Source: an uncultured Granulosicoccaceae bacterium (GTDB lineage: Bacteria; Pseudomonadota; Gammaproteobacteria; Granulosicoccales; Granulosicoccaceae). Taken from it: a DNA stretch of 64,000 nt. The notes under the pieces are model-generated. The model was not told the origin of the DNA and made no database searches. It saw nothing but the letters and a program-made list of their open reading frames with translations. The position numbers and the translations under genes are program-made. How positions within the stretch are numbered: position 1 is the stretch's first letter; the number at the start of each line of letters is the position of its first letter. The stretch lies in NCBI GenBank assembly GCA_937922015.1, contig CAKZVB010000048.1, positions 1 through 64,000 of the forward strand. Direction: 5' to 3'. Shown piece by piece: positions 1 to 64,000 of the stretch.

Positions 1-40
1 AAGGCGATAGTAATTATCGATCATTTTCGGGACAATTGAA
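1..40 (-). repeat. Left copy of a 40-bp dispersed repeat with internal dyad
   Basis: Read on the minus strand, this stretch matches 62912-62952 at about 36 of 41 positions (four substitutions and one gap, counted by eye). It contains the dyad CGATA-GTAAT-TATCG, which in the other copy is CGATG-GTAAT-CATCG, so two of the four substitutions are a compensating pair. The match runs off the left edge and the full element may be longer. Positions 41-219 hold no gene that I can support. Confidence 0.6.
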
Positions 41-219
41 CAACTATGCGCCTCAAATGATCGTACCATCATTTACTAAGACAAGGGCCCTCGCCATGGC
101 ACGTTCTCGCTACGCAGACTTCTACCGCGCAGACTCCTAGACGGCAATGATGGTGTTCAGCTCTGCTTTGCGCCAGGTTACTTCAACACCGAAACGGCAA
201 CGACTAAAGGCAGATCTGT

Positions 220-1356
220 CTAAGGATCGTGCTGGCTGGACAGATATTCTTCCGATTGCATTTCGCGAAGCCTGCTAACAGTGCGGTCAAATTCAAATGC
301 CAGCCGTTCGCCCTGATACAGCGCTTCGGGCGCCGCCTCCGCTGTAATGACAAGCTTTACATTTCGATCATAGAACTCGTCAACCAGATTGATAAAACGG
401 CGAGAGACATCGCTATTTGCCCCATCCATCACCATGACATCACTCAACAGGACTGTCTGAAACAGACGTGAAATTTCTATGTAATCATCTGTTGATCTGT
501 TGGTATTGCATAAGGCATCGAACGTAAACCAAACAACATTATCACTCAGCAGTACCGTATCCAGCTGCCGATCATTAATTTCCAACAATTGGTTTTCCTG
601 ATAGCCGCTCACAGCCACTTCATGGAAGTACGCTGCTAGTGCTGCATTCGACTGATCATCAAGCGGAGTGTAGTAAATTTCGGCGTTTTGCAAAGCACGC
701 AACCGGTAGTCGACATCACCACCCAAAAATACTACTTCGGTATTATCTTTCAGCGCTTCAATGGCTGGTAAAAATTGTGCGCGCTGTAAACCATCCCGGT
801 AGAGATCATCGGGCATCACGTTGGAAGTCGTCACAATAACAACACCCCGACTAAACAAGCCATGCAGCAAACCTGACATCAGCATGGCATCAGTGATGTC
901 ATTGATGTGCATTTCATCAAGCACTAATACCCGGAACTCTTTTGCAAAATTGTCGGCGACGATTTCCAGTGGTGATTGCACCTGACCTATCAGAGCAAGC
1001 TGCTGATGAACACTGCGCATAAAGCGATGAAAGTGAATTCGTTTTTTATTGGCTATCGGCAGAGCGTCATAAAACATATCACACAGCAGCGTTTTACCAC
1101 GACCCACTCCGCCCCAAAGATAAAGGCCGCTCAGTTTTTCTGTTTCGGGTGGTGATTTTTTACCAAATAACCTACTAAGAAAACCGCTTTTTTCGACAGC
1201 AACCGAAGGGCTTTGTTTAGAGGCTATAATGCGCTCATACAGATGCTGCAGCTTGCCGACAATCTCAAGCTGCTTCTGATCTGGAAGCAACACCCCTGAT
1301 TTGAGTGCCTTTTGATAAGAAGTCTGCGGGTCGGTATTGCTGATATCCTCTTTCAA
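220..1356 (-). CDS. zapE: Cell division protein ZapE (AFG1-like ATPase)
   Basis: ATPase of the AFG1/ZapE family, which in E. coli associates with the Z ring under stress. At 378 aa it is close to the E. coli protein (about 375 aa). The Walker A motif GGVGRGKT is near residue 85, and the Walker B-type segment VLVLDEMH lies roughly 65 residues later, followed by a sensor-like VIVTTSN. The start is TTG with only a weak GGA upstream; no in-frame ATG lies close by and the N-terminus (TDPQTSYQKAL) resembles the family's usual start, so TTG is accepted. It is a single gene with no clear operon partner; the gene downstream on this strand is outside the window. Confidence 0.92.
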   Translation of the reverse strand: MKEDISNTDPQTSYQKALKSGVLLPDQKQLEIVGKLQHLYERIIASKQSPSVAVEKSGFLSRLFGKKSPPETEKLSGLYLWGGVGRGKTLLCDMFYDALPIANKKRIHFHRFMRSVHQQLALIGQVQSPLEIVADNFAKEFRVLVLDEMHINDITDAMLMSGLLHGLFSRGVVIVTTSNVMPDDLYRDGLQRAQFLPAIEALKDNTEVVFLGGDVDYRLRALQNAEIYYTPLDDQSNAALAAYFHEVAVSGYQENQLLEINDRQLDTVLLSDNVVWFTFDALCNTNRSTDDYIEISRLFQTVLLSDVMVMDGANSDVSRRFINLVDEFYDRNVKLVITAEAAPEALYQGERLAFEFDRTVSRLREMQSEEYLSSQHDP

Positions 1357-1461
1357 CGTCCGGATAACTCCCCATCTGAATTTACATAATAGAAACGGAA
1401 TTCAGACCGGCTGGAACAAAGCGCTGCAAACATATTCTGTAAGATCATTGAAATAGAGTTG

Positions 1462-2193
1462 TCAGTCCAGCCAGCCAGGCAGATACCGACCCGCATCAGC
1501 TAATTGTCGATCATGGCGCTGATACTCAGGATCGACTGACTCCAGTAAATCCCAGAACTCCTGCGAGTGATTCATATGCACCGAATGTGATAACTCGTGC
1601 AAGATAACATGTCTTAACAACGACTCGGGTAAAAACAGAAGCTTGTAATTGAGACTTAAAGTGCCACGGGAAGAATAACTTCCCCAACGGGTCTTTTGTC
1701 CGCGCACAGCCACTTTTTCATATGTCAATCCGGTAACAACAGCAAGCTCAGCGGCCGTTTTTTCACAGTGCTGTTGCGCCAATTTCTTCAACCATTTGAC
1801 AAACAACGCGGCTAGATTTTCATCAGTGTAATTTTCGGGAAGTGCTATGGTCAGATAGTCTCCGTCCTGATTAAGCCGTAAGCGGTCACCGGGAACATGC
1901 TCGTAGCTGACTGTAAAGTCTCTGTCAGCTCCCGGCAACGCGAGGGTCACTGGCGGCCAGTCTTGCTCAAAGCGTCCCGGCAAGGCCTCAAACCGTTCCA
2001 ACTGGCGATCAATCCAGCTTTGCCGGGAGCTCAGGATGTCAGGGAGCAGTTTATGATCGAAATCTTTAGGGACAACAACCACCAGGCCATTGTTACGATT
2101 TACTTTAAGGGTGACATTGCGGGCCCGGCTGGAGACACGCAAATCGTAGCTGACGTCGCCAATCACAACTTTTGCTCTTTTTACGGTAACCAT
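1462..2193 (-). CDS. YgjP-like (DUF45) metal-dependent protein
   Basis: Member of the YgjP/DUF45 family of small zinc-metallopeptidase-like proteins. The C-terminal half carries HELSHSVHMNHSQEFW, an HExxH metal-binding helix followed by a further His, which is the hallmark of the family. The substrate is not established. The longest frame begins at a TTG (2232) inside the upstream intergenic region. I choose the internal ATG at 2193 (MVTVKRAKVVIG), giving 243 aa, nearer the family length. It is divergent from the NhaP antiporter gene, with about 77 bp between the two start codons, so the promoters must be close or overlapping. It might also be annotated as an M48-family peptidase. Confidence 0.8.
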   Translation of the reverse strand: MVTVKRAKVVIGDVSYDLRVSSRARNVTLKVNRNNGLVVVVPKDFDHKLLPDILSSRQSWIDRQLERFEALPGRFEQDWPPVTLALPGADRDFTVSYEHVPGDRLRLNQDGDYLTIALPENYTDENLAALFVKWLKKLAQQHCEKTAAELAVVTGLTYEKVAVRGQKTRWGSYSSRGTLSLNYKLLFLPESLLRHVILHELSHSVHMNHSQEFWDLLESVDPEYQRHDRQLADAGRYLPGWLD

Positions 2194-2270
2194 AGTTATA
2201 TAGTTCAATGCTCGCTTTTCGGCGCGCCGCAACGTTAGAATTCACCCACTTACAAATCGAAGAAGGCCCA

Positions 2271-3545
2271 ATGGATCTACTTGGTACCGCCAGTCTGCTA
2301 ATGACTGTTACCGCGCTATTCGCCTACGTGAACTACCGGTTTATAAAATTACCCAACACAATAGGTGTCATGGTGATTTCGCTGGTGTTTTCACTAATGC
2401 TGGTCCTGATGTCGAAAGCCGGCCTGACACTGGGCATGGAGTATACGGAAAAGCTGCTATCCGGAGTCGATTTTGACGCAACGCTAATGGAAGGCATGCT
2501 GAGCTTTCTGTTGTTTGCGGGCGCTCTGCACATCAACCTGAATGAACTGCTGGACAAACAGTGGGTGGTTGGCATTCTGGCATCCGTCGGAGTCATCACC
2601 AGTACGTTTATCGTCGGCATATGCTCATACTTCATTCTTGGCTGGTTCGGCATTGAACTGCCCTTCATTTATTGCCTGCTGTTCGGCTCACTTATCGCAC
2701 CCACCGACCCGGTTGCAGTACTGTCAATACTAAAAACCGCCGGAGCCAGCAAGTCACTGGAAACCAAAATTGCCGGCGAATCCCTGTTCAATGACGGAAT
2801 CGCTGTGGTGGTATTTCTGGTTATTCTGGGGATCGCTGTTGGCGGCGATGGCCATGGCGGAGCAGGACATGTCACACCGCTAAGCGTCGCCGCTCTATTC
2901 TTCCAGGAGACTATCGGCGGTGCCATTTTCGGCCTGTTGATAGGCTGGATATGCTATCGCCTCCTGAAAACAGTCGATAACTACCACGTTGAGGTCCTGC
3001 TTACCCTGGCATTGGTCATGGGTGGATACGCGGCCGCCCGTGCAATGCATATCTCGGGACCGATCGCGATCGTTGTGGCCGGCCTGTTAATCGGTAATCA
3101 CGGCAGACGTTTTGCGATGAGTGATCAAACAAGAGAAAACCTGGATACTTTCTGGGAATTGATCGACGAAATACTGAATGCTGTTCTATTTATGCTGATC
3201 GGTCTTGAAGTCATTGTGTTAAACCTTAGTGGCAACCATGTTGCCGCAGGTGTACTGATGTTCTTCCTTGTATTGATGGCGCGGTTTATCGCAGTGGGTA
3301 TCCCCGTATCACTACTCAAGCTGCGACAATCTTTTCATCCGCATGTGGTATCGATACTAACCTGGGGTGGAATACGTGGCGGTATCTCGGTGGCGCTCGC
3401 GCTGTCTTTGCCGATAGGACCGGAGCGCAGCGTGATTGTTGCAATGACCTATGTAATAGTAATCATGTCTGTGGTGCTTCAGGGTCTCAGCATTAAGACA
3501 CTGGTCCAATACGCCGCCGGCAAGTACCATGAGCCAACAAACTAA
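2271..3545 (+). CDS. Sodium/proton antiporter, CPA1 (NhaP) type
   Basis: Inner-membrane cation:proton antiporter of the CPA1/NhaP family, expected to exchange Na+ (or K+) for H+ in pH and salt homeostasis. The 424-aa protein is almost entirely hydrophobic, with about a dozen membrane segments. It contains the family core APTDPVAVLSIL and the following GESLFNDGIAVVVF, whose acidic residues line the ion-binding site. The ATG at 2271 is preceded by GAAGAAGG and is preferred over an upstream frame extension starting at 2208. A strong hairpin terminator follows directly. The ion preference cannot be read from the sequence. Confidence 0.9.
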   Translation: MDLLGTASLLMTVTALFAYVNYRFIKLPNTIGVMVISLVFSLMLVLMSKAGLTLGMEYTEKLLSGVDFDATLMEGMLSFLLFAGALHINLNELLDKQWVVGILASVGVITSTFIVGICSYFILGWFGIELPFIYCLLFGSLIAPTDPVAVLSILKTAGASKSLETKIAGESLFNDGIAVVVFLVILGIAVGGDGHGGAGHVTPLSVAALFFQETIGGAIFGLLIGWICYRLLKTVDNYHVEVLLTLALVMGGYAAARAMHISGPIAIVVAGLLIGNHGRRFAMSDQTRENLDTFWELIDEILNAVLFMLIGLEVIVLNLSGNHVAAGVLMFFLVLMARFIAVGIPVSLLKLRQSFHPHVVSILTWGGIRGGISVALALSLPIGPERSVIVAMTYVIVIMSVVLQGLSIKTLVQYAAGKYHEPTN

Positions 3546-3569
3546 ACCACTTCTGTGACATCCATATAA

Positions 3570-3601
3570 AAGGCCGGCTTTTCATAAGCCAGCCTTTTTT
3601 G
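3570..3601 (+). terminator. Rho-independent terminator after the antiporter, probably bidirectional
   Basis: The stem AAGGCCGGCTT / AAGCCAGCCTT has one mismatch and a TTCAT loop, and is followed by six or more T on the plus strand. On the minus strand the stem is followed by TTTT, so it probably also terminates the convergent soeC transcript that ends at 3602. Confidence 0.85.
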
Positions 3602-4534
3602 TCAGGTCCGCTGTGCGCCGTGATACAAATTCACCACATGACGCGCTTCTGCAAAAAATAACCAGCGTTCAACAAAGACCCCAAAGAACGCAAAGATCAT
3701 TGCTGCAATATTTACAAATATACTTCGATCAAAGCTCACCAGCAGCAGGATTGGCAACAAAAAGGCACACACAATACATACAAGCCGCAGCCACAACAGC
3801 CTGGTTCGAGCCAACTCAAAACCAAATTCATCGGTTAGAAAATTTCCCGACCCATGACCAACATCAAGCAGACGCACGGTTGCACGAGTAAACCCCAGCG
3901 CCGAATTAATGGTTGGTCCGGCCGGTTTTCCAATCCAGTAAAAGTAGGTGATTTTTGTCAGCGCAGCAATTGCGGTTAGCCCCAGCACCAGTTTTTCCGC
4001 ACTCGTACTACCCTGTCCGCCATCTATACCCACCAGCACTATGGAGGCGCCCAGCATCAGGCCCAACAACAGATAGTTGGCCGGCGTTAACGCGTTATTC
4101 CATTGCCTGATGGTTTTCAGGCAGGCGTAAATCATACCCGTACTAAACAAGGTGGCGACGGCTAAAAAAAACGTCACAACCGCCAATAGTTTTTCGACAC
4201 CGCTAGCTGGCATAACACCATTAGACCAAACCATAAAAAGCCAAAACAAGGCAAACGGGTACAACAGAACGGCAAAGACACCCTCACGTGATAACCACGA
4301 AGTCCGGAAACGGAAAAAGGCACGCCATGCGTTTTTGGGGTTAGCCAGATGCAGGGTCGAGCAAAGCAGGCCAATAGTGATGAGCAACAATGACACTATC
4401 GCGAGAATATTTCTTCGCATACCCTCAAGTGCAAGCCCGATATCAAAGGCGTTGTCCAGGCACAGCAAAATTAGCAGACCATAGCCGGCACCAGACAACA
4501 AGGTAAAACAAATGACTGACAGAGCTGGAAACAT
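3602..4534 (-). CDS. soeC: SoeC-like membrane anchor of a molybdoenzyme (DmsC/NrfD type)
   Basis: Membrane subunit expected to anchor the cytoplasmic sulfite dehydrogenase SoeAB and pass electrons to quinone. The 310-aa protein has about eight hydrophobic helices and no soluble domain, as in DmsC-type anchors. It contains the family-like LHLANPKNAWRAF between helices 2 and 3, close to the Q-site region in DmsC proteins. Its ATG overlaps the soeB stop (TGATG), so translation is probably coupled. Assignment to Soe rather than another DMSO-reductase-family complex rests mainly on the large subunit. Confidence 0.75.
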   Translation of the reverse strand: MFPALSVICFTLLSGAGYGLLILLCLDNAFDIGLALEGMRRNILAIVSLLLITIGLLCSTLHLANPKNAWRAFFRFRTSWLSREGVFAVLLYPFALFWLFMVWSNGVMPASGVEKLLAVVTFFLAVATLFSTGMIYACLKTIRQWNNALTPANYLLLGLMLGASIVLVGIDGGQGSTSAEKLVLGLTAIAALTKITYFYWIGKPAGPTINSALGFTRATVRLLDVGHGSGNFLTDEFGFELARTRLLWLRLVCIVCAFLLPILLLVSFDRSIFVNIAAMIFAFFGVFVERWLFFAEARHVVNLYHGAQRT

Positions 4535-5244
4535 CAGGCTTGCCTGGTGAGTTGTTGCGCTATCCAGCGCTGAATCTGTGACAGCGGCTTTTCAGTAGAC
4601 GCGGCTTTTTCCGCATGTTGTTCCACCAGTGGTTTTTGCCTTGGTGGCAAGTACTTATTGGTGGGCTGATAACCCGCTTCAGGCATCATTGAATAACCAC
4701 CGCGCTCCCGTACTTTCTGACTGACTACAGAATCCGGATCATCAAAGTCGCCATAAAAACGTGCATTCGACGGACAAGTCAAAACACACGCCGGCTGTCT
4801 TTCTGACTCCGGCAGATTGTCATCGTAGATGCGATCAACACACAATGTGCACTTTTTCATGGTGCCTGATTCACGATCCAGCTCGCGAGCACCATAGGGA
4901 CAAGCCCAGGCACAGTAGTTACAACCCATGCATTTATCCTGATCAATTAGAACAATGCCATCTTCTTCACGCTTATAAGATGCACCGGTCGGGCACACAG
5001 TCACACAGGCCGCATCTTCACAATGCATACAGGACATCGGTGCGTTGATTGTTTTACTGTTCGGGTATTCATCCACCTCATAATGGCGAATGCGGTTAAA
5101 CCAGACGCCAGCTGGCTCATCTCCATAAGGTTTGTAGTCAGTCAGCGGGCCACTCATGCCTGAGGAGTTCCATTGCTTACACGCCACTGCACAAGCATGG
5201 CAGCCTACGCAAGTGTCAAGATCAATAACCAGTCCTAGTTTCAT
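4534..5244 (-). CDS. soeB: SoeB-like 4Fe-4S electron-transfer subunit
   Basis: Ferredoxin-type subunit with four [4Fe-4S] clusters (DmsB/NrfC/SoeB class) that relays electrons from the molybdenum subunit to the membrane anchor. Visible cysteine motifs are CVGCHACAVAC near residue 12, CMHCEDAACVTVC near 73, CMGCNYCAWAC near 105, and CTLCVDR with a later CVLTC. The 236-aa length matches SoeB-type proteins. There is no signal peptide, which fits a cytoplasmic complex. The start overlaps the soeA stop by four bases (ATGA). The C-terminal 30 residues are a charged tail without cysteines. Confidence 0.85.
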   Translation of the reverse strand: MKLGLVIDLDTCVGCHACAVACKQWNSSGMSGPLTDYKPYGDEPAGVWFNRIRHYEVDEYPNSKTINAPMSCMHCEDAACVTVCPTGASYKREEDGIVLIDQDKCMGCNYCAWACPYGARELDRESGTMKKCTLCVDRIYDDNLPESERQPACVLTCPSNARFYGDFDDPDSVVSQKVRERGGYSMMPEAGYQPTNKYLPPRQKPLVEQHAEKAASTEKPLSQIQRWIAQQLTRQA

Positions 5245-8159
5245 TTCACACCTCGCGTGAGGATATCTTTTAAACTGCGTTTCAGGTTCAGTTGCTTACC
5301 GGTGGAGTAACGGAGAGTGTGCACTGATTGCGGCTGACCCGGCAGCGCTGACACTTCCTCAAAACGAGGCATCGATTGCTCAACGCTATCACCGTCAACA
5401 GCCCCATCGCCTTTAACCGCAGCGCTAACCTTTACTCTCAGGTCGTACCAGGCCGCCTGCCCGGTCACCGGGTCTGAGTTAGTCAGTTGTAGCGTGGCAG
5501 CGGCTTGATCCGGCAGAGACTCTGAAATCAAATGATTCATTAAAAAGGCACGCTCTGACTCCGGAGCATTTTCTCCAAGCCCCCACGCACCGCGCTGTTT
5601 TGCAATTGCATTCCAGGTCCACACGGTATCGATGTTGACACCTTCCATTAGCTTTAACTGCACTTTGATTTTTCCGTTGTGCGATTCCACCCACACCCAT
5701 TGCAAATCAGTGAAGCCAAGCTCTTGTCCACGCTGACGGTTCATGTATAGATAGTTCTGCGACATAATTTGCCGCAACCAGGCGTTTTGAGAATCCCATG
5801 AATGGTACATAAACATCGGGCGCTGGTTTACCGCAAAAAACGGGTACTTGCTGTGATCAATTTGCTGCTGTTCTAATGGCAGATACCAGCTCGGCATCGG
5901 GTCGAAGTACTTCACCAGTCGTTCTCGATCCACTTCCCTGGTCGGTTGCGGACCATCATACAAACCCTGCCCGGCCAGTCGAAATTTCTGCAACGTCTCG
6001 GAATATAGCTCCATCACTATAGGACCGTCGTGAGCGTTAAAACCCACCTCTTTTGACCAGCGCAGATAGTCTTTGTTGGCAAAGCGATAGTAACGCTGGT
6101 CAGGCGGAATTTCGTGTTCGAAAAAACACCCGTTATCGATATACGCCTGCCACTGATCAGGGTTCGGCTCGCCCACCAGTGACTTGCTGCCGTCGGTTCC
6201 ACGCCAGCCCGCCAGGAAACCAATGCCAGGGGATTTCTCCCAGTTAACTATAAAATCGTTGTAGCCTTCAAACTTGCGTTCGCCCTGATCATTAACCAGC
6301 CCTGGAAACCCCAGTCGCGAACCGACTTCTATCATGACTTCCTGCCATGGCCTGACATCACGATCAGGTTTTAATACTGGCTGGCGAATAGAATCACAAG
6401 CCTTGTGTGGTTCAGAGATAGGTCGATCAAGAATCGAGATAGTGTCAAAGCGTTCAAGATAAGTGGTGTCCGGCAACACCAGATCAGAGTAATTCACCAT
6501 CTCACTTTGAAACGCATCGCAGGTGACAATGAACGGTATTTTATACTCGCCGTCTGCCCGCTTAGTCTTTAGCAACTCTTGCGTTTCCTGTGTATTCATT
6601 GATGAATTCCAGGCCATGTTTGCCATAAACAACATCAGTGTATCGATCGGATAAGGATCTTCGTTAACGGCATTTTTGATCACCATATGCATAAGACCAT
6701 GATTGGCAAGCGGCGCTTCCCACGAATAGGCTTTGTCTATTCGCAACGGCTTACCATCATCATCAATTGCAAGATCTTCAGGGCATGTTGGAAATCCCAG
6801 GGGCGGCCCAGACAGCGGCGTATCAGGCACACTTTCGCGGGCAGGCTTTACAGGCGGTGGCAGATGGCGTGGAAACGGCGGCTTAGCCAGATGCCCGCCG
6901 GGGCAATCTATTGCCCCCAATAGTACCTGCACAAGGTGAATTGCCCGACAGGTCTGAAAGCCATTACTGTGTGCAGAAATACCGCGCATGGCGTGCATCG
7001 CTACCGGCCTGCCCACGAACTTGTCATGCTTGCGGCCCGCCCAGTCAGTCCAGGGTGTATGAATCTCTACCGTTTCCCTGAATGCCACATGAGCCATTTC
7101 TAACGCAAGCCTTTCAATGGTGTTGGCATCAATACCAGTCTGCTGTGCGACATTAGCCGGTGAATATTGATCGTCGAGATAGCGCTCAGCGAGTTTGGTC
7201 ATAGCGGTTTTGACCGCGACGCCCTCCGGGGTCGTATAGTCGCCGAACAGTGCCGGATCACAATCTACATTCGACCAGGGCTGGAATGACTTGCTCTTGA
7301 GGCTGTACACCAAAGCCTCACCGTCATTATCACGTAGCAGCAACCCGTCGTTGCTTTGCCCGGGCGCATCGATCACCAACTGCGTACCATTGGTATAACG
7401 GGTTAGAAAGTCTTTATCGAATAGATCATTGCGAAGTAGCACATGCGCAAAGGATAATGCCAGCAGACCATCCGTTCCGGGCTTAATACCCAGCCACTCA
7501 TCAGCAATTGCCTGGTAACCGGTACGTACCGGATTGACGGCGACAAATTTACAGCCGCGGCGCTTGAGTTTTTCCAGTCCGATTTTAATCGGGTTAGAGG
7601 CATGATCTTCGGCCACACCCCACATCATGAAGTATTTTGCATGGTCCCAGTCAGGATCGCCAAACTCCCAAAACGACTGCCCGATCATGTATAGCCCACC
7701 GGCCGCCATATTTACCGAACAAAATCCACCGTGTGCCGCCCAGTTTATGGTGCCGAATTGCGAGGCCCAGAATCCGGTCAGTGCCTGCATCTGATCTCGA
7801 CCGGTAAAATAGGCAAGCTTACGGGGATCTGTACTGCGAATGTTTCGCAATCTGTCGGTCAACAGATCCAGTGCATCATCCCAGCTAATCGGCTCGAACT
7901 CACCGGCACCGCGTGCGGTACCCGGCTTACGGATTAACGGTTGGGTCAGTTTAGCCGGTGATATCTGCTTCATGATGCCGGCATTACCCTTGGCACATAA
8001 CACCCCCCTATTGATCGGGTGGTCGGGATTGCCCTGAATAAATCGTATCTTTTCACCTTCCAGTGTCACTTTAATGCCGCAGCGACAAGCACACATGTAG
8101 CAGGTGGTATTTTTTACGGTCTGGGCAGAATGATTTTCAAACGCGGGAAGTTGGCTCAT
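5241..8159 (-). CDS. soeA: SoeA-like molybdopterin oxidoreductase (sulfite dehydrogenase catalytic subunit)
   Basis: Large subunit of the DMSO-reductase family. In Soe complexes it oxidises sulfite to sulfate in the cytoplasm and feeds electrons to the quinone pool. The 972-aa protein starts with the [4Fe-4S] binding pattern C20-x2-C23-x3-C27-x27-C55 and then GNAGIMKQ, followed by molybdopterin-binding domains and a C-terminal dinucleotide-binding domain. It lacks a twin-arginine signal, which argues against periplasmic relatives such as tetrathionate, thiosulfate or DMSO reductases and favours SoeA. It is the first gene of soeABC. The exact substrate is inferred from length, missing signal and subunit set; related uncharacterised complexes cannot be excluded. 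Confidence 0.78.
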   Translation of the reverse strand: MSQLPAFENHSAQTVKNTTCYMCACRCGIKVTLEGEKIRFIQGNPDHPINRGVLCAKGNAGIMKQISPAKLTQPLIRKPGTARGAGEFEPISWDDALDLLTDRLRNIRSTDPRKLAYFTGRDQMQALTGFWASQFGTINWAAHGGFCSVNMAAGGLYMIGQSFWEFGDPDWDHAKYFMMWGVAEDHASNPIKIGLEKLKRRGCKFVAVNPVRTGYQAIADEWLGIKPGTDGLLALSFAHVLLRNDLFDKDFLTRYTNGTQLVIDAPGQSNDGLLLRDNDGEALVYSLKSKSFQPWSNVDCDPALFGDYTTPEGVAVKTAMTKLAERYLDDQYSPANVAQQTGIDANTIERLALEMAHVAFRETVEIHTPWTDWAGRKHDKFVGRPVAMHAMRGISAHSNGFQTCRAIHLVQVLLGAIDCPGGHLAKPPFPRHLPPPVKPARESVPDTPLSGPPLGFPTCPEDLAIDDDGKPLRIDKAYSWEAPLANHGLMHMVIKNAVNEDPYPIDTLMLFMANMAWNSSMNTQETQELLKTKRADGEYKIPFIVTCDAFQSEMVNYSDLVLPDTTYLERFDTISILDRPISEPHKACDSIRQPVLKPDRDVRPWQEVMIEVGSRLGFPGLVNDQGERKFEGYNDFIVNWEKSPGIGFLAGWRGTDGSKSLVGEPNPDQWQAYIDNGCFFEHEIPPDQRYYRFANKDYLRWSKEVGFNAHDGPIVMELYSETLQKFRLAGQGLYDGPQPTREVDRERLVKYFDPMPSWYLPLEQQQIDHSKYPFFAVNQRPMFMYHSWDSQNAWLRQIMSQNYLYMNRQRGQELGFTDLQWVWVESHNGKIKVQLKLMEGVNIDTVWTWNAIAKQRGAWGLGENAPESERAFLMNHLISESLPDQAAATLQLTNSDPVTGQAAWYDLRVKVSAAVKGDGAVDGDSVEQSMPRFEEVSALPGQPQSVHTLRYSTGKQLNLKRSLKDILTRGVK

Positions 8160-8284
8160 TTAAATCAGTATCGGCAGAATATAGGTAGTTTGGCCGCTTT
8201 CAGTGCTTGCAAAAAGAACCAAGCTGCCGTTACCGGAGGGATCACAAAGACAAACTTACACACTGTGCTGAACATCGCTATAAT

Positions 8285-8310
8285 CACGGTTTGCGACCAC
8301 GGTTTGTGAT
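8285..8310. repeat. Tandem 13-bp direct repeat in the soeA upstream region
   Basis: CACGGTTTGCGAC is followed immediately by CACGGTTTGTGAT (11 of 13 identical). The pair lies in the 262-bp divergent region between soeA (minus) and the SDR gene (plus). Adjacent head-to-tail half-sites are typical of activator binding sites, but no known consensus is recognised. The rest of 8160-8421 shows no gene. Confidence 0.45.
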
Positions 8311-8421
8311 GATTGGTAATCCACCAGGAAAAACACCACCTTACGAGAAGTCGCTAACCGATAGTATTCGCCACAGTCACTGTTAGTACAACAAAAAATT
8401 CTGACACCGGGATCGAACATC

Positions 8422-9375
8422 ATGTCCTCCACGAAAAATATTTGTCTCATTGGCGGCAGCGGTTTTGTCGGCACCGAACTCGCCGGACAACTTGCCCGAC
8501 AGGGTAAAAATATCAGAGTACTCAGCCGTGACGTGCGCAAAATGAAGTCTCTGCGGGTGGTTCCTACCATCGATGTTGTTGAGGTTGACCCCTACAACGT
8601 TGAAGCGCTTACCGCGGCTTTGCGTGATCAGGATGTCGTGATAAACCTGGTAGGCATTCTAAATACCAGCGTCGGACGTGGCGGTACATTCGAAGATGCA
8701 CATGTCGGGCTCGCTCAAAATCTGGTCACTGCCTGTGAAACCGCAAATGTCAGCCGGTTTATTCAAATAAGTTCACTCAAAGCCGATGCAGAAGACGCAC
8801 CAAGTGAGTACCTGCGCAGCAAAGGCAAAGCGACCGCCATTCTACAGGCAAGTAATCTGGATCTAACCGTGTTTTGTCCGTCGGTGATCTTCGGCAACGG
8901 TGACGGATTGTTCACACGATTCGCCAACCTTTTACATGCCATGCCCTTTATGCCACTGGCTTGTGCAGACTCTCGTTTTGCGCCGGTTTATGTAGGTGAT
9001 GTAGCGGCAGAGATAACCAAAGCAATAGATGACCCGGACACCACAGGTAAATCATATAATTTGTGCGGCCCGGATGTTTTCACGCTGCGTGAAATTGTTG
9101 AATACACCGCTGAAGTGCTGGAAATCAAGCGAAATATTGTCGGCCTGCCAGATGCAGTTGCAAAGATTCAGGCGTTTTTCATGGAACTTGTACCGGGCAA
9201 GCCTTTCAGCCGCGATAACTATAACTCCCTGCAAGTAGACAGCATCTGCGAAGACTGCGATTCAAAAATGCCGACTCATGTCAGAAAAATTGTGCCTACT
9301 TACCTGGGTAAAATGAATCGTCAAAGCCGCTTGCAGCATTATCGCGAATTAGCCGGCCGTGACGAAAATGCCTAA
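8422..9375 (+). CDS. NAD(P)-binding SDR protein, NDUFA9-like
   Basis: Atypical short-chain dehydrogenase of the NmrA/NDUFA9 class, related to the complex I accessory subunit. The Rossmann motif GGSGFVGTELAG is at residues 10-21, with VINLVGIL near residue 75 as the second nucleotide-contact segment. The 317-aa length is typical. Bacterial members of this group are often annotated as complex I NDUFA9 subunit family proteins, but their function is generally unknown. The gene stands alone, divergent from soeABC and convergent with the spoVR operon. No membrane segment or signal peptide is seen. Confidence 0.75.
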   Translation: MSSTKNICLIGGSGFVGTELAGQLARQGKNIRVLSRDVRKMKSLRVVPTIDVVEVDPYNVEALTAALRDQDVVINLVGILNTSVGRGGTFEDAHVGLAQNLVTACETANVSRFIQISSLKADAEDAPSEYLRSKGKATAILQASNLDLTVFCPSVIFGNGDGLFTRFANLLHAMPFMPLACADSRFAPVYVGDVAAEITKAIDDPDTTGKSYNLCGPDVFTLREIVEYTAEVLEIKRNIVGLPDAVAKIQAFFMELVPGKPFSRDNYNSLQVDSICEDCDSKMPTHVRKIVPTYLGKMNRQSRLQHYRELAGRDENA

Positions 9376-9415
9376 CCCGAACTCTTATGTCTGTGTTTAC
9401 TGCGTTTGCAGTGAT

Positions 9416-9586
9416 TTACCGGTAGTAGATGACCGACCGTCCATTCGACGCCAGAGCCAATAGCGCGTCGAAACTAACCCTACCGCCCTCGGTGCGTGGC
9501 ATACTACCCAAGCTTCTCAGGCGATAGCGCAACCAGTTCAGCGCTGTGGAGTCTGGACCCCGATCCTTCTGGATAAATACAGGCAC
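9416..9586 (-). CDS. Possible small basic protein downstream of spoVR
   Basis: A 56-codon frame with a GTG start begins 7 bp after the spoVR stop on the same strand and ends TAC CGG TAA at 9416. The predicted peptide is arginine-rich with no membrane segment (for example NWLRYRLRSLGS and a tail SNGRSVIYYR). No strong ribosome-binding site is visible and I recognise no family. It could be a remnant or chance frame; it is listed because it is the only explanation I see for the 217 bp between the converging SDR and spoVR genes. Confidence 0.25.
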   Translation of the reverse strand: MPVFIQKDRGPDSTALNWLRYRLRSLGSMPRTEGGRVSFDALLALASNGRSVIYYR

Positions 9587-9592
9587 CCAGGC

Positions 9593-11119
9593 CTAAGACG
9601 CCAGACTCAGGCCTTTCTTTCTCGGCACTCGAAAAGACTGATCGACTTCCTCACCATCATAGGAAAACAGATAGATATCAAACTTCCACAGCCGGTAAAG
9701 GTGCTTTAGCACTTCCTCCGTGTCATCGTTGAGCGGTTTGCGCGAGTTTTGCTGGTGATGCAGTGTCAGTGAGCGATCCCCACGCACATCAACCTCGTGC
9801 ACCTGAATATTCGGCTCGCCGCTGCTCAGATTGTATTGCGCCGCCAACGCTTCACGCACGCGGCGATAACCGTTGTCATCATGAATGGCGTTTACATCGA
9901 TGGTTTCCGAGGTATCGTCATCGATAATACAAAACAAATGAAAATCGCGAATCACCTGCGGTGACAGATACTGCTGTATAAAACTCTCGTCCTTGAAGTT
10001 CTCCATCGCAAAATGCAGGGTCGACAACCAATCGCTTCCAGCAATTTCCGGGAACCAGCGTTTATCTTCTTCGGTCGGGTTTTCACACATGCGCCGGATA
10101 TCACGCATCATCGCAAACCCCAGCGCATACGGGTTCATTCCAGTGAAATAAGGACTGTCGAACCCCGGCTGCGCCACCACACTACTGTGGGAGTGCAGGA
10201 ACTCCATCATAAACCCTTCACTCACCAGACCTTCATCAAACATATCGTTGAGAATGGTGTAGTGCCAGAACGTAGCCCAACCTTCATTCATTACCTGAGT
10301 CTGCCTCTGAGGATAAAAATACTGAGCTATTTTTCTAACTATTCGTACAATTTCGCGCTGCCAGGGTTCAAGCAACGGGGCATTTTTCTCGATGAAATAA
10401 AGCAAATTTTCCTGAGGCTCGGCTGGAAACCGTGAGATATCATGATCAGTGTTGGCTGCCGCGCTGCGAGGTATGGTCCTCCACAAATCATTTAGCTGTC
10501 GCTGGATGTATTCTGCACGCTCATGCTGGCGTACACGCTCCTCTTCGGCAGAAATAGGATAAGGCCGTTTGTAACGATCAGTACCGTAGTGCATCAAAGC
10601 ATGGCAGGAATCGAGTATCGCCTCTACCTCCCCTGTGCCATGCCGCTCTTCGCATTCGGATATAAAGTTGCGGGCAAAAACCAGATAATCAATGATTGAA
10701 TCAGCATCCGTCCAACTCTTGAACAGATAGTTGTTCTTAAAAAAGGAATTGTGACCGTAGCAAGCGTGAGCTATGACCAACGCCTGCATGGTCATGCTGT
10801 TCTCCTCCATCAGGTAGGCAATGCACGGATTACTGTTGATCACAATTTCATAGGCCAGCCCCATTTGGCCACGGCTGTAACCACGTTCAACATTTAGGAA
10901 CTGTTTGCCGAATGACCAGTGATGATAGCCAATCGGCATTCCCACGGACGCATAGGCGTCCATCATTTGATCGGATCGAATTATTTCGATCTGATTGGGA
11001 TAGGTATCAAGCTTGTATTTTTTTGCGATACGGGCGATTTCACGATCATACTTTTCGATCAGTTCAAAGGTCCAGTCCGATCCTTCAGACAACAATTTAC
11101 TGTTTAGGTCATCGTTCAT
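9593..11119 (-). CDS. SpoVR family protein (YcgB-like)
   Basis: Cytoplasmic protein of the SpoVR family, the conserved partner of PrkA kinase and YeaH in many proteobacteria. Its biochemical role is unresolved, and the Bacillus homologue affects spore cortex formation. The 508-aa length matches E. coli YcgB (about 510 aa). Conserved blocks such as GMPIGYHHWSFGK and MNEGWATFWHY are present, with several His and Glu residues in the latter region. It is the last gene of the triad; its ATG overlaps the yeaH stop by one base (TAATG), which implies coupled translation. Confidence 0.92.
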   Translation of the reverse strand: MNDDLNSKLLSEGSDWTFELIEKYDREIARIAKKYKLDTYPNQIEIIRSDQMMDAYASVGMPIGYHHWSFGKQFLNVERGYSRGQMGLAYEIVINSNPCIAYLMEENSMTMQALVIAHACYGHNSFFKNNYLFKSWTDADSIIDYLVFARNFISECEERHGTGEVEAILDSCHALMHYGTDRYKRPYPISAEEERVRQHERAEYIQRQLNDLWRTIPRSAAANTDHDISRFPAEPQENLLYFIEKNAPLLEPWQREIVRIVRKIAQYFYPQRQTQVMNEGWATFWHYTILNDMFDEGLVSEGFMMEFLHSHSSVVAQPGFDSPYFTGMNPYALGFAMMRDIRRMCENPTEEDKRWFPEIAGSDWLSTLHFAMENFKDESFIQQYLSPQVIRDFHLFCIIDDDTSETIDVNAIHDDNGYRRVREALAAQYNLSSGEPNIQVHEVDVRGDRSLTLHHQQNSRKPLNDDTEEVLKHLYRLWKFDIYLFSYDGEEVDQSFRVPRKKGLSLAS

Positions 11120-12387
11120 TAGGCACGTCCCGATTTATCGCTTTGGAATAGCTCTCTGAATATCGGGTATATGTCCGCGTAGTCTTCAATACTGCGCATT
11201 GCAAAAGCATCGGAATGCTCCTCAGCCAGTTTCTCGTAATACTGCCAGAGCTCCTGATGACCACGATCCGTTATTTCAATATAACAGTAGTATTGCAACA
11301 GCGGTAACAATTGAGTTGAGAGCATTTTGTGGCACACTGGCGAATCGTTAGTCCAGTTGTCACCATCTGATGCCTGCGCACCGTATAGATTCCACTCTGA
11401 TAGAGGGTAACGTTCTTCGATAATTTCATTCATCAGTCGCAGTGCACTTGATACCACCGTACCACCGGTCTCGCGAGAATAGAAAAACTCCTCTTCATCA
11501 ACTTCTTTAGCCGTTGAGTGATGACGTATAAAAACCACTTCGGTTTTCTCGTAGTTACGCTGCAAAAACATATACAAGAGAATAAAAAAACGTTTAGCTA
11601 TATCTTTGGTGCGCTGATCCATTGAGCCGGACACATCCATCAGACAAAACATTACCGCTTTCGAGCAGGGCTGGGGTTCCTTTTTATTAACATTAAACTT
11701 TAAATCAAAGTCATCGATAAACGGGATATTGGCGAGTTTGCGCTCCAGCAAGGCCAGCTCTTCACGCAAAGACTTATCTAAGTCATCCGAATGATCACCG
11801 CGCGCTTCCAGCTCAGCCAGTATTTCATTTCGACGTCGTTTCTTTTTGGCCCCCATCGCAATACGTCTGGCATAGGCACTTCTCATTGAGCGCACTACAT
11901 TTAATTGATTGGGTGTACCTTCTTCACTGATACCGGCCTTCACAATCTTGTAGGTTTCCGTTGCAGTCAACTGACGTTTGACCAGATTGGGAAGCTCCAG
12001 ATCTTCAAACATAAATTCCAGGAACTCTTCCTGCGTAATCTGGAAAACAAACTCGTCCATCCCCTCACCGGAATCTGACGCATCACCACCTCCGGACCCT
12101 CCCCCGCCGCCTTCAGGACGTTTAATCTTGTCGCCGGTATTAAACTCTTTATTGCCAGGCAGGACACGTGAGCGATTACCACCCTGGCCATGACCAAACG
12201 ACGGCTCATCGATATCCTTTTGCGGGATACCGATATTCTCGCCGCGCTCCATATCAGTGATACTGCGTTTGCTCACCGCATCAGAGACTGCACGCTTAAT
12301 ATGTTTTTTATAACGCTTTAGAAAACGCTGGCGATTGACAGCACTTTTATCTTTACTGTTGAGTCTGCGATCAATAATGTAGCTCAT
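11119..12387 (-). CDS. yeaH: YeaH/DUF444 family protein with VWA-like domain
   Basis: Conserved partner of PrkA (YeaG) and SpoVR; in E. coli yeaGH is linked to nitrogen starvation and stationary-phase adaptation. The 422-aa protein has a basic N-terminus, a glycine-rich stretch near residues 95-105, and a C-terminal von Willebrand A-like domain. That domain carries the metal site DVSGSMDQ (DxSxS pattern) near residue 250. Target and partner are unknown. It is the middle gene of the minus-strand operon prkA-yeaH-spoVR, 142 bp downstream of prkA. Confidence 0.92.
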
Positions 12388-12529
12388 GAGTCATCCCCGA
12401 GCCTGTCGGTGTTTCCCGACTCGTGCACATTATTGCGCACAGAGCCACTGTAATGTTGTAACACCAAAAAGCATACTTTGCCTGGCCGTTTTTCTAGCCG
12501 TCATTTTGGCCGTATTTCCGGGCCATTGT

Positions 12530-14452
12530 TTATTGTGATTTTCGTACGCGTAAATACCATTCAGCGAGCAGTCTCACCTGCTTTTCGGTATAACCGCGCT
12601 CGACCATGCGCTCAACAAAGTCGTCGTGTTTTTTCTGCTCGTCACCCGAGGACTTGGCATTAAAAGATATTACCGGCAATAGATCTTCGGTGCTGGAGAA
12701 CATTTTCTTTTCAATGACAGAGCGCAGCTTCTCGTAACTGGTCCAGCTTGGATTGTTACCATTATTATTGGCGCGGGCGCGCAACACAAAGTTGACAATT
12801 TCGTTGCGGAAGTCTTTCGGGTTACTGATACCCGCCGGCTTCTCTATTTTCTCGAGTTCTTCATTCAAAGACCCTCGATCAAACATTTCGCCTGTTTCGG
12901 GATCCCGGTACTCCTGATCCTGAATCCAGAAGTCTGCATAGGTTACGTATCGATCAAACAGATTTTGACCGTACTCTGAATAAGATTCCAGATAAGCGGT
13001 CTGAATTTCCTTACCAATAAAATCGACGTACTTGGGAGCCAGATACTCTTTGATATAAGCCATGTAGTGATCGTGAATTTCCGGAGCGAATTGTTCTTTT
13101 TCAATCTGTTGCTCCAGCACGTACAGAAGATGCACAGGGTTTGCTGCAACCTCCGTAGAGTCAAAGTTAAAAACTTTGGACAATATTTTGAAGGCAAATC
13201 GTGTAGACAGGCCATTCATCCCTTCATCCACACCTGCAGAATCACGGTATTCCTGAATTGACTTCGCCTTTGGATCGGTGTCTTTTAGATTTTCGCCGTC
13301 ATAGACACGCATCTTTGAATAGAGACTGGAATTTTCCGGCTCTTTAAGCCGGGACAGTGCAATGAATTGCGCCAGCATTTTTAAGGTGTCCGGTGCACAG
13401 TGTGCATCGTGCAATGAACTATTTTGCAGCAGCTTTTCATAGATGCGCACCTCTTCAGACACTCGCAGGCAATAAGGTACTTTGACTATAAAGACGCGAT
13501 CTATAAACGCCTCATTATTTTTGTTGTTTCTGAATGTCTGCCACTCGGACTCATTCGAGTGCGCCATAATCACACCGTCATAGGGAATTGCGCCGATGCT
13601 TTCTGTACCGTTGTAATTTCCTTCCTGAGTGGCTGTCAGTAACGGATGTAACACCTTGATCGGCGCTTTAAACATCTCTACAAATTCCATCAACCCCTGA
13701 TTGGCTAAACACAACGCGCCTGAATAGCTGTAAGCATCACTGTCATTCTGTGGAAAATCTTCCAGCTTGCGGATATCAACCTTACCGACCAGTGCCGAAA
13801 TATCCTGATTGTTTTCATCTCCCGGTTCTGTTTTTGAAATGCACGTCTGATCAAGTATGGAAGGATATCGTTTAACCACTTTGAACTGACTGATATCACC
13901 ACCGTAATCATGCAGCCGTTTAACAGCCCAGGGGGACATAATGGTTTGAACATAACGCAACGGTATTCCGTAGTCTTCTTCCAGAATAGCGCCATCTTCA
14001 ACGGGATCAAATAAACCCAGAGGAGATTCGTTCACCGGCGATCCTTTCAGGCAATAAACCGGTTGCTCCTGCATTAGTGCTTTCAGACGCTCAGCCAGCG
14101 AGGACTTACCACCGCCGACCGGACCCAGCAAGTACAAAATTTGTTTCTTTTCCTCAAGCCCCTGGGCGGCGTGTTTGAAGTAGGAAACAATATTTTCAAT
14201 CGCCTCTTCCATGCCGAAGAATTCAGAAAAAGCGGGATATCGTTTAATCACTTTATTTGAGAATATGCGGCTTAGCCGCGAATCGCGAGAAGTATCGATT
14301 ACCTGTGGCTCGCCAATGGCAAGCAACAATCGCTCGGCGGCGGTTGCATAGGTCGAGGGGTCGTCTTTACACAGTTGCAGATATTCCTGCAGACTGTATT
14401 CCTCTTGCTGCTTTACTTCATACCGCGACTGGTAGTGATTAAATATGCTCAT
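12530..14452 (-). CDS. prkA: PrkA family serine protein kinase (YeaG)
   Basis: AAA+ type serine kinase of the PrkA/YeaG family, involved in stress and starvation responses. The P-loop GPVGGGKSS is near residue 105 and the C-terminal PrkA kinase-like domain follows. The longest frame begins at a TTG (14500), but the ATG at 14452 (MSIFNHYQSRYE) has GAGG 11 nt upstream and gives about 640 aa, matching E. coli YeaG (644 aa). It is the first gene of the triad. The 5-bp inverted repeat and promoter-like boxes at 14597-14626 lie upstream. Confidence 0.93.
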   Translation of the reverse strand: MSIFNHYQSRYEVKQQEEYSLQEYLQLCKDDPSTYATAAERLLLAIGEPQVIDTSRDSRLSRIFSNKVIKRYPAFSEFFGMEEAIENIVSYFKHAAQGLEEKKQILYLLGPVGGGKSSLAERLKALMQEQPVYCLKGSPVNESPLGLFDPVEDGAILEEDYGIPLRYVQTIMSPWAVKRLHDYGGDISQFKVVKRYPSILDQTCISKTEPGDENNQDISALVGKVDIRKLEDFPQNDSDAYSYSGALCLANQGLMEFVEMFKAPIKVLHPLLTATQEGNYNGTESIGAIPYDGVIMAHSNESEWQTFRNNKNNEAFIDRVFIVKVPYCLRVSEEVRIYEKLLQNSSLHDAHCAPDTLKMLAQFIALSRLKEPENSSLYSKMRVYDGENLKDTDPKAKSIQEYRDSAGVDEGMNGLSTRFAFKILSKVFNFDSTEVAANPVHLLYVLEQQIEKEQFAPEIHDHYMAYIKEYLAPKYVDFIGKEIQTAYLESYSEYGQNLFDRYVTYADFWIQDQEYRDPETGEMFDRGSLNEELEKIEKPAGISNPKDFRNEIVNFVLRARANNNGNNPSWTSYEKLRSVIEKKMFSSTEDLLPVISFNAKSSGDEQKKHDDFVERMVERGYTEKQVRLLAEWYLRVRKSQ

Positions 14453-14596
14453 TGAAAACAACCTCGCTTGCGATATATTTAGTGCCGCCGCCGTATTCAA
14501 TTTACCGGCAGCAACCTTAAGAGTGCCTGTACTCTGTTCAGTTCATTTTCACGCTGCTTAGTGTTGCTACTGTGCCATTACGGCAACCTCCCAACC

Positions 14597-14626
14597 TTTA
14601 TACAGCGTGTACCTCGCTACACACAA
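14597..14626 (-). promoter_or_regulatory. Candidate prkA promoter with internal inverted repeat
   Basis: On the minus strand, TTGTGT (14626-14621) and TATAAA (14602-14597) are separated by 18 bp, a plausible sigma-70-like pair about 145 bp upstream of prkA. The spacer contains GTGTA-N6-TACAC (14607-14622), a 5-bp inverted repeat placed where a repressor would block polymerase. Both calls are by eye. Confidence 0.4.
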
Positions 14627-14651
14627 CTGTGAAATACCAAATACCACTATT

Positions 14652-15734
14652 TTAACGACTGCCAGCTGAAGCAGGTGCGCGATCCATCAATTGCTGCATT
14701 GATTCCCTTCGCCGGTCAAACGGCAATTTCGCCAGCGCCTCTGCAGCCACATAGAACTCGCTAAAATCTTCACCTGATTCAGCAAACAACTGTTCAAAGG
14801 CCGGTATGAAATCCGTATAGGTTGCTACCGAAACAAGTCGTGCATTATTTAGCTCACGCTGGAACCAGGCATCGTATCCTCGATAGCCATTCCATGACGT
14901 CTTAAGAGTCTCATAATCTGCCAGTAGTTGCTGGTACCGTTCGGCCTTTTTAGCACGCATCGATTTTTTATCTGCTCCGGAATCGTACAAGGATTGCAAA
15001 TCGGCCCGGGTGTCTTTTAACAAGTTAATGAAACCGACTTGTCTCTGGCGACGATTTTCCAATTCTGCCAACTGATCTGCAGATCCTTGCTGTTGCTGCC
15101 ACAGTGCCAGCCCTTGCTGCTCTACAAAGCCTGCAAAAGATTCGTTAAATTTACTGTCGTTGCCAACATACAGCTGCTGGTGCGCCATCTCATGAAACAA
15201 TAATGCCGCGATGGACGGATCACTTCGGTTTAACATGGTATTTAACAACGGATCTGCAAACCAACCCAACGTTGAATAAGCCGTTGCGCCATTCACGGCG
15301 ACGTCATAGTTTTCGTGCGCTAATTGATCAGCGTATTTCTGCGCGTTCTCTTCCGCGTAGTAACCACGGTATGAGACACAGCCAGCAACAGGGAAACACC
15401 ACCGTTTCGGGTTGAATGAAAATTCTTCCGCGGCCACTACGTTCCAGGTCACATAGTTGCGTTTGGTATCGTAGAAACTGGTGTAACTGTCATTGTCGGG
15501 CAAGCCAAGCTCCTGCACCGCAAATTGTCGGGCACGTACCGCAAGCTGCAATCGTCGCCGGGTTTTATTATCTGTATTGTCATCACTGACTACTTCATCC
15601 AGGGGCTTTTTTCCAACCACAATCTGCATGTGACCGGACACAATCTGGGAGTAGTAGCCAACGGTTGAACAGCCACCCACCACACCCACAAATATCAGCA
15701 CTGCCGCCGCCCTGAACCAGATCTTATCTACCAT
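14652..15734 (-). CDS. Lipoprotein aminopeptidase (PF10023-like)
   Basis: Putative zinc aminopeptidase of the family annotated as predicted aminopeptidase (COG4324). A lipoprotein signal peptide is clear: a hydrophobic stretch ending VVGGC, with the lipobox Cys about 22 residues from the chosen start. The metal motif HEMAHQQLY near the middle and FNESFAGFVE some 13 residues later supply the HExxH plus Glu ligands. The longest frame starts at a TTG (15755); the ATG at 15734 follows GGAG with ideal spacing, giving 360 aa. It probably sits in the inner or outer membrane facing the periplasm. The substrate is unknown. Confidence 0.82.
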   Translation of the reverse strand: MVDKIWFRAAAVLIFVGVVGGCSTVGYYSQIVSGHMQIVVGKKPLDEVVSDDNTDNKTRRRLQLAVRARQFAVQELGLPDNDSYTSFYDTKRNYVTWNVVAAEEFSFNPKRWCFPVAGCVSYRGYYAEENAQKYADQLAHENYDVAVNGATAYSTLGWFADPLLNTMLNRSDPSIAALLFHEMAHQQLYVGNDSKFNESFAGFVEQQGLALWQQQQGSADQLAELENRRQRQVGFINLLKDTRADLQSLYDSGADKKSMRAKKAERYQQLLADYETLKTSWNGYRGYDAWFQRELNNARLVSVATYTDFIPAFEQLFAESGEDFSEFYVAAEALAKLPFDRRRESMQQLMDRAPASAGSR

Positions 15735-15796
15735 CGGTGCTCCGCGTTGCAACAAAATAATGGGAATTGTCAGACATAGTTATTTCCCGGATTTTC

Positions 15797-15817
15797 AACA
15801 GTGTATTCTCAACTGTT
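15797..15817. repeat. Inverted repeat between the aminopeptidase gene and cca
   Basis: AACAGT-N9-ACTGTT lies in the divergent intergenic region 15735-15912. It could be an operator for either gene; there is no T tract, so it is not a terminator. The arms are short and chance is possible. Confidence 0.3.
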
Positions 15818-15912
15818 ACTGGTTTATTATCGTGTTCATCAGCACCGCACTTGTCAATTAATCTTAGTCAACGTGCGTTAAATTGTTAATCCACTTTACC
15901 ATCAGAACCCTA

Positions 15913-17148
15913 ATGAAAATCTATCTGGTTGGCGGCGCTGTCCGTGACGAATTACTGCAACAACCAGTGGCTGATCGGGACTGGGTGGTTGTCGGCTCCA
16001 CACCTTCTACCATGCAAGAATTAGGGTATCGGCCGGTCGGCAAAGATTTCCCGGTTTTTCTGCACCCTGACACCAAAGAGGAATATGCGCTCGCCCGCAC
16101 CGAACGCAAGACTGCAGCCGGCCATCAGGGTTTCGAATTTAATACATCAACCGAGGTAACTCTCGAAGAAGATCTGCAGCGTCGTGACCTGACGATCAAT
16201 GCTATTGCTCGCAGCGACGATGGCGAAATCATCGATCCATGGAATGGGCGCCAGGATCTGGACAACAGAATTTTGCGCCATGTATCTCCCGCATTTGCCG
16301 AGGATCCGCTGCGAGTATTGAGAGTGGCCAGATTTTGCGCCAAGCTGGCACCACTGGGTTTTAACATAGCACCGGAAACACTTCAGCTGATGCGATCATT
16401 ATCCGATTCCGGCGAGCTGGCCACGCTGGCTCCGGAGCGGATTTTTGCTGAAATTGCACTAAGTTTAAAGTACCTGGACCCGGTGCCGTTTTTTGACACG
16501 CTGCGCGCCTGCAACGCACTTGAACAGATTCTACCCGAGCTGAACCAGCTATTTGGGGTGCCGCAGGTCGCCGAGCACCATCCGGAAATTGACTGTGGCA
16601 TCCACACTATGATGGTGCTGACCCAAACCTGCCACCTGACCCGCGATCCAGCCGCGCGCTTCGCCAGCATTTGTCACGACCTCGGCAAGGCCAGTACACC
16701 GGCGGAGATTCTGCCCAGCCATCACGGCCACGAAGATCGCGGAGCTGACATCACGGAAGCATTGTGCGCAAGACTGAGAGCGCCCAACGAATACCGGCAT
16801 CTGGCCGTCACCACCGCCAGGTACCATACGCATTGCCACCGCGCACTGGAATTAAAACCCGGCAGTATATTAAAACTACTCCTGGCGCTCGATGCTTTGC
16901 GCCGCCCGCAACGATTTGAATTGTTTTTGCAGGTCTGCGAGGGGGATGCACGCGGCCGGCTTGGTTTTGAAAACAGGCGTTACCCGCAGTCCGACTACCT
17001 GCGTGGAGCGCTCGCACAACTAAAAAAACTCAATGCGGGTGATATCGCCGACCAGGCCTCGGCGGCCGGCGAAGATATCGCCGCTGCTATCAGGCACGCC
17101 AGACTGCAGATTATTTCCGGCTACCGCAAACAGCATAATCCCGGGTGA
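15913..17148 (+). CDS. cca: CCA-adding tRNA nucleotidyltransferase with HD domain
   Basis: Adds or repairs the 3'-terminal CCA of tRNA. Class II nucleotidyltransferase motifs are at the N-terminus: GGAVRDELL at residues 7-15 and DRD near residue 22, followed by RRDLTINA near 85-95. The C-terminal HD domain carries CHDLGKAS, as in the E. coli enzyme, where it has phosphatase and phosphodiesterase activity. The start at ATG 15913 (MKIYLVGG) gives 411 aa, against 412 aa in E. coli; the frame extension to 15883 is not used. The gene is monocistronic here. Confidence 0.95.
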   Translation: MKIYLVGGAVRDELLQQPVADRDWVVVGSTPSTMQELGYRPVGKDFPVFLHPDTKEEYALARTERKTAAGHQGFEFNTSTEVTLEEDLQRRDLTINAIARSDDGEIIDPWNGRQDLDNRILRHVSPAFAEDPLRVLRVARFCAKLAPLGFNIAPETLQLMRSLSDSGELATLAPERIFAEIALSLKYLDPVPFFDTLRACNALEQILPELNQLFGVPQVAEHHPEIDCGIHTMMVLTQTCHLTRDPAARFASICHDLGKASTPAEILPSHHGHEDRGADITEALCARLRAPNEYRHLAVTTARYHTHCHRALELKPGSILKLLLALDALRRPQRFELFLQVCEGDARGRLGFENRRYPQSDYLRGALAQLKKLNAGDIADQASAAGEDIAAAIRHARLQIISGYRKQHNPG

Positions 17149-17201
17149 AGCGTCTGAGTTCAGCGACTGAAACGGTAATCAGCTATTGAGGAAAAACACC
17201 T

Positions 17202-17813
17202 CTAGCCATGAAAACCGGATATCGCCCTCACCACGTCTTCCCGATCTCGCAACGGACTTTTACGGGGAAAATGCGCTCTCAAAAAACCCATTTGATCAGC
17301 CAGCACTCGCTTGCTTTTGAGATAGATATATTCGGCATGAGTCGGTCTGAACGGGATCGCCAGAAGCTCCATTCCGGCCTGCTCCGGGGTTCGCCCCGCC
17401 TTGTGGTTGTTGCATCTTTTGCAGGCGGTAACTACATTTTGCCAGAGATCGGCACCCCCCTGTGACAGCGGTGTGACATGATCACGGGACAGATCCGATG
17501 TCATAAAGCGATTACCGCAATACAAACAAATTTGCGCGTCACGTTTGAACAGTGTGCGGTTGCTCAGGGGTGGTATGTAATCGTAGGTCAGTGTTTTGTT
17601 AGTGCCGTGCGTGGCGATTATCGCATTGACCTCCAGTTCGGTGCGCAACCCGGACTTGGCGTTTATTCCCCCGCGCAATTTGTAGATACACGAACCAAGG
17701 CAATAAGCCACCCTGCCGGAGTGATAGAAGCGCACGGCATCCTGATAGTTTATCCATTCCAAAGGCATCCCCGCCGCATCGGTACGGAGAACCTGCTGCG
17801 TTAAATCGTGCAA
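17202..17813 (-). CDS. HNH endonuclease family protein
   Basis: The C-terminal half is an HNH nuclease fold: a zinc ribbon pair CLYCGNRF and CKRCNNHK flanks SRDHVTPLSQGG (the catalytic DH) and NVVTACKRCNNHKAG. Proteins of this 185-205 aa group are widespread single genes in proteobacteria, often chromosomal and not linked to restriction systems; their role is unknown. The start is a TTG at 17813 without a clear ribosome-binding site. The alternative ATG at 17768 would remove a short N-terminus (VLRTDAAG) that resembles the family, so the longer form is kept with low certainty. Confidence 0.82.
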   Translation of the reverse strand: MHDLTQQVLRTDAAGMPLEWINYQDAVRFYHSGRVAYCLGSCIYKLRGGINAKSGLRTELEVNAIIATHGTNKTLTYDYIPPLSNRTLFKRDAQICLYCGNRFMTSDLSRDHVTPLSQGGADLWQNVVTACKRCNNHKAGRTPEQAGMELLAIPFRPTHAEYIYLKSKRVLADQMGFLRAHFPRKSPLRDREDVVRAISGFHG

Positions 17814-17911
17814 AGCGTTATAACCACTGTTTCTGCAAGATGACTTAAGTAGAACCGCAAATTAGAAAAATTGCAAACCCTGTTCTGCGTATCCTCCAAA
17901 TGCGCGAGATA

Positions 17912-19108
17912 TCATTGCTTAAAAATCTGCGCCTCGGGGTCAAAGGCGAACCAGGCGAACGCGAAATGTACACCACCATCCAGTTGCTGCAATTTTTTCC
18001 CGGCCAGAGGACCTGACTGCGCGACGCCGAATATACTCCAAGTCGAGCCGGTCTCGCTGTCCACAGCAACGCCATCACGCAATTCAAACGTGAGCTTTTT
18101 ACCGTCGACGGTAGAATCATAGATCGCACCGGCAGGGATCAGTCTGGATTCGTTTATGCGGGCTTTGTCGAGCGCCGAGTTCATCGTCGCAAATGAAAAA
18201 ACAGTGACCGGTTTCTCATCGAATACGGTATTGACTACCGGCAATTCTTTGAGCGTAGCAAGCGTAAACAACAGTGTGGAATCGCCGCTGCGAAGCGTCA
18301 GGACCCGCTCCATTGGCGGCAACCGATCGTCAGTTTTACCGCGAAACAGAAAGGGTGATGAATTGATATCATCGTAACCGGCATACGGATTACGGCCGTA
18401 GTCTCTGTTAATACCAGTTTCCCGCGAAAGCACCTGGCCCTCAGGATGATGTTCTTTGTAACTGCCAAATGACACGATGTGTGATGGAATCTGCGCCAGT
18501 GTCACGCCATTCATTTTGCCAATAATGCCCTTCCCGGTGAATTGCTGCCACCAGGATTCTGTCTGCCGGTCGTACATGATCATATCGCTGCGACGCAAAC
18601 GACCGGTGGTTCCAAAGTCATACTGCACACCATCGATGGTCCGGTCAAAAACTATAGAGGCATTGCACAAAGGGCAAAACGTCACTGACACTGCAACATC
18701 ATCAATGACATCGTTAACGATTTCATGCCACATCAATATCTGCAGCGGATACGCCCGGCTGCTTTTACTACCACTCACCACAATAACAGGCTCTTTATCC
18801 TGCAACCATTCCGACGCTGATTTTATATCAATGAATTTGGGACTATCTATTGACGGGATTCCGTCTTTGGGCGGACCACCAGAGAGAATTTCATCAAAAT
18901 CAACAGAGCTATTTTTAAAGTCTGTGACAGGCCATTCTGCCGAATTAGTCAACCCGAATGCCGACGCAAACGAACTCCACAACAGGGCGACCAGAAAAAT
19001 CGCCATGCGAGGGATACGGGTACCAGTAGAATTTAACGCAGAAATTTCTACGGCCTGCCGGCTTGTCTTTCTACTTACGGGACTTCGCATCCGTTTCATC
19101 TTATTCAC
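17912..19108 (-). CDS. DUF3179 domain-containing exported protein
   Basis: Protein of the DUF3179 family, function unknown. An N-terminal hydrophobic segment (about residues 35-52, ending SSFASAFG) after a basic stretch suggests export or membrane anchoring. The family signature TFCPLCNA near residue 145, with two cysteines, is present, as are WWQQFTGKGI and a long conserved C-terminal region. The start could be at either of the two early Met codons. It lies upstream of no obvious partner; the VanZ-like gene is 21 bp upstream on the same strand and may be cotranscribed. Confidence 0.8.
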   Translation of the reverse strand: MNKMKRMRSPVSRKTSRQAVEISALNSTGTRIPRMAIFLVALLWSSFASAFGLTNSAEWPVTDFKNSSVDFDEILSGGPPKDGIPSIDSPKFIDIKSASEWLQDKEPVIVVSGSKSSRAYPLQILMWHEIVNDVIDDVAVSVTFCPLCNASIVFDRTIDGVQYDFGTTGRLRRSDMIMYDRQTESWWQQFTGKGIIGKMNGVTLAQIPSHIVSFGSYKEHHPEGQVLSRETGINRDYGRNPYAGYDDINSSPFLFRGKTDDRLPPMERVLTLRSGDSTLLFTLATLKELPVVNTVFDEKPVTVFSFATMNSALDKARINESRLIPAGAIYDSTVDGKKLTFELRDGVAVDSETGSTWSIFGVAQSGPLAGKKLQQLDGGVHFAFAWFAFDPEAQIFKQ

Positions 19109-19129
19109 CTACAGGTTGTTTATCTATGC

Positions 19130-19513
19130 TCAGCGCCAAACCAGTCTTTCAAACCAACCCAGCAATTTGTCTGCACCAAAATACAGGGCAACAGTCGCGA
19201 TGAGGATACCCAGCGTGTTTGCCAGCGCGTCGTACCAGTCAAACCATCGATTAGGCAACGCTCCCTGCACAATCTCCAGGGCCATGCCAAGGCCCGCCAA
19301 CATCGCAAAAATAATCAGTCGATGCGACCATTTCTTTACCAGTTGTCCGAACCAGCCCATCAAGAGCCCATAGGCGAGCAGGTGATTCAGCTTGTCACTA
19401 AATCTCAAGCTCACCTGCGGTAACGACAGGTCCACCACTGACAAATACACCACGAAAAGCACCAGCCCGATACCAATGGACCACCACACTGGTGCGTGCT
19501 TTAACTCAGACAT
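19130..19513 (-). CDS. VanZ-like family membrane protein
   Basis: A small integral membrane protein of 127 aa with four hydrophobic segments and the VanZ-family features FSDKLNHLLAYG and ALEIVQGALPNR with a following D-x-x-D-A-x-x-N segment. The family takes its name from the teicoplanin-resistance gene vanZ, but most proteobacterial members are uncharacterised. It starts with ATG and is close to the DUF3179 gene, so an operon is likely. Confidence 0.8.
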   Translation of the reverse strand: MSELKHAPVWWSIGIGLVLFVVYLSVVDLSLPQVSLRFSDKLNHLLAYGLLMGWFGQLVKKWSHRLIIFAMLAGLGMALEIVQGALPNRWFDWYDALANTLGILIATVALYFGADKLLGWFERLVWR

Positions 19514-19546
19514 CGTTTCTTGTAATCAGTTCAATACTGATATAGG

Positions 19547-19963
19547 TCATGCAACAACCGCGATGATAATGGTTAGAATTACAGCAATAACAATGTGACT
19601 GATCGGAGATAGCCACAAAAGGTGTTTTAGCGGAACCTTGCAAAAATAGGCATAGACCATGACCAATACATTCATAAAGATAATAAGCAGGGTTACCCGC
19701 AAACCCACGGTTAGCGCTTCATCACTCCACTTTAGTTTGACCTGACCTTCGATGAACAAGCCAACCAGCGCGTACACCAGATAAAATCCGGTTAACACTA
19801 TCGGGGCAAGCAGGCAGATAAATTGCCACACTGGAGAAACGGAGCTTTTTCTGGGTTCACTTTTGGTCAAACTGGAATGCTCAAGGGTTAGGAGTGATGA
19901 TGAAGAGATATTGAAATATCGGGACAATTTTGTGATGATTATTATCAGTGCAGAGACTACCAT
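19547..19963 (-). CDS. Hypothetical membrane protein
   Basis: A 138-aa frame with three clear membrane segments (about residues 47-70, 85-107 and 115-138). The N-terminal 40 residues are less convincing and the real start may lie further in. I do not recognise the family. It lies 33 bp upstream of the VanZ-like gene on the same strand, so it may belong to that transcription unit. Confidence 0.5.
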   Translation of the reverse strand: MVVSALIIIITKLSRYFNISSSSLLTLEHSSLTKSEPRKSSVSPVWQFICLLAPIVLTGFYLVYALVGLFIEGQVKLKWSDEALTVGLRVTLLIIFMNVLVMVYAYFCKVPLKHLLWLSPISHIVIAVILTIIIAVVA

Positions 19964-20012
19964 GCTCTTAGTACAACATCACACCCTGTAAAATACCTCA
20001 AGGCGAATTACC

Positions 20013-20462
20013 ATGAAACTCTGCCAACTATCAGCAACTTCTGGCAACTCACCTCGCCACCAAGGCCAACTCTGCGCACGATCAAAAGCAAAAATAGCAT
20101 TTAGCGTAACATTGCTGACTCTCTTATTAATGGTTGTCAGCAACCCGCGTGCGAATGAAGCCACCATTGTCGAGGCCACAATAAATCATGCCGGCAGCGA
20201 CCATAAATTCAGGATAGATGTCACCATCGCCCACGCTGACGAGGGCTGGGACCACTACGCAAACCGTTGGGAAGTTCTGGATGAAAACGGCGAACTTCTC
20301 GGCACAAGAGTGTTGCATCACCCGCACGTAAACGAGCAGCCTTTTACTCGATCCCTGTCATTGACCATTCCACCCGGTGTTAAAACAGTGACCATTGTAG
20401 CCAGTGATTCTGTGCACGAAGACAATCCTGAAACACTACAGATTGAAGTACCTGGTCGTTAA
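20013..20462 (+). CDS. Hypothetical exported protein
   Basis: A 149-aa protein with a basic N-terminus and one hydrophobic stretch (about residues 27-44) followed by NPRANEA, consistent with a signal peptide and periplasmic location. The mature part (about 100 aa) is beta-rich in appearance and contains HADEGWDHYANRWEV and repeated valine-rich strands. Similar short periplasmic proteins without known function occur in proteobacteria. It is divergent from the 19547-19963 gene and convergent with the methyltransferase gene. Confidence 0.65.
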   Translation: MKLCQLSATSGNSPRHQGQLCARSKAKIAFSVTLLTLLLMVVSNPRANEATIVEATINHAGSDHKFRIDVTIAHADEGWDHYANRWEVLDENGELLGTRVLHHPHVNEQPFTRSLSLTIPPGVKTVTIVASDSVHEDNPETLQIEVPGR

Positions 20463-20512
20463 TATAACTTCAGCTATCTAACAGGCCACAACAGGCGGGC
20501 CGGTTCAGGCTG

Positions 20513-20528
20513 GCCGGTTCGGACCGGC
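20513..20528. terminator. GC hairpin between convergent genes
   Basis: GCCGGT-TCGG-ACCGGC is a perfect 6-bp stem with a four-base loop, sitting exactly between the plus-strand gene ending at 20462 and the minus-strand gene ending at 20529. There is no T tract on either strand, so it is at best a partial or bidirectional terminator. Confidence 0.35.
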
Positions 20529-21695
20529 TTACAACAGGCGAGACAAATCACCGGTAGAAAAACCGCGCAGCGCCGGCACAATATTTTTTGAAAAGCCGGC
20601 AACCATAAAACGCTCGCCCATTTCTTCCGGCAGCAGCAACTGTTTTAGCTTACCTGTTGCTTTGTAGCGATCAACTTCATCCATCTTTTGTACGGCGTCG
20701 TTGTGGCGATCCAGCGCCCCCAATGACAACATAAATTGCGCAAGCGTGTTGTATCCCTCCAGATCAAAACCGCAACTGGTCGCAGCCTCTGCCAGGGCGG
20801 TAAAATCCACATCAGCAGTGATGTCCTGTATGCCCTGACAGATCAAGGCGTTGTCGTGCACTCCATGACGAAAGAAACACCGCAGCGTTCCGCTTGAACG
20901 TGCATGCGTATAATAGGAGGCACGATCACAGCCATAGTCACACACCAGCACAGCGCCGCATATAAGTGAGTCGGAAAGGCTTTGCCACCAGGGATGTAAC
21001 ACAGAACAAAATTCCGAAACATAGCCATCCGGCAAACGCTGCGAAATATTTTTTTCCACCGCACTGACATAGGCTGCCACGTTAGCATCGGCCGCAGAAC
21101 TGTAGACAAATTCGCTGCCGTTCCAGTCCACACTTCGAACATGTGCCACACCTTCCTGCACCGTAAATTGATCGACAGGAAAAGCATCGAACAACTCATT
21201 GGCAAGCACAACACCCGAAAAATCCTGGACAAAATTACCTACCCATTGAACCCGGTCGGCAAGATGGACTGGCAATTCGGCGGCAATAAGCTGCTGCTGA
21301 GCGTGCTGCAGATCGCCACTGACATCCAATAAAAAATAGCGATCCGGCAGTGCACCTGCAAGCTCCAGCGCTTGTAATACATCTATTGCCAGACGACCGG
21401 TACCACCGCCGAACTCAAGTATGTCACCGCCGCTGAGTGCGAGCACTTCCTGACATTGATTGGCAACACACCGGGCAAAGTCGCCGGACATTTCAGGTGC
21501 CGTAATAAAATCACCATCAACACCGATTTTACTCAATCCATTAACGTAGTAACCCAGTCCCGGTTCATAGAGGCAGCGATGCATGTACTCACTGAACCTC
21601 ATCGGGCCCTGTTGTTCTATCCGTGCAGCTAACAGTTGCACCAGGTCTCTGTTTATCTGTGACTGATCTTCTGTAAATTCAGGTAGCGCGTGCAT
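20529..21695 (-). CDS. SAM-dependent methyltransferase, MidA/NDUFAF7 type (COG1565)
   Basis: Homologue of the mitochondrial arginine methyltransferase NDUFAF7/MidA, which methylates a complex I subunit. The SAM-binding motif ILEFGGGTGRLA follows the conserved SEYMHRCLYEPGLGYY and GDFITAPEMS segments typical of the family. The ATG at 21695 (MHALPEF) is chosen, giving 388 aa; the longer frame starts at a TTG inside folB. Bacterial members have no proven substrate. It follows folB with a 34-bp gap on the same strand. Confidence 0.85.
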   Translation of the reverse strand: MHALPEFTEDQSQINRDLVQLLAARIEQQGPMRFSEYMHRCLYEPGLGYYVNGLSKIGVDGDFITAPEMSGDFARCVANQCQEVLALSGGDILEFGGGTGRLAIDVLQALELAGALPDRYFLLDVSGDLQHAQQQLIAAELPVHLADRVQWVGNFVQDFSGVVLANELFDAFPVDQFTVQEGVAHVRSVDWNGSEFVYSSAADANVAAYVSAVEKNISQRLPDGYVSEFCSVLHPWWQSLSDSLICGAVLVCDYGCDRASYYTHARSSGTLRCFFRHGVHDNALICQGIQDITADVDFTALAEAATSCGFDLEGYNTLAQFMLSLGALDRHNDAVQKMDEVDRYKATGKLKQLLLPEEMGERFMVAGFSKNIVPALRGFSTGDLSRLL

Positions 21696-21729
21696 AGATA
21701 ATGTTCTGATCTTTATTAAGCTTACCCGA

Positions 21730-22089
21730 TCACTCGGTTCGTTCACCGCGTTCAATGATTACACCAACATCTTTCGCGCGACTTATCGCCCCCGGCTTGT
21801 GCAATGTTACCCGTACCCACGGCACTGAGTACTCGTCCATCACGATTGCGGCGACTTCTTCGGCCATTGTTTCAATCAGGCCGTATTCGCTTTTCTCAAT
21901 GAATTCGATCAGTCGATCCGAAATACTTTTGTAATTGAGCGTGTACTGAATATCATCGGTGGCGGCGGCCTGACGGATGTCAGTCGCCATCTCAAGGTCT
22001 ATTGCTACGGTCTGGCGAATTTCACGCTCCCAGTCATAGATACCGATAACAGTGTCTACACGCAGGTCAGTTAAAAAAATGGTATCCAT
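21730..22089 (-). CDS. folB: Dihydroneopterin aldolase
   Basis: Folate pathway enzyme that converts dihydroneopterin to hydroxymethyl-dihydropterin and glycolaldehyde. The 119-aa length and the N-terminus IFLTDLRVDTVIGIYDWER are typical of FolB, with YGLIETMAEEVA in the middle and VRVTLHKPGAI near the end. The start is ATG at 22089. In many gammaproteobacteria folB lies next to plsY and tsaD; here it is about 23 kb away. Confidence 0.93.
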   Translation of the reverse strand: MDTIFLTDLRVDTVIGIYDWEREIRQTVAIDLEMATDIRQAAATDDIQYTLNYKSISDRLIEFIEKSEYGLIETMAEEVAAIVMDEYSVPWVRVTLHKPGAISRAKDVGVIIERGERTE

Positions 22090-22154
22090 GCTGCTCTTAA
22101 ACGTTTTATTTTTGTGTAAGGTACCAGACTCGCTGGCAAAAGCCTGTCGAAATT

Positions 22155-22874
22155 TTATTCAGGAACCTGACCCGGCTCACTTTCCTGCGCGACCCATTTG
22201 ACCAGCGTGGGCAGCGAGCGTCGATAAAAGTAGGATAACTGCTCTTGCGAGTACCGCCACTGTGTCGCCACAGGACAACCCAACCTGGACAAGCACCTTT
22301 CAGCGCAGGGAGAGGCGCTTTTTGCCCGAAACTGAACACATGACTTGAGATCCGGGTGGCGGCCAAAAGTAATCGCCGACGCCGGGCAGCTCGACACACA
22401 GGGTTTTTCAACACAACTTACACAGGGCGAAGGACGCTCATCCAGCCGGCTTGCAGTTAACGGTCTCGCTACCGACACCACCGCTCGATAGGCAAACCAC
22501 AGACCAAATTGCTCGTTGATACCGAGACCCAGCGGAGACGGACTATGCCAGCCGGCTATTTCACCCAGTTTTTGAAGCGATGGCAGCGGATCAGACAAGC
22601 TGGCAGCAGGAAACAAAATCCTACAGTCTTCACCGGGTAGCTCGCGCTGTAGAATTTCGGCAACACGCTGGCGCGAATATTCATCAATCGGGTTTTCGCG
22701 ATCCAGGAAAGAAACCGGCATCTTTTTCCACAAATCAACGCCTGCACTGCCGATCAGCAGCAAAGACTCGCTGTTATCGGGGACACCAGGCTCATCAATC
22801 GTGGCCGATGCGAGGATCGAAAATAGATTTAAGCCAGCAGATTCAAGCGATCTGCGCATTTTTTCCGTATTCAT
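22155..22874 (-). CDS. QueG-like 4Fe-4S protein (short form)
   Basis: A 239-aa protein with two cysteine clusters: [14 protein letters not shown] near residue 150, and a later C-x12-C-x3-C-x5-C arrangement ending LGCPVA. It resembles the ferredoxin part of epoxyqueuosine reductase but lacks the cobalamin-binding and C-terminal HEAT regions and is far shorter than QueG (about 380 aa), so I do not call it queG. The segment [17 protein letters not shown] is characteristic of this short group. Function is unknown. It is divergent from rpmB and lies 65 bp upstream of folB. Confidence 0.7.
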
Positions 22875-22897
22875 TGTGATTCAACTGCTAACAGGCA

Positions 22898-22926
22898 TTG
22901 GAAATACCATCAATTTTGCATATACT
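22898..22926 (+). promoter_or_regulatory. Sigma-70 promoter of rpmB-rpmG
   Basis: The -35 box TTGGAA (22898-22903) and the -10 box TATACT (22921-22926) are separated by exactly 17 bp, placing transcription start about 30 nt upstream of the rpmB ATG. Each box matches the consensus at four or five of six positions. Confidence 0.75.
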
Positions 22927-22962
22927 AGGGAGTTCAGCGTCAATAAAGTGCGGAGAAGCACA

Positions 22963-23199
22963 ATGTCCCGAATTTGTCAGGTTACCGGAAAGCGCCCCAT
23001 GAGCGGTAACAACGTGTCCCATGCGAAAAACAGAACACGTCGCCGCTTTCTGCCCAATCTTCATACTCATCGTTTCTGGGTAGAGGCCGAAAAGAAGTTT
23101 GTCAGGCTTCGTGTGTCCTCAAATGGCATGCGCATTATTGACAAAAAAGGCATCGATACAGTTTTGGCCGAATTGCGCAAGCGCGGCGAAAAGGTCTAG
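22963..23199 (+). CDS. rpmB: 50S ribosomal protein L28
   Basis: L28 of the large ribosomal subunit, 78 aa as in E. coli. The N-terminus [20 protein letters not shown] is diagnostic. The ATG at 22963 is preceded by CGGAGAAG; the frame extension back to 22801 overlaps the promoter and is not real. It is cotranscribed with rpmG, 10 bp downstream. Confidence 0.97.
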
Positions 23200-23209
23200 G
23201 AGAACTAAA

Positions 23210-23365
23210 ATGAGAGACAAAATTAAACTGGTGTCTTCAGCGGGTACCGGACACTACTACACCACAACAAAAAACAAACGCACCATGACCGGTAAAATGG
23301 AAATCAAGAAATTTGATCCAGTGGTTCGTAAGCACGTGGCCTATAAAGAGGCAAAAATCAAATAA
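23210..23365 (+). CDS. rpmG: 50S ribosomal protein L33
   Basis: L33 of the large subunit, 51 aa. It matches the cysteine-free (C-minus) form: [20 protein letters not shown], ending VAYKEAKIK. There is no zinc-binding CxxC pair. A ribosome-binding site AGGAG precedes the ATG at 23210. It is the second gene of the rpmBG operon. Confidence 0.97.
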
Positions 23366-23391
23366 CCTTTTGATTTTACATGCATTTCATT

Positions 23392-23416
23392 AAAGCCCGA
23401 TGATTCGGGCTTTTTT
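23392..23416 (+). terminator. Rho-independent terminator of rpmBG
   Basis: AAAGCCCGA-TGAT-TCGGGCTTT forms a perfect 9-bp stem with a four-base loop and continues into a run of six T. Confidence 0.93.
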
Positions 23417-23616
23417 GTGCCCGTCCATAACACTCCTCCTGCACAATCCTCCCGCCTCGCGCCACAAAACCGCTCAAAATCAACTATAAAAACAGTGTGG
23501 TTTATAACGCTTCTCATGACCGGCGGCGAACACGGGAATTGACTCCGTTTTGCTGTTACCGCGCTCTTGCGCAAGCTCACTACCCCGTTAAATCTGTTCC
23601 TGAAGAGACCGAATCC

Positions 23617-24600
23617 ATGCGCGCTGACACATCACAATGCCTGCTGAACGCCACCGGCGTGAAAGTTCGCTACGGCAATAGCCCCGCGCTTGACGATATT
23701 AATCTGGCACTGTCAGCCGGAGACACATTAGGCCTGCTGGGGTTAAACGGTGCCGGTAAGTCAACGTTGCTGAGAGTGCTGGCCGGGGTTCAGGCCCCGT
23801 GCGAAGGCACTGTTACCATCGGCGGATTGGATTTGCATAAGGATCCGGTCAACGCACGTCAGGCGCTTGGCTACGCACCAGACAAGCCTCCTGTCTATCC
23901 AGAATTCACCGTGACCGAATTTTTGCAGTTTGCCGCCCGAATCAGACGAGTCGCCAAAAAAGATGTTTCCCGTTCAGCTGACGTAGTTATAGAAAAATGC
24001 GGGCTTGGCAATGTCAGCAAACGAATTATCGGAAATCTATCCCATGGCTATCAGCAGCGCGTCAATCTGGCGCAGGCACTGGTGCACCAGCCCAGTGTCC
24101 TGATACTGGATGAGCCGACCAACGGACTGGATCCGGCGCAGCTTCTGGAAATGCGTGAGCTGATCAGCAACATACACGATCAACAGGCAACTCTGTTTTC
24201 AAGCCACCTGCTCAATGAAGTTCAGGCCACATGCAACCGCGCTATCGTCGTCAACAACGGCAGCAAGTTATTGGATATGCCGATCGACCAGATAGACAAC
24301 GAACAACACACCACTTACGAAATCGTTTTGCAGCAGGCCGCCAAACAAGCTGACCTGCAGGACTTACCCGGCGTAGTCTCCGTGTGCCCGGTAGATCCCC
24401 AGCACTGGTTGCTGACAACTAATTCGAACAACAATATGACTACCAGCGACGGACTGGGTGAGGCCCTGCTGGCTCGCGGCATGCAGCTATTGGAAGTCAC
24501 GCCGGTTCGCAATCATCTGGAACGCATGTTCAGCCAGTTGAAATTAAATGCACAACACAATTCTCAGCAGTTCGGCACTGCAATGGGTGAAGCGTCATGA
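23617..24600 (+). CDS. ABC transporter ATP-binding protein (GldA-like)
   Basis: ATPase of an ABC-2 type exporter resembling GldA of gliding bacteroidetes. Motifs are Walker A GLNGAGKST near residue 45, signature LSHGYQQR, Walker B ILILDEPTNGLD, and switch SSHLL. The ATG at 23617 (MRADTSQ) follows GAAGAG and gives 327 aa; the longer frame from 23497 is unlikely. It overlaps the permease gene by four bases (ATGA). Together with the next three genes it forms a four-gene operon found in many gammaproteobacteria; its substrate is not known. Confidence 0.9.
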   Translation: MRADTSQCLLNATGVKVRYGNSPALDDINLALSAGDTLGLLGLNGAGKSTLLRVLAGVQAPCEGTVTIGGLDLHKDPVNARQALGYAPDKPPVYPEFTVTEFLQFAARIRRVAKKDVSRSADVVIEKCGLGNVSKRIIGNLSHGYQQRVNLAQALVHQPSVLILDEPTNGLDPAQLLEMRELISNIHDQQATLFSSHLLNEVQATCNRAIVVNNGSKLLDMPIDQIDNEQHTTYEIVLQQAAKQADLQDLPGVVSVCPVDPQHWLLTTNSNNNMTTSDGLGEALLARGMQLLEVTPVRNHLERMFSQLKLNAQHNSQQFGTAMGEAS

Positions 24601-25352
24601 CTAAGATAATTGCTGTGCATGAACTACGCGTGTTGTCGCGAAGTCCATTCGCATGGATAGCAGCGGCACTACTGCAAGTAGTTTTCAGCTGGCTTTTCCT
24701 TGCCGCAGTTGAACAATTTTCCCTGCTGAGCCCAGCTGTTCAAAACAGCCGATCAAGCGGGCTCAGCAGTTACCTGATTGTGCAATTTCTGGCACCGGCC
24801 AGTATTGTGATGATGCTTGCCACACCATTGCTGTGCATGAATCTGATTGCCGCTGAACGTCAATCCGGACGCTACGCCTTACTGGCGAGTTCACCAGTCA
24901 GCGCCGGCCAGATAGTCATCGGAAAATTTATTGCTGCACTGGTTTTTCAACTTTCCATCATTTCCATCAGTGTCGCACTGATCAGCGCTCTGTCGCTATT
25001 TACACCGCTGGATGTAAGTCACCTGTTATGTGCACTTCTGGGGCTGACACTTTTTGTCACGGCAGCCACAGCGTTATCACTATTCTATTCATCGATGACG
25101 CTAAAACCCGCTCTGGCCGCCTTTCTCAGTTTTACTACATTGCTGTTGCTTTGGCTGGCCGCCGCCTCTGGCGGGGCACTGGCGCAACTATCGCCTTCTG
25201 CGCACCTGACAAGTTTTATGAAAGGCATACTGGATACCCGCGATATTGTCTACTTCCTGTGTGTAACCGGAATAATGTTGAGCTTGTGCATCTGCAGGCT
25301 GGACAGTCTGAACTCCAGACCCGCGAGTCTGCCGGCCAGAGGTACTGCGTAA
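24597..25352 (+). CDS. ABC-2 type permease (GldF-like)
   Basis: A membrane subunit of 251 aa with six hydrophobic segments. The conserved permease segment near residues 75-105 includes TPLLCMNLIAAERQSGRYALL, typical of ABC-2 type exporters. It overlaps the ATPase gene upstream and the GldG-like gene downstream (TAATG), so translation is coupled along the operon. Confidence 0.88.
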   Translation: MTKIIAVHELRVLSRSPFAWIAAALLQVVFSWLFLAAVEQFSLLSPAVQNSRSSGLSSYLIVQFLAPASIVMMLATPLLCMNLIAAERQSGRYALLASSPVSAGQIVIGKFIAALVFQLSIISISVALISALSLFTPLDVSHLLCALLGLTLFVTAATALSLFYSSMTLKPALAAFLSFTTLLLLWLAAASGGALAQLSPSAHLTSFMKGILDTRDIVYFLCVTGIMLSLCICRLDSLNSRPASLPARGTA

Positions 25353-26692
25353 TGAATCTCAGCACGATAAGCAATATATTGAAACCGGAATTTGCCCGAC
25401 CCGCTCTTATGGTGGCAACTTTTACGCTGATAGCGATACTGGGTAATCGGCTGTATACGAACTACGATATGACAGCCACCGCTCGTCATACTCTGTTAGA
25501 GCAAAGCACCAAGACCTTAGCATCATTGAAAGGCCCGGTTAGCGCAGAGATCTTTATTAATCCAAAGGACCAGCAACGCACCGCCGTTGAAGACCTGTTA
25601 AACAAATACCGGGCAGCCAAAGCCGATTTTAGTTTTGCTGTCACTGATCCGGCACTTGATCCATCCCGAATGCGTGAATTAAACATTGCACCGGGTGGTG
25701 AAATATTCTTTCACTACAAAGATCGCACACAACGCATCACCCAAGTGTCAGAACAAGCGGTTTCCATGGCCTTTCAGCGACTGGCCCGAAGCGCACCACG
25801 GATGGCATCGTTTGTTACCGGCCACGGCGAGCGTTCGCTAACAAGCAGTAACAATGCTGACATCAGCATTTTCGCAACCCAACTTCGCGAATCAGGCTTC
25901 ACTACCCGAAGCGTCAGTCTGTCTGACAATACCAACCTTGATGTCAACAGCGGTTTACTGGTCATAGCAAGTCCACTACAGCGTTTTCTACCAGCCGAAA
26001 CCGCCACCCTGCTGGACTATCTATCACGTGGCGGTAATTTATTATGGCTGACGGAACCCGCAACTGACGATGGTTTAAAAGCCATTGAATTTGAACTGGG
26101 TGTACAACGACTCCCTGGAGTTGTGGTCGATATGGCTGCCCAAAAACTACAGGTTGATCGACCGGATTTTGCCATCGCCAACAATTACTCACCGCACATT
26201 GCCACGCAAGGCTTCACCTCTGTCACTCTGTTCCCGCAGGCCAGTGGCCTTGAATTACAACCAAACAGAGAGTGGCGTGCCGCCGCCTTAGTGCAGGCAG
26301 GTGAACAGGCATGGACTGAAACAGGCGCGCTCAGTGGTGAGGTAGCATTTGGCGATGACGAGCGGGAAGTGGCTGGCCCCTTTCCTTTAATACTGGCGCT
26401 TGAAAGACAACGTGCAGGTAAAACACAAAAGGTTGTTATCAGCGGCGACGGTGATTTTATCGCCGATGCCTGGATAAGTAATGGAGGCAACCGGGATCTG
26501 GGCAGCCGTCTATTCAACTGGGGTGTCGATGATGAAGATCTGATACCGGTTCAATACCCGCTAGCATCTGATCTCACGCTGGAATTATCCCCATTTGCCA
26601 CGGTTTCTCTATTTCTACTGGCGTTAGTTTTATTACCTGGCAGCTTGTTCGGCGCCGCTACAAAAGTCTGGTATCAACGCCGACATGGCTGA
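25352..26692 (+). CDS. GldG-like auxiliary ABC component (ABC_transp_aux)
   Basis: A 446-aa protein with an N-terminal membrane anchor (about residues 17-36) and a C-terminal one (near residues 418-437), with a large extracytoplasmic part between. It contains TLASLKGPVSAEIFIN and a glutamine amidotransferase-like or flavodoxin-like segment, ending in SGDGDFIADAW. This matches the ABC-associated uncharacterised domain family that includes GldG. The ATG at 25352 overlaps the permease stop by one base; the longer frame from 25028 is rejected because it runs through the permease gene. Confidence 0.85.
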   Translation: MNLSTISNILKPEFARPALMVATFTLIAILGNRLYTNYDMTATARHTLLEQSTKTLASLKGPVSAEIFINPKDQQRTAVEDLLNKYRAAKADFSFAVTDPALDPSRMRELNIAPGGEIFFHYKDRTQRITQVSEQAVSMAFQRLARSAPRMASFVTGHGERSLTSSNNADISIFATQLRESGFTTRSVSLSDNTNLDVNSGLLVIASPLQRFLPAETATLLDYLSRGGNLLWLTEPATDDGLKAIEFELGVQRLPGVVVDMAAQKLQVDRPDFAIANNYSPHIATQGFTSVTLFPQASGLELQPNREWRAAALVQAGEQAWTETGALSGEVAFGDDEREVAGPFPLILALERQRAGKTQKVVISGDGDFIADAWISNGGNRDLGSRLFNWGVDDEDLIPVQYPLASDLTLELSPFATVSLFLLALVLLPGSLFGAATKVWYQRRHG

Positions 26693-27440
26693 TCAATTGT
26701 TATCAAACCGCGTTGTCATCATAATTGCGTCGTTGCTTGCAATTGGCATCCTGCTGGACGGTAAAGCCTACAATCGCTCTCCTCAACTACAGTCTATCTA
26801 TTCTATACAAAATGCCCGCTCGGTTACCGTCAGCCAGAACGATCAAACCACTATGGCTTTTGAGAGGCACAGCGATCAATGGATGTTAACAACGCCACTA
26901 AATGCCCCTGCCAATGCACAGCGAGTCCAGGTTCTGATCGACTCCAATTGGCAAACCAACCGCTCCTACAGCGCTACAGATCTGCCGCTCACGGAGCTCT
27001 TCAGCGATGCCATCGAGTTAGATATAGATGGTCATCTATTCAGGCTTGGCACCATCGAACCAGTAAGTAAGATGCGCTACGTAATGGCCGGAGACAAAGT
27101 CTATCTGCAAGCCGACCATGTCATTCCTGTGCTACGCGCCAGTACCAGTGCATTTGTAGACCTTACCATCGCAAGCAATGTAACCGCTGTGACGGTCGAT
27201 GACATCAAACAGGAAAATCCGCAATCGTGGTCCGGTCTTAAGGCACTTGGCATTATCAGCCTTGAAGACATTTCTGAGGATGCCGCAGCAGTAGTGCAGG
27301 TGAAACAGAAAACCGGCGACCAGCAGTTTAACCTGCACTATCAGCAAGGCACCGCAATACTGGTCCCACCACAACAGGCCTTCGGCTATATTCTTTCACC
27401 GCAACAACTAATCCAATTAGATCTCGGCGCTTTTAATTAG
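26685..27440 (+). CDS. DUF4340 domain-containing protein
   Basis: A 251-aa protein with an N-terminal membrane anchor (residues 9-25) and an extracytoplasmic domain. The block ERHSDQWMLTTPLNAPANAQ is typical of DUF4340, a family consistently linked to GldG-type genes. Its role in the transporter is unknown. The start overlaps the preceding gene by eight bases; it is the last gene of the operon. Confidence 0.82.
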   Translation: MADQLLSNRVVIIIASLLAIGILLDGKAYNRSPQLQSIYSIQNARSVTVSQNDQTTMAFERHSDQWMLTTPLNAPANAQRVQVLIDSNWQTNRSYSATDLPLTELFSDAIELDIDGHLFRLGTIEPVSKMRYVMAGDKVYLQADHVIPVLRASTSAFVDLTIASNVTAVTVDDIKQENPQSWSGLKALGIISLEDISEDAAAVVQVKQKTGDQQFNLHYQQGTAILVPPQQAFGYILSPQQLIQLDLGAFN

Positions 27441-27518
27441 CGGGTCGCTTGATTTCACCGATACAAATCCGGCCTGGGTTGTTTATACTGGCCGTTTCCA
27501 AGAAAAGAAACTGGCACC

Positions 27519-28361
27519 ATGCCGGAGTTACCTGAAGTAGAAACCACCCTGCGTGGTATCGAACCTCATCTTAAAAATAATCAAATCAACAGTATCGCGG
27601 TGTTCGAGCCACGATTACGCTGGCCTGTCAGTGATCAATTATCACAGCTAACAGATTGCAAAGTGCCTACCCTGCGACGGCGTGCCAAGTATCTGTTGCT
27701 TGATATCACCGGCGGACAGATCAACCACAAAAAATCACCGGATGCCCATATCATTATTCACCTGGGCATGTCAGGTAGTCTGCGAATTGTCGACGCGGAC
27801 ACGCCGAGAAAAAAACATGACCATGTAGAATTTATATTATCGACAGGGCGCATCATGCGGTATCACGATCCGCGTCGCTTTGGTGCGGTGCTTTGGACCG
27901 ATCAGCCCGCCGAACAACACGTTCTTATAAAAAATCTTGGTCCGGAACCACTTGATTCTGCTTTCAACGGAGAGCTATTGTTCAAAGCCTCACGTAAACG
28001 CAAAGTGGCGGTTAAGAACCTCATCATGGACGGTCACATTGTTGTAGGTGTCGGAAACATCTACGCGAGTGAAGCTCTGTATATGGCAGGGGTCAGACCA
28101 GGTGTTGCAGCGGGGCGTGTGACTGCAAAAAAGTACGATGCGATCGCCGTGGCCATTAAAGAAGTACTGGGCAATGCTATTGCAATGGGTGGCACCACAC
28201 TTCGTGATTTTGTAAATACCGATGGCAAGCCGGGTTACTTTCAACAAACCCTGAACGTCTACGGCCGCAAAGACGAGCCATGCAGTGCCTGCACCACCAG
28301 CATCCAGATGAAGGTAATCGGACAACGCTCAACGTTCTATTGTCCTAATTGCCAAAAGTAG
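27519..28361 (+). CDS. mutM: Formamidopyrimidine-DNA glycosylase (Fpg/MutM)
   Basis: Base excision repair enzyme that removes 8-oxoguanine and formamidopyrimidines. The N-terminus PELPEVETTLRGIEPHL contains the catalytic Pro2 and Glu3; RRRAKYLLLD carries the conserved Lys. The C-terminal zinc finger has C-x2-C (CSAC) and C-x2-C (CPNC) and ends the protein. At 280 aa it is slightly longer than E. coli MutM (269 aa). It converges with the ferredoxin gene with one base between the stops and no terminator. Confidence 0.96.
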   Translation: MPELPEVETTLRGIEPHLKNNQINSIAVFEPRLRWPVSDQLSQLTDCKVPTLRRRAKYLLLDITGGQINHKKSPDAHIIIHLGMSGSLRIVDADTPRKKHDHVEFILSTGRIMRYHDPRRFGAVLWTDQPAEQHVLIKNLGPEPLDSAFNGELLFKASRKRKVAVKNLIMDGHIVVGVGNIYASEALYMAGVRPGVAAGRVTAKKYDAIAVAIKEVLGNAIAMGGTTLRDFVNTDGKPGYFQQTLNVYGRKDEPCSACTTSIQMKVIGQRSTFYCPNCQK

Positions 28362-28362
28362 T

Positions 28363-28629
<267 letters not shown>

Positions 28630-29115
28630 CTACTTCAATAACGCAGCTTCAACCAGCGGATCAACGAATTCCGAGACATCTCCGCCCAGTGATGCAATCT
28701 CGCGAACCATGCTTGATGATACGAAAGTATATTCACTGGCAGCTGCTACAAACACCGTTTCAACCCCCGGATTCAATTTTCGATTAAGGTTAGCCAACTG
28801 TACCTCGTAGTCAAAATCTGACACGGCGCGCAAACCACGCACTATCACTGACGCACCAACTTCCTTGGCACAATCTACCATCAGCCCGCTGAATGACGTT
28901 ATTTGTATATTGGAACAATGCGACATCACCTCACGCGCCATATTGCTTCTTTGCTGCAGATCAAAGTAGGGTTGTTTTCCGGGGCTTTCCGCAACCGCCA
29001 GTACCACCACGTCAAACATTTTCGCAGCTCTGGTAGCAACATCAATATGGCCACGAGTAACCGGATCAAAAGTACCGGGATAAATTGCTGTGATATCCAA
29101 TTTTTTTCCTTGCAT
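28630..29115 (-). CDS. coaD: Phosphopantetheine adenylyltransferase
   Basis: Penultimate enzyme of coenzyme A synthesis, transferring AMP from ATP to 4'-phosphopantetheine. The N-terminus AIYPGTFDPVTRGHIDVATR carries the nucleotidyltransferase motif (T/H)xGH as TRGH, and the C-terminal ISSSxxRE-like segment reads VSSSMVREIA. It is 161 aa, against 159 in E. coli. It is cotranscribed with rsmD and ferredoxin. Confidence 0.96.
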   Translation of the reverse strand: MQGKKLDITAIYPGTFDPVTRGHIDVATRAAKMFDVVVLAVAESPGKQPYFDLQQRSNMAREVMSHCSNIQITSFSGLMVDCAKEVGASVIVRGLRAVSDFDYEVQLANLNRKLNPGVETVFVAAASEYTFVSSSMVREIASLGGDVSEFVDPLVEAALLK

Positions 29116-29178
29116 GTCGGCGTTGATTTCTGATTACTCATCATACCCCACGAGCGCTCAGGTGCATCAGTGTTTTAT

Positions 29179-29802
29179 TCAATGTGATAAGTCAGATCTA
29201 ATTTTGGTATCAATACGATACAGGCACAGCCTCACTTCGCCGGCGACTTTTTCACGATCGAGAATCCAGTGATCCGGCACACTTATGGCCTTATCGCGCT
29301 TAGCGCTTTCAACGCACACCACTGCGTTATCGGCCAGCACATTGGCAGCACTCAGCGCATCTATCGCAGTTTGATGCAGTTGCTGTGCAAACGGGGGATC
29401 GACAAAAACAACATCAAAACGATCATCCATGGCGTCAGCGCTGCTTTTCAAGCCCGACGAAACTACGCTGATTGCATCGCCACACTCAACTACCACGTTG
29501 TCCAGTTGCAGCAGCTCAACGTTCTTACATAATTCGCTATACGCCTGTTTCGATGTCTCAATCATAACCACCTTGCTGGCACCTCGCGACACTGCTTCAA
29601 AGCCCAGCACACCGCTGCCGGCAAACATATCCAGACAGCGACTGCCAGGCAACCGTCCCAGCAACCAGGAAAACAGTGTTTCCCGCAGGCGATCGCCAGT
29701 CGGACGCAACCCCGGCTGATCGGGGAAACTGACCAGCCGGCCCCGCATTCGACCAGAAATTATTCTAACTTTATTACGACTTTTTTTAGGCACGCCTGCC
29801 AC
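29179..29802 (-). CDS. rsmD: 16S rRNA (guanine966-N2)-methyltransferase
   Basis: Methylates G966 of 16S rRNA. SAM motif I reads CLDMFAGSGVLGFEA near residue 60 and the catalytic motif IV is DPPF (VFVDPPFAQQL). It is 207 aa, close to the E. coli protein. The start is a GTG at 29802; a second in-frame GTG three codons later is also possible. It is divergent from ftsY across a 156-bp region with a perfect palindrome. Confidence 0.95.
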   Translation of the reverse strand: MAGVPKKSRNKVRIISGRMRGRLVSFPDQPGLRPTGDRLRETLFSWLLGRLPGSRCLDMFAGSGVLGFEAVSRGASKVVMIETSKQAYSELCKNVELLQLDNVVVECGDAISVVSSGLKSSADAMDDRFDVVFVDPPFAQQLHQTAIDALSAANVLADNAVVCVESAKRDKAISVPDHWILDREKVAGEVRLCLYRIDTKIRSDLSH

Positions 29803-29863
29803 CTGTTAGATAGAACACAAAGCCATACAAACCTTTACCAAAGATAACCACAGTAATTCACCA

Positions 29864-29884
29864 CTGGTGATACGATATCACCAG
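29864..29884. promoter_or_regulatory. Perfect 21-bp palindrome between rsmD and ftsY
   Basis: CTGGTGATA-CGA-TATCACCAG has nine-base arms that are exact reverse complements. It lies in the divergent region and is not followed by a T tract, which points to a protein-binding operator rather than a terminator. No known regulator consensus is recognised with certainty. Confidence 0.55.
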
Positions 29885-29958
29885 ACCTGCCTGACAGATA
29901 CAACACAGCGCAAGGTCGCGGGTTCATTGTATAAGCACACCAGACAGACAAAAAATTC

Positions 29959-31008
29959 ATGGGTATCTTCAGCTTCCTGAAAAGAAAAGACCACTCCGAT
30001 ACCAGCGAGAGTGCCGAAATCTCCCCTGCAGACGGCAATCTGCCAGTATCTGTCGAACCCCCGGGCCCGGCCGGGCCTGCCAACAGCCTTGACACACAGC
30101 TGGAAAAATCACGCTCGCGATTTGCAGGTGGGTTATTGAGCTTTCTGGGTGGTCGAAAAAAAATAGATGAGGGCCTGCTCGAAGAACTGGAATCGCAACT
30201 TATAATGAGTGATATCGGAGTTCCCACTGCGAGTCGCATTATCAAAGCAGTAGAACATAACGCCAAATCACATGACAACCCGGACCTGCGAACATTGTTG
30301 CGGGAACAGCTGATAAATATACTTAAACCATGCGAAGTACCCCTGGAAATCCCGGAAACAGGCAACCCCTATGTACTTCTTGTTGTAGGGGTAAACGGTG
30401 CCGGTAAAACTACTACCATCGGTAAAATTGCAAGGCAGCTGCAAAACGGCGACAAATCAGTAATGCTTGCAGCAGGTGATACTTTTCGTGCAGCAGCCGT
30501 TGAGCAACTTCAAACGTGGGGTCAACGCAACAATATAACGGTAATTGCACAAGGCAATGGCGCTGATTCTGCATCGGTTATTTTTGATGCAGTTCAATCG
30601 GCAACCGCACGTAATGTTGACGTGGTAATCGCTGATACCGCAGGCCGGCTGCACACTCAGTCGGGACTCATGGACGAACTTGCAAAGGTTGCCAGAGTTG
30701 TGAAAAAAATCGACGACAGCGCTCCGCACGAAACATTACTGGTGCTGGATGGTACAACTGGTCAAAACGGACTTAATCAGGCAAGGGAATTTAGCAACAC
30801 TGTAAAAGTCACAGGACTGGCGGTAACGAAACTGGACGGCAGTGCCAAAGGCGGCATGCTATTCACGCTGGCAGACGAACTAAAACTACCTATCAGGTTT
30901 ATTGGCGTTGGCGAAGGGATTTACGACCTGCGGGTATTTCTAGCCGAAGATTTTGTCGATGCATTGCTGGGTGATAAGTCGCCTGATGGCTCAGTCACGC
31001 CTTTGTGA
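29959..31008 (+). CDS. ftsY: Signal recognition particle receptor FtsY
   Basis: GTPase that docks SRP-ribosome complexes at the inner membrane. After a short acidic N-terminal region (about 50 residues, shorter than in E. coli) come the N and G domains. These show G1 GVNGAGKTTTIGK near residue 140, G2 DTFRAAAVEQL, G3 DTAGRLHTQ and G4 TKLDGSAKGG. It is 349 aa. It is the first of ftsY-ftsE-ftsX-rpoH, the classical order. Confidence 0.97.
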   Translation: MGIFSFLKRKDHSDTSESAEISPADGNLPVSVEPPGPAGPANSLDTQLEKSRSRFAGGLLSFLGGRKKIDEGLLEELESQLIMSDIGVPTASRIIKAVEHNAKSHDNPDLRTLLREQLINILKPCEVPLEIPETGNPYVLLVVGVNGAGKTTTIGKIARQLQNGDKSVMLAAGDTFRAAAVEQLQTWGQRNNITVIAQGNGADSASVIFDAVQSATARNVDVVIADTAGRLHTQSGLMDELAKVARVVKKIDDSAPHETLLVLDGTTGQNGLNQAREFSNTVKVTGLAVTKLDGSAKGGMLFTLADELKLPIRFIGVGEGIYDLRVFLAEDFVDALLGDKSPDGSVTPL

Positions 31009-31096
31009 GATGTAAACAAAGCAACACCCCCGGGAACACAAACATCGACATTCAGGGACGAATTACTACGGTTTCAGAAAAGGTAACTATGCCCGC

Positions 31097-31783
31097 ATGA
31101 TTCATTTTAACCATGTCAGCAAAAATTTCTCCGATATCCCTCTGTTTAAAGACATCTCTCTCTTTTTACCCAAAGCGTCCTATACTTTTATCACCGGGGC
31201 GGCAAAAACCGGCAAGACCACATTATTTAAAATGATCATGGCTTACGAAAAGCCAGACAGTGGCTTGCTGACCGTCGACGATATGGACATCAGTTCTCTG
31301 CCAGATGAAAGAGTGCCGTTTTTACGACGCCAAATCGGATTGATAGAAACAACCCCGCTGATGCTTGAGAATCAAACCGTCAGGGATAACATCGCAGTAC
31401 CGATGCAGGTGGCCGGGTTTGATCGAAAGGCATTACAAGAGCGTGTTTCGCTGTCGCTGGCACAATCGGGTTTAGAAATAATCGCGGATGTGCCGGTGCA
31501 AAGACTGGATCAGGATCAACGGCGGTTAGTCGCGTGTGCACGTGCAACGGTGCACCGGCCCGGAATCCTGCTTGTCGATGAACCAGAAACCCAATTGCGA
31601 GACAGCACACAGCTGATGCAACATGAATTACTGCAAACAATGCATAACGATGGCGCAACAGTTGTAGTCAACTTAAAACAGACAGAGTCAAACGCAGCCA
31701 GTTCGACCACCGGCAGCAACGTGTTGATTATCGACGACGGTAAAATTTATTCGCATGAACCTACAGAACACTCACCTGACTGA
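31097..31783 (+). CDS. ftsE: FtsE homologue with degenerate ATPase motifs
   Basis: By position between ftsY and ftsX and by its FtsE-like start (MIHFNHVSKNF), this is FtsE, the ABC ATPase partner of FtsX in cell division. Walker A GAAKTGKT (34-41) and Walker B ILLVDEP are intact. The other motifs are not: the Q-loop IGxxFQD reads IGLIETT, the signature LSGGEQQ aligns with LDQDQRR, the D-loop GNLD reads TQLRD, and the H-loop ATHD reads NLKQ. The frame is uninterrupted, so this is not a recent pseudogene. ATP hydrolysis as in canonical FtsE is doubtful. It overlaps ftsX by 29 bases. Confidence 0.85.
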   Translation: MIHFNHVSKNFSDIPLFKDISLFLPKASYTFITGAAKTGKTTLFKMIMAYEKPDSGLLTVDDMDISSLPDERVPFLRRQIGLIETTPLMLENQTVRDNIAVPMQVAGFDRKALQERVSLSLAQSGLEIIADVPVQRLDQDQRRLVACARATVHRPGILLVDEPETQLRDSTQLMQHELLQTMHNDGATVVVNLKQTESNAASSTTGSNVLIIDDGKIYSHEPTEHSPD

Positions 31784-32666
31784 AGATCGCCCACCGCGTT
31801 TGGTAAGCAGCGACCTGTTTAGCTCCCGATACTTCCATGCACTGTCTGATTTTTATCGCTCTTTGAAACACGGTGACGGCAGGCAACTGCTTTTAACCTT
31901 TGCGCTGACCTTGCTTCTGGTGATGCCGGCCGGCGCCCTGTTTGTCGCCCAGGGATTACACAATGCCAGTGAAAACCTCAAACAGGCAAGACGTTTAACC
32001 GTTTTCCTGACACCGAATAAACCCACCTCCACCGCTACCGAACTGGCCGCAACGCTGACCCAAAATCAGCGTATTGACCGGGTCACTCTAATTGATATCA
32101 GTACCGTCAGCACTAACGCACCCGCCACTGACCCCGCCAACCCGACTTCCACGGTGCTGCTGGAAGTTATTCCAGCCCCTCACCTCGACAACGAATCAGT
32201 GAGCAGTCTGGCAGATCATCTGCAAGGCCTGACCGGAATTGATTTTGTTGACCTGGATACCTCGCGGCTGGAAAAAAACGAATCAGCATTCAAGCTGTTG
32301 ACCTCTCTGGCCCGCTTCTCAAATATAGCCGCGCTGCTGATAGCAGCAATTTTTACGTTACTGGTGAGTCGACGCGACATACAAAATAACAAGAAATCGA
32401 TTAAGCTCATGCGCCAAATTGGCGCTACTACTGCTGACCTCCGGCGGCCTTACCTGTATCGCAGTCTGCTGCTGGGAATTTTGGCTGGTTGTTTAAGCGT
32501 GCTGGCTGCAATTGCGCTTTTGGGGGCTGTTTTGCACTTTGCCGATGCCGATACCTTCAGATCTCTGATTCCCACCGCACCTTCAGTATTCCAGCTCATT
32601 ATGTTCTTCGCCATCGTAATCGCCGCCGCGTCAATTACCACCGCTCGCTCTTTTACAAATAATTAA
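31755..32666 (+). CDS. ftsX: Cell division protein FtsX
   Basis: Membrane partner of FtsE that in E. coli activates murein amidases via EnvC. The 303-aa protein has one membrane segment near residues 45-68, an extracytoplasmic domain of about 120 residues with two short beta motifs (RLTVFLTP and VLLEVIPAP), and three C-terminal segments from about residue 190. The loop IKLMRQIGATTADLRRPYL is the FtsX-family cytoplasmic coupling region. It overlaps ftsE and is followed by a 212-bp leader region before rpoH. Confidence 0.92.
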   Translation: MNLQNTHLTEDRPPRLVSSDLFSSRYFHALSDFYRSLKHGDGRQLLLTFALTLLLVMPAGALFVAQGLHNASENLKQARRLTVFLTPNKPTSTATELAATLTQNQRIDRVTLIDISTVSTNAPATDPANPTSTVLLEVIPAPHLDNESVSSLADHLQGLTGIDFVDLDTSRLEKNESAFKLLTSLARFSNIAALLIAAIFTLLVSRRDIQNNKKSIKLMRQIGATTADLRRPYLYRSLLLGILAGCLSVLAAIALLGAVLHFADADTFRSLIPTAPSVFQLIMFFAIVIAAASITTARSFTNN

Positions 32667-32696
32667 CATTCAAAATCAACAAGATAGCTTGAATTT

Positions 32697-32705
32697 TGCT
32701 ATAAT
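32697..32705 (+). promoter_or_regulatory. Extended -10 promoter candidate upstream of rpoH
   Basis: TGCTATAAT is a complete extended -10 (TGn followed by the consensus TATAAT), about 30 bp after the ftsX stop. No good -35 is visible at the right spacing, as is allowed for extended -10 promoters. It would give a leader of about 170 nt containing the CIRCE element. Confidence 0.5.
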
Positions 32706-32814
32706 GTAGTTATCTAGCCTGCGATAGACGATTCCACAAAGAATCTGACACGCCAATCCCGGTAAGTCCTCAGTTTTTCCAAATACCCGCCGAATAATTG
32801 AACTTATTGATTTG

Positions 32815-32841
32815 TTAGCACTCCTACCTTGTGAGTGCTAA
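32815..32841 (+). promoter_or_regulatory. Perfect CIRCE operator (HrcA site) upstream of rpoH
   Basis: TTAGCACTC-N9-GAGTGCTAA matches the CIRCE consensus at all 18 specified bases with the standard 9-bp spacer. It ends 37 nt before the rpoH ATG. A -10-like TAAAAT (32839-32844) overlaps its right arm, the classical arrangement in which HrcA blocks initiation. CIRCE is normally found upstream of groESL or hrcA-dnaK. Confidence 0.95.
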
Positions 32842-32878
32842 AATAGACCGTATAACGGTTACAGGAGAATAAACAAAG

Positions 32879-33751
32879 ATGGCCAACACAATGGTAAACA
32901 AGTCAACTATGACCTTACCCGCCGTCAGCGATGATCTGAACAGCTATCTGTCAAAAATCGCCGCATTTCCGGTGCTAAGCGCCGAGAAAGAAAAGGAATT
33001 GGCGGTTAGCTACCGCGACAACGAAGACCTTGATGCCGCCGGTCAAATGGTGATGTCACAGCTGCGTTTCGTCGTGCACCTGGCGCGTAGCTACAGCGGC
33101 TACGGACTGCCACTGGCTGATTTGGTTCAGGAAGGTAATATCGGCCTGATGAAAGCGGTTAAGCGCTTCGACCCGGACGTCGGTGTGCGCCTGATCTCTT
33201 TTGCAGTGCACTGGATTCGTGCAGAAATTCACGAATTCGTCATTCGCAACTGGCGCATCGTCAAAGTCGCCACCACCAAAGCTCAGCGGAAACTCTTCTT
33301 TAAGCTGCGAAGCTCGAAAAAAGGCCTGGGCTGGTTTTCACAGGACGAAGCACAGGCGGTCGCCCATGACCTTGGCGTGACTGAAGCGCAGGTGTATGAA
33401 ATGGAGTCTCGCTTAACCGGTGGAGACACACCATTTGATGCCACCAGTGCCGACGACGGTTCAGAGAAACGGGCACTACGCCCTGCAGAGTACATGTTTG
33501 ACGACAACTCCGATCCGGCGGTTGCTGCGGAAAACAGCAACTTCAGCGACTCGCAGTCAGTGATTCTTGCGGCCGGTATGGAAAGCCTTGATGACCGCAG
33601 TCGGGATATCCTGCAACGCCGGTGGTTACAGGATGACGGAAAGTCTACGTTGCAGGATCTCGCAGACGAGTACTCCGTATCGGCAGAGCGTATTCGCCAA
33701 ATTGAGAAAGCAGCGATGAAGAAATTAAAATCGCACATGCTTGAACACTAA
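32879..33751 (+). CDS. rpoH: RNA polymerase sigma-32 factor
   Basis: Heat-shock sigma factor. Region 2 (DLVQEGNIGLMKAVKRFDP and the -10 recognition helix near residues 103-120) and region 4 (IRQIEKAAMKKLKSH) are intact. The RpoH box reads QRKLFFKLR, with Lys for the usual Asn. It is 290 aa. AGGAG lies 11 nt before the ATG. It ends the ftsYEX-rpoH cluster and has its own terminator. The CIRCE operator in the leader implies HrcA repression in addition to any usual sigma-70 or translational control. Confidence 0.97.
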   Translation: MANTMVNKSTMTLPAVSDDLNSYLSKIAAFPVLSAEKEKELAVSYRDNEDLDAAGQMVMSQLRFVVHLARSYSGYGLPLADLVQEGNIGLMKAVKRFDPDVGVRLISFAVHWIRAEIHEFVIRNWRIVKVATTKAQRKLFFKLRSSKKGLGWFSQDEAQAVAHDLGVTEAQVYEMESRLTGGDTPFDATSADDGSEKRALRPAEYMFDDNSDPAVAAENSNFSDSQSVILAAGMESLDDRSRDILQRRWLQDDGKSTLQDLADEYSVSAERIRQIEKAAMKKLKSHMLEH

Positions 33752-33810
33752 GTCATATAGTAAGCAGTCTTGCGCGCCTCCTGAGGCGAAACCATGCTAC
33801 ACCGTCAAAA

Positions 33811-33838
33811 ACGCCGCTTTTAGAAGCGGCGTTTTTTT
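33811..33838 (+). terminator. Rho-independent terminator of rpoH
   Basis: ACGCCGCTT-TTAG-AAGCGGCGT is a perfect 9-bp stem with a four-base loop, followed by seven T. Confidence 0.95.
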
Positions 33839-33904
33839 GTCCGGGTTATTTATACGTTCGCAAAATAATGTCAGCCAGACACCTGCCAGACATCTGAATA
33901 AACA

Positions 33905-34861
33905 TTACGAGCCAATCTGAATCAACTTCTCAGAGCCATCCGGCATTTGTTCCCACTCAGTCGGCTGAACAGCTTCCTGCTTAACGGCGGGCGGCGATCC
34001 TTCGCTAAGCAACGCCTGGTCAATCCCCACGATCACACCATCACCAGTTGAGGTGAGAACGACGCTCGCTTTTTCTTCCAGCGCTTCAATATCCATCGCT
34101 GGTTTATCCATCACTGGTTGGTTTCGAGCAGCTTTGTCGATGAAGAGATCTTCAGCCGGATCTTTGCTGTCTTTGTCTTCGCTGCTGAATAGTGATCCAA
34201 ACGAAGATTTTTCCTGTTTAACCTGGTTAACGGCATCGGCAGCATCAATAACTCCACGGATATCCTGCAGGCTCACACGCTGAGGATCCATCAGAATATC
34301 GCGAGCAAGCTCCTGATATTCAGCAATAGACACACCCTTCTCAACGGCAGGTGTTTCCTTGACCTGATAGAGTCTGGTTTCTTTGTCTCGCTCAGGGATT
34401 GTGATATCCACAAGTTGCACCAACGCCCAACGAGGAGCAAATGCATAGGCGCCAGCATAGGCAATCTTCGCGTCAGATTCACTGGCACCTTCAGCACGCA
34501 GGCCGTTATAGAAAGTCTGCTGGACATCCTGCCACGACCTTTCACGCTTATCACTACCGACACTATGCAACGCTACCGTTTTTAAATAATCGCTAACGGG
34601 TAACAGACCGGAGTATTGCCACACAAACCTGGGCACCGTTTGTTTAACAACACTGCCCTTCGGTGCTACCAGTGTGCCGTTATTTTCACCAACGCTGAAA
34701 AATAAGTCACACCGCAACGTAGTTACTTTGTCACCAACAAACAAACGACTTTCTGCAACCCGGGTGGAATATGTACCGAACGAGTGTTGAGCAGCATAGG
34801 ACGAACCAACATTCGCTGACACTGCTATTGCCAGCGCCGTAAAGCGAATAACTCTTTTCAT
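33905..34861 (-). CDS. Unknown exported protein
   Basis: A protein of 318 aa with a clear signal peptide (MKRVIRFTALAIAV, cleavage after about SSYAA). The ATG at 34861 follows GGGGAAG and is preferred over the frame start at 34888. The first 190 mature residues include one cysteine and WQDVQQTFYNGLRAEGASES. A middle segment is charged and probably disordered (KQEKSSFGSLFSSEDKDSKD), and the C-terminus ends WEQMPDGSEKLIQIGS. No family is recognised and there is no anchor. It is probably periplasmic. It lies between rpoH (convergent) and the phosphatase gene. Confidence 0.6.
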   Translation of the reverse strand: MKRVIRFTALAIAVSANVGSSYAAQHSFGTYSTRVAESRLFVGDKVTTLRCDLFFSVGENNGTLVAPKGSVVKQTVPRFVWQYSGLLPVSDYLKTVALHSVGSDKRERSWQDVQQTFYNGLRAEGASESDAKIAYAGAYAFAPRWALVQLVDITIPERDKETRLYQVKETPAVEKGVSIAEYQELARDILMDPQRVSLQDIRGVIDAADAVNQVKQEKSSFGSLFSSEDKDSKDPAEDLFIDKAARNQPVMDKPAMDIEALEEKASVVLTSTGDGVIVGIDQALLSEGSPPAVKQEAVQPTEWEQMPDGSEKLIQIGS

Positions 34862-35060
34862 TTCTTCCCCAACAATTAAAGATAGCAATTGAAGCCCTGT
34901 TATAGACTTCAGACTAATAATGCGGGCAAGTTATCAAAACTGATGAGGGATAACTGTGAAGGAGTCGACGGTAAAAAAATATCGCTAACTATTTAGTGCA
35001 ATAAACCGGGATGCTATTGACACCCCCGCGGACATTGCCTGGCAGGAAAAACAAACGCTA

Positions 35061-36251
35061 CTATTTCTTTACACCTGTGTATTCTATTGCTAACAAGGTG
35101 ACATCATCATCGAATGGTTTATCGCCATTCCACTGGCTTAGGTCCTGATCAATTCGTGCACAAACACTAGCGACCGGTTGCTCTTTTAGTTCGATGATGC
35201 GTGCTTCCATTCGCGCCTGACCATACAGTTTTTCCTCAACATCGGTACACTCTATTGTCCCGTCTGAATAAACAAACAATCGATCACCTGGCTGCAGCTG
35301 ACAAGAGACTGCTTCATAGGTAGCTTCTTCCAGTAAACCCACGGGCATTCCACCATCGCCAATTTCACTAACCACACCATTACTGCGCGACAAATGCAGC
35401 ACCGCCGGATGCCCTGCCTGTGTCATGGTGACCTTGCCTGTCTCCATATCAAGAACACCATAAATCATCGTAAAATAACGCCCACCCTGCACGCTCAGCG
35501 CATTAAGCTCTGAGACGGTACCTATACAGGCTTCTTCTACCGTATTGCAGTTATTTAGCATTCGTGCGCATAAGCCCGTTGCTGCGGGATTAAGCTGATT
35601 ATTCACCGAAAATACAGTCAGGGCCGATGGTATACCATGACCTTCGACATCCATTACAAAGAAAATCCAATATCTGTCATCGAATTTAAAGTAGTCGAAC
35701 ATATCACCTGACACGTAATGAGCAGGCTTGAACAACCATGCAGTGTCGCATCCCTCATTCGGATAGGGTGCAGGCAACAAATTAGATTGAATGTTTCCGG
35801 CGATTAGCAAGTCTTCAGTTACCGTTGCATAAGCACGCTGTAACCGCGCATTTCGTTCTTCCAGTTGTCTTTCAAGATTAATGATTCTGAATGCGCTCTT
35901 TATTTTGACGGTGAGCTCATCAAGATCGACTGGCTTGCAGATAAAGTCATCGGCACCGGCCTCCAGCCCCGCGACAATAGAGTCCCGCTCGGTACGGCCA
36001 GACACAAGAATGAAATAGATATAACGGCCTTCACTTCTCTGCCGCAATTGCGTACAAAGATCCACACCGGAGATGCCCGGCATATCCCAGTCGCACAGAA
36101 CGACAGAGATACCAGAACTGTCGACGGTGGCGAGCGCCTCGGTCCCGTCATTGGCCGCAATCGACTCACAGCCAATACGGTCAAGCATGCCAGTTAGTAT
36201 TTCCCTCGCTGTGCTGTCGTCATCAACGATAAGCGCGGTGTTTTGAACCAC
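35061..36251 (-). CDS. Response regulator with PP2C-type (RsbU/SpoIIE) phosphatase output
   Basis: A two-domain signalling protein. The N-terminal receiver has the acidic pocket VDDD (9-12), phosphoacceptor Asp54 in LCDWDMPG, the switch Ser in VSGRT and Lys in ICKPV. A helical linker (about 125-160) leads to a SpoIIE-like phosphatase with VSGDMFDYF and DVEGHGIPSA as metal-binding Asp motifs and FDDDVTLLA near the end. Such proteins usually dephosphorylate an anti-sigma antagonist or partner switch; no STAS or anti-sigma gene is nearby. The start is GTG. The gene is 141 bp upstream of nothing else on its strand and follows ctaB in order. Confidence 0.88.
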   Translation of the reverse strand: MVQNTALIVDDDSTAREILTGMLDRIGCESIAANDGTEALATVDSSGISVVLCDWDMPGISGVDLCTQLRQRSEGRYIYFILVSGRTERDSIVAGLEAGADDFICKPVDLDELTVKIKSAFRIINLERQLEERNARLQRAYATVTEDLLIAGNIQSNLLPAPYPNEGCDTAWLFKPAHYVSGDMFDYFKFDDRYWIFFVMDVEGHGIPSALTVFSVNNQLNPAATGLCARMLNNCNTVEEACIGTVSELNALSVQGGRYFTMIYGVLDMETGKVTMTQAGHPAVLHLSRSNGVVSEIGDGGMPVGLLEEATYEAVSCQLQPGDRLFVYSDGTIECTDVEEKLYGQARMEARIIELKEQPVASVCARIDQDLSQWNGDKPFDDDVTLLAIEYTGVKK

Positions 36252-36392
36252 TATAGAGTGTCCCTGAAATAGCGACGTGAATCACATCGCTACATTGCTT
36301 GTAAATTCAAAAAACTAATGCAGTGGTATCGGCTGAATCTGGCAAATTCTTGATTGCCCAATGATGGACAGGGATCAAACTATGCGTTTCTT

Positions 36393-37334
36393 TTACAAGA
36401 AAAACGGCAGGTAGTGATCGATCAGCAGGGCAGCAAAAAGGCCCATCAGGTACTGAATGGAGACGACAAACATACGCATGGGTTGCCTGGGGTGATCGGG
36501 ATTCTGGATTTTAACGGCATGAAACAGAAACCAGCCACCGAAAGCCAGCGCTGCGACCAGATATATCAGTCCACTCATATGGATGAGATACGGTGCGATC
36601 GTGATGATTACCAGGAGAATAGTGTAGAGCAGTATTTGCAGTCGTGTATAACCCACACCATGAGTCACCGGCAACATAGGGATATTTACTTTTGCATAGT
36701 CGTCCCGACGGTGAATAGCCAACGCCCAGAAATGCGGCGGTGTCCAGATGAACACAATTAAAAACAACAGCAACGAATGCGCTGTGACTTCACCGGTTAT
36801 TGCCGCCCAGCCCAATACCGGAGGCATGGCACCGGCAACACCGCCAATCACGATATTCTGCGGAGTAGCACGCTTTAAATACATGGTGTACACACAGGCG
36901 TATCCAATCAGCGAAAAGAACGTAAGGACAGCCGTTAAGGTATTGACAAACGCGATCAACACCAGCATTGACAGCACACCAATAGCCCCGGCAAACCATA
37001 GACATTGGGCCGTGCTCAGATTACCCTGCGGCAGCGGACGATTGCGCGTGCGATGCATTTGCGCATCAGCGTGTTGATCGACAACATGATTGATCGCAGC
37101 TGCAGATGCGGCTGCCAGACCGATACCGATAATGCCAAACACGGTTTCCTGCAACGGCAGCATACCCGGCACCGACAACACCATTCCGACGATAGCTGTA
37201 AACACCAACAACAGCACAACTTTGGGCTTGGTGATCTCTATATAGTCACGGACGGTACTGACAGATTGCCCGCCCAGTGAGTCACCCGATGCGAATTCTA
37301 TCGGTGTGGTTTCTTTGTTTGTTTCTGTTGCCAA
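36393..37334 (-). CDS. ctaB: Protoheme IX farnesyltransferase (heme O synthase)
   Basis: UbiA-family membrane enzyme that converts heme B to heme O for the oxidase. The prenyl-diphosphate motif NHVVDQHADAQMHRTRNRPLP-like segment (begins near residue 80 as INHVVDQHAD) and the second acidic motif IHRRDDYAKVNIPML are present, with about eight membrane helices. The start is uncertain. I choose TTG at 37334, with AAGG eight bases upstream; a GTG at 37352 directly after the SCO-like gene's stop and a TTG at 37361 are alternatives. It is the last gene of the oxidase cluster. Confidence 0.93.
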   Translation of the reverse strand: MATETNKETTPIEFASGDSLGGQSVSTVRDYIEITKPKVVLLLVFTAIVGMVLSVPGMLPLQETVFGIIGIGLAAASAAAINHVVDQHADAQMHRTRNRPLPQGNLSTAQCLWFAGAIGVLSMLVLIAFVNTLTAVLTFFSLIGYACVYTMYLKRATPQNIVIGGVAGAMPPVLGWAAITGEVTAHSLLLFLIVFIWTPPHFWALAIHRRDDYAKVNIPMLPVTHGVGYTRLQILLYTILLVIITIAPYLIHMSGLIYLVAALAFGGWFLFHAVKIQNPDHPRQPMRMFVVSIQYLMGLFAALLIDHYLPFFL

Positions 37335-37353
37335 TGTTTTTACCTTGCGCACA

Positions 37354-37974
37354 TTAACCAATGCGAGAAACTTTTAACAAATGCATGACATCTTTCAGCA
37401 TTTTTTTGGGGTCGAGATCCGGCGCAAAACGCATCATCACGTTTCCAAACGGATCAACCATGTAAGTGCAATTGATGCAGTCCGTCATGCCGGTTTGAGC
37501 CTGCTTGATCTGAAGTGCCAGCGTGTCGATTTGCTCACCCGTGCCGCCCACTACCGCCAGACCTTCTCCCGCCTCTTTTAGCAGTGCATCCATTTTCCGG
37601 ACCTGTGGCGTAACCAGTACCCGCTGCAAACGATCCATGCGCCGCCCGGTAGATAATCGCACCTGGCGCATGTTATACAGCGACTTTTCACAAATCTCAT
37701 CGCACTGCTCACCAGCAAAGTAGACCAGGCTCCACGTTTGTTTGACGTTATCCAGCCCCCACTCCCGGCCAGCAGCGTCCGCCAGGCTAAATGGCTCGAT
37801 AGGCACCGCAGGCGTAATCAATTCGCCGTTAACACGGACGCCGGCACCTTCATTATTCTTGACGTAGGCGAACCATAACCAGGCCGCCACAAGCGGTGCA
37901 GCGTAAATACCCATCAATAAAAGCATTTTGCCGCGACTTACCGCGACAGAAGGGTTCTTTGTAGTTTCATTCAT
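37354..37974 (-). CDS. SCO-like thioredoxin-fold protein, oxidase assembly
   Basis: A membrane-anchored (residues 17-38) thioredoxin-fold protein of the kind found in proteobacterial cox clusters. The SCO-type copper motif CxxxC is present as QCDEIC. The histidine that completes the copper site in SCO1 proteins is not obvious; the corresponding region reads DCINCTYMVDP with two more cysteines. It probably helps assemble the oxidase, but copper binding is unproven. It overlaps surf1 by eight bases. Confidence 0.78.
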   Translation of the reverse strand: MNETTKNPSVAVSRGKMLLLMGIYAAPLVAAWLWFAYVKNNEGAGVRVNGELITPAVPIEPFSLADAAGREWGLDNVKQTWSLVYFAGEQCDEICEKSLYNMRQVRLSTGRRMDRLQRVLVTPQVRKMDALLKEAGEGLAVVGGTGEQIDTLALQIKQAQTGMTDCINCTYMVDPFGNVMMRFAPDLDPKKMLKDVMHLLKVSRIG

Positions 37975-38737
37975 GTTTTTTTATGAAATTCAGATAGACG
38001 AAGAACACTAGCACGGCCAACAGCATGGCGAACCACTGAAAAGCATAACCATAGTGCTTTTCAGGGCCGTTGGCGACTGGCTGCCAATTGTAGTCATAAT
38101 TCCACGGCTGGTTCGGCGATGAAATTATTACAGCGTTTAGTAAGTCCATTCTATCCAGTTTCGCAGCGATAGTCTCATAGTCTATGTATTGGAGCAGCAC
38201 AGGCCACCTTTGCGTCCCCGGCTCGACAGCCTCTCCGAGCGTAAAACCCCTTGAAGGGGTAGCTACCAGACCGGAAAGAACCACCGTGGAAACACTCCTT
38301 TCTGCCTCTCCTGCAGATAACTGCTGAAGCGACGGCCTGGTGCGATCGAAACTCGCAGCCAACCAGCCACGGTTCACCAGAATCATTTGTCTTGCCGCGG
38401 TACTTGGCGAAACCACATAAAACGGCGTTAACACCTCATAGCCCGCCCGGCCGCTTAAAATTTTGTTATCCAGTAAAAATTGCCTTGAATAGTCAAACTC
38501 ACCCTGTAAACGAACCTGACGATAGAGATCAGACTGGCTGAATCCACCATCAAGGTTATCCAACGGAGCAAGCTCTGCGGCTGTTTGCGACGCCGACAGC
38601 ATCTCGACTTTCTCTTTGGCCCGCGCCAATTGCCAACTGCCAAGTTTTGCGAAAACCACTACCAGCACAACCATGAGAATAGATGAAGTTATCAATCCTG
38701 CAGAACGGCTTTTGTCGTTTGCTGTTTCCTTTGTCAA
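37967..38737 (-). CDS. SURF1-family oxidase assembly protein
   Basis: Assembly factor for cytochrome c oxidase, thought to help heme A insertion. It is 256 aa with a membrane segment at each end (about 15-32 and 232-250) and a periplasmic domain between. Family features are GSWQLARAKEK near the start, VRLQGEFD, LVNRGWL in the middle and HYGYAFQWFAM near the second membrane helix. The start is TTG at 38737 with no clear ribosome-binding site. Confidence 0.93.
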   Translation of the reverse strand: MTKETANDKSRSAGLITSSILMVVLVVVFAKLGSWQLARAKEKVEMLSASQTAAELAPLDNLDGGFSQSDLYRQVRLQGEFDYSRQFLLDNKILSGRAGYEVLTPFYVVSPSTAARQMILVNRGWLAASFDRTRPSLQQLSAGEAERSVSTVVLSGLVATPSRGFTLGEAVEPGTQRWPVLLQYIDYETIAAKLDRMDLLNAVIISSPNQPWNYDYNWQPVANGPEKHYGYAFQWFAMLLAVLVFFVYLNFIKKHE

Positions 38738-38782
38738 AGCGACAATCGTCCCATGCTACACTCAGGGTTTTGCGAGCTTGGC

Positions 38783-38995
38783 ATGTTACTGGTTAAAGTG
38801 ATCATTGTTGTATTGCTGCTGGCGGTTATCTGCAGCCTCTTTTCGGGCTTATTTTTTCTGGTCAAGGATGACAGTAGCGGTAAACGAACGGTTAAAGCGC
38901 TAACGTTTCGTATAGGTCTTTCTATCGTCGCCATCATCGTAATCATCATCGCAGGATTAACTGGCTTACTCCCCATGAAACAAGGGCCATTTTGA
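38783..38995 (+). CDS. Twin-transmembrane small protein (DUF2909-like)
   Basis: A 70-aa protein with two membrane helices separated by a short charged loop (KDDSSGKRTVK), typical of the DUF2909 protein found in gammaproteobacterial cox clusters. Its function is unknown. The ATG at 38783 (MLLVKVIIVV) is preferred to the frame start at 38753. It is on the opposite strand to all other genes of the cluster, divergent from surf1 with only 45 bp between the starts. Confidence 0.8.
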   Translation: MLLVKVIIVVLLLAVICSLFSGLFFLVKDDSSGKRTVKALTFRIGLSIVAIIVIIIAGLTGLLPMKQGPF

Positions 38996-39202
38996 AGGAT
39001 TAACCAAGACCGCTCAGTTAACTAGCGCCCATCCAGAAACAAGCGCTACTACGTACCACTCATGCACACAATCTTTCGCCGACCACATGTACTTATGAAA
39101 GACTAAGCGCCTAAATGTGGCAGGCAAAATCTCACGCACCTGAGTTATCCTCGCTACGCCCCTTTTCTGGACGCGCACCAGCCACGCAGCCAATCAACCA
39201 TC

Positions 39203-39229
39203 AAAAAAAAGGCGCTTAACTAAAGCGCC
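39203..39229 (-). terminator. Rho-independent terminator downstream of coxC
   Basis: On the minus strand GGCGCTT-TAGTT-AAGCGCC is followed by eight T. It ends the ctaC-ctaD-ctaG-coxC transcript, separating it from surf1. The rest of 38996-39202 shows no gene. Confidence 0.9.
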
Positions 39230-39259
39230 CTTTATTTCACTACCAATCAGCTGTACTGA

Positions 39260-40123
39260 TCAGAGTATATAGACAAAGATAAACAGGCCCAACCAAACCA
39301 CATCAACAAAGTGCCAGTACCAGGCGGCAGCCTCGAAAGCAAAGTGATTGGTTGCAGAAAAATGCCCTTTACGGCCTCGGAGCATCACAAACAGTAATAT
39401 GATCGCCCCCATTGTGACGTGAAATCCGTGAAAACCCGTCAGCATAAAGAAGGTAGACCCGTAAATACCGGTTCCCATTTTAAGATTTAAATGGGCATAA
39501 GCTTCGTAGTACTCAAAAGCCTGACATGCAACGAACAAGAAGCCCAGCGCCACTGTTGCCAGCAACCACTTAACCATTTTCTGGCGATTATCCTCTTTTA
39601 TCGCATGGTGCGCTATCGTCACGGTGACACCACTGGCCAGAAGGATCATGGTATTCATAATAGGCAGCGGGAACCAACTCATTTTATTGTATTCACCACC
39701 GAGTTCAGCAGGACCATTGTTCGGCCACGCGTAATCCCAGCCAGACCAAAGCACGGCATTAGTCGCTGCCGCCCCACCTTCACCAGCGCCTGATAACCAG
39801 GGCCCGGAGAATTGACGTGCATAGAACAGCGCGCCGAAGAACGCTGCAAAGAACATCACTTCAGAAAAGATGAACCACATCATTGCCATGCGAAACGAGA
39901 CGTCGACCTGTTTACTGTACATGCCACTTTCAGATTCTCTGATAACGTCACCGAACCACATAACCATCATGTAGATCAGCAACGCAGCGCCAAGCGCCAT
40001 GGCAATCCAGCCGCCGCCATTCAGGAAGGACGCAAATCCCATGAAAAAGACAAACAGTGCTATGGAACCGACAATCGGCCATTTGGCCTCATGTGGAATG
40101 TAATAACTACTCGGAGAGCTCAT
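39260..40123 (-). CDS. coxC: Cytochrome c oxidase subunit III
   Basis: Third core subunit of the heme-copper oxidase, without redox centres. The 287-aa protein has seven hydrophobic helices and conserved MWFIFSEVMFFAAFFGA and TGFHGFHVTMGAI segments, ending HFVDVVWLGLFIFVYIL. It lies 21 bp downstream of ctaG and is followed by a strong terminator. Confidence 0.96.
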   Translation of the reverse strand: MSSPSSYYIPHEAKWPIVGSIALFVFFMGFASFLNGGGWIAMALGAALLIYMMVMWFGDVIRESESGMYSKQVDVSFRMAMMWFIFSEVMFFAAFFGALFYARQFSGPWLSGAGEGGAAATNAVLWSGWDYAWPNNGPAELGGEYNKMSWFPLPIMNTMILLASGVTVTIAHHAIKEDNRQKMVKWLLATVALGFLFVACQAFEYYEAYAHLNLKMGTGIYGSTFFMLTGFHGFHVTMGAIILLFVMLRGRKGHFSATNHFAFEAAAWYWHFVDVVWLGLFIFVYIL

Positions 40124-40144
40124 AGGTTCGTTCCGTATTTTTTA

Positions 40145-40696
40145 TTAACTGTCGGACAAGTCGGCGGGTTCTTCGCCGGTGTCAAAATAGGTGTAGGAAA
40201 GCGTCACAGTGTCAATGCTGCGCGGCAGGTCTTCTTCAATGAAAAAGACCAGCGGCATTACTTTTCGACCACCGGCTTCAAATTCCTGACGGGTAAAACA
40301 AAAACACTCGATTTTATTAAAGTACTTAGCGGCAGATGACGGTGCGACGCTAGGCACAGCCTGCCCGACAGCAGGGTGCCCGCTCAGATTCACCACTTCA
40401 TAGGATGCATTGTAGGTTTGCCCGGGCACCACTTGCATGGTGCGCTGCACCGGTTTAAAGGTCCATGCTGCCGAGGAATTGACGACAGACACGAACTCAA
40501 CGGTAACCAGTCTGTCCGACGCATTGGACTCTGTAGGCGCAGAAACAGCGACGGACGAGGTTTTACCGTTTAATCCGGTGATATCGCAAATGATGTCGTA
40601 AAGCGGCACCATCAGATAACCAAAACCAAACATGCCTACCACCAGCAAACTCAATTTGCCGGCAACAATTAAATGCGCTTTACGTATGGTATTCAA
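40145..40696 (-). CDS. ctaG: Cytochrome c oxidase assembly protein CtaG (Cox11)
   Basis: Copper chaperone that builds the CuB centre in subunit I. One N-terminal membrane helix is followed by a periplasmic domain with the copper-binding pair CFCF in FNKIECFCFTRQ. The 183-aa length is typical. The start is TTG at 40696, with GGAG eight bases upstream and a TTGA overlap with the stop of the small gene before it. Confidence 0.94.
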   Translation of the reverse strand: MNTIRKAHLIVAGKLSLLVVGMFGFGYLMVPLYDIICDITGLNGKTSSVAVSAPTESNASDRLVTVEFVSVVNSSAAWTFKPVQRTMQVVPGQTYNASYEVVNLSGHPAVGQAVPSVAPSSAAKYFNKIECFCFTRQEFEAGGRKVMPLVFFIEEDLPRSIDTVTLSYTYFDTGEEPADLSDS

Positions 40697-40806
40697 GAGA
40701 CAGCTCCGTTGTTTAGAAACTGCATAACGATACTAAGTACATAAAAACCAACCGCAACGGCAGCCAGGATAATCGGTACTTTGTTATTGGATTTTTGTTC
40801 GCTCAT
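40693..40806 (-). CDS. Small single-helix oxidase assembly protein
   Basis: A 37-aa peptide (MSEQKSNNKVPIILAAVAVG at its start) with one membrane helix, located between ctaD and ctaG. Very small single-helix proteins at this position are annotated in many proteobacteria as cytochrome oxidase small assembly proteins. The ATG lies at 40806. It was evaluated from position, a hydrophobic helix and tight overlap with ctaG. Confidence 0.75.
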   Translation of the reverse strand: MSEQKSNNKVPIILAAVAVGFYVLSIVMQFLNNGAVS

Positions 40807-40853
40807 TTGGGTTCTTAGCGGCAGGGATAGCCTCTGCCGCCAATCTCTCCTGT

Positions 40854-42437
40854 CTAGCGGATAGCCGGAGGTGTTTCGAAAGTATGGTATGGCGCTGGTG
40901 ACGGTACAGTCCACTCAAGGCCGTCGGCCCCTTCCCATACCTCAGTTGTCGCTTTTTCTCCGCCCTTAATGCACTTATACACCACGTAGACAAAAATCAG
41001 CTGCGAGAATCCGAAACCAAAAGCACCGATCGTCGCGACCGCGTTCCAGTCGGCAAACTGCATACTGTAGTCAGGAATACGACGCGGCATTCCAGCCAGT
41101 CCTACAAAGTGCATCGGGAAGAACAATACATTCAGGAATACAGTGGACACCCAGAAATGTATCTTGCCCCACTTCTCGTCGTACATATTGCCAGTCCATT
41201 TAGGTATCCAGTAATAAGTAGCCGCCATGATCGAATAGATCGCGCCGGGAACAAGTACATAATGGAAGTGAGCTACGACAAAGTAGGTATCGTGGTACTG
41301 AATATCAGCAGGGGTGATGGCCAGCATCAGTCCTGACAATCCACCGATAGTGAACATGACTAGAAAACCGATCGCAAAAAGCATTGGCGTCTCAAACGTC
41401 ATTGAGCCGCGCCACATGGTGGCAATCCAGTTAAAGACTTTTACACCCGTTGGCACCGAGATCATCATGGTGGCAAACATAAAGAACATTTCACCGGCCA
41501 GTGGCATACCGACGGTAAACATGTGGTGCGCCCATACAATGAAAGACAGGAACGCAATTGATGCCGTTGCGTAAACCATCGAGGCATAGCCAAACAGTGG
41601 CTTGCGCGCGAATGTAGGGATGATGCTCGAGATAATACCGAACGCCGGTAAAATCAGAATATAAACTTCGGGATGACCGAAAAACCAGAATATATGCTGG
41701 AACATCACCGGATCACCACCACCAGCCGCACTGAAAAAGCTGGTATCAAAATACCGGTCAGTCAACAGCATAGTCACCGCACCAGCCAGTACCGGAATCA
41801 CCGCGATTAGAAGGTAAGCCGTGATCAACCAGGTCCAGACAAACAGAGGCATTTTCATCAGAGTCATGCCCGGGGCGCGCATGTTAAAGATGGTGGCTAC
41901 AATGTTTATAGATCCCATCACTGACGAAATACCCATGAAGTGAATGGCAAAAATAACAAAGGCCAGGTTGTCGCCACCCTGCAATGACAGCGGTGCGTAC
42001 AGAGTCCAGCCACCTGCCGGACCACCACCTTCCATAAACAACGTAGAAAGCAAAACGGCAAATGCGAATGGCATTATCCAGAAGCTCCAGTTGTTCAGGC
42101 GCGGCAGAGCCATATCCGGCCCCCCGATCATCATAGGGATCATCCAGTTAGCAAGGCCGACAAACGCCGGCATCACCACACCGAAAATCATCACCAGCGC
42201 GTGCATAGTGGTCATGGAATTGAAAAACAGCGGATCAACTATTTGCAACCCGGGTTGAAACAGTTCCGCTCTGATGATCAGAGCCATACCGCCGCCGATA
42301 AAAAACATCACCAGGGCAAACAGCAGGTAAAGCGTCCCGATGTCTTTGTGGTTAGTTGTGTAGACCCAGCGCATCAGGCCCGGTGCGGGGCCATGGTGAT
42401 CATCGTGATCGTGATGGTCTGCTGTTGCAGTGCTCAT
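40854..42437 (-). CDS. ctaD: Cytochrome c oxidase subunit I
   Basis: Catalytic subunit with low-spin heme, heme a3 and CuB. Helix VI has [18 protein letters not shown] with the Glu of the A1-type proton channel, and the CuB/heme a3 ligands are in [10 protein letters not shown] and [15 protein letters not shown] histidine-rich N-terminus (DHHDHDDHH) precedes helix I. The ATG at 42437 follows TTGGAG and is preferred over a TTG four codons upstream; the protein is 527 aa. Confidence 0.97.
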
Positions 42438-42480
42438 AATGGACTCCAATAGAGGCTTATATTCAAGTTATTCTTTAGCA

Positions 42481-43656
42481 TTAACGTAGCGCTTTAATGG
42501 CAGACGGCTGTACCAGGTCGCCAACGGTATTTCCGAATGCGTTGCGCTGATAAGTAATGACCGCAGCCATATCTGAATCGCTTAGCTGATTGGCGAAAGC
42601 TGCCATCGCTGTGCCAGAGACACCTGCGTAAATCACGTTGATATGCGCATCAACCGGACCAGTTGCCACGGGACTCCCGGCAATCGCAGGGAAAGCGCCT
42701 GGCAGCCCCTGGCCGTTCGCCTGGTGACAAGCAGCGCAAGAAGTGTTGTACACGCTTTCACCTTTTTCCATCAGCTCAGCCAATGCCCACTCACGCTCGG
42801 CGTCGCCGTCCGCAGCAGCTGGTGCACTATCTTCGGATGTCTCGGCAACCATTGGCGCTGGAGACATTTCAGCAACCCACTGCTCGTATTCTTCTTCAGG
42901 AACCGCCCTGACCACGATAGGCATGAAGCCATGATCGCGCCCGCAGAGCTCAGCACATTTACCACGGTAGACGCCGGGCTCTTCGATCAATGCCCAGTTT
43001 TCATTGATAAATCCCGGAATCGCATCTTTCTTCACAGCGAGGGCCGGTACCCACCAGGAATGGATAACGTCAGATGCTGTATGCAGGAATCGGATTTTTT
43101 TGCCAACTGGCAGCACCAGCTCGTTGTCCACTTCTTTCAGATAGTTGTCGAACTGACTGACATCTATGCCAGACCCGACTTGCCGTGCTGCGTTGTGATC
43201 AGCGTCTAGCGAGCTGAAAAAGCTTATCTCTGAATCAAGATATTCGTAGTGCCATTTCCACTGATACCCTGTCACTTTTATAGTGACATCTGCATCACTG
43301 GTGTCTTCCATGGCGATCAGAGTCTTTGCCGCTGGAATAGCCATTGCAATTAGAATAACCAATGGCACTGCAGTCCAGATTATCTCCACCACTGTGCTTT
43401 CATGAAAATCAGCGGCTTTCGCGCCCTTGGATTTTCTGTGCTTGAACATCGAGTAAAACATTACCGCGAAAACCAGCACTCCAATCACACAGCAGATCCA
43501 GAAGATCATCATGTGAAGCCCGTAGACTTCTTTGCTGATGGGTGTAACACCCACCGGCATGTTGATATCACCGATAGCAGCCAGACTCAGCGAACAGAAC
43601 AAGAGCGCGTAAGCTGTCACTAACCAGCGCAAAACAATAGACATTGGGGACCTCAT
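42481..43656 (-). CDS. ctaC: Cytochrome c oxidase subunit II with fused cytochrome c domain
   Basis: Electron entry subunit. It has a signal peptide, two membrane helices, and a CuA domain with the complete site CAELCGRDHGFM. A C-terminal cytochrome c domain with heme motif CAACH and a later Met-rich segment makes this a caa3-type oxidase, able to take electrons through the fused heme. The start is either ATG 43656 (GAAGG upstream) or ATG 43644; the first is used, giving 391 aa. It is the first gene of the oxidase operon. Confidence 0.96.
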   Translation of the reverse strand: MRSPMSIVLRWLVTAYALLFCSLSLAAIGDINMPVGVTPISKEVYGLHMMIFWICCVIGVLVFAVMFYSMFKHRKSKGAKAADFHESTVVEIIWTAVPLVILIAMAIPAAKTLIAMEDTSDADVTIKVTGYQWKWHYEYLDSEISFFSSLDADHNAARQVGSGIDVSQFDNYLKEVDNELVLPVGKKIRFLHTASDVIHSWWVPALAVKKDAIPGFINENWALIEEPGVYRGKCAELCGRDHGFMPIVVRAVPEEEYEQWVAEMSPAPMVAETSEDSAPAAADGDAEREWALAELMEKGESVYNTSCAACHQANGQGLPGAFPAIAGSPVATGPVDAHINVIYAGVSGTAMAAFANQLSDSDMAAVITYQRNAFGNTVGDLVQPSAIKALR

Positions 43657-43766
43657 CGGGACCTTCTCCAATTTAAAATAGTAGGATTCTAGCCTGCCAT
43701 ACCCCTTTGAACAGGCATACAGCAATTAATCTTCGTACTCAGTTGACGGCTTTTAGACGACGGATC

Positions 43767-44270
43767 TTATGAAATCAACCTGAGCTTTGTTTGTTTCAAC
43801 CCCAGACAACGCTGAAGCTCTTCGTATAAATCTCTTTTTTCGCTTTTGTTGAGCAAGCGCCCAACCTCTAAACAACGGCCGCTGGACTCAAGCTTCAACG
43901 TACCAACTTCAAACAGGCTGGCAGGATCATCGAACTCAATCTGCGTCCAGTGACGGGACAGCTCTATAACTGACTCCGGTTTGTCAAAGCCGGCTTCCAC
44001 CACAAGCGTTGATTCTTGTATGGAGATGACTTCTGTATAGCCCATTTTTCGATAAACTTTACTTAAGCAAAACATAACGAACAGGAATTCGAGCCCTGCA
44101 AATGTCAATACCACCCAAAATCCGTACATCGCCATGCCACCACCGATCAACGCACTCACGGCGCCCAACGATGCTGCCAGAATTACATTGGCACGCCAGC
44201 TCACCGACCTGTTGCCCTTGACAATGATCTGGGTAGCCCCGGTCTCACTATTATTTTGCCTAACGACCAT
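43767..44270 (-). CDS. DUF2244 membrane protein
   Basis: A 167-aa protein with two adjacent membrane helices (about 28-48 and 50-68) and a C-terminal cytoplasmic domain, typical of DUF2244. The family is often linked to cytochrome oxidase genes, as here, where it lies 110 bp upstream of ctaC. Function is unknown. The start is ATG at 44270. Confidence 0.82.
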   Translation of the reverse strand: MVVRQNNSETGATQIIVKGNRSVSWRANVILAASLGAVSALIGGGMAMYGFWVVLTFAGLEFLFVMFCLSKVYRKMGYTEVISIQESTLVVEAGFDKPESVIELSRHWTQIEFDDPASLFEVGTLKLESSGRCLEVGRLLNKSEKRDLYEELQRCLGLKQTKLRLIS

Positions 44271-44514
44271 TCGGTTGAACCGTCTTCAAATGCAGCTACA
44301 GATGTTAACCCACCCTTACATCTCACTCAATCGAGAAACCGGGGATTTGACACCAATAGGATTACGGCTTAAAAGGAATCATTAAACCGAGTACGTGAGT
44401 TTATTCAATTCAGATCAGGATGATAATCACTATAGCTCTTATCGGCAAGCACCAGCACAACCTAGACAAAGTTAATCTGGTCAAAATACCTGCGCTTGTG
44501 ACCACAGGTTCAAT

Positions 44515-45417
44515 TTATGGACCAGATTTACGCAGCCGATCCAGGTTGATTACAAATTCTCCTGCCTGACCTCCCGCGACTTTCGGCTTACCTTTCCAGC
44601 CATGCGCATAGACCACTTCCAGTGTCGCGTCTATTGAGCTGCTGTCGCTATTGCCGTCAGAAGATCGATCCGGGTAGGCCGCCGCTAATTTGGAGGTAAT
44701 ATCTGACCCCATCAAACCACGCCTTCTGCCAGAAACTACCGCACAACAGCCCGTTTGTACCAATTCGCTCAGCAGCTTTGGTACAGACGGGTACTCTACG
44801 GTCAGACGCTCTGCATCCATCACTGGATCTGCTATGCCCGCGCGGTGCAGCAGATCACCTACATCGTGCATATCCAACAATACGTTTATATGCTCAGCGT
44901 CATCAATTTGCCGCCAGGCATAACGCAATTCCTGCAGCGTATCCGGACCCACTGAACTTAGAAAGAACGCGCCGTTGTCGGATAAGATCCGGTTCAACTC
45001 CGCGGCAAACACTTCAGCCGGTAATATCCACGGCAACATGAGGTTCGACACAACAAGATCAAAGCTGCCGTCACTAAAAGGCAACCCTGCGCTCGCGTCT
45101 AATGCGACCAATAACGGTGAGCGTTGCCAGAATCTGGTTTTAGGCGCACACCGCAGTGCCACTGTACTGATATCCGCCCCGACCACTACCGCGCGCGGAA
45201 ACAGTTGTCGAAGCACCTTAAGATGACGCCCGTTGCCGGTGCCCACGTCCAGCACCCGCGCCGGCGGCTCCTTTAGCAGCTCCAGTCGTTCATACAGACG
45301 ATCGGCAATAGTATCCGGCACTTCGCTGTGTGCTGAATATTCACTTTGCGCTCGATCGCTGGTTTTACGCACCAGCGAGTAGTCGATGCCAAAACTTGCA
45401 TTATCGGGATTGGACAA
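44515..45417 (-). CDS. bioC: BioC-like SAM-dependent methyltransferase
   Basis: Class I methyltransferase resembling BioC (malonyl-ACP O-methyltransferase of biotin synthesis). The SAM motif VLDVGTGNGRHLKVL is near residue 55, and DLVVSNLMLPWI and FSSVGPDTLQEL-like segments (LSSVGPDTLQELRYAW) match BioC proteins. No other bio gene is nearby, so a relative such as an NDUFAF5-like hydroxylase-type protein remains possible. The start is TTG at 45417. The 244-bp region 44271-44514 upstream of the next gene has no coding sequence. Confidence 0.7.
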   Translation of the reverse strand: MSNPDNASFGIDYSLVRKTSDRAQSEYSAHSEVPDTIADRLYERLELLKEPPARVLDVGTGNGRHLKVLRQLFPRAVVVGADISTVALRCAPKTRFWQRSPLLVALDASAGLPFSDGSFDLVVSNLMLPWILPAEVFAAELNRILSDNGAFFLSSVGPDTLQELRYAWRQIDDAEHINVLLDMHDVGDLLHRAGIADPVMDAERLTVEYPSVPKLLSELVQTGCCAVVSGRRRGLMGSDITSKLAAAYPDRSSDGNSDSSSIDATLEVVYAHGWKGKPKVAGGQAGEFVINLDRLRKSGP

Positions 45418-45532
45418 TTAATTTCTCGGCTCAAACAAGCATGGATACCTGTCGACGGCGATTAATAGGGATCGAGGTGGTTGGCTGTTATTCTAGCTGC
45501 CATTATAACTCGTGCACATAAGCAGGATTCCA

Positions 45533-46141
45533 ATGCATTTTTTCTTACCCCTGATTGGCTATCTGATCGGCTCAATTTCAACGGCCATTATTGTCTGCAA
45601 GCTCATGCGTCTGCCGGACCCGAGATCAGAAGGTTCCGGCAACCCCGGGGCAACTAACGTGCTGCGTGTCGGTGGCAAACTGCCTGCGGCCATCACCCTG
45701 ATTGGCGATGCATTAAAAGGATTCGCCCCGGTGTATGCGGCAACCGCGTTGCAAATCCCGCCGTTATGGATAGGTTTGACCGCCATTGCTTGCGTGTTGG
45801 GCCATCTGTACCCGCTATTTTTCCAGTTCAAGGGCGGCAAAGGCGTCGCCACTACGTTTGGTGCGGTGTTTGGATTATCGTGGCTTGCCGGGCTGTTGGT
45901 CATTGCAAGCTGGCTGGCACTCAGTCTGACGTTCCGCTATTCGTCTCTGGCGGCGTTAGGCAGCTTGCTTATATTGCCGTTATTTTTATGGATCACTACC
46001 GGCTCAATGGCTATCGTTATCTGCGGAGTGGCTATCGGGACGTTGGTATTCTGGCGACATCGAAGCAATATAGGGCGGCTGCTCCGAGGTGAAGAGCCAA
46101 AAATCGGCGACAAGAAAACCAGGGACTCGCAAGCTGACTAA
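45533..46141 (+). CDS. plsY: Glycerol-3-phosphate acyltransferase PlsY
   Basis: Membrane enzyme that makes lysophosphatidic acid from acyl phosphate and glycerol-3-phosphate. The three PlsY motifs are visible: GSGNPGATNVLRVGG, GHLYPLFFQFKGGKGVATT, and a C-terminal WRHRSNIGRLLRGEEPK. The ATG at 45533 follows AGCAGGA and gives 202 aa; an upstream start at 45512 is not used. It converges with tsaD, five bases apart. Confidence 0.95.
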   Translation: MHFFLPLIGYLIGSISTAIIVCKLMRLPDPRSEGSGNPGATNVLRVGGKLPAAITLIGDALKGFAPVYAATALQIPPLWIGLTAIACVLGHLYPLFFQFKGGKGVATTFGAVFGLSWLAGLLVIASWLALSLTFRYSSLAALGSLLILPLFLWITTGSMAIVICGVAIGTLVFWRHRSNIGRLLRGEEPKIGDKKTRDSQAD

Positions 46142-46146
46142 ATTCA

Positions 46147-47163
46147 CTACTGCGGCGGAGACATTTCCGCCAAAGGCCAGCGCGGCCTGATATCCACTTG
46201 TTTACCACTGGTTTGTCCGGCTTGCAGCCGCAGGGCACCGGCATAGGCAATCATGGCTCCGTTATCAGTACAAAACTCGAGCCTGGGGCAACACAGCCTG
46301 CCATCCATTTTCTCAAGCATGGCAGCCAGTGCGCTACGCAGATTTTTATTTGATGCTACACCACCAGCCACCACCAATCGCGTCAGCTTCTCCTGACGCA
46401 GGGCGCGCTGGCATTTGATTGTCAGAGTATCGACTACAGCATCCTGAAATGCCGCGGCTATGTCTGCCACCGCGTGAGGATCTTTATCCACCGACAAAAA
46501 CGCCGTCATCGCCGCTGTTTTTAATCCGCTGAAACTAAAATCAAGCCCCGGTCTGTTGGTCATGGGCCTGGCGAAAACGAATTTTTTATCTTCACCCTGC
46601 TCTGCAATAGCCGCCAGTTTTGGCCCGCCCGGATACCCGAGACCAAGCATTTTCGCGGTTTTATCAAACGCCTCACCTGCGGCATCGTCCAGGGTATCAC
46701 CAAGCAATTTATACCTGCCAATACCATCCACCCTGACCAACTGGGTATGACCGCCAGACACTAACAGACAGACAAAGGGATATTGCGGCGGATCGTCTTC
46801 CAGCATCGGCGCCAGCAAATGAGCCTCCATATGGTGCACACCAAGCGCGCGCGCGCCCAGACTCCAGGCCAGCATTCGACCGGCAACTGCACCGGTAAAC
46901 AGAGCTCCGGCCAGGCCTGGCCCTACGGTATAAGCCACCGCGTCGATCTGATCCAGCTGTTTACCAGCATCTCTGGCGCATTGGCGGGTCAGTGACACCC
47001 ATTTACGGACATGATCCCGCGACGCAATTTCCGGAACCACGCCGCCGTAGACGGCGTGTTCATCCACCTGGCTGTGCAGCACATGCGCCAGCAGCCCACG
47101 CCCGCTATCGTAAAGTGCAATCCCGGTTTCATCGCAGGATGTCTCTATACCTAGTACTAACAA
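46147..47163 (-). CDS. tsaD: tRNA threonylcarbamoyladenosine transferase TsaD
   Basis: Transfers threonylcarbamoyl to A37 of tRNAs reading ANN codons, with TsaB, TsaC and TsaE. The start [18 protein letters not shown] and the metal motif [10 protein letters not shown] are diagnostic, with SFSGLKTA later. It is 338 aa with a TTG start. It is divergent from rpsU as in most gammaproteobacteria. Confidence 0.96.
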
Positions 47164-47248
47164 ATGCTTTCTCGTTCTGTTTTAAGGTGTTTAAAGAGCT
47201 TAAGGCCAATAAAACAGCCCTTTAAGTTGTAACAACGCGGTCGATTAC

Positions 47249-47276
47249 TTGCTTGTACAGCATAAACCCTTATAAT
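47249..47276 (+). promoter_or_regulatory. Sigma-70 promoter of rpsU
   Basis: TTGCTT (47249-47254) and a consensus TATAAT (47271-47276) are separated by 16 bp, about 100 bp upstream of the rpsU start. Confidence 0.65.
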
Positions 47277-47375
47277 TAGCGGGCTAAGCTGTGGAAAGCT
47301 CCGGTTTTCTACCGCCCTATACAAAATAATCCGCGCACTGCTTTAGCGCAAGCACTCAAGAGAATCAGCAAACCC

Positions 47376-47591
47376 ATGCCATCTGTACGTGTAAAAGAAA
47401 ACGAACCATTTGAAATCGCACTACGCCGTTTCAAAAGATCTTGCGAAAAAGCTGGCGTTCTGACTGAAACCCGTCGTCGCGAGTACTACGAAAAGCCAAC
47501 CACTGAGCGTAAGCGCAAAGCCGCTGCAGCAGTGAAGCGTCACCAGAAAAAACTCTCCAAAGAAGTGTCACGCCGCGTGCGAATGTACTAA
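47376..47591 (+). CDS. rpsU: 30S ribosomal protein S21
   Basis: Small-subunit protein of 71 aa needed for efficient initiation. The N-terminus [20 protein letters not shown] and a very basic C-terminus are diagnostic. It is followed eight bases later by yqeY. Confidence 0.97.
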
Positions 47592-47599
47592 CTACTACT

Positions 47600-48049
47600 G
47601 TGTCAGAGATCAAAGCCACATTGATGGCTGATATCAAGGCCTGCATGAAAAGCGGCGAAAAAGACCGCCTGGCCGTGCTGCGTCTTGTTTCTGCAGCAGT
47701 AAAACAGAAAGAAGTTGACGAAAGAATCGAACTGGACGATTCCGCCATGCTGGTCATTCTCGACAAAATGGCAAAACAGCGTCGTGAATCAATTGGCCTG
47801 TTCGAAAAAGGCGGTCGCGATGACCTGGCCGTCATTGAGCAAAAAGAATTGGAAATCATCCAAACCTACTTGCCTCAGGCCCTCTCCGAAGACGAAGTAC
47901 AAGCCCTTATCGACGACGCGGTTACCCAAACCGGAGCGTCCGAAATTCGCGATATGGGTAAAGTGATGGGTATGTTAAAACCCAGACTTCAGGGTCGCGC
48001 AGACATGTCTGCTGTAAGCGCACTCATCAAGGCGAAACTAGGCGCTTAA
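47600..48049 (+). CDS. yqeY: GatB/YqeY domain protein
   Basis: A protein of 149 aa in the YqeY family, which resembles the tRNA-binding tail of GatB; its cellular role is not settled. The N-terminus SEIKATLMADIKACMKSGEK and the C-terminal DMGKVMGMLKPRLQGRADM are typical. The start is GTG at 47600. It is cotranscribed with rpsU; the usual following genes dnaG and rpoD are absent. Confidence 0.93.
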   Translation: MSEIKATLMADIKACMKSGEKDRLAVLRLVSAAVKQKEVDERIELDDSAMLVILDKMAKQRRESIGLFEKGGRDDLAVIEQKELEIIQTYLPQALSEDEVQALIDDAVTQTGASEIRDMGKVMGMLKPRLQGRADMSAVSALIKAKLGA

Positions 48050-48142
48050 GCGGCACTTGCCGGTTTGAGTGAAATTGGCCTGTAACTGGCAGCTTGATTC
48101 GCAGCCAGACTCTCTAAGCTACTGATGAGTCCACTGCACTAA

Positions 48143-49576
<1,434 letters not shown>

Positions 49577-49694
49577 TTCATAAGTATTTCAAATATAATC
49601 TTCGCACAGAATACTCATCTCACAACACGATAGCTCCCGGCCTGCACACGGCCGCGATACCATAGCCTTCGCGAAACAAACACTCAGGTCGGCG

Positions 49695-50753
49695 ATGCAC
49701 TCAATAAAAAACACCCGTTTTCTTAACGTTCTAAATAACGAGCCGGTAGATCGCACCCCTCTCTGGATAATGCGTCAGGCGGGCAGATACCTGCCCGAGT
49801 ATCTGGAGACCAGAAAACGCGCCGGCGACTTCATGACACTGGCCGGCACTCCGGAACTGGCGTGCGAAGTGACTCTGCAACCGATCAAACGCTTCAACCT
49901 TGATGCAGCAATTCTCTTTTCAGATATTTTGACCGTACCCGATGCAATGGGGCTTGGACTCTATTTTGAAGCCGGTGAAGGCCCCCGCTTCAAACACCCG
50001 GTGCGCACGCCGAAAGACATTGAAAATCTTGCTACACCGGATCCGGAAACCGAACTGCGATACGTGATGGATGCGGTTCGACTAATACGCAGGGAACTGA
50101 ACGACAGCGTGCCACTTATCGGTTTCAGCGGCAGCCCATGGACCGTTGCCACTTATATGGTAGAAGGCTCGGGCAGCAAAGACTACCATCACACCAAACG
50201 ACTGATGTACGCCGATGAGTCGGCACTACATTCGTTGTTATCAAAAATCACCACCACGACAATTGCATACCTTCGGGCGCAGGCTGATGCCGGTGCACAG
50301 GCACTAATGGTCTTTGATACCTGGGGCGGCATTCTCACGCCGCGTACCTACCAATTATTTTCACTTGGCTACATGCAACAAATCGTCGATGCGATTCGCG
50401 AGTCCCACAGCAGCATACCAATCACTTTGTTTACCAAAAATGGCGGTATGTGGCTGCCTGCAATTGCCAGAACCGGTTGCCACGCGGTTGGCGTGGACTG
50501 GACACTGGATTTACGAGACGCGCGAGCGCTGACACAGGACACAGTCGCCTTGCAGGGCAATCTTGATCCGGGAGTGTTGTACGGAACACATGCAAAGATC
50601 AGAGAAGAAGTACAACGGGTGCTGGAGAGCTACGGAGCCGGACACCGGCATATTTTTAATCTCGGCCACGGCATTCACCAGTTTGTGGACCCCGAAAACG
50701 TCCAGTACATGATTGAAACCGTGCATGAACTGAGCCCGGCATTTCACAAATAG
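49695..50753 (+). CDS. hemE: Uroporphyrinogen decarboxylase
   Basis: Heme pathway enzyme converting uroporphyrinogen III to coproporphyrinogen III. The signature [15 protein letters not shown] near residue 22 and the conserved Asp-containing [12 protein letters not shown] are present, as is [15 protein letters not shown] near the C-terminus. It is 352 aa. It follows gltD by 118 bp and converges with mrcA. Confidence 0.97.
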
Positions 50754-50780
50754 TATGGACGATTTAAGCGACGGCAATCA

Positions 50781-50797
50781 GCCAGCAGACCGCTGGC
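50781..50797. terminator. Hairpin between convergent hemE and mrcA
   Basis: GCCAGC-AGACC-GCTGGC is a perfect 6-bp stem in the 50 bp between the converging stops. No T tract follows, so termination strength is uncertain. Confidence 0.35.
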
Positions 50798-50803
50798 AAC
50801 ACG

Positions 50804-53512
50804 CTAGAAAAGCTGTTCAAGTTTCTTCTTTCGTGATTCTCTGCTTTGCGGTCTAACCGGAACCTTATTCGTCGGCACAGTGGTTTCACCGCCACCGGAG
50901 TCGGTAGTAAAAACTTCGACAGATTGCTGTAGCTGCTTACGTACCTGTACCGGCTCAATGATTTCAAGTGGCTCAGCATATTCCGTGGGCAGATATTCTT
51001 CCCTGAAAAACTCAAAGAAAGAGTTGTCAGCGCCCGGGGTTGCAAGCTTGCCGGTTTTGCGATCGATCTTCGCCGTTGCCACACCAGCCGGCTGATACTC
51101 CCTGTCTTCAGGAACACCATCAAGCCCTACCCGCATGTAATCAACCCACATTGGCAACGCCGCTACACCACCACTTTCCCTCGCACCCAGTGATCGTTGT
51201 TCGTCATAGCCTATCCATGCGGTAGCAACAATCTGGCTGTTAAACCCCGTGAACCATGCATCAAAAAGGTCATTAGTGGTGCCTGTTTTACCAGCGATGT
51301 CTTGTCGACCCAGAACTTTTGCCTTGGTCGCCGTACCTCGTTGAACCACCTCACGCATGATAGAACGCATAATAAACGCATTACGCTCCTCAACTACTCG
51401 TGATGCCACTATGACTTTCGCGGTATCGGGAATGCCTTTCGCGGTTGCAGCACTGAGCTCGGGCTCATCAAGTGGCTGGTCGCTATCATCAGTAATATCA
51501 GTGCTAACGGCAACATCCTCTATCGCTGTTTCCTCACCGTAGAGTCTGGTTAGTTCCTGACATTGCTCAGGTGTGTCACAGGTTTCTATCGCCGAGGCCT
51601 GATAAACCAGTCGCCCGTCGCCATCAAGAATTTTCTCTATAAATCTGGGGGGCACTGTATAGCCGCCGTTAGCAAATACCGTATATCCCATGGCCAGTTG
51701 CAGCGGCGTCATGTCACCACTGCCCAGCGCCAGAGATAAATTTCTGGGCAGGCTTTGCGGCAGAAAATTAAATCGCTTGCTGTAGCGAACCGCTTTTGGT
51801 ATTCCCAGTTCCTGCAATATTCTAATCGATACAATGTTGCGGGATTTTACCAACGCCTCACGCAGTCGGGTCGGACCAAAGAAACGACCAGAGTAATTAC
51901 GGGGCCGCCATTCGTCTTCCAGCACGTTATCTTCGAGTACTACAGGTGTATCGTTGTATATAGTCGCGGCGGTATCGCCGTGTTCCAGCGCTGCCGAGAA
52001 GATAAAGGGTTTGAAATTTGATCCCGGCTGACGATAAGCCTGAGTTACACGGTTAAATTTACTGCGATAGAAATCAAAACCACCAACCAGTGAGATAATC
52101 TTACCACTGGCCGGATTGACTGAAACAAAGGCCCCTTCGACCTCCGGCATTTGTGCCAGTGCATACCCCAACACCGGCTGCAGTGGCGCTGGTTTACCTT
52201 TCCTGACGGGCTCTTCAGGTGGAATTTCTGTCACTTGCGACACATAGATAAGATCAAGCGGCGCCAGTATCTCAGCCGGTTTACTAAATTTCAGTTTTTC
52301 CGGATCTTCTTCGCTGACCGGCGACGCCCAGGCCATATTAGCCCATGGAATCTCTATAAGCTCGCCACCCTGCAAACCCGCGACGGCATGGGTATCTGTG
52401 GTTTTAACAACCAAAGCGGCCTGCAGATCACCGTGACCAGGCATTGTGGCCAATATTTCGTCAATATTTTCCTGTGAGGTCACATCTTCCGGCGTCGCTT
52501 TACCTGGAATCCGCAATCCGTGGCGTTTCTCATAATTCTGCAAGGCAGAGCGCAGCGCCTTGTTCGCCGCCAGTTGGTGTTTGCTGTCGATAGTGGTGAA
52601 AACCTTGTAGCCACCAGTGTAGGCATCTTCACCCAGCCATTCGACCATCTGCGCGCGTGCCATTTCACTGACATAACCCGCCTCTATTTCACTGGCTGTC
52701 CGATGCAATTTGGCCGTGACCGGCTCTGCCTTTGCCTGCAGAAACTGCTCGTTGGTAATTTTTTCGAGTTCCAGCATTCTTCTCAAGACGTAGTTTCGAC
52801 GCACCAATGCTCTCTCTGGGTTCACAATGGGGTTGTACAACGACGGCGCTTTAGGCAAGCCGGCAATCATCGCCGCCTCAGCTAAATTGAGGTCGGAAAC
52901 CGATTTTCCGTAATAAACTTTGGCAGCAGACGCTGCACCATAGGCCCGATTCCCCAGATAGGGGATATTAAGATAAAGCTCGAGGATTGAATCTTTGCTT
53001 ATTTGCCGTTCAATTTTCAGCGCCAGTAAAATCTCATTGAGCTTGCGCACATAGGTTTTCTCAGGCGACAAATACAGATTGCGCGCAACCTGCATGGTGA
53101 TTGTGCTACCACCCTGGCCCTTTTTGCCGGTCTTGATCAAATTGATGCCAGCGCGTAAAAGTCCTTGATAATCAACGCCCGGGTGCTCATAAAAGCGATC
53201 ATCTTCCGATGCAATCACCGCATCTATCAGGACCTGCGGGGCATCTTCTATAAAGAGCTGCTCACGGCGTTTCTCGCCGAACTCGGCTATCAGCCTGGCG
53301 TCGCTGGTGTACACAGACAGGGGAATACTCAGCTCTACGTCAGCCAGCGCGTCAATATCGGGCAGATTTGGCTCCAGCCTTTTATAAGTGATGACACCGG
53401 AGACGCCAATTATCACGCAAGCCAGCACAAATAGTCCCAGCAACACCTTAAATATCTTACCAATCAATACCTGACACTCGAAAAAGACCGGAGTTATTGT
53501 GCACAAACTCAC
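50804..53512 (-). CDS. mrcA: Penicillin-binding protein 1A
   Basis: Bifunctional class A PBP that polymerises and cross-links peptidoglycan. It has an N-terminal membrane anchor, a glycosyltransferase domain with EDDRFYEHPGVDYQGL and GGSTITMQVARN, and a transpeptidase domain with the active-site SxxK in RQPGSNFKPF, SRN and a KTGTT box. The 902-aa length fits PBP1A. The frame starts at a GTG (53512); a TTG at 53467 (IGKIFKVLLG) would place the start closer to the membrane helix and is also possible. It is divergent from pilM as in Pseudomonas. Confidence 0.95.
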   Translation of the reverse strand: MSLCTITPVFFECQVLIGKIFKVLLGLFVLACVIIGVSGVITYKRLEPNLPDIDALADVELSIPLSVYTSDARLIAEFGEKRREQLFIEDAPQVLIDAVIASEDDRFYEHPGVDYQGLLRAGINLIKTGKKGQGGSTITMQVARNLYLSPEKTYVRKLNEILLALKIERQISKDSILELYLNIPYLGNRAYGAASAAKVYYGKSVSDLNLAEAAMIAGLPKAPSLYNPIVNPERALVRRNYVLRRMLELEKITNEQFLQAKAEPVTAKLHRTASEIEAGYVSEMARAQMVEWLGEDAYTGGYKVFTTIDSKHQLAANKALRSALQNYEKRHGLRIPGKATPEDVTSQENIDEILATMPGHGDLQAALVVKTTDTHAVAGLQGGELIEIPWANMAWASPVSEEDPEKLKFSKPAEILAPLDLIYVSQVTEIPPEEPVRKGKPAPLQPVLGYALAQMPEVEGAFVSVNPASGKIISLVGGFDFYRSKFNRVTQAYRQPGSNFKPFIFSAALEHGDTAATIYNDTPVVLEDNVLEDEWRPRNYSGRFFGPTRLREALVKSRNIVSIRILQELGIPKAVRYSKRFNFLPQSLPRNLSLALGSGDMTPLQLAMGYTVFANGGYTVPPRFIEKILDGDGRLVYQASAIETCDTPEQCQELTRLYGEETAIEDVAVSTDITDDSDQPLDEPELSAATAKGIPDTAKVIVASRVVEERNAFIMRSIMREVVQRGTATKAKVLGRQDIAGKTGTTNDLFDAWFTGFNSQIVATAWIGYDEQRSLGARESGGVAALPMWVDYMRVGLDGVPEDREYQPAGVATAKIDRKTGKLATPGADNSFFEFFREEYLPTEYAEPLEIIEPVQVRKQLQQSVEVFTTDSGGGETTVPTNKVPVRPQSRESRKKKLEQLF

Positions 53513-53601
53513 AATTCCGGGGGGTGAATCCGCACATTGAGCCAGTTATCTCAACGTTTGTGGACCTCGTTAACGCTTTTAGCAAACCGAAGAAAAGAAA
53601 T

Positions 53602-53617
53602 TGGAGTGCCTTTTGCA
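53602..53617 (+). promoter_or_regulatory. Candidate sigma-54 (-24/-12) promoter upstream of pilM
   Basis: TGG-N8-TTGCA with GG (53603-53604) and GC (53615-53616) separated by exactly 10 bp fits the sigma-54 core spacing. The -24 box lacks the CAC that follows TGG in the consensus, so the site is moderate. Transcription would start near 53628, immediately before the hairpin at 53632. Confidence 0.35.
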
Positions 53618-53631
53618 GTTTCATTATGGCA

Positions 53632-53664
53632 GTTGCAAAAGGTTTTGTGAAAAAACCTTGCAAC
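53632..53664 (+). promoter_or_regulatory. Long bulged hairpin in the pilM leader
   Basis: GTTGCAA-AA-GGTTTT pairs with AAAACC-TTGCAAC across a five-base loop GTGAA, giving 13 base pairs with a two-base bulge. It lies about 70 nt upstream of pilM and has no T tract downstream, so it is more likely a dyad operator or an mRNA leader structure than a terminator. Confidence 0.5.
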
Positions 53665-53733
53665 TTATTAAAAATTCAAAACATCTTTTGGATTGAAACT
53701 TACGAGCAAATTGCCTGGGCCTTATCCCATACC

Positions 53734-54798
53734 ATGAACTTTTCAATCGGAAACAAACAATCGAACCTGATTGGTATCGACATCAGCTCCACTTCGGTGA
53801 AGCTGCTTGAATTAAGTCGAACCAAGACGGCCTATCGAATCGAGAGCTACGCAGTCGAACCACTGCCCGCTAACGCCATGAACGACAAGAGTCTGCAAGA
53901 TGTAGAAGCTGTCGGGGAGGCGATAAAGAGGGCATTGAAAAGATCGGGGTCGAAGAAGAAATTCGCCGCAGTAGCTGTGCCAAGTGCCATGGTTATTACC
54001 AAGGTTATCCAGATGCCGGCGGGTCTTAAGCCCACCGAACTCGAAGCCCAGATTCAGCTGGAGGCGGATCAGTATATCCCGTATTCACTGGATGAGGTAA
54101 ACCTGGATCATCAGGTAATCGGTCCCACAGAGGATCAACCTGCAAGCAATGATGTCTTGCTGGTTGCTTCACGCAGCGAAAACGTTGAAGAACGTACCGC
54201 CGCTTGTGAGATTGGTGGACTGACAGCCAAGGTGGTCGACATTGAGCCTTACACCATCGAACACACTTGCAAGCTGATCCAGCAACAGTCCGATCTGGAC
54301 TGGAAAGATAAAACCATCGCGGTGCTGGATATCGGTGCGACGATGACCAGTCTGAGTGTCTTTCGCGCTGACAACCTCGTTTACACAAGAGAGCAGCCAT
54401 TCGGCGGCAAACAATTGACAGAAGAGATTATGCGTCGCTATGGGCTGTCTTATGAAGACGCTGGACGAGTGAAGCGTGTTGGCGGTTTGCCAGACAACTA
54501 TGAACCAGAAATTCTCAGCCCGTTTAAAGACCAGATCGTTCAGCAGGCTAATCGATTTCTGCAGTTTTTCTTCTCAGCAGATCAGAACGACTACGTCGAT
54601 CAGATTCTACTGGCTGGTGGCTGCGCTGAAATTGCCGGAATCAGTGATTTGATCGAAGCGCAGATTGGTACCCCGACCTCTATTGCCAACCCGTTTCAAA
54701 ACATCGAATGCGCCGCTGGAGTTGCACAACAACGGCTTCAATCTGATGGTCCGGCGATGATGATTGCTTGTGGGCTTGCCACACGAGGATTCGACTAA
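53734..54798 (+). CDS. pilM: Type IV pilus assembly protein PilM
   Basis: Actin-like cytoplasmic protein that binds the PilN N-terminus and links the pilus motor to the inner membrane. The 354-aa protein has LIGIDISSTSVKLLELS at the start, the actin-type phosphate motif VLDIGATMTSLSVF, and GGKQLTEEI and LLAGGCAEIAG segments. The ATG at 53734 is chosen; an extension back to 53497 runs through the leader hairpin. It is the first gene of pilMNOPQ. Confidence 0.95.
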   Translation: MNFSIGNKQSNLIGIDISSTSVKLLELSRTKTAYRIESYAVEPLPANAMNDKSLQDVEAVGEAIKRALKRSGSKKKFAAVAVPSAMVITKVIQMPAGLKPTELEAQIQLEADQYIPYSLDEVNLDHQVIGPTEDQPASNDVLLVASRSENVEERTAACEIGGLTAKVVDIEPYTIEHTCKLIQQQSDLDWKDKTIAVLDIGATMTSLSVFRADNLVYTREQPFGGKQLTEEIMRRYGLSYEDAGRVKRVGGLPDNYEPEILSPFKDQIVQQANRFLQFFFSADQNDYVDQILLAGGCAEIAGISDLIEAQIGTPTSIANPFQNIECAAGVAQQRLQSDGPAMMIACGLATRGFD

Positions 54799-55370
54799 TG
54801 GCTAAAATTAATCTACTGCCCTGGCGCGAAGAAGAACGACGCGTCAAAGCCAAAGAGTTTGGTATCAGTGCTCTTGTCACAGCCTTGCTCGGTGCGGGAG
54901 TTGTTTTCGCAGGCACACGCATCGCCGCTGACAAAATAGAGTACCAGGAAGCACGCAACATATACATGCAACGTGAAGTAGACAAGCTTAAAGCAGAGTT
55001 GAAAGAGATCGAAGAACTCGAATCAACTAAAGCGAATCTGCTTGCCCGTATGGATATCATCCAGGAGCTGCAAACCAAACGACCACAGGTTGTGCATACT
55101 TTTCAGGAACTCGCCCAACGAATTCCAGACGGTGTCTACCTGCTGTCAATGAAACAGGACAAAGACCGGTTGGCATTTGAAGGTCGCGCCGACTCTAACG
55201 CACGGGTTTCAACACTGATGCGAAATCTTGATGCATCAGACTGGTTTAAGCAGCCTGGTCTTGAAGTGATTCAGTCTGCCAAAGACAGCGGCATAAGCAC
55301 ATTTAAACTGCGCTTGTCCCAGTCGGTCGCACCTGCTGATCAAAATCAACTCGCGACTATCGACGAATAG
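54798..55370 (+). CDS. pilN: Type IV pilus inner membrane protein PilN
   Basis: Bitopic protein of the pilus alignment complex. The PilM-binding motif INLLPWREEERRVK is at the N-terminus, followed by a membrane helix (about 22-42) and a coiled-coil-containing periplasmic domain. It is 190 aa. The ATG overlaps the pilM stop by one base. Confidence 0.95.
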   Translation: MAKINLLPWREEERRVKAKEFGISALVTALLGAGVVFAGTRIAADKIEYQEARNIYMQREVDKLKAELKEIEELESTKANLLARMDIIQELQTKRPQVVHTFQELAQRIPDGVYLLSMKQDKDRLAFEGRADSNARVSTLMRNLDASDWFKQPGLEVIQSAKDSGISTFKLRLSQSVAPADQNQLATIDE

Positions 55371-55379
55371 GGGGCTACT

Positions 55380-56018
55380 GTGGATATCGGACAAGCTTTT
55401 TCAGACCTGCAAGAACTTGATGCAGGTGACCTTAAGAAAATCGGCACCGCACCGCTTGCTGCACGCGCCTTCGTACTGGCATTGATGTTTACAGCCATTG
55501 TAGGCGCTGGAATCTGGTTTCTTGTGAAACCAAAATTCGAGCAGCTCGAAGTCGTTGCCGCCAAAGAGAATACTCTTAAAACTCTGTTTGACACAACTCA
55601 GGCTAAAGCCGCCAACCGTGAAGCCTATGTAGAACAGCTTAGCGAAATGAAGCGAACCTTTAACGTGATGTTGCGCCAACTACCGAATAAGACAGATATA
55701 GAAAGTCTTCTTATCGATCTGTCGCAAACAAGTGTCGCAGCCGGCCTTGAAGTGGAGTTTTTCAAACCCGGCAAAGAAATCGCCAGAGAATTCTACGTCG
55801 AGTATCCAATTAAGATCAGTGTTACAGGCAGCTACCACCAGTTTGGTAACTTTGTGAGCGGCCTGGCCTCATTGCCAAGAATTGTAACTCTGCATGACAT
55901 TGCCATCACACCTTCAGGACAAGCCAAGAAAGCTAGAAAAGATGGCAAGTACCTGCAAAAACTGAAGATGGATTTGACTGCCACCACTTACCGCTACCTA
56001 GACGATGACGAGGGATAA
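55380..56018 (+). CDS. pilO: Type IV pilus inner membrane protein PilO
   Basis: Partner of PilN with the same topology: short cytoplasmic end, one membrane helix (about 33-53), coiled coil and a ferredoxin-like periplasmic domain. LPNKTDIESLLIDLSQ and the later YHQFGNFVSGLASLPRIVTL are typical. It is 212 aa with a GTG start. Confidence 0.94.
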   Translation: MDIGQAFSDLQELDAGDLKKIGTAPLAARAFVLALMFTAIVGAGIWFLVKPKFEQLEVVAAKENTLKTLFDTTQAKAANREAYVEQLSEMKRTFNVMLRQLPNKTDIESLLIDLSQTSVAAGLEVEFFKPGKEIAREFYVEYPIKISVTGSYHQFGNFVSGLASLPRIVTLHDIAITPSGQAKKARKDGKYLQKLKMDLTATTYRYLDDDEG

Positions 56019-56021
56019 GGC

Positions 56022-56579
56022 GTGAAACTAATTAAATCCTCATCCCGGTTTGGCTGGATGCGTACCGCAACAGTTGTACTGGCCGCTTCTGCAATGCTCA
56101 CGGGCTGCGAAAACGACATGTCTGATCTTGAACAGTTTGTCGCGCAGACCAAATTGAAGCACCAGGGTCGTGTTGATCCTTTGCCAGACTTTGCTCAGTA
56201 TGAATCGTTTGTCTATACCGAAACTGCTCTTAGAGATCCGTTTAAACCCAGCTCTGACCTGGCCGACGAATCTATTGTTCCCTCAACCAGCACCGGCCCG
56301 CGACCCAGTGACAATCGCAGACGCGAATCACTTGAAAGCTACCCGCTGGATGCGTTGAAAATGGTTGGCATCCTGAAACAACGCGCGTCAAGCTGGGCGC
56401 TGGTACAAGACCCTGAAGGCACTATTCACCGTGTACAACCCGGCAACTATGCTGGTCAGAATCACGGCAAGATTGTGCAAATCTCAGAAAATCAAATCAG
56501 TCTGGTCGAACTTATACCTGATGGTATTAGTGGCTGGATACAACGAGACGCCCAATTAGCGCTAGGTGAAGACGAATGA
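56022..56579 (+). CDS. pilP: Type IV pilus lipoprotein PilP
   Basis: Inner-membrane lipoprotein that connects PilNO with the secretin PilQ. The lipobox LTGC is at residues 27-30 after a hydrophobic signal. The C-terminal HR domain contains YPLDALKMVGILKQ and the motif YAGQNHGKIV, both typical. It is 185 aa with a GTG start; it overlaps pilQ by four bases. Confidence 0.94.
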   Translation: MKLIKSSSRFGWMRTATVVLAASAMLTGCENDMSDLEQFVAQTKLKHQGRVDPLPDFAQYESFVYTETALRDPFKPSSDLADESIVPSTSTGPRPSDNRRRESLESYPLDALKMVGILKQRASSWALVQDPEGTIHRVQPGNYAGQNHGKIVQISENQISLVELIPDGISGWIQRDAQLALGEDE

Positions 56580-58795
56580 TCGCTAATACTGGCAAGGCTA
56601 TGAATAAAAGTAAAATGATGCGACGGAGAAAAACGGTGAATAAACCATCAGTCTGCGGCTCACCAGTAAGTGGCGGTACAACCCGGTGCAAGCACTTGGG
56701 AAAGCTGCGTCTGCTGGCTATGGCAATGGGTGCTCAGGCACTTGTTACACAGGGCATTGCTGCAACCCTTGATAACGTAAGTTACACAACGCTACCCGGC
56801 AACCAACAACAGATTGCTTTCAGGTTAAGCGACGCTGTCGTGGACCCTCAATCGTTCAAGATTGAGCAACCGGCCAGAATAGCTATCGATCTTATGGACA
56901 CTACTAACGCGCTTGATAAACGCATAGTACCGGTAGGTGTCGGTAACATTGAAAGCGTCAATATTGTTGAAGCCAACGACCGCACTCGAGTGGTGGTGAA
57001 CCTTAGCGAAATGTCTGACTACGAGACAGAGATCGACGGCAACGTCTTTCGCGTCACATTAGACAACGACGCTCAGGGCATGCCTTCAGAATCGGCCGAA
57101 ATTCCTGACACCATCGACGATGATCTGATTGCCAGCGATCTTGCAGAAATTCTGGACAACGCCAATGCCGCTGTGGCTGAAGAAATGGCAGCAGATGTAA
57201 TGGCAGACGACGGCGGTGTGATGCTGGAACTTCCTACAAGCCTGCCACTGGACTATCAAGCCGATCAGCCGGGCTCAGACAATTCCGAACTGATCCCCGA
57301 TGAAACAACGATGCAACAAATGCCTGTCGATGAAACTATCGATGTGCAAAATGGCGCTGCCGTTGAAGAATACGTAGAGCCACAGGCGGCACCGACAAAA
57401 GTCGAAATGGCACCGATGCCTAAAATGGACGACGTTACCTACAACCCGCAAGACAGTGGTGTTGATTACTCGACCCCTGCCCCGGTATTTCAAACAGCAC
57501 CCGTCCGATCAGAAGTGCGCTACACCGGCGAAGAGTTGTCCCTTAACTTTCAGGACATCGAAGTTCGCTCTGTATTGCAGTTACTGGCTGACTTTACCGA
57601 TCTGAACATCGTTGTCAGTGACAGCGTTTCGGGTAAGTTAACGCTGCGTTTGAAAAACGTTCCATGGGATCAGGCGCTCGATATTATCCTGCGTACCAAG
57701 GGACTCGACAAAAGAAGATCAGGCAACGTCGTCATGGTTGCTCCTACCGGAGAAATCGCCGCGCAGGAAGCAGCAGAGAGAGACGCGGCACAGAAAGCTA
57801 TTCAGCTCGAGCCACTACGCACTGAGTTTGTGCAGGTCAACTACGCAAAAGCCAACGAAGTAGCCGCCATTCTTAAATCAGAAACCGGTGGCGTTTTATC
57901 TGATCGTGGCAACGTGACTATCGATGATCGCACCAACACGATTCTCGTCAGTGACACCTCTGACGTACTCGGCAAAGTCCGGGCTCTGGTAACACGACTG
58001 GATGTTCCGGTGCGTCAGGTTCTGATCGAGTCACGTATTGTTATCGCCAGCGACGACTTCAACCGCGAGATGGGTGTTCGATTCGGCGTGAGTCGTGACA
58101 CCACCGAAAATCCCGGTGAAGGCGCAGTAGTCAGCGGATCATCTTCAGCAGTTCAGACACTGATTGACGATGGTACGCCTGGCCTGGATCGTTTCAATGT
58201 TAACCTGCCAGCGATCAATCAGGCAGGATCACTGGGACTGGCACTGGCAAAACTCCCGTTCGGAACATTACTTGAACTCGAACTGTCGGCCATGCAGGCT
58301 GAAGGTCGCGGTGAAGTAATCTCAAGTCCTCGTGTCATTACCGCTAACCAGCGAGAAGCCTATATCGAACAGGGTGTGGAGATTCCGTATCTTGAAGCCT
58401 CTTCAAGTGGTGCAGCTTCAATCTCTTTCCGAAAGGCTGTACTCGGACTCAGGGTTAAGCCGCAGATCACTCCTGACGAGCGCATCATCATGGATCTGAC
58501 CGTCAATAAAGACACGGTTGGCGAAGTGTTTGGTACTGGAGATCGTCGAGTCCCGAGCATAGACACCCGCGAGGTGAACACTCAGGTGTTGGTCGCCAAC
58601 GGTGAAACAGTCGTGCTGGGTGGAATCTACGAGCAGACCATTATCCAGCAGAGAGACCAGGTACCATTTTTCGGTGACCTGCCACTGCTGGGCAAGTTGT
58701 TCCAGTACAACTCCAGCGAGGATGACAAAACCGAACTACTGGTTTTCGTGACACCAAAGATCGTCAACGACGGATCTTCATCACTGGGTAACTAA
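56576..58795 (+). CDS. pilQ: Type IV pilus secretin PilQ
   Basis: Outer-membrane secretin through which the pilus passes. An AMIN domain (about residues 60-165) is followed by an acidic linker, an STN/N0 domain with VRSVLQLLADFTDLNIVVSD, secretin N1, and the C-terminal secretin domain with EVISSPRVIT and VPFFGDLPLLGKLFQ. It is 739 aa. The first 40 residues are basic and long for a signal peptide, and the true start may be at an internal Met. The terminator lies 30 bp after the stop. Confidence 0.95.
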   Translation: MIANTGKAMNKSKMMRRRKTVNKPSVCGSPVSGGTTRCKHLGKLRLLAMAMGAQALVTQGIAATLDNVSYTTLPGNQQQIAFRLSDAVVDPQSFKIEQPARIAIDLMDTTNALDKRIVPVGVGNIESVNIVEANDRTRVVVNLSEMSDYETEIDGNVFRVTLDNDAQGMPSESAEIPDTIDDDLIASDLAEILDNANAAVAEEMAADVMADDGGVMLELPTSLPLDYQADQPGSDNSELIPDETTMQQMPVDETIDVQNGAAVEEYVEPQAAPTKVEMAPMPKMDDVTYNPQDSGVDYSTPAPVFQTAPVRSEVRYTGEELSLNFQDIEVRSVLQLLADFTDLNIVVSDSVSGKLTLRLKNVPWDQALDIILRTKGLDKRRSGNVVMVAPTGEIAAQEAAERDAAQKAIQLEPLRTEFVQVNYAKANEVAAILKSETGGVLSDRGNVTIDDRTNTILVSDTSDVLGKVRALVTRLDVPVRQVLIESRIVIASDDFNREMGVRFGVSRDTTENPGEGAVVSGSSSAVQTLIDDGTPGLDRFNVNLPAINQAGSLGLALAKLPFGTLLELELSAMQAEGRGEVISSPRVITANQREAYIEQGVEIPYLEASSSGAASISFRKAVLGLRVKPQITPDERIIMDLTVNKDTVGEVFGTGDRRVPSIDTREVNTQVLVANGETVVLGGIYEQTIIQQRDQVPFFGDLPLLGKLFQYNSSEDDKTELLVFVTPKIVNDGSSSLGN

Positions 58796-58824
58796 GTCGA
58801 TAGTCGACTAACACCAGCTGAACT

Positions 58825-58853
58825 AAAAACCGCGGGCAACCGCGGTTTTTTTT
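58825..58853 (+). terminator. Rho-independent terminator of pilMNOPQ
   Basis: ACCGCGG-GCAA-CCGCGGT is a perfect 7-bp stem preceded by A and followed by a run of eight T. Confidence 0.95.
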
Positions 58854-58911
58854 GTCTGCAAAACACCCCTCTTTGCTGTATGTTCGTGGTAACTCCCGTA
58901 CCCTAAACATT

Positions 58912-59493
58912 ATGGCTAGCATTATTCTTATCGGACCAATGGGCGCTGGCAAGACCACAGTCGGCAAACAATTGGCTCGACGCCTATGCCGACCATTCTA
59001 CGATAGCGACCGTGAAATCGAAGCCGCCTGCGGCGTTGATATACCGACCATCTTTGACTTTGAAGGTGAGGCGGGCTTTAGACGGCGTGAAGCACGAATG
59101 ATCGACTTCCTGACCCGCAAACAAAATATTATCCTCGCCACCGGTGGTGGCGCAGTATTGCGCGAAGAAAACCGCCAGCGGCTGAAAACTCGTGGTACGG
59201 TTATATTCCTCGACGTCAACATCGATGTGCAGGTCGAAAGAACGTCGCGCAATGACTCCAGGCCACTACTAAGAAATGGAGACGCGCGCGCCACACTGAT
59301 GGAAATGAGCCGCCACAGGGACCCTATTTACCGGTCCGTGGCACATATTCACGTCAGTACAAACAGGCAAAGCCATCGGCGCGTCGTTGATCGCATCAGT
59401 CGCCTGGTTGAGAAACTTCATCGACACACCGGCCAGCGGAATAAAACCAACCCCAGAGTCAACTCTGACGAATCTCATAACCCTGATACTTAA
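58912..59493 (+). CDS. aroK: Shikimate kinase
   Basis: Phosphorylates shikimate in the aromatic amino acid pathway. The P-loop GPMGAGKTTVG is at residues 8-18, with the shikimate-binding segments DSDREIE, GEAGFRRREA and ATGGGAVLRE, and the lid R in NDSRPLL. The ATG at 58912 gives 193 aa. It is followed by aroB four bases later. Confidence 0.96.
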   Translation: MASIILIGPMGAGKTTVGKQLARRLCRPFYDSDREIEAACGVDIPTIFDFEGEAGFRRREARMIDFLTRKQNIILATGGGAVLREENRQRLKTRGTVIFLDVNIDVQVERTSRNDSRPLLRNGDARATLMEMSRHRDPIYRSVAHIHVSTNRQSHRRVVDRISRLVEKLHRHTGQRNKTNPRVNSDESHNPDT

Positions 59494-59496
59494 TCC

Positions 59497-60582
59497 ATGA
59501 AATCTTTACACGTCGAACTCGGCGAGAGAAGTTATCCGATCTACATCGGCAGCGGCATTGTTCACCAGCCGGATCTCCTCAATCAGCACATCAGCGGCAC
59601 AAACGTGCTGATTGTCGCCGACGAAAATACCGCCGGTCACTTTCTACAACCGCTGCTTGCAACCTTGAGTGCCTTTAACTGCCAGCACATCACATTGCCA
59701 GCGGGCGAAGCGCACAAAACACTCGACACCGTGTCGACCATCTTTGATGTACTCATGCGTGAACGCTTTGATCGCAACTGCACTCTGATAGCGTTGGGCG
59801 GCGGTGTGGTAGGTGATATCTGCGGCTTTGCCGCTGCTGCCTATCAACGCGGCGTCACTTTTATACAGATACCCACTACTCTGCTGGCTCAGGTCGACTC
59901 CTCTGTCGGTGGTAAAACAGGCGTTAACCACCCGCTGGGCAAAAACATGATCGGCGCATTCCACCAGCCAGCCTGCGTCATTGCCGACATGAGCACCCTG
60001 CAAACTCTGCCAGAGCGCGAGCTGAAAGCCGGCCTTGCAGAGGTCATCAAATACGGGCTCATCGACGATGCCGAATTTTTCCACTGGCTGGGCGACAACA
60101 TGAGCGGGTTGCTGGCGCTTGCCGCTGACAAACTGTCCTATACCGTCAACCGATGCTGTGAAAATAAAGCGCGTATTGTCGCCGCAGATGAACGGGAAAA
60201 CGGACAGCGTGCACTATTAAACCTTGGACATACCTTTGGGCACGCTATCGAGAATGCTTGTGGTTATGGAGTTTGGCTGCACGGTGAAGCCATTGCAGCA
60301 GGTATGTGTCTGGCAGCGCGATTCTCGGTGCGATCAGGCTGCCTCCAGGCAGATTCGGTTCGGCAAATAGAGCAAGTCTTAATCGCCACCGGTCTGCCAA
60401 CAAAGCCACCTGAACAAATGACCGGCGAACAATGCCACGAACTCATGTATCGCGACAAAAAAATGCGCGATAACCTGCTCACACTGGTATTGCTGAATGG
60501 CATTGGAGAATCATTTTTAACCAACAAATTCGATCAGAATTTGTTGAAGGACTTCTTACGTACAGAATTTGATACACCTTAG
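59497..60582 (+). CDS. aroB: 3-dehydroquinate synthase
   Basis: Second enzyme of the shikimate pathway, NAD and metal dependent. The NAD-contact segment ALGGGVVGDICGFAAAAYQRG and the substrate segments QVDSSVGGKTGVNHP and LLNLGHTFGHAIE are diagnostic. It is 361 aa, like E. coli AroB. It is cotranscribed with aroK. Confidence 0.97.
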   Translation: MKSLHVELGERSYPIYIGSGIVHQPDLLNQHISGTNVLIVADENTAGHFLQPLLATLSAFNCQHITLPAGEAHKTLDTVSTIFDVLMRERFDRNCTLIALGGGVVGDICGFAAAAYQRGVTFIQIPTTLLAQVDSSVGGKTGVNHPLGKNMIGAFHQPACVIADMSTLQTLPERELKAGLAEVIKYGLIDDAEFFHWLGDNMSGLLALAADKLSYTVNRCCENKARIVAADERENGQRALLNLGHTFGHAIENACGYGVWLHGEAIAAGMCLAARFSVRSGCLQADSVRQIEQVLIATGLPTKPPEQMTGEQCHELMYRDKKMRDNLLTLVLLNGIGESFLTNKFDQNLLKDFLRTEFDTP

Positions 60583-60808
60583 TTGCAGATATTACTAATG
60601 TACTGACGATGTTAATCAAACTTTGCGAGTCCACCATCTATCATCGTTGCTGTCAGGACCAGTCTACTCTAAACTTGACGTACTTTACCTGACTGATCAT
60701 TCGCTTAGAGCGTGCATTGCAATTTAGCATGAAGTGCAAACACTTGAGCGCTGTTACAGTCAACAACGATAGCATTGTCACCTCACACACAATAGACCGG
60801 GTAGAATT

Positions 60809-62905
60809 ATGGCAATTGAAGAAGCGATTGGGGATGCGACCCTGCAAGATGAGACACTCGCAGAACTCGGCCTCAGCGCCCAGCCATTCGTCGACAATAA
60901 AAACAGCCGTTTTTCTGACTCGACCGCACAAAAAGTGCGTGCTGCGATGGAACAACATCTGCGCTTTGGCGAGTCCCTGCATCTGTTTATTGGTGAGCAG
61001 GGCGTCGGCAAAACCGTTTTTCTTTCGCAGCTGATCAAACACTGCAAAAGCAGTATTAAACCTTTTGTGGCTAAAGGCACAGACTCTTTCGAAACCGTGT
61101 CATTTTTGTCTGCAGTGCTTACCCAGCTGGGCGGTGATCAGGCAGATACCATTTCAGACCACGTAGACGCACTGATACCTCTCTTTGAAGAACTCGCAGA
61201 CGACAAAATGAGTGTCGTTCTGGCAATTGACGATGCCCATCTGGCGCCTATCGAAGAAATCGCTGAACTCATCGATATCATGCCGTCCTTCTGCAAAGAA
61301 AACGGCGACAAAACCGCACGGTTGTTACTCACCGGTGAACCAAAACTTCAAGCCGAACTTACCGCAATCGCCGATGAATTCGAGGATGAGTTATCCTTCG
61401 AACATGCGACCACCACGCTGCAACCGCTGGATGAAAGCCGGGTTAGAGAATATTTAACCACAAAGCTAAACCAGGCCGGTCACACTGACGCCTTTCCTTT
61501 CACTGATAAATCGATCTCCAAGATACATCGTGAATCAAAGGGGCTGCCTGAGAATATCAATGCACTGGCTGGCAAATACCTAAACACAGTCTATTCCGGC
61601 GGCGCAGCCACTGCCGGCGGTAAGGGTTTTTTCGCCGCCCTGGGCTGGCCGCTTTTAGCCCTCGGGACTGCAGCGGTTGCTTTGATTGCGTGGGGAATGT
61701 CAATGTTCTTTGGCAACGACAAACCAGACGCAACCATTGCGCAAAATACAGCAGAAATTATTGAACCTGTTGCCGGCAATATAACAGAACAAGCCGACAC
61801 CACTGTGATCAGCACAGACACCAGCGGCGTCGTACCCGGCGATGCGGTAAGCAATGACCTGGTCGTCGATAACAGCAATATTAATACGACAGTCAACACT
61901 GATTCTGACAACACGCAGCTAGTCACACCGACAATTAACGAAGCCAGCAATTCTCTGACGACCGCAACCGCCAATGGTGCCGATGATTTATTAAAGCCGG
62001 CTGATCGTGAAGTCGTTACACAACCAGAGGTAGTACAGCCAGAAATAGTACAGCCGGCTGCAACAGAGGCAGTCACAGCGATTGTTGAAAATACACCTGA
62101 AATTCCGGACACCGGCAATCTGGTTGATAGCGTCACTGATACCGCCACAGACGCAAGCAGCACGGTTACCGAGCAAATAATCGCCGTCGCACCTGCCACG
62201 CAACAAGTAACAGAACAAGTTACTGATAGCATAGAGCAAATTACCACCTCACCAACCACAGCCGTTCAGCCTGAGGTGCCCGGTTCAGTCGCAGTGACAG
62301 TGCCGAACAACACATCCGGCAACACCACCGCTTCCAACAATCCAGGCAGTGACGACAATCAGGCTGCCGCGATAACACTGGATGGATCGAACGACACAGA
62401 TGCAACCTCTGTCGCCGCGACTGACGACAACGGCGGCATAGCAGTGGCAATTGACGATATCAATACCGGTGTTGCCAATCAGGCAGCCGGCGTACAAACC
62501 ACCATCCAAAACGCTGGTTCAGCTGTTGTTGCCGGTTCCGGCGATCTGATCAACGGGGTTCAGGTTCCGGTGGACGCAGCACCAGCTATTAATCGCGCTA
62601 TCGAAAACGAACGCTGGGTACTGTTCCAGGCACCGACCAAATTTACCGTGCAACTGGCAACCTCCAGAGAGCGTGGCTATATCATCGATCTGGCCCAGAA
62701 ACTTGAAGCCGAAGACCCGGTGGCGATCTACCCCTTTCTGACAACCAACAGCCAGAACCCCGTTTTCGGATTGCTCAGTGGACTCTATGAGACGCGCTCC
62801 GAGGCAATTGCCGCCGTAGATCGTATGGCAACTGATACCAAACAATTCGGAGTCTGGATCAGACCCATCAGTGATCTGCAGGCCGCAATCAAAAAACAAC
62901 GCTAA
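60809..62905 (+). CDS. damX: DamX-like protein: AAA ATPase, membrane helix, SPOR domain
   Basis: Cell division protein by position after aroB and by architecture. An ExeA-type AAA domain (about residues 20-270) has Walker A GEQGVGKT at 62-69 and Walker B VLAIDDAH. One membrane helix (about 275-300) leads to a very long, Thr/Ala/Asp-rich linker of about 310 residues and a C-terminal SPOR domain (about 618-690) with TKFTVQLATSRERGYI and GLLSGLYETRSEA. SPOR domains bind denuded glycan at the septum. At 698 aa it is much longer than E. coli DamX (428 aa), mainly through the linker. The intergenic region 60583-60808 shows no gene. Confidence 0.85.
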   Translation: MAIEEAIGDATLQDETLAELGLSAQPFVDNKNSRFSDSTAQKVRAAMEQHLRFGESLHLFIGEQGVGKTVFLSQLIKHCKSSIKPFVAKGTDSFETVSFLSAVLTQLGGDQADTISDHVDALIPLFEELADDKMSVVLAIDDAHLAPIEEIAELIDIMPSFCKENGDKTARLLLTGEPKLQAELTAIADEFEDELSFEHATTTLQPLDESRVREYLTTKLNQAGHTDAFPFTDKSISKIHRESKGLPENINALAGKYLNTVYSGGAATAGGKGFFAALGWPLLALGTAAVALIAWGMSMFFGNDKPDATIAQNTAEIIEPVAGNITEQADTTVISTDTSGVVPGDAVSNDLVVDNSNINTTVNTDSDNTQLVTPTINEASNSLTTATANGADDLLKPADREVVTQPEVVQPEIVQPAATEAVTAIVENTPEIPDTGNLVDSVTDTATDASSTVTEQIIAVAPATQQVTEQVTDSIEQITTSPTTAVQPEVPGSVAVTVPNNTSGNTTASNNPGSDDNQAAAITLDGSNDTDATSVAATDDNGGIAVAIDDINTGVANQAAGVQTTIQNAGSAVVAGSGDLINGVQVPVDAAPAINRAIENERWVLFQAPTKFTVQLATSRERGYIIDLAQKLEAEDPVAIYPFLTTNSQNPVFGLLSGLYETRSEAIAAVDRMATDTKQFGVWIRPISDLQAAIKKQR

Positions 62906-62911
62906 TCGGTA

Positions 62912-62952
62912 TTCAATTGTCCCGAGCATGATCGATGATTACCATCGCCCTT
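62912..62952 (+). repeat. Right copy of the 40-bp dispersed repeat
   Basis: Matches the reverse complement of 1-40. It starts six bases after the damX stop. The internal dyad CGATG-N5-CATCG differs from the left copy at one position in each arm, restoring pairing. An ATG within it opens a 22-codon frame that ends at a TGA, so it is probably not a gene here. Confidence 0.6.
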
Positions 62953-63312
62953 GGCACCGCCAGGGCGCACCGTCACAGCGCGTTCGCAGTAGCTGACGTT
63001 CTGCGGCGCAGACTCTGGACAAGGCTTCAATTCAAGGTATCCATCTCCTGGATTTCGTCAGCCCTTGCAACGGGTCCAGGACTTGCAATCAACCCCCAGA
63101 GGTAAGTGTCTGGCTGTAATCGGAATCAGACGTTGCGGTGGCAGTACTCGCCGCTATTGCCAACTGGCGAACAAGTACTCATCGACGATTTGCAGTACTG
63201 ACCGTCATCTGCCCGACTCCTTACCCACCTGGCAATTCACCATCAGCGTGCCCATTGCGCCAGCCCGGGATATTACAGTGCGACGCGAGCTAACGGGTTA
63301 CAAGAGATTTCA
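62953..63312. other. Non-coding stretch before gltB
   Basis: About 360 bp between damX and gltB without a convincing gene. One frame (TTG at 63065 to 63316) overlaps the gltB start and has an unusual composition rich in Arg, Ser and Cys; I reject it. The stretch presumably carries the gltB promoter and leader. No terminator or riboswitch is recognised. Confidence 0.5.
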
Positions 63313-64000
63313 ATGAACCAACTGGATAAACTGGCAGCCCACGGGCTCTACCACCCGGACTTTGAGCACGACAACTGCGGCTTTGGTTTGATTGCACAGA
63401 TCGACGGTGAGGCCAGCCACAAGTTAGTCAAAACCGCCGTACAAGCGCTGGCACGAATGACCCATCGCGGCGCGGTTGCCGCTGATGGCAAATCAGGTGA
63501 CGGATGCGGCCTGCTGTTAAAAAAGCCCGTCGCATTCTTGCGGGAAAAGGCGGCACTTGAAGGCTTTCCCGTTGGCCGCACTTTCGCCGCCGGAATGATT
63601 TTCCTGAATCCCGACAAAACCAAAGCCAGCCGCGCCCGTGAAATTCTCAGCCGTGAATTAAGTGACCGCAACCTGATTGTTAATGGCTGGCGAACCGTAC
63701 CAACCAATGCCGACGCCTGCGGCAGCGAAGCCAAAGAGTCAATGCCACTTATAGAGCAATTGTTTGTCAGCGCGCCAGACTATATGGATGGCGCTGAAAT
63801 GAATCGCAACCTCTATGTTGCCCGACGCAAGACAGAGCAACAGCTGCAAAAAGACGACAATGAATTCTACGTGTGTTCACTTTCATCTGATGTGATTTTG
63901 TATAAAGGCCTGATGATGCCCGATCGGCTACCGGCTTTTTACGAAGACTTAAACGACCCTGCTCTGACCTCACGCATAGCGGTATTTCATCAGAGATTTT
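63313..64000 (+). CDS. gltB: Glutamate synthase large subunit, 5' part
   Basis: N-terminal glutaminase domain of GOGAT, cut by the window edge after about 229 codons. It begins at the ATG at 63313 with DKLAAHGLYHPDFEHDNCGF; Cys22 is the nucleophile exposed by propeptide cleavage in this family. Further glutaminase segments are MTHRGAVAADGKSGDGCGLL and NEFYVCSLSSDVILYKGLM. It is the usual neighbour of damX, but its partner gltD lies at 48164. Whether a second gltD follows cannot be seen. Confidence 0.95.
   Translation, partial: MNQLDKLAAHGLYHPDFEHDNCGFGLIAQIDGEASHKLVKTAVQALARMTHRGAVAADGKSGDGCGLLLKKPVAFLREKAALEGFPVGRTFAAGMIFLNPDKTKASRAREILSRELSDRNLIVNGWRTVPTNADACGSEAKESMPLIEQLFVSAPDYMDGAEMNRNLYVARRKTEQQLQKDDNEFYVCSLSSDVILYKGLMMPDRLPAFYEDLNDPALTSRIAVFHQRF

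Follow-up and report, generated by a model that had tools for sequence, protein, structure and literature searches.

The rpoH gene of an uncultured Granulosicoccaceae bacterium, which encodes sigma-32, is likely to be controlled by a composite stress-input switch, in which a sigma-E-type and a sigma-70-type promoter are interlocked with a CIRCE operator and gated by the repressor HrcA. Accounts of heat-shock control in bacteria usually describe it as positive, by sigma-32, or as negative, by HrcA and CIRCE; in enteric bacteria, sigma-E feeds rpoH. Here the three systems appear to converge within 46 bases, in an arrangement that is widespread in Gammaproteobacteria. The envelope response would take part as a third stress system, since the operator is interlocked with a promoter of the sigma-E type.

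The locus lies in a 64-kb window (the whole stretch of DNA that was analysed) of a Granulosicoccaceae MAG of 5.03 Mb, which is 80.6% complete; the named loci whose RpoH proteins are most similar are assigned to the same family. The features upstream of rpoH are collected in Table 1. The open reading frame starts with an ATG at 32879, and its product is RpoH according to TIGR02392 (387.9 bits, cut-off 323.1) and NF005143 (412 bits). The gene order ftsE-ftsX-rpoH is identical to that of E. coli; the FtsE and FtsX encoded just upstream of rpoH (31097-32666), which score well under the NCBIfam equivalog cut-offs (149 vs 264.85 and 88 vs 255 bits), are a divergent pair in a conserved gene order. 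The 327-aa open reading frame that adjoins rpoH on the complementary strand (33905-34888) has no NCBIfam or Pfam match.

Table 1. Predicted elements of the rpoH locus, with their positions in the window.
Feature	Position	Strand	Remarks
Possible upstream sigma-70 extended -10, TGCTATAAT	32697..32705	+	not conserved beyond nearest relative
Sigma-E (RpoE)-type -35, TGAACTT (consensus GGAACTT)	32799..32805	+	fixed offset, 9 nt before CIRCE
CIRCE operator, perfect consensus, predicted HrcA site	32815..32841	+	0/18 mismatches; conserved in relatives
Sigma-E-type -10, TCCTA	32822..32826	+	16 nt after -35; geometry as E. coli rpoH P3
Extended -10, sigma-70 type, TGCTAAAAT	32836..32844	+	CIRCE right arm + AAT
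Shine-Dalgarno-like AGGAG before rpoH	32864..32868	+	sequence; GGAG-like element in relatives
rpoH (sigma-32)	32879..33751	+	TIGR02392 and NF005143 above cut-off

The first-pass annotation had claimed that a perfect CIRCE lies 37 nt before the sigma-32 start and overlaps a -10-like TAAAAT, and both statements are correct. When the consensus TTAGCACTC-N9-GAGTGCTAA is searched for with few mismatches allowed, the plus strand reads TTAGCACTC-CTACCTTGT-GAGTGCTAA (left arm, spacer, right arm) at 32815-32841, identical to the consensus at all 18 positions, and TAAAAT occupies 32839-32844. The operator is the sole CIRCE match with at most 3 mismatches in the window, where dinucleotide shuffles give a mean of 0.04 such matches, and it is also the sole match across the whole 5.03 Mb assembly. 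We nevertheless rejected the idea that rpoH is the only target of HrcA in a genome with a single CIRCE: groESL is missing from the MAG, and the second site of its relatives precedes groES. Neither groES nor groEL was found in the 80.6%-complete assembly, most likely as a result of this incompleteness, since relatives from the same genus carry groES with a CIRCE of its own; the second CIRCE is thus probably lacking because it lies on missing contigs.

The proposal of the first-pass annotation depended on the presence of hrcA, and the same genome does contain this gene (TIGR00331, 305.6 bits, cut-off 197.2; also PF01628). Its product is related to the HrcA of solved structure (entry 1stz), and grpE-like and dnaK-like open reading frames come after it, in the order hrcA-grpE-dnaK. 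No CIRCE precedes hrcA in this genome, so that autoregulation of hrcA was discarded here. The genome also encodes RpoE and its anti-sigma factor RseA, in an rpoE-rseA-rseB operon on contig C228, as well as further ECF sigma factors.

The description of the promoter as a -10-like TAAAAT was incomplete: the overlap is real, and the operator is also interlocked with a sigma-E-type promoter, so that it appears, from the motifs, to lie across two predicted -10 elements before rpoH. If a sigma-E promoter is taken as a GGAACTT-like box followed, after about 16 nt, by TCnnA, the stretch TGAACTT-N16-TCCTA is one, with a single mismatch in the -35 box. Its -10 box straddles the junction of left arm and spacer, with two bases at the end of the CIRCE left arm and three at the start of the spacer. 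The RpoE motifs are given as GGAACTT and TCAAA (PMC4890791), and both boxes of the window depart from consensus. Even so, 32799-32826 is the only site of the form GGAACTT (at most 1 mismatch)-N15-17-TCNNA on both strands of the 64 kb.

The GGAACTT box was found by stacking sites on their CIRCE. Of 91 distinct, unselected CIRCE sites that precede rpoH, 55 carry it 9 nt ahead of the operator if up to 1 mismatch is tolerated, and 68 if up to 2 are, while any other offset accounts for at most 7 of the 91 sites. On the contrary, it is found before none of 20 groES CIRCE sites and none of 12 hrcA CIRCE sites. The second promoter behaves in the same manner: the third base after CIRCE, which together with the right arm gives TGCTAnnnT, is a T in 90 of the 91 rpoH sites and in 0 of the 20 groES sites.

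Conservation was assessed on relatives whose rpoH upstream regions were picked by kinship, independently of CIRCE. Within the genus and the family, all genomes with a readable region upstream of rpoH have the operator there (at most 1 mismatch), one region being interrupted by a contig end. The first-pass annotation had asked for this conservation to be verified, and it extends over the genus, the family and a large part of the class. When the intergenic regions of 12 members of the genus are aligned, conservation is confined to the segment from the -35 GAACT to TAAAATA, plus the ribosome-binding region. One relative (locus L209, genome G037) has, besides its main rpoH with CIRCE, a second, paralogous rpoH-like gene, which scores 296 bits, under the cut-off, and has no CIRCE.

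With one genome sampled for each gammaproteobacterial family, CIRCE (at most 2 mismatches) precedes rpoH in 27 of 44 families, and hrcA is found in 24 of these 27 versus 4 of the 17 others (Fisher p = 1.7e-5). A sigma-E promoter is seen in 20 of the 27 CIRCE-bearing regions, where shuffled sequences would give 8.5%; it is interlocked with CIRCE in 15 families, and in the other five it is shifted upstream off the operator with a box spacing that is still 15-16 nt, which suggests that the sigma-E boxes are a promoter in their own right. The fused pattern GGAACTT-N9-CIRCE (at most 3 mismatches) was then searched for in 369 genomes of the class and is present in 163, whereas the pattern written backwards gave 0. 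Of the carriers, 156 have hrcA and the remaining seven are assemblies that are 62 to 88% complete; in genomes at least 90% complete, hrcA accompanies the fused pattern in 135 cases out of 135 (p = 3e-24, a value that overstates independence because the species are related, as do all p-values on genome counts, so that one-per-family counts are safer). CIRCE precedes rpoH in 28 of the first 30 loci fetched, and all 20 further matches with a GAAC core precede rpoH. The matches from outside the class, in a draw across the phylum, all lack the GGAAC core; they have 3 mismatches, and we treated them as CIRCE-only sites. The claim that HrcA controls rpoH through CIRCE thus finds good comparative support in the conservation of the element and in its co-occurrence with hrcA, the binding of HrcA being predicted.

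It could be argued that HrcA represses rpoH through the sigma-70 extended -10 only, the GGAACTT-like element being incidental or serving another of the ECF sigma factors that the genome encodes. The T at position +3, which completes TAnnnT, is indeed present in 26 of 27 families and varies less than the -35 GGAACTT, and seven of the 27 CIRCE-bearing families have no recognisable sigma-E promoter. We consider this explanation unlikely, however, since GGAACTT stands at a single fixed offset and exclusively at the CIRCE sites of rpoH, since it belongs to the only sigma-E-type promoter of the window, which agrees with E. coli rpoH P3 in its sequence, its spacing and its place among the genes, and since the spacing of the boxes is retained when they are displaced from the operator.

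It is less probable still that CIRCE acts as an mRNA hairpin, affecting the translation or the stability of the rpoH message, instead of being a DNA operator. A perfect inverted repeat could fold if its transcription began further upstream, for instance at TGCTATAAT (32697-32705), but we rejected this candidate promoter, whose TATAAT is common to the nearest relative only, and the predicted starts of both conserved promoters fall within or after CIRCE, which would give transcripts that lack the full hairpin; an RNA thermometer was discarded as the main idea for the same reason. In addition, the spacer is variable, the arms show exact agreement with the HrcA consensus instead of covariation, and the element tracks hrcA. 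That CIRCE persists as a relic, the control of rpoH by HrcA having been lost, seems to us equally remote. Three of the CIRCE-bearing families have no detected hrcA, but two of the three genomes are incomplete assemblies, as are nearly all carriers without hrcA; the co-occurrence with hrcA is strong, and the arms have been kept exactly in a genus in which the remainder of the intergenic sequence has diverged.

The reading that we prefer, a switch in which HrcA gates two promoters, can be put in terms of the HrcA model described in other bacteria, where GroEL keeps HrcA active and unfolded protein titrates GroEL (PMC6032397). In the unstressed cell, free GroEL would maintain active HrcA on CIRCE, where the repressor would cover the -10 regions and the start sites of both promoters, and rpoH would be little transcribed. 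Titration of GroEL by unfolded cytoplasmic protein, or inactivation of HrcA by heat, would clear the operator, and rpoH would then be transcribed in proportion to the activity of sigma-E, which reports envelope stress, and of the housekeeping polymerase. HrcA would thereby gate the cascade from sigma-E to sigma-32, and GroEL would feed back on the transcription of rpoH. We infer the binding of HrcA, the use of sigma-E, the repression and the control by GroEL; the feedback is proposed by analogy with HrcA in other bacteria, and the GroEL step draws on the relatives, groEL being missing from the assembly. The prediction is a coincidence logic, in which the envelope input would be gated by the load on the cytoplasmic chaperonin.

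A CIRCE upstream of rpoH was reported in 2004 for Geobacter sulfurreducens (Rodionov et al., PMC545781, Table 8), which answers the question of the first-pass annotation whether this arrangement had been described in any lineage. As in the window, a perfect CIRCE lies near rpoH (position -51) and hrcA is in the genome; unlike the window, this is a single deltaproteobacterial species, and the part of that paper available to us describes no sigma-E promoter there, whereas in the element studied here, which is widespread among Gammaproteobacteria, operator and sigma-E promoter interlock. The part that appears to be new is the interlock of sigma-E promoter and CIRCE; CIRCE before rpoH is known in itself, and HrcA/CIRCE is a known category. 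HrcA has reportedly been tested at the rpoH gene of Geobacter, by Ueki and Lovley in 2007. No previous description of the interlock came to light, in a search that did not cover that study or Permina and Gelfand (2003). It may be that one of these two works lists rpoH as a target of HrcA in more species.

The operator is identical to that which controls groESL and hrcA-grpE-dnaK, the second CIRCE of genomes of the same genus being the one before groES. The groES CIRCE differs from that of rpoH in that it adjoins the 3' end of a TTGAAT-N17-TATTAT-like promoter (loci L032-L060 and L228-L230), with neither GGAACTT nor the T at +3. Unlike the chaperone operons under HrcA/CIRCE control, the target here is the gene of an activator.

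The ftsX-rpoH gap of E. coli contains GAACTT-N16-TCTGA, a stretch which we take to be rpoH P3, and no CIRCE. RpoE originally came to light through the transcription of rpoH from P3 (PMC8103513), and HrcA/CIRCE is absent from E. coli according to PMC545781. The same gap, similar boxes (TGAACTT-N16-TCCTA in the window), the same N16 spacing and the P3 role of the E. coli stretch lead us to regard the promoter of the window as the positional homologue of P3, within which lies an operator that P3 lacks. It is conceivable, though we hold it somewhat doubtful, that the HrcA gate is ancestral in Gammaproteobacteria, such that rpoH would answer envelope stress only when the cytoplasmic chaperonin is saturated too, and that in lineages such as E. 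coli the gate disappeared along with hrcA, leaving P3 ungated. This would offer a possible explanation for the origin of the ungated P3 of E. coli.

Last, we note some particular cases. A tandem pair of CIRCE elements precedes rpoH at two loci, L089 (G057) and L257 (G300). Locus L084, from a genome without detected hrcA (G049), has GGAACTT-N16-TCTCA before rpoH, and ACAGTACTC, which is possibly a decayed operator, at the place expected for the left arm of CIRCE. The record L115, under the title Streptomyces cinereus JCM 3040, contains an rpoH of the gammaproteobacterial type, with 57% identity to that of the window; this record is probably mislabelled or contaminated.
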